IMG/VR virus record: IMGVR_UViG_3300036823_000044
Location: 1-25,707 of that record
Direction: 5' to 3' (one strand)
Length of the DNA: 25,707 nt
Source of the DNA: a virus
This document shows positions 1 through 25,707 of this stretch, in pieces; position 1 is the stretch's first letter; each line of letters starts with the position of its first letter. The notes under the pieces were generated by a model. It worked only from the letters and a program-made list of their open reading frames with translations. It ran no database searches and was not told the DNA's origin. The position numbers and the translations under genes are program-made.

Positions 1-315
1 CTCGGGCGCGTCGGGGATGCTGAGGCCTCCACCCGCCGTTGCGTCCTCGTACATGCCGAGAGCCTTGAGCATGCCGACGATCGTGTACAGTGCGCCGCTC
101 CAGCAGCACGCAGTCCACTTGAGCTCCCGGTCGGCGAACTGACCGTCCTGGATGACAGCGATGAACTTGAGCAGCGGCTTGCCGGGGTTGGCATCCGACT
201 GCGATTCCGCGGACTCGACCTCGGTGATGACGGCGTGGTAGGAACCGGAGGGCAGATAGCCACCCTCGCCTGCGGAGGCTTCCTTGTCACTGATGTCGAC
301 TTTGATACCTGACAT
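1..315 (-). CDS. DUF669-like single-strand DNA-binding protein (3' end outside window)
   Basis: The frame is open from an ATG at 315 to the left edge, giving 105 N-terminal residues. It begins MSGIKVDISD, then a YLPSGSYHAVITEVE stretch and a GKPLLKFIAVI...DRELKW stretch, ending near ALGMYEDA. This beta-rich layout resembles the phage DUF669/SSB-like proteins that often sit next to Sak4 ATPases. The inferred role is coating single-stranded DNA during replication or recombination. AAGGT lies just upstream of the ATG. The Sak4-like gene lies 16 bases upstream in the same operon. The missing C-terminus prevents a firmer family call. Confidence 0.6.
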   Translation of the reverse strand, partial: MSGIKVDISDKEASAGEGGYLPSGSYHAVITEVESAESQSDANPGKPLLKFIAVIQDGQFADRELKWTACCWSGALYTIVGMLKALGMYEDATAGGGLSIPDAPE

Positions 316-331
316 ACCTTGTACCTTGTCC

Positions 332-1510
332 CTAACTGTGAATGGTTTCGAAGATGTTGTGCATGTTCGGGTCTACGACGACAAGCGGGAGCTTGCCTGA
401 CCTGTCCTTGGTCACGTAGCCCTCGAGTGCGCCGGTGAGGAGAAGCCGCCTGATCTCGGTGGCCTTGTCCTCATCTCCCTTCTGTCCCTCCTTCGTGTAG
501 AGATACATGACCTGGTCGAATAGGCCGGCGACCTGATTCGCCATCTTGCCGGGGAGGTCTGGCTTCTTCCAGAGCACTCCCTTGTTGTCCCGATCCTCCT
601 GCTCGTGGCAGATGAAGATGAAGTTCATCGGGAGGTCTCGGAACAGACGCAGCACCTTCCGCATGCGGTTGGTAGATGCGCCCCAGTCGTGAAGACCAGG
701 CACGTCCGGGTCACGGTCTGGATGCGCCTTGAGCGTGCGCTTCATGACCCAGTCCATGTTGATCTTCTGCAGCTCCGTACCGGTGTCGATGACAGCGGTA
801 CGGAACTCTGGGCTGTCGGCACTGCGGTAGCACTGCCGATCGAGCTCGTCGTAGACGCCCTCGAACTGCTCCCACGTGATAGCGCCCTGGGTGTTCGGGT
901 CGGGTACGACGAGGATGTTGCCGGAGCCGTCGAGCTTCTTCAGCGTCGAGGAGCCGGCCTCGGCGTTGATGTACAGCATCGGCGAGAGGTGCTTGGAGGT
1001 CGCTCCCGTGCCAGCGACGTGCGTCTTGCCAGATCCTGGGCGTCCGTAGATCATGACGTTGACGAACGGAATGACCTCGGTCACGGGAGCGATCGGGATC
1101 CCCGCGAACTGCCTCCGAGGCGCAGGAGTCTCCGCCACTGCCTGTACTGTCACTCGTGCTTCCCTCTCACCCTCGGTTGGTTCATCTTCGAGCTGCTGTC
1201 TGCGTGTCTCCGTGAGTGCAGCAGCTTCGTCTTTGTCGAGGATGTCCAGAGCTCTGGCCTGCTCATCCTCGGTGAGGTTGGCTCCGCCTACTCGTGCATT
1301 GGCGAGGTCTGCTTCATGTGCACTGATGACCTCGTCTGGAGCGTGTGCGTAGAGGTCAGCCTCTTCTGCCGAGGTCAGTGCGACTCGAGAGTCCTCGTCA
1401 GGGTCTTGAGCGTACTGCTGGTCCTCATCACGCTCGTAGTCCTTCTTGAGGTCGAAGTCATCGTCGGGGACTAGGCCCGGAGGGTGATCTGCCCCGTCTG
1501 CATCTGTCAT
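332..1510 (-). CDS. Sak4-like AAA/RecA-fold ATPase (recombination)
   Basis: 392 residues. A Walker A motif GRPGSGKT lies at 156-163 and a Walker B-like TAVIDT at 238-243, followed by a conserved-looking HDWG and a FIFICHEQ strand near 297-304. This pattern fits the AAA_24 phage nucleotide-binding family, which includes the Sak4 single-strand annealing/RecA-like recombinases. Residues 1-130 form an acidic, Asp/Glu-rich, probably disordered extension not needed for the ATPase core. The start codon directly follows the stop of the upstream nuclease gene (TAGATG). Being flanked by an SSB-like gene and a RecB-like nuclease supports a DNA recombination or repair role. Recombinase activity is inferred, not shown. 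Confidence 0.8.
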   Translation of the reverse strand: MTDADGADHPPGLVPDDDFDLKKDYERDEDQQYAQDPDEDSRVALTSAEEADLYAHAPDEVISAHEADLANARVGGANLTEDEQARALDILDKDEAAALTETRRQQLEDEPTEGEREARVTVQAVAETPAPRRQFAGIPIAPVTEVIPFVNVMIYGRPGSGKTHVAGTGATSKHLSPMLYINAEAGSSTLKKLDGSGNILVVPDPNTQGAITWEQFEGVYDELDRQCYRSADSPEFRTAVIDTGTELQKINMDWVMKRTLKAHPDRDPDVPGLHDWGASTNRMRKVLRLFRDLPMNFIFICHEQEDRDNKGVLWKKPDLPGKMANQVAGLFDQVMYLYTKEGQKGDEDKATEIRRLLLTGALEGYVTKDRSGKLPLVVVDPNMHNIFETIHS

Positions 1511-2737
1511 CTATCCTATTCCTTTGTGATCGGTTGTCGCCTCGCGCAGTGCGTAGTACCGAGGCTTGACTTCGTACATCGTGTCAAGTGCGTACTGGTA
1601 GTCACCTCCTGATTCCTTGTCGAGGCACGGTTCCCTGTAGCCACAGAACCCACAGGAGAAGCGACCCGGTGACGGGTAGAGAGCTGTCGCCGGGTTGATC
1701 ATCTCTAGGACTGTCCCTAGCATGTTCTTGGCGAAGTTGTCGAGCTGCACTTCTGTCTTGCGGACAGTGTGATGCTGAATGAACTTCGGACCTTCGACTC
1801 GAAGCCAGCCGATGAACTCGTCATAGAGTCCGCCGTTGTAGGCCTGAGTATCGCGCATCTTGACAGTCTGGACAAACGTGTCAACGTCGGTGTCCTGACT
1901 CTGACTGACGCTGAATGCTCTGCCAAGACGCACGTGTACGTTCTGCTTAGGCGGCTCAGGGAAGCCCTTCTTGAGCTCGACGTACTTGAAGCCGCGGATG
2001 TTGAGTCCGAGCTTCCGACGAAGAGCCCAGACGTAGCCGACGATCTGATCGTCCAGCTCGAGTATGACGTCGGAGTCCTCGTTCATCATCCGGATCGTCG
2101 TCTTCCAGTCGAGGATCCAGTAGTTGCCGTACTTGTCCCGAACGATCACGTCGACGCGACCTTCGTAGACGACAGGAAGACCAGTCCAGGTAGGTCGCTC
2201 CGCGTCTACGACTATGAGTGGCAGCTCACGAGTCCGATACAGGGCGTACTTCATCCAGCACTTGTCGCACTTGCACATGAGTGGAGTGCCGTCGAGGTAC
2301 GTGATCGGAACGCGGAACTTCTCTTCGACGTAGATCGGGACGAACTCGTCGATCGGTAGGTGCTTCTCGACGTACCAGTGAATCATCCCTCTGCCAAGGG
2401 CCACCAGCTTGTCGTAGTCGCGCTCCTCGTCGTTGTCCATGCCGCGATCGACTTGCTGGTTGTACTTCTGTCTCTGCGACACGCAGCTGTCGTAGAACGC
2501 AGCCTCGGCGAACTGTGAGATCAGGACGCGAGGTGCTTCCCAGGTCTCGGGGTTGTACATTGCTTCCATACCGGCATGGAAGGCTACACCGAACTCGAGC
2601 GGCACGGCTGTTGTCTTGGGCTGTAGGTCGTAGTTGAACGACCAGTCGTGACGACGTCGACAGCCACGATACGAGCGAAGTTCGGATGTATGAACTTCGT
2701 GTACCAGGTCGTTTTCTGTTATGACTGACGCTATCAT
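1511..2737 (-). CDS. RecB/Cas4-like PD-(D/E)XK nuclease with Fe-S cysteines
   Basis: 408 residues. A nuclease core is visible: GVAFHAGMEA (His54, the RecB-family histidine), GRVDVI (Asp196), ILDWKTT (Asp210, Lys212) and DDQIVGY (Gln231). Cys26 near the N-terminus plus Cys362, Cys365 and Cys371 near the C-terminus match the four-cysteine 4Fe-4S arrangement of Cas4/AddB nucleases. An additional CxCxxC (155-160) sits before the core and is not part of that set. The start is well supported by AAGGAGGTG just upstream. The likely role is a DNA exonuclease that makes single strands for the downstream Sak4-like ATPase and SSB-like protein. Polarity cannot be read from sequence. Confidence 0.85.
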   Translation of the reverse strand: MIASVITENDLVHEVHTSELRSYRGCRRRHDWSFNYDLQPKTTAVPLEFGVAFHAGMEAMYNPETWEAPRVLISQFAEAAFYDSCVSQRQKYNQQVDRGMDNDEERDYDKLVALGRGMIHWYVEKHLPIDEFVPIYVEEKFRVPITYLDGTPLMCKCDKCWMKYALYRTRELPLIVVDAERPTWTGLPVVYEGRVDVIVRDKYGNYWILDWKTTIRMMNEDSDVILELDDQIVGYVWALRRKLGLNIRGFKYVELKKGFPEPPKQNVHVRLGRAFSVSQSQDTDVDTFVQTVKMRDTQAYNGGLYDEFIGWLRVEGPKFIQHHTVRKTEVQLDNFAKNMLGTVLEMINPATALYPSPGRFSCGFCGYREPCLDKESGGDYQYALDTMYEVKPRYYALREATTDHKGIG

Positions 2738-2761
2738 CGCACCTCCTTAAGCTGATACTTA

Positions 2762-2791
2762 AGTATATAGTAGTTCATCTTGGGAACACAA
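2762..2791 (-). promoter_or_regulatory. Probable promoter of the recombination module
   Basis: On the minus strand TTGTGT (2791-2786) is followed after 18 bases by TATACT (2767-2762), in the 67-base gap before the nuclease gene. Two CTTAAG palindromes 12 bases apart (2746-2751 and 2758-2763) lie between the -10 box and the ribosome site. It would drive the nuclease, the Sak4-like ATPase and the SSB-like gene. Matches are moderate, so this is an inference. Confidence 0.45.
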
Positions 2792-2804
2792 GGTCTTACT
2801 TTTA

Positions 2805-3344
2805 CTATGTAACACCTGGATTCTGTCCCGTGACGCTGAGAGCGTCCCAGCTTCCTACGGGTGCCTGCTCTTGAACTACTTCTGGTTCGGGCTCAGGAGC
2901 ATTCATCCTCTCGACGATCTCCGGCAGAAGGTCGTTGCAGCCGACGCCGACAAGCATCATCTGGATGAAGCGCTTCACGACGAAGAACCCTGGACGCTTG
3001 CACTTCGTATGGATAAGCCAGCCGAAGCGTTCGGTCTTGACGTGCGTGCCCATCACGGAGACGTATTCCTGCTGCTCAGGGCCGCCGTAGTTGACGAACT
3101 TCCCCTGACCAGCTCGTGAGCGTTGGCTCTTCTCCCGGTAGTACTGGGTCATACCAACGATGCGGCAGCGACACGAAACGGTAGGCCTCGCGACTACCGC
3201 TTCGATCGTTGCATGGGCGACGACGTGTGCCGAGATGGAGATCGGTATGCCTCCATGCTTGGCTGCCTGTGCCTCGAGGGTGTGCTCGACGAAGGCTTCG
3301 GCTGCTGTATTGTCGTCAAACGACAGTATGACTACTCGGGCCAT
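2805..3344 (-). CDS. Hypothetical protein (179 aa)
   Basis: No family recognised. The ATG is preceded by CGGAGGAATGCC, a clear ribosome site. The N-terminus (ARVVILSFDDNTAAEAFVE) looks like a beta-alpha unit. The middle has a CRCR pair and a basic, glycine-rich segment (REKSQRSRAGQGKF). The C-terminal 30 residues are acidic and proline-rich (PEPEPEVVQEQ), probably disordered. It is the last gene of the block starting with the SNF2 helicase and overlaps the upstream gene by 29 bases. A nucleic-acid-associated role is possible from the basic patch but unsupported otherwise. Confidence 0.65.
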   Translation of the reverse strand: MARVVILSFDDNTAAEAFVEHTLEAQAAKHGGIPISISAHVVAHATIEAVVARPTVSCRCRIVGMTQYYREKSQRSRAGQGKFVNYGGPEQQEYVSVMGTHVKTERFGWLIHTKCKRPGFFVVKRFIQMMLVGVGCNDLLPEIVERMNAPEPEPEVVQEQAPVGSWDALSVTGQNPGVT

Positions 3345-3516
3345 GGCATTCCTCCGTTACGTCTGAGAGTAGACCTTCCCAGCGCTTGCCGTTGAGCCAG
3401 ACGATGCACTTACGGTAGCGCTTGATTCCCTGCGAGTCCGTTGTACCAACGATCTCGCCGAGGTGAACCTCCATCGCAGGGAGGTCTTCGACGTCCTTGC
3501 GGACGGGATCGTTCAT
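3316..3516 (-). CDS. Hypothetical protein (66 aa)
   Basis: No family recognised. The frame is open further upstream, but the ATG at 3516 was chosen because it overlaps the stop of the preceding gene as ATGA, the rule in this operon. The product starts MNDPVRKDVEDLPAMEVH and contains a short strand-rich segment (YRKCIVWLNGKRWEGLL) that could be a small beta barrel or sheet. Its 3' end overlaps the next gene's start by 29 bases, so the two are probably translationally coupled. Confidence 0.55.
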   Translation of the reverse strand: MNDPVRKDVEDLPAMEVHLGEIVGTTDSQGIKRYRKCIVWLNGKRWEGLLSDVTEECHGPSSHTVV

Positions 3517-3722
3517 GCAGGACCGCCAGGTATGCCGACCTCGTGACCATCGGCGAAGATGCGATGCTTGAACTTCGCCTCGCACTGCTCACGCTCGGGG
3601 TGGTAGTGGACCTGGTAAGGCCCGTACTTCTTCGACTTGTCGCTGGCGTCCCTGATGACGACCTTCTCGTCGAGAGCGGGGCTGATCCACATGTGGTTCA
3701 TGCGGCCCTGAACAGTGGTCAT
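3513..3722 (-). CDS. Hypothetical protein (69 aa)
   Basis: No family recognised. Both ends are set by ATGA overlaps with neighbours, which strongly supports the frame and start. The product (MTTVQGRMNHMWISPALDE...) is mixed charged, with a central DKSKKYGPYQVHYHPERE stretch holding two histidines and one cysteine nearby. No membrane segment or signal peptide. Coupled translation with the 169-residue and 66-residue neighbours suggests a shared, unknown function. Confidence 0.55.
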   Translation of the reverse strand: MTTVQGRMNHMWISPALDEKVVIRDASDKSKKYGPYQVHYHPEREQCEAKFKHRIFADGHEVGIPGGPA

Positions 3723-4228
3723 GACGACCTCGCAGTCTTGTAGGCGGCCCAGACCAGCTTGCAGAAGATCCGGGTACGACGGAAGCGCTTCTTGCCGAGC
3801 CGAAGCGCTTCCATGTTCCAGGCCGTTTCGATGTTGTCGAAGTGCTTGAAGTTCTCGTCCTCGACGACGGCGAGAGGGGCATAGCTGGCCCTGATGGCAC
3901 GCATCGGAGTCGTCTCGAACGCAGTGTAGGCAGCCATCGTAGCTGCTATGTCTGCATCGTTGTAGGCCAGCATCTGCTCATGTGCACGAGTACCTATGTG
4001 CTCCGGAGACGATGTGATCGAGACAACGCGGCGTTCGACTCGCGTGTGTTCGATGACGGACTCGTAGTGGCTGCCCTGGATCACGATGATCTCCTGATAC
4101 ATGTGACCCTGCAGCTCGACGACAGTCTCCGAGTCGCCTTGCCAGTGCGTGACCAGATTGGCAAACATGGGAGAATCGGTGACGTCGACCTCGACGGGGT
4201 ACTCCGGGTCTAGCGCGCACACGGTCAT
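3719..4228 (-). CDS. Hypothetical protein (169 aa)
   Basis: No family recognised. ATGA overlaps at both ends fix its boundaries within the helicase operon. The first half is strand-rich with many His and Glu residues (HMYQEIIVIQGSHYESVIEH). The second half is alpha-helical, ending in a basic segment (RLGKKRFRRTRIFCKLVWAAYK) that could touch nucleic acid. No signal peptide. It sits two genes downstream of the SNF2 helicase and may work with it, but nothing in the sequence proves this. Confidence 0.6.
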   Translation of the reverse strand: MTVCALDPEYPVEVDVTDSPMFANLVTHWQGDSETVVELQGHMYQEIIVIQGSHYESVIEHTRVERRVVSITSSPEHIGTRAHEQMLAYNDADIAATMAAYTAFETTPMRAIRASYAPLAVVEDENFKHFDNIETAWNMEALRLGKKRFRRTRIFCKLVWAAYKTARSS

Positions 4229-4608
4229 GACAGATCACTCAGGTTCTGACGCTTGGGACGTGAAGGGCTACGTCCACCACCGTTGAGCATTGGCACTGAC
4301 TTCTGAGCGGCGATCTGCTCCTTGAGCGAAGCGAGACCCTCGATCATGACCTCGTCGACACCGTCCTGCGTGATGAAGGGATTGGTAGTGATGGTGATGT
4401 TGGCGACGTAGTTGTCGATGCCAGGCAGCTTGCCCTTCGCCTGGTAGTACAGGCCCCAGCTGGGCAACTGGCCGCTGGAGCTAGGAATGAGACCGATGAA
4501 GTCGAACGTGGAGCACACGATGGTCAGGAAGGCACTGTTCCTTTCCAGTGAATTCCTGAACATGGGCTCCAGTCGCGCCTTGATGTCGAAGTAGTCCTTG
4601 TCAAGCAT
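4225..4608 (-). CDS. Hypothetical protein (127 aa)
   Basis: No family recognised. The longer frame opens at 4635, but the ATG at 4608 has AAGGAGGACTCA directly before it and overlaps the helicase stop, so it is the better start. The product begins MLDKDYFDIKARLEP and has a hydrophobic middle (FLTIVCSTFDFIGLIP) too short and polar for a clear membrane span. Its tail is basic and serine-rich (GGGRSPSRPKRQ). Directly downstream of, and coupled to, the SNF2 helicase, so it may be an accessory factor (inference). Confidence 0.6.
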   Translation of the reverse strand: MLDKDYFDIKARLEPMFRNSLERNSAFLTIVCSTFDFIGLIPSSSGQLPSWGLYYQAKGKLPGIDNYVANITITTNPFITQDGVDEVMIEGLASLKEQIAAQKSVPMLNGGGRSPSRPKRQNLSDLS

Positions 4609-6136
4609 TGAGTCCTCCTTGTAGGAACATTGCACGCACGTCGTGCATCGCCATCTCCTCGAGGGTCAGGTCCTCTCCTGTGTAGAGCCCTGGATAAGTC
4701 TTGTCGCCCAGAATCCACATCAAGGCTTCCCACTTGGATGCGATGCGTTGCTTACGACCGAGATCGACAGTGTCTCGGGCGACGATGTCAATGACTTGAA
4801 CCGGATGAACCTGACCGATACGATGAACTCGGTCTTCGGCTTGCCGATTCCTCGTCGGATTCCAATCACGGTCGAAGAAGACGACAGTACTGGACCTGTG
4901 TAGCGTGATGCCTTCCCCTCCAGCCTTGATTGTCCCGCATAGAACTTGAATGTTACCCTTCTGGAACTCCGATTCGTAGAGATCTCGGTCGTGCTGATTG
5001 ACATGACCAGTATATGGCCGAGCGACAATTCCTCGAGCCTCAAGACGCCGAACAGCAAGATGACTCATGCTCCTCGACTGGCTGAAGACCACCAGGGACT
5101 CGTCAGGGTTGCCGTCAACGATCTCCTCCAGGTCGTCGAGCTTGACGGACGGGTCTACAAGCGTCACGCGCCCCTCTGGGCTGAAGTCCACAGAGGCGAG
5201 AGCGAACTGCTGCAGTCTGACAAGTTGTGCGACGACAGCGCCTGCTACCAGTGGGGAATCTTGATGTTCACCAACCCACGCAATCATGTCCTTGCGCATC
5301 TGGTCGTAGGCCTTACGCTGTCCAGGAGGTAGTGTGACGAAGCGCTCGGTGTAGGTCTTGGGAGGCAGATCGATGCCAACCTCATCCTTGTTACGACGTA
5401 CATAGTACGGCTTGATGGTTGACAGCATTGCCGCCGCGCCCTCAGGATTGACACCGACGATCTTCTTGAAGGTGCGTCCGTACTTGGCCTTCTGAAGGCC
5501 CTCGTCCTCGAACACGCAGCAGGTGTTGACAAACTTCCAGTACGACTTGAACTGCTTGGGCCAAAGCCAATTCAACACGGACCAGAAGTCTTGCGGCTTG
5601 TCATCCGCGGGAGTACCTGACAGACCAGTCTTGTACTTCGTCTGCAACGCCTTGAGCGCTCGCGTCGACTGCGCAGCACGATTCTTGACCCTGTGGACTT
5701 CATCACACATGATGTGGAACCACTTGACGTCCTTCAGTTCAGGCATGAGCCGAAGGGCTTCGTAGTGCACGATGATGTAGTTCGGGAACGGAATCAGACC
5801 TGCTGATGCCTTGTCGATATCAGACGATAGAGCCTGTCGCTTCTTCCTGTCGATGACCCAGATAGGGTGGGTTTCACCGACGTACTCACGAATGACTCTG
5901 ACCCAGCCATTCCAGTGAGTGCCGGAAGGAGCGACGATAAGTGTTGGGCGTTTGTAGGCGTACTTGTCTCGACGTAGTTCGACGTCCCTGGCGACGCCTT
6001 CGTAGGTCTTGCCGAGTCCCATGTCGTCGGCGATGAGACCTGACTCAGCACCCACGTCGTCTATAGGACAAAGCTTGTTAACGCCTTCCTGCTGGAACGG
6101 GTAGAGCATGCTCCAGGATTCATGACGTGCTGTCAT
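4601..6136 (-). CDS. SWI2/SNF2-family DNA helicase/translocase
   Basis: 511 residues with the full superfamily 2 set: motif I DDMGLGKT (37-44), motif II DEVH (145-148), motif III SGTP (173-176), motif V GTIKAGGEGITL (401-412) and motif VI QAEDRVHRIGQ (432-442). The order and spacing are those of SNF2-type ATPases, which translocate along double-stranded DNA rather than unwind it. No extra nuclease or zinc domain is visible, so it is a minimal phage form. The start has AAGGAGGTG six bases upstream, inside the preceding gene. Likely role: moving proteins off DNA or helping replication and recombination; the direct target is unknown. Confidence 0.9.
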   Translation of the reverse strand: MTARHESWSMLYPFQQEGVNKLCPIDDVGAESGLIADDMGLGKTYEGVARDVELRRDKYAYKRPTLIVAPSGTHWNGWVRVIREYVGETHPIWVIDRKKRQALSSDIDKASAGLIPFPNYIIVHYEALRLMPELKDVKWFHIMCDEVHRVKNRAAQSTRALKALQTKYKTGLSGTPADDKPQDFWSVLNWLWPKQFKSYWKFVNTCCVFEDEGLQKAKYGRTFKKIVGVNPEGAAAMLSTIKPYYVRRNKDEVGIDLPPKTYTERFVTLPPGQRKAYDQMRKDMIAWVGEHQDSPLVAGAVVAQLVRLQQFALASVDFSPEGRVTLVDPSVKLDDLEEIVDGNPDESLVVFSQSRSMSHLAVRRLEARGIVARPYTGHVNQHDRDLYESEFQKGNIQVLCGTIKAGGEGITLHRSSTVVFFDRDWNPTRNRQAEDRVHRIGQVHPVQVIDIVARDTVDLGRKQRIASKWEALMWILGDKTYPGLYTGEDLTLEEMAMHDVRAMFLQGGLNA

Positions 6137-6410
6137 CCTTCACCTCCTTCGGCAGCTGTCCAATGACTTGACCGGTATAGGGACAGAGCCACTGTATGGT
6201 TCGTACTCCGTCGTGCATGTCGTACGATATGCTGCACTTGTCTTTGCCGTTGTATGGATGTCTGATGTGACAGCTAGGACACCACGGACCCGCTGACACG
6301 TCCTGAAGACCTGGCGGCGTCCATTCCTTCCCGATCACGCTTCGCTTTCTGCGCCGCCAGGTACGCCCTGCTCTCCGCCGAAAGCTCTCGTTTCCTTCGT
6401 CGCTGCGCAT
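6120..6410 (-). CDS. Small zinc-ribbon-like hypothetical protein (start uncertain)
   Basis: The C-terminal half, with WCPSCHIRHPY, a further Cys and WLCPYTGQ, looks like a small zinc-binding fold. It ends 17 bases inside the helicase gene and carries that gene's ribosome site. The ATG at 6410 has GAGGTG five bases upstream, but using it means a 137-base out-of-frame overlap with the next gene and an arginine-rich first 25 residues. GTG codons at 6338 or 6299 would shorten the overlap but have weak ribosome sites. The stop is more certain than the start. Confidence 0.5.
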   Translation of the reverse strand: MRSDEGNESFRRRAGRTWRRRKRSVIGKEWTPPGLQDVSAGPWCPSCHIRHPYNGKDKCSISYDMHDGVRTIQWLCPYTGQVIGQLPKEVKDDSTS

Positions 6411-6477
6411 TCACACACCTCTTGTGTCCCTTGTGACACGGTCCGTGGTAGCCCTCAATGTCGCATGTCTGGAACAT
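6274..6477 (-). CDS. Small Cys/His and Arg/Lys-rich protein (67 aa)
   Basis: AAGGAGGTAGAC precedes the ATG, a near-ideal ribosome site. The N-terminus MFQTCDIEGYHGPCHKGHKRC has three cysteines and three histidines suitable for one zinc. It is followed by a long basic helix (QRRRKRELSAESRAYLAAQKAKR). The layout resembles small phage zinc-knuckle proteins, and nucleic-acid binding is a reasonable guess only. It is the first gene of the helicase block and overlaps the next gene out of frame. Confidence 0.6.
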   Translation of the reverse strand: MFQTCDIEGYHGPCHKGHKRCVNAQRRRKRELSAESRAYLAAQKAKRDREGMDAARSSGRVSGSVVS

Positions 6478-6490
6478 GTCTACCTCCTTT

Positions 6491-6574
6491 CACAGCCGTA
6501 CAAGCACCGGTGCAAGTTCGGGATCTGGTCCTTGTACGACTGTGACCTGAGGTGGTCGTAGCACTGCAGGTCAC
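6491..6574 (-). promoter_or_regulatory. Two mutually exclusive hairpins before the helicase block
   Basis: Arms 6491-6504 and 6531-6544 pair over 13 of 14 positions (CACAG, one mismatch, CGTACAAG). A second pair, 6542-6549 with 6567-6574 (GTGACCTG/CAGGTCAC), shares bases 6542-6544 with the first, so only one can form fully. The first hairpin ends right next to the ribosome site of the 67-residue gene. This could be a leader control element, but no matching ligand class was recognised. Confidence 0.35.
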
Positions 6575-6610
6575 GTGCGTGAAGAGAACATCACCGTTGT
6601 CGAAGGACTT

Positions 6611-6645
6611 AGAACCATTGTGACTGGTGTCGACCAGTCAGTTCT
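6611..6645 (-). terminator. Hairpin, possible terminator or processing site
   Basis: Perfect arms TGACTGGT (6621-6628) and ACCAGTCA (6633-6640) around a 4-base loop, extended by AGAAC/GTTCT (6611-6615, 6641-6645) across a 5-base bulge. It lies in the 284-base gap (6478-6761) between the exported-protein gene and the helicase block. No T-tract follows, so termination is inferred from position and stem strength. Confidence 0.45.
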
Positions 6646-6704
6646 AGTATCCGCATGTTCACCACCCTTATCCTCTCCAGAGGGAGTCTAGCGTCCCTCA
6701 AGGC

Positions 6705-6749
6705 CCTGCTCGGGCGGAGCCTCATTACTCCTAGGAACACCCGAGCAGG
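6705..6749 (-). terminator. Terminator-like hairpin after exported protein gene
   Basis: A 10-base perfect inverted repeat, CCTGCTCGGG (6705-6714) and CCCGAGCAGG (6740-6749), with a 25-base interior lies 12 bases past the stop of the 232-residue exported protein. A small CCTCT/AGAGG hairpin follows at 6672-6683. There is no T-run, as is common for actinobacterial terminators. Confidence 0.5.
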
Positions 6750-6761
6750 ACGTTCAGAGAC

Positions 6762-7460
6762 CTAGCGGCCGAAGGTCCAGAGCACGTTGCTCGGGAGAGC
6801 CAGCGGCGACGCCGTCGGAATCGACGCCGGAGTGGTGTCGACCACGGTGAGAGCGGTCAGCTGGCGGCTATCGGTCGCCGTCGGCTGGGGAACGGTCGCG
6901 CTGACGGTCGCGGTGTCCGCCACGTAGCGGCCTGAGTTGACGCTCTCGATCACGTACTGGGTGTGGTGATCCAGGTTCGAGACCTCCTGCGGACTACCGA
7001 CCGAGTAAACGTCCCCGAGAGAGCTGCCCGGAGCCGTGTACTTCCTGAACAGGAACTGCTGGTGCGAGTCGTGGCCGAGCGTGCAGGGCTTCAGCGCGAG
7101 CTGGTCGGAACCATCCAGCGTGACGCACTGGTTCGACCAGTTGCCATCAGGCGCGTACACGAGCGTGTAGAAGATCACACCGAAGCGCTCGTGCTCCACC
7201 TTGTCAAACGAGGTGGCGCGGTCCTTCAGCAGGTCCGGGTAGCCGATCACGATGCCCGTCGGCGACTGGTTCTTGGCGTCGAAGGCGATCGGGTGCGGGG
7301 TCACCTGGTTGTCGACCGAGTGGAAGGTCCCGCAGCCAGCGCCCGAGACGCAGTTGAACGAGCTGGCGTGCGCGACGCCCGAGAGCCCGGCAACGAGGCC
7401 GAGAGCGAAGACGAGCAGACCGGCAACGACCGTCAGCCCCTTCACGAACTTGGTAAGCAT
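6762..7460 (-). CDS. Exported protein with lectin-like segment
   Basis: 232 residues. Residues 1-32 form a classical Sec signal peptide: basic N-terminus, long Leu/Val/Gly core, cleavage after AHA. The mature part has an early Cys pair (NCVSGAGC) and a segment, QCVTLDGSDQLALKPC...HQQFLF, that recalls one repeat of ricin-type beta-trefoil lectins (disulfide plus Gln-x-x near the end). Only one such unit is convincing. AGGAGAACC precedes the ATG. With the adjacent exported protein it forms a small unit bounded by hairpins. It is GC-richer than its neighbours, which may point to separate acquisition. The role outside the cell, or in the virion, is unknown. Confidence 0.7.
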   Translation of the reverse strand: MLTKFVKGLTVVAGLLVFALGLVAGLSGVAHASSFNCVSGAGCGTFHSVDNQVTPHPIAFDAKNQSPTGIVIGYPDLLKDRATSFDKVEHERFGVIFYTLVYAPDGNWSNQCVTLDGSDQLALKPCTLGHDSHQQFLFRKYTAPGSSLGDVYSVGSPQEVSNLDHHTQYVIESVNSGRYVADTATVSATVPQPTATDSRQLTALTVVDTTPASIPTASPLALPSNVLWTFGR

Positions 7461-7557
7461 GGTTCTCCTATCGAACCTGTAGTGAGGCGATCCCTTGTGA
7501 TCGTCTCCATGCAGGCTGCACCGGAGATCGATGCAACCTGTACAAGGACGATTTGGG

Positions 7558-7598
7558 GGTGTACCCCGCTCGCTTCCCTACAGCCAGCGGGGTACACC
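7558..7598 (-). terminator. Strong hairpin terminator between two exported-protein genes
   Basis: A 13-base perfect inverted repeat, GGTGTACCCCGCT (7558-7570) and AGCGGGGTACACC (7586-7598), with a 15-base loop, starts 12 bases past the stop of the 245-residue gene. On the minus strand it is followed by CCCCAAAT rather than a T-run. The stem is long enough to act as a terminator or as an mRNA end protector. Confidence 0.65.
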
Positions 7599-7610
7599 TC
7601 GTTCAGGTGG

Positions 7611-8348
7611 CTACGTGCAGTGAGTGTGACAGACTTCGGCGACGGACTTGTTGAACTGAAGACCTTCACCATCGAAGTTCATCCAGACACCGCCGCCCTG
7701 GCTGATCGCACCGTTGTTCCTCGTCCCGAGCAGCACGGGAAGCGGACCCATACCGTTCGCGGCGTACTCCAGGTCGTTCGGCCAGACAGGGACCCAGAAG
7801 TTCGACGAGGACTGCACGACCTCTTCCAGTCGTGCATCGGCAGTACCGGCGTGCAGGATCGACCGGCCGTTGTGAACGCCCGTGTCGTAGTTGCCGAAGT
7901 CGATGCAGTAGTCGTCGTTGTGAGCCCAGCAGATGATCCAGACAGGACGACCGTCGTACCTGGCGTTGAGGCCCGAGCCGGTGGCGAACGGCGTGCACTG
8001 GCTGCCTGTGCAGTTCGTGCCGACGACCGTCTCGAGCTCGTCGACGCACCAGTCGTTGTAGCCGTCGTTGTGGACGTTGTTGTAGTTGATGTTGTTGCCG
8101 TTGACGACCGTGCCGTTCCAGTTGTTCCAGAACCATGAGCCGTTGTAGCTCAGGTTCCAGATCGCCTGGCCTCCGCACGGTGCAAGATCTACCGCCGGGT
8201 TCAGCGTCTTGAGCTTGGCGACCATCTGCGCGCTGACCGTCGGCGCCTTGGGAGTAGCGTGAGCGGGCGTACTCGACAGCCCGAACGCCATACCTCCTGC
8301 TAGCAACAGCGTCACCGCCGATGCCAACACTCTGGACTTGAGCCTCAT
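7611..8348 (-). CDS. Exported cysteine-containing protein (245 aa)
   Basis: The frame opens at 8381, but MRLKSRVLASAVTLLLAGG from the ATG at 8348 gives a textbook signal peptide with cleavage after AHA (residue 31), and AAAGGGG precedes it. The mature protein starts Thr/Pro/Lys-rich. It then has an Asn/Trp/Tyr-rich region (SWFWNNWNGTVVNGNNINYNN) and about eight cysteines (for example NDWCVDE, TNCTGSQC, IICWAHNDDYC, CHTHC), suggesting disulfides after export. No family recognised. The ribosome site is inside a hairpin (8355-8370). Possible roles include changing the host surface or a virion-associated adhesin; both are guesses. Confidence 0.7.
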   Translation of the reverse strand: MRLKSRVLASAVTLLLAGGMAFGLSSTPAHATPKAPTVSAQMVAKLKTLNPAVDLAPCGGQAIWNLSYNGSWFWNNWNGTVVNGNNINYNNVHNDGYNDWCVDELETVVGTNCTGSQCTPFATGSGLNARYDGRPVWIICWAHNDDYCIDFGNYDTGVHNGRSILHAGTADARLEEVVQSSSNFWVPVWPNDLEYAANGMGPLPVLLGTRNNGAISQGGGVWMNFDGEGLQFNKSVAEVCHTHCT

Positions 8349-8354
8349 AGAGAC

Positions 8355-8370
8355 CCCTTTCCTGAAAGGG
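8355..8370 (-). promoter_or_regulatory. Hairpin covering the ribosome site of the 245-aa exported protein
   Basis: CCCTTT (8355-8360) and AAAGGG (8365-8370) form a six-pair stem with a 4-base loop. On the minus strand the 3' arm is the AAAGGGG ribosome site of the downstream gene, so folding would block translation. A second stem CTACGG/CCGTAG (8371-8387) lies immediately before it. Confidence 0.4.
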
Positions 8371-8396
8371 CTACGGTCCATCCGTAGTCCCTTCGC

Positions 8397-8426
8397 GGAC
8401 CGGCCACCTTTGACAGTGACCGGTCC
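8397..8426 (-). terminator. Terminator-like hairpin after the tiny-gene array
   Basis: GGACCGG (8397-8403) pairs with CCGGTCC (8420-8426), extended inward by CAC/GTG after one mismatch. It starts seven bases past the stop of the last tiny gene and would separate the array from the exported-protein genes. Confidence 0.55.
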
Positions 8427-8432
8427 TTGTTG

Positions 8433-8588
8433 CTACTTCTTGCGCTTCTTGACCGGAACAGAAGCTGCCTGCTCGGCCTCTCGGCGTCGGGCGTTGTCCT
8501 CGTCTACCTGACGAGTGGCTTCCCGACGTGCCTTGCCGTCGTCGGCTACCGCCTTGGTCTTGGCGGCGTCCTTGTCACGCTGGGACAT
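8433..8588 (-). CDS. Tiny basic protein ending KKRKK (51 aa)
   Basis: The product MSQRDKDAAKTKAVADDGK... is about half charged residues, predicted as one long helix, and ends VPVKKRKK. Its ATG overlaps the upstream stop (TAATG), with AAGGA nearby. It is the last member of the array of tiny genes. No family recognised; the lysine tail suggests nucleic-acid or membrane contact but this is not established. Confidence 0.55.
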   Translation of the reverse strand: MSQRDKDAAKTKAVADDGKARREATRQVDEDNARRREAEQAASVPVKKRKK

Positions 8589-8755
8589 TACTTGTCCTTC
8601 TTCTTCTGCTTGGCCTGTCGACGAGCTACGGTAGCGCGACTCGTCTTGCCGCGCGTGTCGAGGTCCTCTCGGATTCGACTAGGAGGTAGAACCGGCTTGT
8701 TCTTCGGGTCCGGCTCTTCGTTCTTGTTGTACGGCTTGTCCTTCTTCGGAGGCAT
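8588..8755 (-). CDS. Tiny lysine/proline-rich protein (55 aa)
   Basis: MPPKKDKPYNKNEEPDPK starts a low-complexity, strongly charged product ending RRQAKQKKKDK. GAGGTAACG precedes the ATG and the stop overlaps the next start (TAATG). Probably disordered at the N-terminus with a basic helix at the C-terminus. Function unknown. Confidence 0.55.
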   Translation of the reverse strand: MPPKKDKPYNKNEEPDPKNKPVLPPSRIREDLDTRGKTSRATVARRQAKQKKKDK

Positions 8756-8757
8756 CG

Positions 8758-8916
8758 TTACCTCGTTGGGTTGGGCTTGGGGCGCTTACGCGGAGGCGGA
8801 GAGTCACCAGGGCGACGCTTCGGTGTACGCTTGCCGTGGCAGCTAGCACACTCGCAGTGCTTCTCGTGGTGACCCGGTGCCGAGCAGTGAGGTCCGCAGT
8901 CTGGAGTGGATCCCAT
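8758..8916 (-). CDS. Tiny Cys/His-rich basic protein (52 aa)
   Basis: The first 27 residues contain Cys7, Cys11, Cys21, Cys23 and Cys26 with five histidines, enough for one or two zinc ions. The rest is a basic proline-rich tail (KRTPKRRPGDSPPPRKRPK). Start and upstream stop overlap as TAATG. This resembles a miniature zinc-finger/nucleic-acid-binding protein, but no known family was identified. Confidence 0.55.
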   Translation of the reverse strand: MGSTPDCGPHCSAPGHHEKHCECASCHGKRTPKRRPGDSPPPRKRPKPNPTR

Positions 8917-9092
8917 TACTTCTTCTTGCCACCCCTCTTACTGTCGGGCTCGGGACGTTGCGGCCGCTCAGCCCTCTTCTTGGGCTTGGTCGCTTCGACG
9001 AGCTCGCCTCGAGCAGTAGCTTGGCGAGCCTTCTCCGCTGCGAGCACAGCTCGACGGATCTCGTTGCCGACCTTCTGGTCGTTGGCGGTCAT
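8916..9092 (-). CDS. Tiny basic helical protein ending GGKKK (58 aa)
   Basis: MTANDQKVGNEIRRAVLAAE begins a predicted helix to about residue 34, followed by a lysine/arginine/proline tail ending SKRGGKKK. It overlaps the upstream stop as ATGA. Function unknown; it shares the helix-plus-lysine-tail plan with several array neighbours. Confidence 0.5.
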   Translation of the reverse strand: MTANDQKVGNEIRRAVLAAEKARQATARGELVEATKPKKRAERPQRPEPDSKRGGKKK

Positions 9093-9304
9093 CGGCCGCC
9101 GAACTTCCTCTTCTTCTTGACACTGTCGCCGTCTTCGTCCATCCGTCGGGCTCGGGCGATGTCCTCGCGGGACAGCTTCTTGGGCGGCTTCTTCTTGCCG
9201 CTCTCCATACGTCGCCGCAGCGCCTCCTGCTTCTCGGCCTCGTCCTCGGCGGCCTTGCGGGTCGCTGCCAGACGGCGCTCGTAGGCCTCGTCACCACGTG
9301 CCAT
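9089..9304 (-). CDS. Small basic helical protein (71 aa)
   Basis: Almost entirely charged: MARGDEAYERRLAATRKAAE... followed by SGKKKPPKKLSRED and VKKKRKFGGR. It is predicted as two helices joined by a KKKPPKK hinge. GGGAGGT lies eight bases before the ATG, inside the end of the upstream gene. No family recognised. Confidence 0.55.
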   Translation of the reverse strand: MARGDEAYERRLAATRKAAEDEAEKQEALRRRMESGKKKPPKKLSREDIARARRMDEDGDSVKKKRKFGGR

Positions 9305-9306
9305 GT

Positions 9307-9414
9307 CTACCGACCTCCCGGCCTAGGACCACCAGGCGTCCGCGGAATGCGGATCGGCCCAGGGTTCTCCGGCTTTGGTTTCGGTGCAGGCTTCGGCTTG
9401 TCCTTGGTGCTCAC
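9307..9414 (-). CDS. Tiny proline-rich peptide (35 aa)
   Basis: GTG start overlapping the upstream stop as GTGA. The sequence alternates Lys-Pro and Ala-Pro (DKPKPAPKPKPENPG) and ends PGGPRPGGR, so it is likely extended and unstructured. Called mainly from overlap and ribosome spacing; it could be non-functional. Confidence 0.4.
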   Translation of the reverse strand: MSTKDKPKPAPKPKPENPGPIRIPRTPGGPRPGGR

Positions 9415-9512
9415 TTTCCGTTGCCCCCCTTACCGCCAGTGTCCGGCTTGCCGCGAGTTCCTGATCCGCCCTTGCCCTGGTCGGGCTTGCCGGGCGCGTC
9501 GTGCTTACCCAT
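9411..9512 (-). CDS. Tiny glycine/lysine-rich peptide (33 aa)
   Basis: MGKHDAPGKPDQGKGGSGTR... is one third glycine with regular lysines. AAAGGTGG precedes the ATG, which overlaps the upstream stop as TAATG. Likely unstructured. No function can be assigned. Confidence 0.45.
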   Translation of the reverse strand: MGKHDAPGKPDQGKGGSGTRGKPDTGGKGGNGK

Positions 9513-9652
9513 TACTTGCCACCTTTCGGCTCGTGTCCCGGAGCGGGCTCGGAGATCTTGCTCCAGTCACTGGCATCGTGATCCAGAGCCAGTCGCAGGG
9601 TCTTCTCTGCTTCCGTCTCCTTGCCCTTCTTCGGGGCCTTCTTGTCTCCCAC
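9512..9652 (-). CDS. Tiny charged protein (46 aa)
   Basis: GTG start with AAGGGAAGGG about seven bases upstream. MGDKKAPKKGKETEAEKTLR leads into a short helix (LRLALDHDASDWSKI) and a GHEPKGGK tail. Same lysine/glycine tail plan as array neighbours. Function unknown. Confidence 0.5.
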   Translation of the reverse strand: MGDKKAPKKGKETEAEKTLRLALDHDASDWSKISEPAPGHEPKGGK

Positions 9653-9666
9653 TGTTGCCCTTCCCT

Positions 9667-9771
9667 TCAGGACTTGTTGGGATGTCCGTTCTTGGCACAG
9701 TCACAATCACCTGCGCATTTGCTGCAGTCGCGCTTCTGACACGCTTTGCAGACCTTGGTCCAAATAGACAA
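9667..9771 (-). CDS. Tiny cysteine-cluster peptide (34 aa), metallothionein-like in composition
   Basis: TTG start; an in-frame TGA three codons upstream rules out a longer product. Six cysteines (8, 11, 16, 19, 23, 25) in a CKACxxxxCxxC...CDC pattern within 18 residues suggest metal binding. The composition recalls metallothioneins, though size and pattern match no family known to me. The ribosome site is weak, and the gene starts two bases after the preceding stop. Confidence 0.45.
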   Translation of the reverse strand: MSIWTKVCKACQKRDCSKCAGDCDCAKNGHPNKS

Positions 9772-9773
9772 GG

Positions 9774-9899
9774 CTAGTCACCCGGTCTGGTGGAGATCTT
9801 GTGCTCCGGGCAGTTGAAGATGCTGTTCGGACAACCGATCGTCACGCAGTGCTTGTTACGACCGACATGCTCACAGGGCACCTTCGTACAAAGGGCCAC
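9774..9899 (-). CDS. Tiny cysteine-rich protein (41 aa)
   Basis: GTG start sharing bases with the upstream stop (TAGTG). Cysteines at 4, 9, 18, 23 and 30 and three histidines (MALCTKVPCEHVGRNKHC...) fit a single zinc site. Lies beside the other cysteine-cluster gene. Function unknown. Confidence 0.5.
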   Translation of the reverse strand: MALCTKVPCEHVGRNKHCVTIGCPNSIFNCPEHKISTRPGD

Positions 9900-10063
9900 T
9901 ACTTCTTCTTGCCCTTCTTGCCGCCGTTGCCCTCCTTTCCGGCACCCGTACGGTCGCGGATCTTGGCGAGGGCGTCCTTGTCCTTGGGCTCGACCTTGTC
10001 GCCCTCCCTCTTGATCGCGTCCTTGATCTCCTTGTCCTTGGCCTTATCCTTGTCGTCAGCCAT
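9899..10063 (-). CDS. Tiny lysine/aspartate-rich protein ending KKGKKK (54 aa)
   Basis: MADDKDKAKDKEIKDAIKRE is a highly charged helix; the tail is glycine/lysine (GKEGNGGKKGKKK). AGAGGAG precedes the ATG. It is the fourth array member with a terminal lysine run. Function unknown. Confidence 0.55.
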   Translation of the reverse strand: MADDKDKAKDKEIKDAIKREGDKVEPKDKDALAKIRDRTGAGKEGNGGKKGKKK

Positions 10064-10065
10064 GA

Positions 10066-10206
10066 CTACTCCTCTTTGTTACGTCTCTCGTTGCGTACCT
10101 GTGCTTGGTGCTTCATCTGCGCCTCACGCCTGGTACGTGGTTCCTTCTTCTTCTCCTCCGTGCTACGACGTGGAGGTAGTTTCTTACCTGTCCGTCGGCT
10201 GACCAT
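10066..10206 (-). CDS. Tiny arginine/lysine-rich protein (46 aa)
   Basis: A much longer frame is open upstream, but it runs against the 87- and 109-residue genes. The ATG at 10206 has AGGAGGGAG directly before it. MVSRRTGKKLPPRRSTEEKK... is almost half Arg/Lys/Glu and predicted helical. Likely binds nucleic acid or is a small regulator; no family recognised. Confidence 0.55.
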   Translation of the reverse strand: MVSRRTGKKLPPRRSTEEKKKEPRTRREAQMKHQAQVRNERRNKEE

Positions 10207-10213
10207 CTCCCTC

Positions 10214-10477
10214 CTAAAGGCCCCTTCCAAGTACCGTCTTGCACTTCTTGCAGCGGTACAAGTTGTTACCGTCTTTGTCCTGCTTGTAGACGGTCGGGTT
10301 ATGCGGCGGACAAGGCTCTCCGTATCCTGGAGTACCCTGTCCCCTTTGGTTGCCAGGTCTCGGAAGTGGCTTGTCTCCGCCGCCCTTGCCAGTCCTGCTT
10401 GATCTGGCCTTGGAGCACTTCTTGTTGTGCGGATCTCCTGAAGGTGCCCCACATTCGGAACACTTTGGCTTAGCCAC
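10214..10477 (-). CDS. Small two-knuckle zinc-ribbon-like protein (87 aa)
   Basis: GTG start with AGGAGGGTGAC upstream. Cys6, Cys9 and Cys21 with His17 form an N-terminal knuckle. A glycine/proline linker follows. Cys56, Cys76 and Cys79 (YRCKKCKTVLG) form a C-terminal knuckle. The paired-knuckle plan is typical of zinc ribbons in phage or ribosomal proteins. It is the first and largest gene of the tiny-gene array. Confidence 0.6.
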   Translation of the reverse strand: MAKPKCSECGAPSGDPHNKKCSKARSSRTGKGGGDKPLPRPGNQRGQGTPGYGEPCPPHNPTVYKQDKDGNNLYRCKKCKTVLGRGL

Positions 10478-10486
10478 GTCACCCTC

Positions 10487-10816
10487 CTAGTCTGGCAGTA
10501 GGCCCGCTTCCCGGGCCTGCACGATCTTAGGGTCCACAGGAACTGGTGGTCGAAGGCTTTCCTGCTTGACCTTCTCGCGCAGATCGTTAGCCGCGACGGC
10601 TTCCGAGTCGTAGGACGACAAACAGATGCGCTCGTCGTTCGGGGCGTTGTCGTAGATCTCGAGCTTGCCACCCCAGACAGTCCAGCCGTACTCGCCATCC
10701 CAGTAGCAGAACGGCTTGTCAAGCTGACTCGGGTCCTCCAGCTCCATCACGTGGAGCAGGTTCAGAAGGTCCCTCGCGGTGGGGTGCGAGCTTGCCGATT
10801 GAACGAAAGTACCCAT
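10487..10816 (-). CDS. Hypothetical protein (109 aa)
   Basis: No family recognised. AAGGAGGAAGCCG precedes the ATG and lies inside the helix-turn-helix gene, which it overlaps by 98 bases. The N-terminus is serine/threonine-rich. The centre (FCYWDGEYGWTVWGGKLEIYDN) is aromatic and strand-rich, resembling a small beta sheet. The end is helical and acidic/basic mixed. The large overlap is unusual; a later ATG (10747) lacks a ribosome site. Confidence 0.6.
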   Translation of the reverse strand: MGTFVQSASSHPTARDLLNLLHVMELEDPSQLDKPFCYWDGEYGWTVWGGKLEIYDNAPNDERICLSSYDSEAVAANDLREKVKQESLRPPVPVDPKIVQAREAGLLPD

Positions 10817-11006
10817 CGGCTTCCTCCTTGTCGATAACCTTTCTACCGCAGTTGCACTTCCCAGCGCGAATGTGCCCAGCGCGAATGTGGTAGTAAACCA
10901 GTTGGGGGCGTATACCTCTTAGCCTGCCGTAATCAACAGGCGTTATGCATGGGGCGTCTTCGGCTTCATCGAGCATCATCTGCCGGATGGTTTCGTCGAT
11001 ATCCAT
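10719..11006 (-). CDS. Helix-turn-helix DNA-binding protein with duplicated HIRAG
   Basis: 95 residues. The segment VDYGRLRGIRPQLVYYHIRAG...CNCGRKVIDKEEADGYF resembles the MerR/excisionase-like (HTH_17-type) proteins common in actinophages: a recognition helix ending in YYHIR, then a CxC wing, then a VIDxEEAD helix. HIRAG occurs twice in tandem (40-44, 45-49), caused by an exact 15-base DNA duplication at 10860-10889. Residues from about 72 on form a proline/glycine-rich tail overlapping the next gene. The gene lies directly downstream of the operator-like repeats, so autoregulation is plausible. Confidence 0.7.
   Translation of the reverse strand: MDIDETIRQMMLDEAEDAPCITPVDYGRLRGIRPQLVYYHIRAGHIRAGKCNCGRKVIDKEEADGYFRSIGKLAPHREGPSEPAPRDGAGGPESA
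10860..10889 (+). repeat. Exact 15-bp tandem duplication in the HTH gene
   Basis: CCCAGCGCGAATGTG occurs at 10860-10874 and again at 10875-10889. It keeps the reading frame and repeats five residues (HIRAG) next to the DNA-recognition helix. Confidence 0.95.
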
Positions 11007-11026
11007 CGCGCGCTCTCTGTAGCTGT

Positions 11027-11146
11027 GTCTCTCGTATAGACACTTATAGACCGTAGTCTATCGCGGTCTAACAGCTTTTGTCCATTGCTTGCGCACCCTA
11101 GTAAGGGTCGCTGGACGCTCTCTGTCTAACGCTGTCTAACAGCTTT
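11027..11146. promoter_or_regulatory. Operator-like repeat array in 10-bp register
   Basis: Seven-base units related to TATAGAC/GTCTAAC occur at 11035, 11045 (forward), 11056, 11066 (reverse), 11124 and 11134 (reverse). Each adjacent pair is exactly 10 bases apart, so sites fall on one DNA face. ATAGAC/GTCTAT (11046-11061) forms an inverted pair around CGTA. GTCTAACAGCTTT is repeated exactly at 11066-11078 and 11134-11146. The array overlaps the promoter boxes of the HTH gene, as expected for a repressor or copy-control operator. Confidence 0.6.
11043..11071 (-). promoter_or_regulatory. Promoter for the HTH gene, overlapped by operators
   Basis: On the minus strand TTAGAC (11071-11066) and TATAAG (11048-11043) are 17 bases apart, and transcription would start near 11036, about 30 bases before the HTH start codon. 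Both boxes lie inside the repeated operator units, which implies repression when bound. Confidence 0.5.
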
Positions 11147-11147
11147 A

Positions 11148-11492
11148 CTACCCTCCCAGAGCTCGTTTCGCTTCCGCGTCGGTAAGGTGCGGATGCAGGG
11201 TCATGTACTCGATGAGCTTCAGCTCGTCACGAGCACGCTGCATAATCACCGAACTCTGCCTCGGCATAGCGAACGTCTTCGGACCTCGCTCGGTGCGCTG
11301 AGGGACAGTGCCGTCAGCGTTGACCTGAATCAACCAGTTGTCCCCCTCACGAGGGCAGCGGCTGTTCTCGCAGACAAAGGTCAGCACCCGCGTCCCAGGA
11401 GCCGAGCCCTGTGGATGTTGGGAACCTGCCTGCTTGCCGGGCTGCTTACACTCGGGACAACGGGAGGCTTCCTCCATCAAGGTGTCAGCCAC
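11148..11492 (-). CDS. Zinc-ribbon hypothetical protein (114 aa)
   Basis: GTG start overlapping the upstream stop; GAGGTGA lies eight bases before. Cys12-x2-Cys15 and Cys41-x4-Cys46 form a zinc ribbon split by a glycine/proline loop. The C-terminal half (RARDELKLIEYMTLHPHLTD) is helical. This layout is typical of transcription- or nucleic-acid-binding zinc ribbons. An ATG at codon 6 is an alternative start. Specific role unknown. Confidence 0.6.
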   Translation of the reverse strand: MADTLMEEASRCPECKQPGKQAGSQHPQGSAPGTRVLTFVCENSRCPREGDNWLIQVNADGTVPQRTERGPKTFAMPRQSSVIMQRARDELKLIEYMTLHPHLTDAEAKRALGG

Positions 11493-11673
11493 GACACATC
11501 ACCTCGATCTTGACGATCTCCTGCTCGGCCAGATCACCTGAACCGCCAGCGACGTAGAGCATCCAGCGCTCCAAGGCGTTGTCGAACGTCTCAGGAGCCC
11601 TGAATGTGTAGTTCTCGCCGTAGCGAGCTACGAAGTAGCGGTGGATCATCTCCCGCAGTTGTGCCGGATCCAT
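11485..11673 (-). CDS. Hypothetical protein (62 aa)
   Basis: No family recognised. AAGGTGG precedes an ATG that overlaps the upstream stop (TAATG), and its own stop overlaps the next start. MDPAQLREMIHRYFVARYGE begins a predicted helix, followed by a second helix (FDNALERWMLYVAG) and a strand (EIVKIEVMC). Compact and well behaved, so probably a folded small protein. Confidence 0.55.
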   Translation of the reverse strand: MDPAQLREMIHRYFVARYGENYTFRAPETFDNALERWMLYVAGGSGDLAEQEIVKIEVMCRG

Positions 11674-11831
11674 TAGTCCACCTTCTGGTAGGCGGCGATG
11701 CTCAGGATGTTGAGCTCGACCTCGTCGCCTTCAGTGTTGACGACGAGCATCGAATCGGTCTCCTTGGTGTTGTTGACGAGGAAGTTGGCCTTCTCCTCGT
11801 TCTCGACCTCGATGGTGACGAACCAGCTCAT
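11673..11831 (-). CDS. Hypothetical protein (52 aa)
   Basis: MSWFVTIEVENEEKANFLVN... alternates strands and a helix (beta-alpha-beta-beta), suggesting a small folded sheet protein. AGGAG precedes the ATG, and both ends overlap neighbours (ATGA and TAATG). No family recognised. Confidence 0.55.
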   Translation of the reverse strand: MSWFVTIEVENEEKANFLVNNTKETDSMLVVNTEGDEVELNILSIAAYQKVD

Positions 11832-12256
11832 GAAGCCTTCTCCTGGTCTAGCATGGACTCGAATATGTCCTCCAGCGCCTGGATGCGGTCCTGTAGTGCT
11901 AGGAGCTGTCCGTTGACCTGACCCTTCCAGGTGTTGTCGCGGAGGAGCTTGTTCTCCGAACCGTCAAACAACTCCCAGGTAGGGTCGTCAACCAGCAGCC
12001 ACTTGGAAGGAGCAGCTCCCCCTCCACGTGACAGCTGCCTGACACAGCCCATCTTGCGTAGGCGCTGCATGACGCTGGTGTAGTAGGGAGTGGCGAGCTC
12101 GAGCTGGTTGAAGAGCCTCGTCAAGAAGCCTTCGTATACCAGTGCGTGCTCGTCCTCGATCGTGGTTGCCTTCGCTTCCTTCTTCATCTGCCCGAACACC
12201 GTGAGGCAGTGCTCGTACAACTTCGGAGGCGCTTCCTCCGGTGCTGCGGATGTCAT
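11828..12256 (-). CDS. Putative winged-helix protein with C-terminal coiled coil (142 aa)
   Basis: Residues about 45-90 (LFNQLELATPYYTSVMQRLR, then KMGCVRQLSRGGGAAPSKWLL) look like a winged helix: a helix pair, then a basic glycine-rich wing between strands. The last 40 residues (LLALQDRIQALEDIFESMLD) form a heptad-like coiled coil suited to dimerisation. AAGGTGA precedes the ATG. Likely a DNA-binding regulator; the family was not identified. Confidence 0.55.
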   Translation of the reverse strand: MTSAAPEEAPPKLYEHCLTVFGQMKKEAKATTIEDEHALVYEGFLTRLFNQLELATPYYTSVMQRLRKMGCVRQLSRGGGAAPSKWLLVDDPTWELFDGSENKLLRDNTWKGQVNGQLLALQDRIQALEDIFESMLDQEKAS

Positions 12257-12462
12257 CCCGTCACCTTCTTTCTGATGCTTCGTAGATCGGTCAAGACACC
12301 GCCGTAGCTCCCTGTCCTTGCTAGGAGCTCGTCCCAGCTCTTTGGCCGATCACAATCTGGCGTTTGTTCCGTGTCTTTGTGCATCGCGTCCTCGAACGAT
12401 TCGATTTCGATGTCGAGGACGTCTCGAAGCGTTACACGTTCGCCCTCTGTGAGGTCTTCCAT
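12253..12462 (-). CDS. Small acidic hypothetical protein (69 aa)
   Basis: MEDLTEGERVTLRDVLDIEI... is acidic and helical with one internal cysteine. GGGAG lies seven bases before the ATG, and the stop overlaps the next gene (ATGA). It is the first gene after the structured 460-base gap, so that gap's RNA could act as its leader. No family recognised. Confidence 0.55.
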   Translation of the reverse strand: MEDLTEGERVTLRDVLDIEIESFEDAMHKDTEQTPDCDRPKSWDELLARTGSYGGVLTDLRSIRKKVTG

Positions 12463-12480
12463 GTAATACTCCCTAGAGTG

Positions 12481-12881
12481 GTGAAGAAGGGCGGCTAGCT
12501 AGGAGTTGGGGGTCTTTGCCAACCGCCCTTCGGGTGAGGGACACCAGTGCCCGGCTTGCCTGTCACCACCATCCTTTGGAATCGGGTGCATCAGCTCACG
12601 CAACAGTGTTGTCCCTCACGTCTGGACAGGCAGTAGCAGCCGGGAGAACAACCGCCCTTCACCGACGAGGGGGCCGGGAGGCTCCTCGTTTCTACCCACT
12701 GCTCGGCCTAACGCCCCAAGGCCGCTGCGGTTCGTACTGCCTGCCAAACTAAGCGGAAGAGATAGGGTTCGGAGTGATGAGGTTGGACGGCACAGCACAC
12801 CGAGCTACCCCTACCTCTTCCACGTCTTCAGTTGTCAATTTGCTTACGGTCCCGCGACAGAGGAGATCCGAACGCGGGACC
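12481..12881 (-). ncRNA. Candidate structured RNA or long structured leader
   Basis: The gap 12463-12922 lacks a convincing gene but holds many nested stems. These are 12486-12494 with 12523-12531 (9 pairs), 12534-12543 with 12610-12619 (10), 12550-12564 with 12625-12644 (7+7 with bulges, interleaved with the previous stem like a pseudoknot), 12665-12672 with 12682-12689, 12704-12709 with 12719-12724, and 12755-12767 with 12809-12821 (13 pairs on the minus strand, one G-U). AACCGCCCTTC occurs twice, offering alternative pairing. Direction is inferred from the surrounding genes. No known RNA class was recognised; a tRNA reading fails for lack of a T-arm. Confidence 0.4.
12848..12881 (-). terminator. 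Second hairpin of a tandem terminator
   Basis: GGTCCCGCG (12848-12856) and CGCGGGACC (12873-12881) are a perfect nine-base pair of arms with a 16-base loop, directly after the first hairpin. On the minus strand it is followed by GTAAGCAAATTG, a weak T-poor tail. Confidence 0.5.
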
Positions 12882-12885
12882 TAGT

Positions 12886-12916
12886 GGACGGCGAAGCCAC
12901 GACAGCTCCGCCGTCC
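12886..12916 (-). terminator. First hairpin of a tandem terminator
   Basis: GGACGGCG (12886-12893) and CGCCGTCC (12909-12916) with a 15-base loop, beginning six bases past the stop of the 177-residue gene. Two strong GC stems in a row suggest a real end of transcription. Confidence 0.6.
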
Positions 12917-12922
12917 GGAGGC

Positions 12923-13456
12923 CTACTCGGCCTCGTTGAACGTCTCGTCCTCGCCCTGCGGCTCGGCGGCCTGGGCCTGAGCGACCTCGGCCGGAGGAGC
13001 AGCGGCCACCGGAGCGCCCGCGGCAGCGGTCCCCTCGGCGGTCGTGGCGGGCTGCGTGGAGCGCGCCTTGCGGCGGTCCCACCAGGCGACGCCGTCCTCG
13101 AGCACCAGGCCCGGACGCGTGATGGTCAGCGTGCCCTGGACCATCGGGGTGTCGTACTCCTTGCCGGCGGCGTCGTAGTGCTTGACCGGGAAGGGGTCGT
13201 TCTTGCCGGGGTTCTTGACGAAGGTGTAGAACATCTGCGGCTTGATGTCCGCCGGCGCCTTCCCGAGCCGCACGAGCTCGTTCTTGAGGCCGATCGGGGT
13301 CACCTTGCCAGCGGGCAGCGGGAACCGGCTCGTGCCACTCGCCTGGGCGGCCTGCGGCTGCGGGGCAGCAGGGTCCACCGGGACGGTCGGCTCGACGGTC
13401 TGGCCATCGGCCGTATCGCCCGCCGGGTTCACGGTTTCGGTCGCGGTCTCAGCCAT
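12923..13456 (-). CDS. Putative HTH protein with Ala/Pro-rich flanks (177 aa), paralog of the 19316 gene
   Basis: Residues 50-130 form a compact domain with VTPIGLKNELVRLGK...IKPQMFYTFVKN and a later DGVAWWDRRKAR. The gene at 19316 has ITPFFAARVVNFRLE...VTPQMLYTYAKKG and NGEAFKTWLAKY in the same order, so the two are probably paralogs. The PQMxYT helix followed by a wing resembles MerR/excisionase-like HTH domains. Flanks are Ala/Pro/Glu-rich and probably disordered. AAAGGAGAG precedes the ATG, and a good promoter lies upstream. Likely an abundant DNA-binding protein; the exact role is unknown. Confidence 0.6.
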   Translation of the reverse strand: MAETATETVNPAGDTADGQTVEPTVPVDPAAPQPQAAQASGTSRFPLPAGKVTPIGLKNELVRLGKAPADIKPQMFYTFVKNPGKNDPFPVKHYDAAGKEYDTPMVQGTLTITRPGLVLEDGVAWWDRRKARSTQPATTAEGTAAAGAPVAAAPPAEVAQAQAAEPQGEDETFNEAE

Positions 13457-13492
13457 TTGACTCTCCTTTGGTTGGCTGAATTTTTGCTTGTA

Positions 13493-13527
13493 CTATAATT
13501 ATAGCGCGCCACGCGCTGGGACCACAA
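13493..13527 (-). promoter_or_regulatory. Promoter of the 177-aa gene, on a 12-bp palindrome
   Basis: On the minus strand TTGTGG (13527-13522), an 18-base spacer and TATAAT (13503-13498). The -10 box is part of the perfect palindrome CTATAATTATAG (13493-13504). The same TATAATTATAG core recurs before the small terminase at 19922. ACCAC/GTGGT (13521-13532) over the -35 box may be an operator. Confidence 0.65.
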
Positions 13528-13586
13528 GTGGTTTCCTGTGATTTCTTTTGGAATCTTTTTTGGCACATTGTACCACTTGGAACCCC

Positions 13587-13925
13587 CTAGGACAAACGGT
13601 CAAATGTTTCGGCTATCACCATCTTCTCTAGCGCCTTGGAGGTACGCTCGTACTCAGCCATGTCACCGTAGAGCCCGCAGCTGAACAGGTGCGACCAGCA
13701 GTAGACACCGCTCTTGGCGTTCGAGTTCTTGAGTGCACGGAACTTCCACCGTGCACGGTTCTTGCACTTGTACTTATCCTTTAGACCAGGAACAGGAGGC
13801 TTGTTGCCCCTGCCATACAGTGCCTTGAGTGGCATCGCCGACCACCGATAGCCGTCGCACGGCCGAGTCTTCTCCAGGCGTGTCACCCAGGGCAGTCGTG
13901 CGACGCGGTCAGTTACCTTGCTCAC
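13587..13925 (-). CDS. Small four-cysteine hypothetical protein (112 aa)
   Basis: The frame extends upstream, but the GTG at 13925 overlaps the preceding stop as GTGA and avoids antagonising that gene. Cys23, Cys54, Cys76 and Cys83 with His79 (RPCDGY, KYKCKNRARW, VYCWSHLFSC) fit a zinc-binding fold. Proteins of this look (CKxxAxWxFxALKxS...YCxxHL) recur in actinophages without known function. Basic in its middle, so RNA or DNA contact is possible. Confidence 0.6.
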   Translation of the reverse strand: MSKVTDRVARLPWVTRLEKTRPCDGYRWSAMPLKALYGRGNKPPVPGLKDKYKCKNRARWKFRALKNSNAKSGVYCWSHLFSCGLYGDMAEYERTSKALEKMVIAETFDRLS

Positions 13926-14293
13926 CTGTAGGAACCGGTGACCTTGTAGTTCTCGGCACTGCGGCGGCTCTTCTCGTTCTCGAGCGCCGTGTCGACGATC
14001 TCGCCGTAGGACTTCTGCCGCTGGATCTCCAGGCCGTGGTACTCGCGCTGATGGATGCGGACGTCGCGACCCTGCTTCATCCACTGCTTGCCCAGCTGGG
14101 CGAACTCGAAGACCTGCTCGCAGGTCCAGTCGTTCTTGGTCAGAGTGACGACGGTGACCCAGCGCTCGTCCTCCGTCAGCTTCTCGACCAGTTCACGAAC
14201 GCCCTCTTCGCCGAGCTCCGCACGGATAGCGTCCGTGTAGAGCTGCTCCGGTAGGTACGGCTTCGCGATCTCCGGGATGTCGGTGTTGGTCAT
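13922..14293 (-). CDS. Hypothetical acidic helical protein (123 aa)
   Basis: No family recognised. AGAGGAGAAAG precedes the ATG, and both ends overlap neighbours (ATGA, GTGA). Mostly helical and acidic, with DERWVTVVTLTKNDWTCEQV in the centre and a basic C-terminus (ENEKSRRSAENYKV). No membrane segment. Confidence 0.6.
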   Translation of the reverse strand: MTNTDIPEIAKPYLPEQLYTDAIRAELGEEGVRELVEKLTEDERWVTVVTLTKNDWTCEQVFEFAQLGKQWMKQGRDVRIHQREYHGLEIQRQKSYGEIVDTALENEKSRRSAENYKVTGSYR

Positions 14294-14550
14294 GGCTTCT
14301 TTCTCCTCTGTTGTAGCTGCCTTGCGTATGCTGCGACAGCTTGCTGGTCTGCCTTCTCGGTCATGTAGTTCTTGAGCGGCTTACACCCGGCCGCGAATAG
14401 GGCGAGTCCCACAGGAGCGCCGATTATGGTGCATATCAGTGGGATCGCGACAATGGACGTGACTAGCGCCAGGCAAAGCCTAAGCGCAAGCCCTGAGTCG
14501 AACCACTTGGTTGAGCGGTTCAAGCCTGCCGGTTGACCATTCGGTGCCAT
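14290..14550 (-). CDS. Small membrane protein (86 aa)
   Basis: The ATG at 14550 is preceded by AAGGGACCTG; the longer frame conflicts with the upstream gene. Residues 21-56 are hydrophobic (LALRLCLALVTSIVAIPLIC, then TIIGAPVGLALFAAGC), enough for two short spans or one hairpin. The C-terminus is basic (QLQQRRKKP) and probably cytoplasmic. Possible roles include a holin-like or exclusion protein, but it is far from any lysis gene. Its start lies 71 bases inside the preceding gene. Confidence 0.55.
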   Translation of the reverse strand: MAPNGQPAGLNRSTKWFDSGLALRLCLALVTSIVAIPLICTIIGAPVGLALFAAGCKPLKNYMTEKADQQAVAAYARQLQQRRKKP

Positions 14551-14707
14551 CAGGTCCCTTAACGTCGTATCGATTGCGCGTCTTGAACACGTGCACTCGG
14601 ACGACCACAACGGGAACTCTAGTTGCCCAGACTCTGTGTAGGTCGACGACACTACCCGAAGTCTCCGTAGGGTCTACTGCCAGGTAGGTGAGACCTACCT
14701 TAATCAT
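14480..14707 (-). CDS. Hypothetical beta-rich protein (75 aa)
   Basis: AGGGAGGTGA precedes the ATG. The product is strand-rich (MIKVGLTYLAV, RVPVVVVRVHVFK) and basic in its second half. It overlaps the membrane-protein gene by 71 bases out of frame, a larger overlap than usual here. No family recognised. Confidence 0.5.
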   Translation of the reverse strand: MIKVGLTYLAVDPTETSGSVVDLHRVWATRVPVVVVRVHVFKTRNRYDVKGPDGTEWSTGRLEPLNQVVRLRACA

Positions 14708-14728
14708 TACTTCACCTCCCTTCCGAAC

Positions 14729-14748
14729 CGTACTCCCTCAAGAGTACG
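14729..14748 (-). terminator. Short hairpin between genes
   Basis: CGTACTC (14729-14735) and GAGTACG (14742-14748) around a 6-base loop, 16 bases past the stop of the 82-residue gene. Moderate stem with no T-run; possible terminator. Confidence 0.45.
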
Positions 14749-14764
14749 ATCCGCACTGGAGGTG

Positions 14765-15013
14765 CTACAGGTGACCTGAGTCACGAAGGCGCTGCTCGTA
14801 CGGCCGGTCCGACGTCTTGTCTCGAGCGACCTGATTCAGCTCAGCCCTGATCCTGGCGTCGGACAGGCAGTACCTGACGATGCTCGAGTACGGCTCGAAC
14901 ATCGTTCGGGTGCTCTTCTCGTCCTTCATCTCGTCGAGGATGAGCTTGAACACCTCCTCCACGCGCCTGACGTTGGCTGCTGTGTTTTCCTTGTGCGATC
15001 CACCGAATGCCAT
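14765..15013 (-). CDS. Hypothetical helical protein (82 aa)
   Basis: The ATG at 15013 (MAFGGSHKENTAANVRRVEE) has GGTGGAGAAGACC upstream and overlaps the previous stop as TGATG, so it is preferred over 15037. The protein is a helical bundle candidate with charged surfaces and one cysteine. No family recognised. Confidence 0.55.
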   Translation of the reverse strand: MAFGGSHKENTAANVRRVEEVFKLILDEMKDEKSTRTMFEPYSSIVRYCLSDARIRAELNQVARDKTSDRPYEQRLRDSGHL

Positions 15014-15156
15014 CAGGTCTTCTCCACCTTGAACCACGCGCCTGACTCCATGCTCGAGGTCAGGCCGGTGACGACCTTGTCGAGGTCGGCAGTCGTCTTG
15101 CAGTTGAAGAGGTGCTCCTCTCTATCTGCAGGACTGTATATCGTCACTCTGTACAT
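15013..15156 (-). CDS. Hypothetical small protein (47 aa)
   Basis: MYRVTIYSPADREEHLFNC... alternates strands and a helix like a small ferredoxin-type or RHH-sized fold. GAGGAGACC precedes the ATG, which overlaps the preceding stop (TGATG). Called from frame, ribosome site and tight packing; function unknown. Confidence 0.5.
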   Translation of the reverse strand: MYRVTIYSPADREEHLFNCKTTADLDKVVTGLTSSMESGAWFKVEKT

Positions 15157-15572
15157 CAGGTCTCCTCACACTCGATAACGATGCGCTCCTTCTCGCCGCC
15201 ATTCAGCGACAGGCGCGCCGGCTTGTACGTGTTGCCGTCGATCTGAATCCGAACCTCGATCAGCTCGGCAGGCATTCCCACTGGCCAGGCGTTCTCGAAG
15301 GCCTCGAGGAAGCCGGCGATGTCGTCAACCTTGGGCGTTGAGGCCTCGCTGTTGACGCGAAGCAGGTTGAACAGCTGTGCGATGATCTCGGACGTCTTGT
15401 TCCCGCCGATCGCGAGAATGTCTCGTGCGGTCTGTTCGGGCGTTTCGTTCGAGTAGATGGTCTTCTCGGCCACCTCTTCCTTGACCTCATCAGCCTCGGT
15501 GAAGTCGTCTGCCTGGTCCATCTCTCCTCCTTGTACGTTGATGGTGAGCTTGACCCTGTCAGTAGCTGACAT
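15156..15572 (-). CDS. Hypothetical acidic protein (138 aa; start uncertain)
   Basis: No family recognised. The ATG at 15572 overlaps the upstream stop with GAGGAGG before it. An internal ATG at 15521 (MDQADDFTEADEV) has an even stronger AAGGAGGAGAG site, so a shorter 121-residue form may be made instead or as well. Residues about 20-50 are very acidic. Then comes a helical segment (ARDILAIGGNKTSEIIAQLF) and a strand-rich C-terminus (LIEVRIQIDGNTYKPARLSL). Confidence 0.55.
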   Translation of the reverse strand: MSATDRVKLTINVQGGEMDQADDFTEADEVKEEVAEKTIYSNETPEQTARDILAIGGNKTSEIIAQLFNLLRVNSEASTPKVDDIAGFLEAFENAWPVGMPAELIEVRIQIDGNTYKPARLSLNGGEKERIVIECEET

Positions 15573-15988
15573 CACTCCTCCTCGAACATCGCGTCCTTGG
15601 CCATGAAGATGAACGACCAGAGCTCGTACAGAGCCCAGAAGAGGAACGACAGGTCCTCGTCCGCCTCGAACTTGCGGTTCGATGGCATCGTGATTCCTAG
15701 CGTGCCAATCTCTTCGCCTGTCGTCAGCTTGTAAACGTCTGCGTAGGTGTAGCCGAGACGCTCGTACATCATGCTCTTGTTGACGTCGGGGTAGATCTTG
15801 CCGGCGCTTTCCTTGGCCTTCTTGACGGCCTTCTTCAGCTCCTTGCGTGTGAGGATGAAACGCCGATCCTCACACTCGTATGTCCACGGCTTGCTAGCGA
15901 CAGGCTCGATGTACAGACCTGTCCACTGCTGAAGGCAAATGTCCATGCGAACGTGGAATGCCTTGTCCAGACGATTGACGTGTGTCAT
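15572..15988 (-). CDS. Hypothetical protein (138 aa)
   Basis: No family recognised. CGGAGGACGC precedes the ATG, which overlaps the upstream stop as ATGA. The protein is mixed alpha/beta, with a basic KELKKAVKKAKESAGKIYPD segment and a hydrophobic helix near the end (LSFLFWALYELWSFIFMA). That helix could associate with membrane or form a helical core. It ends AMFEEE. Confidence 0.55.
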   Translation of the reverse strand: MTHVNRLDKAFHVRMDICLQQWTGLYIEPVASKPWTYECEDRRFILTRKELKKAVKKAKESAGKIYPDVNKSMMYERLGYTYADVYKLTTGEEIGTLGITMPSNRKFEADEDLSFLFWALYELWSFIFMAKDAMFEEE

Positions 15989-16113
15989 GCGTCCTCCGAT
16001 TTGAACTTCGGCTTACTACAGATGGAACACCTGAAGTAGACCATAATCTTCGCCTTGCCCTTGTCAATGTAAGTCTTCCGACTTATCTCGACGAAGTTGT
16101 GAATGTGAGGCAC
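15985..16113 (-). CDS. Tiny zinc-knuckle-like protein (42 aa)
   Basis: GTG start sharing bases with the upstream stop (TAGTG), with GGGGTGA just before. MPHIHNFVEISRKTYIDKGK is basic; RCSICSKPKF contributes a Cys pair, and the two N-terminal His could complete a zinc site. Function unknown. Confidence 0.5.
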   Translation of the reverse strand: MPHIHNFVEISRKTYIDKGKAKIMVYFRCSICSKPKFKSEDA

Positions 16114-16412
16114 TAGTCACCCCAGATTCGAATGTCGAGCTTGAGTGCGCCTTTCGGTGTCAGTACGACTCCGACGCGAAGCTCGCCTTCTTCGTGTCCG
16201 TTTACCGGGTAGATACGGCTACGGCTCACTTTCGTTCCGAAGCCGTCGAAGTTCACTGTCCATCCGTCACTACTGAGGTCCTCAACGACCTCTTTCGGCG
16301 TTACATCGTGAACTTCGTCGCTGTAACGCGTTGCGACCTCGTCCAAAGCTGAACGAATGAAGCCTAGTATCGACTCGTTCAGCTCCAAGTGGACGCCCTT
16401 GAGTGGCTTCAC
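16113..16412 (-). CDS. Hypothetical protein (99 aa)
   Basis: GTG start overlapping the upstream stop as GTGA. The first half is helical (ESILGFIRSALDEVATRY) and the second half strand-rich (GELRVGVVLTPKGALKLDIR). No family recognised. It has overlapping stop/start neighbours on both sides, so it is well embedded in the operon. Confidence 0.55.
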   Translation of the reverse strand: MKPLKGVHLELNESILGFIRSALDEVATRYSDEVHDVTPKEVVEDLSSDGWTVNFDGFGTKVSRSRIYPVNGHEEGELRVGVVLTPKGALKLDIRIWGD

Positions 16413-16573
16413 TTCTTCACCAGAACCTCTCCGGTCCCTTTACATATGCATGACTTGTCATGCGGTCCTCGAGACAAGCATGGAACCTTCTCCATGCCTC
16501 TTTGATCCCGAATTGCCGGTTTGCCTCGAGCGATGTTCTTGGTCTCGTTCCTGTTCTTCTTCGGTCTGACCAT
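16409..16573 (-). CDS. Small basic Cys-containing protein (54 aa)
   Basis: AAGGAGGGAAC precedes the ATG at 16573, preferred over 16627. The N-terminus is very basic (MVRPKKNRNETKN). The C-terminal part carries Cys32, His39, Cys42 and Cys44 (CxxxxxxHxxCxC), possibly one zinc. Looks like a nucleic-acid-binding peptide; no family recognised. Confidence 0.55.
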   Translation of the reverse strand: MVRPKKNRNETKNIARGKPAIRDQRGMEKVPCLSRGPHDKSCICKGTGEVLVKK

Positions 16574-16590
16574 GTTCCCTCCTTCCGCCC

Positions 16591-16616
16591 GGCCCTGTGA
16601 ATTGCTCCACAGGGCC
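16591..16616 (-). terminator. Hairpin terminator between small genes
   Basis: GGCCCTGTG (16591-16599) and CACAGGGCC (16608-16616) form nine perfect pairs with an 8-base loop, 20 bases past the stop of the 51-residue gene and just before the ribosome site of the next. It may end transcription or limit readthrough. Confidence 0.6.
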
Positions 16617-16635
16617 AAGCGCAGCAAGGGACGTG

Positions 16636-16791
16636 CTAGGCCTTTTGGAGCTGCGCTATGAGCTCCTGAAGGCCGAGGTCGTTGTACTGCTCCTTCAACG
16701 CCTTGGCAATGTCTTGCACGTTGGTATCGGCCAGTAGCTCACGCAGTTTGTCCATGCGGAGTGCTTCCTTGATCAGGAACTCGCTGCCCAT
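16636..16791 (-). CDS. Small helical protein (51 aa)
   Basis: MGSEFLIKEALRMDKLRELL... is a clean amphipathic helix pair with no cysteines. The ATG overlaps the upstream stop as TAATG, with AAGG and GAGGG nearby. Probably a small dimerising protein; no family recognised. Confidence 0.55.
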   Translation of the reverse strand: MGSEFLIKEALRMDKLRELLADTNVQDIAKALKEQYNDLGLQELIAQLQKA

Positions 16792-16952
16792 TACCTTGCC
16801 CTCAGTTCCTCGTCGTTGACCGAGTTGTCAATGCCCGAGAGATACCAGGCCTGCATGTCGGTCTCGTTCTCGAACTCGATGCGGCGCACGACGGTATGCG
16901 CAGGCTCTTCCTTGGTCGGCGGAAAGCAGAGCGTGACTATGGCCTCATACAT
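16791..16952 (-). CDS. Hypothetical small protein (53 aa)
   Basis: MYEAIVTLCFPPTKEEPAHT starts a strand-rich product with an acidic helix (ETDMQAWYLSGIDN). GGAGGTAGCAA precedes the ATG, which lies inside the end of the upstream gene (8-base overlap). Function unknown. Confidence 0.5.
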   Translation of the reverse strand: MYEAIVTLCFPPTKEEPAHTVVRRIEFENETDMQAWYLSGIDNSVNDEELRAR

Positions 16953-17322
16953 TTGCTACCTCCAGGTCTGACATCAGGCACTTGCACTCAGGTCCTGACA
17001 GTCCCTCCTTGTAGAATATGCTGCGAGCACCTATGTAGTCGATGTTCTTCGTCGACCACCTCAGCAAGGGGTGATTGCGGCACTGAAGCGAGATGTGCTC
17101 GCCGTACGGCTGCTCAGGGTCGATCGTGCACTCGCGCTGAAGACGTGAGGCCTCATCCCTACGAGCTTGCTGGCAGTGGACGCACTGTTCGACCTCGTAG
17201 TTCTTGGCCGTACGACCGAAGTGGTGGTGACACATGACGCCAAGCGCACGGTCCTGTGGACACGTGAAGTTATGCGTCGCTTTGTTGACGCGTTCCGGAG
17301 GACATTTACAGGCCGGCGTCAT
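16945..17322 (-). CDS. Cysteine-rich zinc-binding-like protein (125 aa)
   Basis: The ATG at 17322 overlaps the previous stop as ATGA and is preferred over 17415. Ten cysteines are spread in pairs (5/7, 21, 31, 47/50, 65, 81, 113/115), with CHHHFG at 31-36 and CVHC at 47-50. This suggests two or more zinc sites. No known zinc family was matched. Basic helices between the clusters (ARRDEASRLQRE) make nucleic-acid binding plausible. Confidence 0.6.
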   Translation of the reverse strand: MTPACKCPPERVNKATHNFTCPQDRALGVMCHHHFGRTAKNYEVEQCVHCQQARRDEASRLQRECTIDPEQPYGEHISLQCRNHPLLRWSTKNIDYIGARSIFYKEGLSGPECKCLMSDLEVANV

Positions 17323-17543
17323 GACCAACCCCAACGCGGTCGAGCGGTGCGCATCATGCCGTACTTCTCCGAGACACCTCGCAGGTAGAAGAACCTGTAG
17401 CGTCCATTGGGACACTCGAGTAGGCGTGCCATCAGGCCAGTGGTGTCCTGTACGACCGTTTCGACGTACAAAAGGCGGTGATCGTGCCCCTTGACCGTGC
17501 AGTGTAGGACTGGCTGGTCTTTTGTTGCTTCCTGGATTCGCAT
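17319..17543 (-). CDS. Hypothetical protein (74 aa)
   Basis: AGAGGAGAAAA precedes the ATG. MRIQEATKDQPVLHCTVKGH leads into a strand-rich, basic product (YRFFYLRGVSEKYG). One or two cysteines only. The stop overlaps the next gene. No family recognised. Confidence 0.6.
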   Translation of the reverse strand: MRIQEATKDQPVLHCTVKGHDHRLLYVETVVQDTTGLMARLLECPNGRYRFFYLRGVSEKYGMMRTARPRWGWS

Positions 17544-17559
17544 TTTTCTCCTCTGTGTT

Positions 17560-17578
17560 GCCTAGCTGGAAGCTAGGC
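17560..17578. terminator. Compact hairpin with T-run on the plus strand
   Basis: GCCTAGCT (17560-17567) and AGCTAGGC (17571-17578) with a 3-base loop. On the plus strand it is followed by TTTTGG, a classical terminator look, although no plus-strand gene ends here. On the minus strand it sits before the ribosome site of the 74-residue gene and may act as leader structure. Confidence 0.5.
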
Positions 17579-17637
17579 TTTTGGCCTTGATTAATTTTAC
17601 CTGGTCCTCATAGGCTTTTGCAAGGCCCAATTTTGGA

Positions 17638-17745
17638 CTACTCAGGCGGACCAAGGTGTCTGAGTGCCTTGATGTCCTGCTTCTCGTCAGGAAAGAGATC
17701 GATGTCTGCCTGGCGCGCCGCATCCATCCGATTGATGTGACACAT
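17638..17745 (-). CDS. Tiny peptide (35 aa)
   Basis: MCHINRMDAARQADIDLFPD... ends HLGPPE. The last codons share a 12-base repeat with the end of the 117-residue gene. The ribosome site (CAGGTG) is about 11 bases away, so translation is less certain. Function unknown. Confidence 0.4.
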   Translation of the reverse strand: MCHINRMDAARQADIDLFPDEKQDIKALRHLGPPE

Positions 17746-17746
17746 G

Positions 17747-17863
17747 TCAGAACGAGCACCTGAAGGCGTGCGGCTTTCCTACTTTTGCACCGCATCCGCG
17801 GTAGCCCGACTCGCATTCGACTCGGTGCGCAGGACATCCGTCTACATTCGGGAGCTTGATCAC
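17747..17863 (-). CDS. Tiny four-cysteine protein (38 aa)
   Basis: GTG start overlapping the upstream stop as GTGA. Cysteines at 10, 17, 24 and 36 (DGCPAHRVEC...RGCGAK...RCSF) with histidines suit a single zinc-binding unit. No family recognised. Confidence 0.5.
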   Translation of the reverse strand: MIKLPNVDGCPAHRVECESGYRGCGAKVGKPHAFRCSF

Positions 17864-18213
17864 GTAGGCGGACCAAGCGGCTGACTCATAGGATTGCGAT
17901 CTCCTATGTCTGTGAGGTCCTTGTCGTACAGATTGTCCACGTCCATCTCGGGCGCGTTCTCGACAAACCGTACCTTCAGACCCTCTTCACGGTCGGTCTT
18001 GAATATCTGCGTTGTGGCGCGCCCATTGTACCTCTGCGCTGCCTTGTTGACCTGAACACGCATGTTCTCGGTCGGTACGCTGTAGTCGACGCCCTTTACG
18101 ATTTCGAACGACTGGCCGTTCGCAAACCAACTCGCCCAGTCGTAGGTCGCAGGACGGCCCTTCTGACCTAGCTTACGAACACCAGGCCCTTCCTCATTCG
18201 GAATAACGCGCAA
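17860..18213 (-). CDS. Basic putative DNA-binding protein (117 aa)
   Basis: TTG start with AAAGGCG about eight bases upstream. The core (RPATYDWASWFANGQSFEIV, then PTENMRVQVNKAAQRYNGRA) has a conserved-looking aromatic strand, a loop and a basic helix, suggesting DNA binding. The acidic tail (EMDVDNLYDKDLTDIGDRN) may be disordered. A TATAAT box lies 70 bases upstream. No family could be named with confidence. Confidence 0.6.
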   Translation of the reverse strand: MRVIPNEEGPGVRKLGQKGRPATYDWASWFANGQSFEIVKGVDYSVPTENMRVQVNKAAQRYNGRATTQIFKTDREEGLKVRFVENAPEMDVDNLYDKDLTDIGDRNPMSQPLGPPT

Positions 18214-18615
18214 GTTAATCGCCTTTCGTGTTAACAGTGCTAGCTAGCGTGATAGGCCAGCTAATCGGTTCTTATCTCTTATTATAGCGTAACTCAAATC
18301 GGAACTCCATGGCTTTGTTTGTCAAAGTGTTACACAAAAACGCACCTTTCTGACCTGCCAGGATCACAATCAATACAGTTCAACTAACGACATGGCGAAC
18401 TGGTAAACCTAAAGGTAGACCACTGGGCCGCAACATGACGGTGAGAGGACGCCCAAATCTTCGGATATACATAAACTTTGATGTAGTATAACCTTGTAAA
18501 GACGACCAGCGGAAGGTATGTTACTTGTTAAACTAGTGTCGTTGTTAGAGAGTTGCTGTAGCTCGCACGTGGCGCACTCTTATCCCTAAAGGTCACCGTA
18601 GAGCTCACGATAGTA
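18214..18615. other. Noncoding gap of about 400 bases
   Basis: No convincing gene was seen on either strand. Contents: a minus-strand -10 box (18281-18286), a GCTAGCTAGC palindrome (18239-18248), a CTTTG/CAAAG stem (18313-18327) and an AT-rich stretch around 18460-18500. The rest shows no structure I can interpret. Confidence 0.5.
18281..18286 (-). promoter_or_regulatory. -10 box before the 117-aa gene
   Basis: TATAAT on the minus strand (18286-18281) in the context CGCTATAATAAG, close to the -10 context at 13498. The -35 region is weak (TGGAGT at about 18309-18304). Confidence 0.45.
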
Positions 18616-18882
18616 TTACCTGGAATCCGTGGCTTTTCCCGTAGACCAATTGGGGAGAGGTATGTTGCGCGTGAGCTTGCTTTCGTCGCGCGCGAGTGGA
18701 GTCGGATTGGCATCGAGATTATATGATGCCCTCGTGAAGTTTCCGGACTGCCCTTCCGCAATTCGCTGTCGCGCGGACTTGTGGCGAGTGACCTTAGGCT
18801 GGTGCCGCTTGATCGGATCGGGCGTCTTCTTGATGTCGCGCTCCAGCTTGGCGACGTACTGCTCCCAATCGGCTGGCATCAT
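18616..18882 (-). CDS. Basic hypothetical protein (88 aa)
   Basis: The ATG at 18882 has AAGGAGCAGCC directly upstream, so it is preferred over 18954. MMPADWEQYVAKLERDIKKT is helical. The remainder is basic and low-complexity (KRHQPKVTRHKSARQRIAEG), probably disordered, and may bind nucleic acid. No family recognised. Confidence 0.55.
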   Translation of the reverse strand: MMPADWEQYVAKLERDIKKTPDPIKRHQPKVTRHKSARQRIAEGQSGNFTRASYNLDANPTPLARDESKLTRNIPLPNWSTGKATDSR

Positions 18883-18908
18883 GGCTGCTCCTTCTAGTCG
18901 TCCAAAGC

Positions 18909-18952
18909 GATGATATCTCGAAATCTCAGATATCAAGATCTGAGATATCATC
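18909..18952 (-). terminator. Nested GATATC inverted repeats after the 89-aa exported protein
   Basis: GATGATATCTC (18909-18919) pairs with GAGATATCATC (18942-18952). Inside, ATCTCAGAT (18923-18931) pairs with ATCTGAGAT (18938-18946), sharing bases with the outer arm, so two folds compete. It begins 12 bases past the stop codon, so a terminator is likely, but three GATATC copies also suit a protein-binding site. Confidence 0.5.
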
Positions 18953-18963
18953 ACTTTCGCCGA

Positions 18964-19233
18964 CTAGCTCTCGTCGACGACCTCACCATCGAGGTCCACG
19001 ATGACGGACTGCCACCTACCGACGATTACCTTCGAACACAGGTTGATGTGCTCGTACTTCGCGAGGGCCGGCGTGACGTACTGCCACGAGGTGTACTTGT
19101 CCAGCCTATGGACTGGCTTCGGATTACACGAAGTCGTCGGATTCTGCGAGGCCATTGCGTCGGCGCCATTGTTGATGGCCGCTCCGGTCATAAGCGCGAG
19201 GGCTATAACCCCCACGGATACGAACTTCCGCAT
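18964..19233 (-). CDS. Small exported protein (89 aa)
   Basis: Residues 1-28 form a signal peptide: MRKF basic start, VSVGVIALALMTGAA core, cleavage near ADAMA. The mature 60 residues contain two cysteines (TSCNPKP, INLCSKV) likely joined by a disulfide, with basic and aromatic residues between. AGAGGAG precedes the ATG. No family recognised. Third exported product in this leftward block; superinfection exclusion or surface modification are possible guesses. Confidence 0.65.
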   Translation of the reverse strand: MRKFVSVGVIALALMTGAAINNGADAMASQNPTTSCNPKPVHRLDKYTSWQYVTPALAKYEHINLCSKVIVGRWQSVIVDLDGEVVDES

Positions 19234-19273
19234 ACTATCTCCTCTGTAGTTGTTCTATCTGGACTCGATAGCC

Positions 19274-19725
19274 CAATAGTGCGCTGAGATGCCTTCTAGC
19301 TAGGTACTACAGGTCTTACATGTACTGCGAGGCTAGCGTCTCGATGTCGACGCTTCCGCTGACCTGATCGTTCTTGATGTACTTGGCAAGCCAAGTCTTG
19401 AAGGCCTCTCCGTTGAAGTAGATCTTCTCGCCCTCGCTACGCGTGGCGTAGTTGCTAGCGATAAGCCCCTTCTTGGCGTAGGTGTAGAGCATCTGCGGAG
19501 TGACAGTCTTGTCGATGCCCTCGGCCTCGAGCCTGAAGTTGACGACGCGAGCAGCGAAGAAAGGCGTGATGTTCGACGGGGCCGAAGGGGCTTCGGTCAC
19601 GGTGTCGACGTTCTCGACGTCTTCGGTGCTGACGGTCTCGTTCACGGTGTTCTCGGACATGGTGTTCTCCTCTGTGAGTGATGCGTTGTTGACGAATGAT
19701 TGAGGAGCACCTCAGCGCACTATTG
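19274..19725. repeat. 15-bp inverted repeat flanking the 114-aa gene
   Basis: CAATAGTGCGCTGAG at 19274-19288 and its exact reverse complement at 19711-19725 flank the gene at 19316-19660, with a further TGC match one base beyond. It could be a binding site for the encoded HTH-like protein, or pair within the mRNA. Confidence 0.6.
19316..19660 (-). CDS. Putative HTH protein (114 aa), paralog of the 12923 gene
   Basis: Acidic Ser/Thr/Val-rich N-terminus (1-30), then a domain with ITPFFAARVVNFRLEAEG, VTPQMLYTYAKKGLI and EKIYFNGEAFKTWLAKYIK. The PQMLYT helix plus short wing resembles MerR/excisionase-like HTH domains and aligns with PQMFYT in the 12923 product. AGAGGAGAACACC precedes the ATG. 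It is the first leftward gene from the divergent promoter region and is flanked by 15-base inverted repeats, so it is a candidate regulator of the early/late switch (inference). Confidence 0.65.
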   Translation of the reverse strand: MSENTVNETVSTEDVENVDTVTEAPSAPSNITPFFAARVVNFRLEAEGIDKTVTPQMLYTYAKKGLIASNYATRSEGEKIYFNGEAFKTWLAKYIKNDQVSGSVDIETLASQYM

Positions 19726-19934
19726 AGTTATCAAGTAACAGTTGTTGATTTTTTTGTTTGAATTTGTTTTGCTTATAACTATATTATAATAGCAGAGCAT
19801 GATCTTTACACGACCCGTGGGTCTCACTGGTTGCCGACGGAAAAACATTGGACGGGTGTAGGAAGGGTTTCATGTGTTCCAGTGTGTTAGATGGCCCTTG
19901 TTGAAGCACTTTGCCGTATGTTATAATTATAGAC
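19661..19934. promoter_or_regulatory. Divergent early/late promoter region
   Basis: Leftward and rightward genes diverge here. The AT-rich centre (19741-19790) has TATAAT-like boxes readable on both strands: plus 19785-19790, and minus 19788-19783 and 19777-19772. The right arm of the 15-base repeat (19711-19725) lies in the leftward leader. A GACCC/GGGTC hairpin lies near 19812-19823. No gene is supported inside. Confidence 0.55.
19898..19927 (+). promoter_or_regulatory. Promoter of the packaging operon, probably leaderless
   Basis: TTGTTG (19898-19903), an 18-base spacer, then TATAAT (19922-19927). The small terminase ATG follows seven bases after the -10 box, exactly where transcription should start, and no ribosome site is present. 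The TATAATTATAG core repeats the one at 13493-13503. Confidence 0.65.
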
Positions 19935-20201
19935 ATGGCAGACAAGGAGCTCGAAGACCTCTTCGGAGGCGAGAGCGAAACACCGATGGCGCGAACGAAG
20001 CGGCTGTTCGAGGAGAATGCGCCCTTTGCGGCTGCCGCTATCATCGATGTGATGAACAGCTCGGCCAACGACAACACGCGACTTCGAGCTGCCGCATATG
20101 TCGTGGATCGCGTGCTAGGTCCTGTCGGCAAGGAAGAGCAGCAGGACGCTCTCAAGGAGTTCCTGGACGGCATCGAGCGGCTAGCGAACGGAGCGCAATG
20201 A
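19935..20201 (+). CDS. Terminase small subunit (putative)
   Basis: 88 residues. The stretch LFEENAPFAAAAIIDVMNSS, then NDNTRLRAAAYVVDRVLGPV, has the alanine-rich helical pattern (Rx(L/K)AAxYxxDRxLG) seen in short phage small terminases. Position directly before the large terminase supports this. The ATG at 19935 is used because upstream codons are inside the promoter. It recognises the phage DNA end and loads the large subunit. The 5' end of its mRNA is probably leaderless. The stop overlaps the next gene as ATGA. Confidence 0.65.
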   Translation: MADKELEDLFGGESETPMARTKRLFEENAPFAAAAIIDVMNSSANDNTRLRAAAYVVDRVLGPVGKEEQQDALKEFLDGIERLANGAQ

Positions 20202-20392
20202 CTACCTCCACCCCTCGTCCCGCTACCCATCAGTGGAGAGGTTACACTCTTTTCCACTGGGTCGTGTGCGTAGCAGCGCTCGTGTTCGCTGTCATCTGGA
20301 TTCTGTCGGTCGCTGGGTTGGGCTTCTCGGCCCCTTCCTGGGTTCCAGCGAGCGCTGTCCTCTGTCTTGCTCTCGCCCTGTGGATCCCTTAA
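20198..20392 (+). CDS. Small membrane protein between the terminase genes (64 aa)
   Basis: ATG overlapping the small terminase stop (ATGA). It ends immediately before the large terminase GTG, so translation is coupled across all three. Two hydrophobic spans (about 19-40 and 46-63) are separated by a SAPSWVP turn; the N-terminus is polar with Pro and Arg. No family recognised. A membrane protein here is unusual; holin-like or packaging-localisation roles are guesses. Confidence 0.6.
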   Translation: MTTSTPRPATHQWRGYTLFHWVVCVAALVFAVIWILSVAGLGFSAPSWVPASAVLCLALALWIP

Positions 20393-21895
20393 GTGGGGGT
20401 CGACCGCGTAACCCGGGCGTTCTGGCAGTCTGTCGGTTACAAACCGCATCCGATGCAGATGCTCTACCATGAAAGCCCTGCTCGGTTCCGTGTTCCATGC
20501 TGCGGTCGACGTTTTGGCAAATCCACGATGGCAGCACGCGATTGTACGCCGCGGCACATTATGCGGCCGAATCAGATGATTTGGATTGTCGGGCCAACCT
20601 ACGACCTGGCGGAGAAGGAGTTCCGAGTTGTTTGGAACGACCTCATTGTCTCCAAAGGGCTGGGTAAGGACAAGCGCGTACGTCGAGCATACTCGAAACG
20701 TAGTGGTGACATGTTCATTCAGTTCCCTTGGGGGACTCGTGTTGAGTGTCGCTCTGCTGAACACCCCGAATACCTGGTCGGTGAGGCCCTTGACCATGTC
20801 ATCATGTCTGAGGCTGCCAAGCATAAGCGGGAGACGTGGGAGAGGTATATTCGTCCTGCGCTTGCGGACCGTCGTGGTTCCGCTGATTTTCCCACTACGC
20901 CTGAAGGTTTCAATTGGTTGCACGACCTTTGGCAGCTTGGGCGTCGTGACAAGTACCGGGGTATCTTCGAGTCGTGGAAGTTCCCATCTTGGGCCAACAC
21001 CGCCGTCTACCCCGATGGAAGGCAGGACTCTGAGATCCTGCTCCTAGAGGACACCACCGAGCATGAGTGGTTCCTGCAGGAGATTGGTGCGGACTTCGCC
21101 AGTTTCGTCGGCAAGATATTCCCCGAGTGGGATGAGACACGGCACGTCCTCAGCTCGGACTACAAGTTCATCCCCGGTTGGCCGAACTACATCGCCTTTG
21201 ACTGGGGCTTCACGAACCCCCTCGCGGCTGTCGAGTTCCAAGTCTCCCCGCAAGACGTTGTGTACGTATGGCGGGTGCACTACAAGAAGTACAAGACGAT
21301 CCCCGATCACATCGACATGCTCTGTAACAGGGATCAGCCCCCGGGTTACCACATCGACATGTGTTTTGGAGACCCTGCGGACCCAGAAGCAGCGGTTCAG
21401 GTCTCGACAGAGTTCCGTCGGCACGACATCTCAGTGCAGTGCTGGGCACCCAAGGAACTGAAGAGCGTGTACACGTGGCGAGATGGCATTGATCTGATGG
21501 CCTCGTTCATGCGTCCCGTCGAGGTACTCCGGGACAAATGGGGCGCTCCCATCGAGATGCCGCGCTACCTGGTCTCGTACGAGTGCGCAGATCACATTCG
21601 GGAGCTGAACAACTACAGGTCGAAAGAGCCTATCAAGGGTCAGAACGTCCCTGAACTTGGCAACAAGGTCGAGGATCACACCATCGACGCCATGAGGTAT
21701 GCTCTCCTATGCCTATTCAAAATGGGCGCTAGAGGTCAACACCTCACACCCGCAATGGTCTCCAGCGCTCCTGTGGAATCTACCCCACGCGAGGTCGCGG
21801 CCCGACGGGCATTGGACACGGAAACAGGCTTCGCTCAACTGCTTGCAGGGACCTCGGGGTCGGCAGGCTTCTTCTCCATGGGAGGTGAGTTTTGA
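20393..21895 (+). CDS. terL: Terminase large subunit (ATPase-nuclease)
   Basis: 500 residues. ATPase: Walker A GRRFGKST (38-45); the Walker B region is VIMSEA (136-141), with Ser in place of the usual Asp before Glu. Nuclease: AFDWGFTNP (Asp270), MCFGDPADP (Asp327) and VEDHTIDAMRY (Asp428/432), the acidic triad of the RNase H-like nuclease. GTG start directly after the preceding stop, without a ribosome site, so coupled translation. It cuts and pumps phage DNA into the prohead through the portal. Full length for the family. Confidence 0.93.
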   Translation: MGVDRVTRAFWQSVGYKPHPMQMLYHESPARFRVPCCGRRFGKSTMAARDCTPRHIMRPNQMIWIVGPTYDLAEKEFRVVWNDLIVSKGLGKDKRVRRAYSKRSGDMFIQFPWGTRVECRSAEHPEYLVGEALDHVIMSEAAKHKRETWERYIRPALADRRGSADFPTTPEGFNWLHDLWQLGRRDKYRGIFESWKFPSWANTAVYPDGRQDSEILLLEDTTEHEWFLQEIGADFASFVGKIFPEWDETRHVLSSDYKFIPGWPNYIAFDWGFTNPLAAVEFQVSPQDVVYVWRVHYKKYKTIPDHIDMLCNRDQPPGYHIDMCFGDPADPEAAVQVSTEFRRHDISVQCWAPKELKSVYTWRDGIDLMASFMRPVEVLRDKWGAPIEMPRYLVSYECADHIRELNNYRSKEPIKGQNVPELGNKVEDHTIDAMRYALLCLFKMGARGQHLTPAMVSSAPVESTPREVAARRALDTETGFAQLLAGTSGSAGFFSMGGEF

Positions 21896-23793
21896 ACCCT
21901 GAGGATCTGCCTCACGTGGACCTGAACCAGCTGCTGGACCAGGGATACCAGCCTGTTGCTGTCAGTCGCAGTCCAGGACAAGAGTTCATTGTCATGGCGC
22001 CTGAGGGTGGTGTCATCGAGGCATTCGAGCCAGCATCTACTGCCAACAGGACGTTCATGACTCCTGCTGAGCACAGTCAGATGATGACTGAGCGTGCAGG
22101 TCAGCAGTTGGCTACGCCGCTTCGCTCCCAGGTATCTGGTCTGGCACGCAGAGGTCGTCCCACTACTGCTGATGGTTCAGGTCTGGGGTTCACTCCTCCA
22201 GAGGACACGCTAGATGGGTTCGGTCGCGATACGGGTGAGGTGCGCCCTCACGCTCGTGTCGACATGGCCGTAGGACAAGGGGTGGGAACAGGAACGCCTG
22301 TCCCGGAACTAGGTGCGGAGCTAGGTTCAGCGGTCCCTAGCCCATTCACGTCGTGGATTCGACGTGAATACAACCGAGACCTCCTCGGTATCAAGGGCCT
22401 TCAGGTCTACGACCGTATGAGGAAGTCTGACGGGACAGTCCGGGGGACGTTGAGGCTGGCTAAGACGCCAGTGCTAGCGGGGCAGTGGTCGATGAAACCA
22501 GCCTCAACGTCTACCAAGGACGTCATGATCGCTCGCAAGGTCTGGAAGAATCTGACCAAGTGGATGTCGACGTCCTGGCCTCAGACGCTGACTGAGAGTC
22601 TGCTGATGCTCGACTTCGGGTATTACATGTTCGAGGAAGTCTTTGCTCCTGGTGAGCAGGTGACTAACGACCCTGACGCACGAGGCATGATTATCTGGAA
22701 GAAGTGGGCACCTCGACACCCGATGGACGTACGGGAGTGGTTCTTCGACCGTAATGGCGGTCCGCTCTCGGTCGACCTCTGGACGTCCCCGGAAGGCGTG
22801 CCGACTTGGGAAGGTGGCAACTTCGGTGGCTACCTGACCTACACCAACATTCCGATCAACAAGATGCTGGTGTTCTCGTTCGACAAGGAAGCCGGCAACA
22901 TCGAGGGCATTAGCCTTCTCCGCAGCGCATACAAGCACTGGTACTACAAGGACAACCTGTACAAGATCGACGCGATTCAGAAGGAACGCCATGGTATTGG
23001 TGTACCTGTCATCCAGCTTCCACAGGGGTATAGCGTTGACGATCTTCAACTTGCTGATGCTCTTGGACGGAATCTGCGGACCAATGATAGGGCGCATGTC
23101 GTACTGCCTCCTAACTGGGTCCTCACGTTCGCTGAGCTTCGCGGTCAGCCGGTTGACTGCATCAGGTCGATCGAGCACCACGACACGCAGATAGAGAAGC
23201 AGATCATCGGCGGGTTCCTGTCCAAGCAAGGGAAGACGGACGAGCAGGACCAGACGCTGTTCCTCAAGGCGACGCGCTTTACAGCTGACATCGTGACCGA
23301 TGTGGTCAACAAGTACGGTATCCCGCAGCTAGTCGACATGAACTGGCTTGGTGCCGACTACCCAGAGCTCATCGTGAAGCGCATCGGCGAGCAGGAGGAC
23401 TGGAGGACCGAGTCCTTCACGATCCGTAACTACGTTGGTGCAGGCGTGATCGTTCCTGACCAGCCACTCGAAGACCACCTGCGAGAGGAACTGGGCCTTC
23501 CCCCGTCAGACCCAGCAACCTCTCGACTGACACAGACGAAGTTCAACCAGAACATCGCTCAGCCTGCACCCGACGAGCTTCCAGGCACGCCAGAAGACAT
23601 GATTGCGGCTCTCAAGGATGGCTCGGTCACCGTAGAGCAACTGCAGCAGATGCAGAACGCACAACAGCCTGCAGGAGGTCAGCAGCAGGGTCCTGATAAG
23701 CCAGGTACGCCTCGTCAGGCAGCCCCAGGAACAGTTAAGCCTGGGACTGGTAACGGAGACGGTTCTGGTACGTCGGGTCGTCGTGGACAGTAA
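21892..23793 (+). CDS. Portal protein (DUF935/Mu gp29-like)
   Basis: 633 residues. TTG start with GGAGGTGA upstream, overlapping the terminase stop. Residues 1-160 are Gly/Pro-rich and probably disordered. The core includes YDRMRKSDGTVRGTLRLAKT, LLRSAYKHWYYKDNLYKIDA and QIEKQIIGGFLSKQG, matching the DUF935-type portal pattern. The C-terminus is Gln/Pro/Gly-rich. It forms the ring through which DNA is packaged and to which the tail attaches. It follows TerL, as expected. Confidence 0.85.
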   Translation: MNPEDLPHVDLNQLLDQGYQPVAVSRSPGQEFIVMAPEGGVIEAFEPASTANRTFMTPAEHSQMMTERAGQQLATPLRSQVSGLARRGRPTTADGSGLGFTPPEDTLDGFGRDTGEVRPHARVDMAVGQGVGTGTPVPELGAELGSAVPSPFTSWIRREYNRDLLGIKGLQVYDRMRKSDGTVRGTLRLAKTPVLAGQWSMKPASTSTKDVMIARKVWKNLTKWMSTSWPQTLTESLLMLDFGYYMFEEVFAPGEQVTNDPDARGMIIWKKWAPRHPMDVREWFFDRNGGPLSVDLWTSPEGVPTWEGGNFGGYLTYTNIPINKMLVFSFDKEAGNIEGISLLRSAYKHWYYKDNLYKIDAIQKERHGIGVPVIQLPQGYSVDDLQLADALGRNLRTNDRAHVVLPPNWVLTFAELRGQPVDCIRSIEHHDTQIEKQIIGGFLSKQGKTDEQDQTLFLKATRFTADIVTDVVNKYGIPQLVDMNWLGADYPELIVKRIGEQEDWRTESFTIRNYVGAGVIVPDQPLEDHLREELGLPPSDPATSRLTQTKFNQNIAQPAPDELPGTPEDMIAALKDGSVTVEQLQQMQNAQQPAGGQQQGPDKPGTPRQAAPGTVKPGTGNGDGSGTSGRRGQ

Positions 23794-23834
23794 CACATTG
23801 GAGACCTAAGCCCTAGTGGCACCACGAGGTTTCC

Positions 23835-23843
23835 TGATATAAT
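23835..23843 (+). promoter_or_regulatory. Extended -10 promoter inside the late operon
   Basis: TGATATAAT (TGN plus TATAAT, 23835-23843) lies in the 70-base gap after the portal and 20 bases before the next ATG, with no good -35. It may boost expression of the basic protein and capsid genes. Confidence 0.45.
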
Positions 23844-23863
23844 GGTCAAGATAGGAGCTCCTG

Positions 23864-24193
23864 ATGTCCGTTTACAGCCCCACGGGTTCTGGCAACGTGC
23901 ACATCGACGTGGTTCCCAGAAGTGGAGGTAGGAAGCGGATGGCAGGATACGCAAGTGGCTCTGGCAAAGCCAAGTCAGGTGCTGCCAAGCCGAAGGCCAA
24001 GTCAGGCGCTAAGCCGATGGGTTTCGCAGCTGCTGCGAACGCTGCCGGTAAGTCTTCTGGCAAGGGGCCGAAGGCAGGAGCAGCGATGGTTGCTGCTGCG
24101 TCGCGTAAGGCCAGTCCTGCGGCCAAGAAGGCCAATCCTCGGCTCAAGAAGGTTGCGATGCCGAAGAAGGCCTCGAAAGGCGGCAAGCGGTGA
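23864..24193 (+). CDS. Histone H1-like Ala/Lys-rich protein (109 aa)
   Basis: AGGAG lies seven bases before the ATG. After a 25-residue N-terminal segment the protein is a low-complexity Lys/Ala/Gly/Pro chain with near-repeats such as AKSGAAKPKAKSGAKP and SPAAKKANPRLKK, ending SKGGKR. This resembles histone H1 tails and HU-like C-terminal extensions. It probably binds DNA non-specifically, either host or packaged. Its place between portal and protease is unusual; a capsid or DNA-condensing role is inferred. The stop overlaps the protease start (GTGA). Confidence 0.65.
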   Translation: MSVYSPTGSGNVHIDVVPRSGGRKRMAGYASGSGKAKSGAAKPKAKSGAKPMGFAAAANAAGKSSGKGPKAGAAMVAAASRKASPAAKKANPRLKKVAMPKKASKGGKR

Positions 24194-25335
24194 CGCACAG
24201 GTTCGGCTACTGGGTCGATCTGGCTAGCAAGCAGTTCGACGACGCTTCCTGGGTACACGCACTGCCCGTAGGCAAGTACGAGCACCCGGTGTACGGTTCG
24301 ATGGACTTCACGCCTGATCGGATTCAGCGGTTCGCCGACAGCGTGAGGACGAAGGTTCGCGGCGTCGACCTCGACATCGATTACGACCACAAGGCGCTCG
24401 ACGGCAAGGCTGCCGGTTGGGTCAAGGACGCCGATGCGCGTCCTGATGGCCTGTATCTTCAGGTCGACTGGACCAGCCCGGCAGCGGAAGCGCTCCGTCA
24501 GAAGGAGTACCGGTACTTCAGCCCGGAGTTCGACGACGAGTGGACTGACGCCGCAGGCAAGGTTCACCAGGATGTCCTCTTCGGTGGTGCCCTCACGAAC
24601 CGTCCGTTCCTGAAGAACCTGCTTCCTATCAACCTGTCAGAGATCACCACCGAACCAGAAGGAGGTCAGATGGACCCAGAGCAGATCAGGACTCTGCTGG
24701 GTCTCGGAAAGGACGCATCGGACGCACAGGTCCAGGCGAAGATCACGGAGCTCATGACCGCGCCTCCGGCGCCCACTCCGCCGTCTGACCCGACTCCTCC
24801 GTCTCTGGTGCCCACGCCGACTCCCGAGCCTGTGCTCGCAGGGGCCGCGCTGTCCGAGGCCATCGCAAAGGCGCTCGCCGATCACCCAGGCCTGAAGAAG
24901 CTGGGCGAGATCGAGAAGCGTCTCGTCGAGGGCGAGTCCGCGAGGAAGCTCGCGGAGACCCGAGACCGACTCGCCAGTATCGTCGCGACGCAGAACGGAC
25001 GTCAGTTCGTCCTGCCGCCGGCGATCGTCAACGCTGTCGCCGAGGGGTCTATCCTCTCGGATCCGGCCGAGATGGCCAAGAAGTTCGTCGACGCGCTAGC
25101 GCAGTTCGGCAACACGGGCTTCGTCGAGCTGGGCGAGCGAGGCGGACAGCGTCTGGGGAACGAGAAGACCGCCCAGACGATGCTCACCGAGGCCGTCGCG
25201 CAGACCAGGGCCAAGCACCTGAGCGAGACCGGCAAGGAGCTGGCCGTCGCCGATGCGATTCAGGTCGTGTGCCGCGCCAACCCCGACCTGTACCTCGCCT
25301 ACCGCGCGGACAGCTACTCCGGAAGGGAGGCGTAG
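24190..25335 (+). CDS. Mu I-like prohead protease with scaffold C-terminus
   Basis: 381 residues, GTG start. N-terminal domain: DIDYDHKALDGKAAGWVKD (62-80), EYRYFSPEFDDEW (106-118) and FGGALTNRPF (131-140), the pattern of Mu gpI/phage I-type proteases. From about 161 onward the protein is Pro-rich, then helical and charged, like a scaffolding domain. The protease should cut itself and the scaffold during capsid maturation. An in-frame internal start at 24670 probably makes scaffold alone. Confidence 0.85.
   Translation: MTHRFGYWVDLASKQFDDASWVHALPVGKYEHPVYGSMDFTPDRIQRFADSVRTKVRGVDLDIDYDHKALDGKAAGWVKDADARPDGLYLQVDWTSPAAEALRQKEYRYFSPEFDDEWTDAAGKVHQDVLFGGALTNRPFLKNLLPINLSEITTEPEGGQMDPEQIRTLLGLGKDASDAQVQAKITELMTAPPAPTPPSDPTPPSLVPTPTPEPVLAGAALSEAIAKALADHPGLKKLGEIEKRLVEGESARKLAETRDRLASIVATQNGRQFVLPPAIVNAVAEGSILSDPAEMAKKFVDALAQFGNTGFVELGERGGQRLGNEKTAQTMLTEAVAQTRAKHLSETGKELAVADAIQVVCRANPDLYLAYRADSYSGREA
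24670..25335 (+). CDS. Nested internal start: scaffold protein (221 aa)
   Basis: In frame with the protease, AAGGAGGTCAG lies immediately before ATG 24670 (MDPEQIRTLLGLG). An ideal ribosome site inside a gene, at the protease-scaffold boundary, mirrors Mu I/Z and lambda C/Nu3. The product would be the scaffold without protease. Expression from this start is inferred. Confidence 0.6.
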   Translation: MDPEQIRTLLGLGKDASDAQVQAKITELMTAPPAPTPPSDPTPPSLVPTPTPEPVLAGAALSEAIAKALADHPGLKKLGEIEKRLVEGESARKLAETRDRLASIVATQNGRQFVLPPAIVNAVAEGSILSDPAEMAKKFVDALAQFGNTGFVELGERGGQRLGNEKTAQTMLTEAVAQTRAKHLSETGKELAVADAIQVVCRANPDLYLAYRADSYSGREA

Positions 25336-25338
25336 CCA

Positions 25339-25707
25339 ATGCCTGGCATGGATCACATCCTCAGCAAGGGATACCTGCTCACTGGCGGTGTCGCCTTCGC
25401 AAGGTGGCAGGTCGTCAAGGCCGTCGCTGGTTCGACCATCTCGCCGGCGCAGTGCGCCAGAATGGTGTCGGCTACCGACGCAGGTGTCATTCCGCTCGGC
25501 GTCTGCATGGAGGACGTCGACCTCGCCAAGGTCAACACCGGCAAGGCAATCGCCCAGATCGCGACGAACGGCAACGTCAAGTGCATCTGGGACGGTGTCG
25601 GTGCAGCTCCCACTCCGGGAGCTGTCGTCAAGCTGTCGGCGGCTACGGCAGGTACCAAGGACGGTCAGGTCACCGTCGCAACCAAGGCTGCCGGAGGCGA
25701 GATCGGA
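25339..25707 (+). CDS. Head decoration-like protein (DUF2190-like), 3' end outside window
   Basis: GGGAGG lies nine bases before the ATG; 123 codons to the edge. MPGMDHILSKGYLLTGGVAF..., GVCMEDVDLAKVNTGKAIAQ and a repeated Gly/Ala/Val/Thr strand pattern match small capsid decoration proteins (DUF2190 or gpD-like), which usually follow the protease and precede the major capsid gene. Truncated, so the family is not certain. Confidence 0.6.
   Translation, partial: MPGMDHILSKGYLLTGGVAFARWQVVKAVAGSTISPAQCARMVSATDAGVIPLGVCMEDVDLAKVNTGKAIAQIATNGNVKCIWDGVGAAPTPGAVVKLSAATAGTKDGQVTVATKAAGGEIG

What the first reader, a model, noticed from the sequence alone, without database searches (positions are those of the whole stretch)
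12481..12881. Dense nest of stems in a noncoding gap, including a pseudoknot-like pair
A region with no gene has several stems of 6-14 pairs. Arms 12534-12543 and 12610-12619 interleave with 12550-12564 and 12625-12644, the topology of an H-type pseudoknot. A 13-pair stem (12755-12767 with 12809-12821) has one position that is G-U on the minus strand but A-C on the plus strand; the 12665-12689 stem instead pairs better on the plus strand, so strand evidence is mixed. A stem of 10 or more pairs is expected a few times by chance in the whole window, but this clustering is unusual. It could be a regulatory leader or a phage noncoding RNA of a new class.
Basis: partly seen in the sequence, partly recalled or inferred. 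Interest (0 to 1): 0.65.

Follow-up and report, generated by a model that had tools for sequence, protein, structure and literature searches.

The report
New two-domain structured RNA in phages
The gene-free stretch encodes a real, evolutionarily conserved structured RNA made of two separable folded domains that match no known RNA family, lying behind a signal like the one bacteria use for ribosomal RNA; what it does is still unproven.

Summary
The gap 12463-12922 is noncoding. Its minus strand, the strand of both flanking genes, folds far better than shuffled sequence (z -6.1; plus strand -2.9). Related virus contigs share gene order and RNA. Two independent domains emerge. M1 (12625-12745) has an 11-pair closing stem that pairs in all 6 sequences, 10 of 11 pairs changing on both sides; a second covarying stem; two variable hairpins; and a possible pseudoknot. 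M2 (12534-12619) has a covarying closing stem and two small conserved hairpins. No Rfam family matches. Upstream (12827-12838) lies a copy of the actinobacterial rRNA-leader antitermination sequence; a second copy heads the operon (19720-19734). The domains come and go independently, M1 also sits after a gene in an unrelated phage, and distant relatives carry tRNA genes in the same gap. Best reading: a phage stable-RNA locus making trans-acting structured RNAs under rRNA-like antitermination. The RNA family is near certain, the antitermination signal likely, trans action about even odds. A cis-acting leader is the main rival. Transcription was not tested.

The parts
12625..12745 (-). Domain M1. 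P1 12735-12745/12625-12635, P2 12727-12732/12650-12655, P3 12719-12724/12704-12709, P4 12684-12689/12665-12670; tentative pseudoknot 12698-12702/12636-12640
   Evidence: Covariation, model hits, coordinates
12534..12619 (-). Domain M2. Closing stem 12610-12619/12534-12543, small hairpin 12597-12608, hairpin with loop GCA 12543-12555
   Evidence: Covariation, model hits
12827..12838 (-). TTGACAACTGAA, copy of the actinobacterial rRNA-leader antitermination motif
   Evidence: 2 matches in the window, 0.02 expected; same motif before 16S rRNA in L052 and L053
12755..12821 (-).
12486..12531 (-). GC-rich hairpin just before the ribosome-binding site of the 69-aa gene; a hairpin of other sequence is at this spot in L003, L011-L014; attenuator or processing site (inferred)
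12848..12916 (-). Two hairpins (12886-12916 and 12848-12881) after the 177-aa gene, upstream of the motif; hairpins of different sequence in L002/L003
19720..19734 (-). Second copy of the motif, TTGATAACTCAATAG, before the first gene of the leftward operon
12253..12462 (-). 69-aa gene downstream of the RNA, part of the conserved synteny
   Evidence: no Pfam match
12923..13456 (-). 177-aa gene upstream of the RNA, part of the conserved synteny
   Evidence: no Pfam match

Best explanation
The gap is a phage stable-RNA locus. RNA polymerase on the leftward operon crosses an rRNA-leader-type signal (shown as sequence; function inferred) that recruits host Nus factors, so that the untranslated stretch is not lost to Rho or pausing (inferred from rRNA operons). 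The transcript folds into two independent domains, M1 and M2 (shown by covariation). They are cut out or ended at the flanking long hairpins (inferred) and act in trans as accessory RNAs, most likely by binding a host protein or RNA complex during infection (inferred; target unknown).
For: Covariation of M1 and M2 far above shuffled and slid controls; G-U but no A-C pairs on the gene strand; conserved synteny. Each domain is present or absent on its own: L011 has M1 only, L015 M2 only, L012 and L013 neither. M1 lies after a gene and before an oppositely oriented gene in an unrelated phage, L042. tRNA genes lie in the same gap in distant relatives. The rRNA-leader motif precedes the RNA. Precedent: abundant early noncoding RNAs in mycobacteriophages (PMC5712189).
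Against: No transcript data. Target unknown. The 69-aa gene must be reached by the same transcript, so a cis role remains possible. L015 lacks the motif before M2. Only 6 distinct M1 and 5 distinct M2 sequences were found.
Confidence: 0.5

Rival explanations
1. A cis-acting leader: M1/M2 together with the motif modify the passing RNA polymerase (as HK022 put RNA or lambda nut do), or control read-through of the 3' hairpin, and so set expression of the 69-aa, 142-aa and following genes.
For: In all close relatives the RNA sits directly before the same two genes; a hairpin always lies just before the ribosome-binding site; an antitermination motif is next to it.
Against: M1 in L042 is at the 3' end of a transcription unit, facing an oppositely oriented gene. 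Relatives lacking M1, M2 or both keep the downstream genes. tRNAs occupy the slot elsewhere.
Confidence: 0.3
2. A cluster of aberrant or decaying tRNA-like RNAs in a tRNA array.
For: tRNAs in the same gap of L017, L019-L021 and L038.
Against: ARAGORN and Rfam find no tRNA in the window gap. M1 has no cloverleaf, and M2's 3' hairpin has a 3-base loop where a tRNA has 7. Compensatory changes show selection, not decay.
Confidence: 0.08
3. A DNA-level element such as a replication origin or protein-binding site, with stems acting in DNA.
For: Dense inverted repeats in the middle of a replication-gene operon.
Against: 6 G-U and 0 A-C pairs on one strand; folding biased to that strand in the window; rRNA-leader motif on the same strand.
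Confidence: 0.05
4. Chance clustering of stems.
For: Other windows of the same record have similar energy gains.
Against: 0 of 500 shuffles reach the observed covariation; a model built without L042 finds M1 there.
Confidence: 0.01

Closest known systems
Early noncoding RNAs of mycobacteriophages L5, D29 and StarStuff (PMC5712189)
   Same: Untranslated RNA of a few hundred bases in the leftward early region of an actinophage, function unknown.
   Different: Neither M1 nor M2 nor the motif is found in D29; the L5/D29 RNA lies at the genome's right end next to Pleft, not in mid-operon.
Actinobacterial rRNA leader nut site (boxA/boxC, NusA and NusB/S10)
   Same: Same core sequence TTGANAACTNAA on the transcribed strand, followed by long untranslated structured RNA.
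   Different: Followed by M1/M2 and protein genes, not rRNA; function not tested; boxB not examined.
HK022 put RNA (PMC9378689)
   Same: Structured RNA in a phage early transcript, possibly acting on transcription.
   Different: put is about 70 nt, two stem-loops, near the early promoters; M1+M2 is about 210 nt, lies about 7 kb into the operon, and M1 also occurs at the 3' end of a unit in L042.
Phage tRNA arrays
   Same: Same syntenic gap holds tRNA genes in distant relatives.
   Different: M1 and M2 have no tRNA features.

Membership tests
Any Rfam 15 family | Score above the family's gathering threshold | tested here: not met
   nothing near threshold for the window, L002, L014 or L015
Actinobacterial rRNA-leader nut (boxA/boxC) element | Core sequence TTGANAACTNAA on the transcribed strand | tested here: met
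   12827-12838 and 19723-19734 minus; rRNA leaders L052 and L053 carry it
Actinobacterial rRNA-leader nut (boxA/boxC) element | Binding of NusA and NusB/S10 and resistance to termination | not testable with these tools
   needs binding or reporter assays
HK022 put RNA | About 70 nt, two stem-loops, just downstream of early promoters | tested here: not met
   different size, topology and position
HK022 put RNA | Binds the zinc-binding domain of the RNA polymerase beta' subunit | not testable with these tools
   needs biochemistry
tRNA | Cloverleaf with T-loop and anticodon | tested here: not met
   ARAGORN none; Rfam none
   second stem lost in L014 and in conflict with covarying P1
H-type pseudoknot RNA | Conserved pairing of a loop with sequence outside its stem (pseudoknot inside M1) | tested here: inconclusive
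   7 pairs in L011 (p 0.009) and L014 (p 0.0004), 5 in the window (p 0.25), nothing convincing in L003 and L042
L5/D29 early noncoding RNA | Sequence or structure shared with the D29 genome | tested here: not met
   the L5 record was not held

The most novel reading that the evidence does not exclude
M1 and M2 are two new families of trans-acting, independently exchanged phage RNA domains, made from an rRNA-like antiterminated stable-RNA locus that in distant relatives carries tRNAs, and used to bind and redirect a host machine or defence.
Probability: 0.35. Interest if true: 0.82.

Novelty: new variant of a known kind. Interest (0 to 1): 0.62.

Why it matters
It adds two well-supported structured RNA families in phages that match no family in Rfam 15, links them to an rRNA-type antitermination signal apparently borrowed by a phage, and shows one genomic slot alternating between tRNAs and unknown structured RNAs. 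That makes the open question of what the noncoding RNAs of actinophages do testable on defined, modular domains.

Tried and rejected
DNA similarity to the 50,697 phage records: none. Neighbour proteins in phages and plasmids: none. Prophage or host search in 84,980 species: the 142-aa family and the M2 pattern both empty. Exact-motif scans gave chance hits inside coding genes (L024, L025, L028, most of L040-L051), rejected for lack of a closing stem and of noncoding context. TTGACA at 12833-12838 first looked like a -35 box; rejected because no -10 follows in the window and the conserved core is the rRNA-leader motif. Energy z-score as sole proof: rejected, since other windows score as well. 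Ribozyme and group I intron readings were considered from memory; Rfam gave no support.

Full report
What is there. The window is a 25.7-kb virus record. Its left part is a leftward operon with an AAA ATPase, a PD-(D/E)XK nuclease and a SNF2-type helicase. A terminase gene runs rightward from 20393; its best phage hits are from Arthrobacter, Gordonia and Microbacterium phages, at about 35% identity. The gap 12463-12922 lies between two minus-strand genes, 12923-13456 (177 aa) and 12253-12462 (69 aa, followed by a 142-aa gene). None of the three has a Pfam match.

Folding. The minus strand of the gap folds at -221.9 kcal/mol, z -6.06, 0 of 100 shuffles as good; the plus strand z is -2.87. In a scan of 214 windows the region ranks about fifth by energy gain, so energy alone is not decisive.

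Relatives. The 177-aa protein brought L002, L003 and L004, the 142-aa protein 16 loci, and a later scan L038. The gene order 177-69-142 is kept in L002, L003 and L011-L015. The gaps were aligned and read.

Two domains. M1 is in the window, L002, L003/L004, L011 and L014; M2 is in the window, L002, L003/L004, L014 and L015; L012 and L013 have neither. M1 has a closing stem P1 of 11 pairs, then P2 of 6 pairs enclosing two hairpins P3 and P4, then a single-stranded stretch back to P1. On five sequences 16 of 28 pairs change on both sides against 6.4 in shuffles, none of 500 shuffles as high, and slid partners pair at 32-49% against 88%. With L042 added through the model, 21 of 28 pairs change on both sides and P1 and P2 are 100% paired (that alignment was fitted to the structure, the one was not). 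M2 has a 9-pair closing stem, a 3-pair hairpin and a 5-pair hairpin with loop GCA; 0 of 500 shuffles are as high. In L002 and L003 two adjacent pairs of its closing stem are G-A and A-G.

Strand. In P1 and P2 of five sequences there are 82 Watson-Crick, 6 G-U and 0 A-C pairs on the gene strand. The structure is therefore maintained in the minus-strand RNA.

Pseudoknot. It is present in the window, kept with G-U pairs in L002/L003, and gone in L014. Inside M1 another pseudoknot could join the stretch after P3 to the bases next to P1: 7 pairs in L011 (p 0.009) and L014 (p 0.0004), 5 in the window (p 0.25), little in L003 and L042. It is tentative.

M1 elsewhere. A pattern scan gave L042; the other new loci look like chance matches without the closing stem. 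Model R1, built without L042, finds it at E 4e-4 in its whole record. There M1 follows a lysin-like gene and a small ORF, precedes an oppositely oriented gene, and is followed by a strong hairpin. This argues against a pure 5' leader.

Antitermination motif. TTGANAACTNAA occurs twice in the window, both on minus, 0.02 expected: at 12827-12838 before the RNA and at 19723-19734 at the operon head. The same motif lies about 155 nt before 16S rRNA in an Arthrobacter rRNA operon (L052) and about 85 nt before 16S in Nonomuraea (L053). Papers place a nut site (boxB, boxA, boxC) in the mycobacterial rRNA leader, with NusA bound to boxC (PMC6614801, PMC12781872). From memory, the M. tuberculosis NusA-RNA crystal structure used GAACUCAAUAG; that paper was not held. 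The motif also precedes the structured gap in L002, L003, L016 and L038, with shorter AACTNAATAG forms in L011, L012 and L014; it is not before M2 in L015. It points to an actinobacterial host (inference).

A stable-RNA slot. In distant relatives tRNA genes lie between the same two flanking genes: L017 (two with CUA anticodon), L019 (three), L020/L021 (one), L038 (one by Rfam), L016 (weak). L012 has another strongly folded stretch there (z -6.8), while the first 600 nt of the L038 gap are not clearly above shuffles.

Interpretation. Shown: a conserved, structured, noncoding RNA with two independent domains on the minus strand; an rRNA-like motif; tRNAs in the same slot in relatives. Inferred: transcription through the gap under Nus control, release of the domains, action in trans. 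The cis-leader rival keeps weight because the 69-aa gene must be reached by the same transcript. The job of M1 and M2 is not known; binding a host protein or RNA complex is judged most likely because both are compact, modular and gained or lost separately.

Known work. Abundant noncoding RNAs from the early region are known in mycobacteriophages L5, D29 and StarStuff, function unknown (PMC5712189); D29 has neither M1, M2 nor the motif. put RNA of HK022 (PMC9378689) is the best-known structured cis antiterminator and differs in size, shape and position. No Rfam family matches.

Noticed in passing
L017 7247-7320 and 7406-7478; L019 1283-1359, 1798-1869, 3206-3299; L020 5681-5751; L021 4107-4177; L038 5560-5636: tRNA genes in the gap between homologs of the 177-aa and 142-aa genes, including two with a CUA anticodon in L017 and a four-base anticodon call in L020/L021.
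   Followed up: partly
L038 5640-6370, L016 6740-7300, L012 7600-7790: Further hairpin-rich noncoding stretches at the same locus that match neither M1 nor M2; possibly other RNA modules.
   Followed up: partly
window 16576-16631 and 6693-6761: Long imperfect hairpins in or next to other gaps of the window with folding gains as large as the finding.
   Followed up: no
record of L015 (G008), 28-42 and 54067-54081: The motif TTGAAAACTAAATAG occurs near both ends of the 54,206-base record, which may mark a terminal repeat.
   Followed up: no
window 19779-19791 and 19720-19734: A promoter-like TATAAT stretch lies about 50 bases before the rRNA-leader motif at the head of the leftward operon, the layout of an rRNA leader.
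   Followed up: partly
L012 6695-7489: A 264-aa gene with a signal-peptide-like start is inserted in the gap between two copies of ACAACTAAATAG.
   Followed up: no
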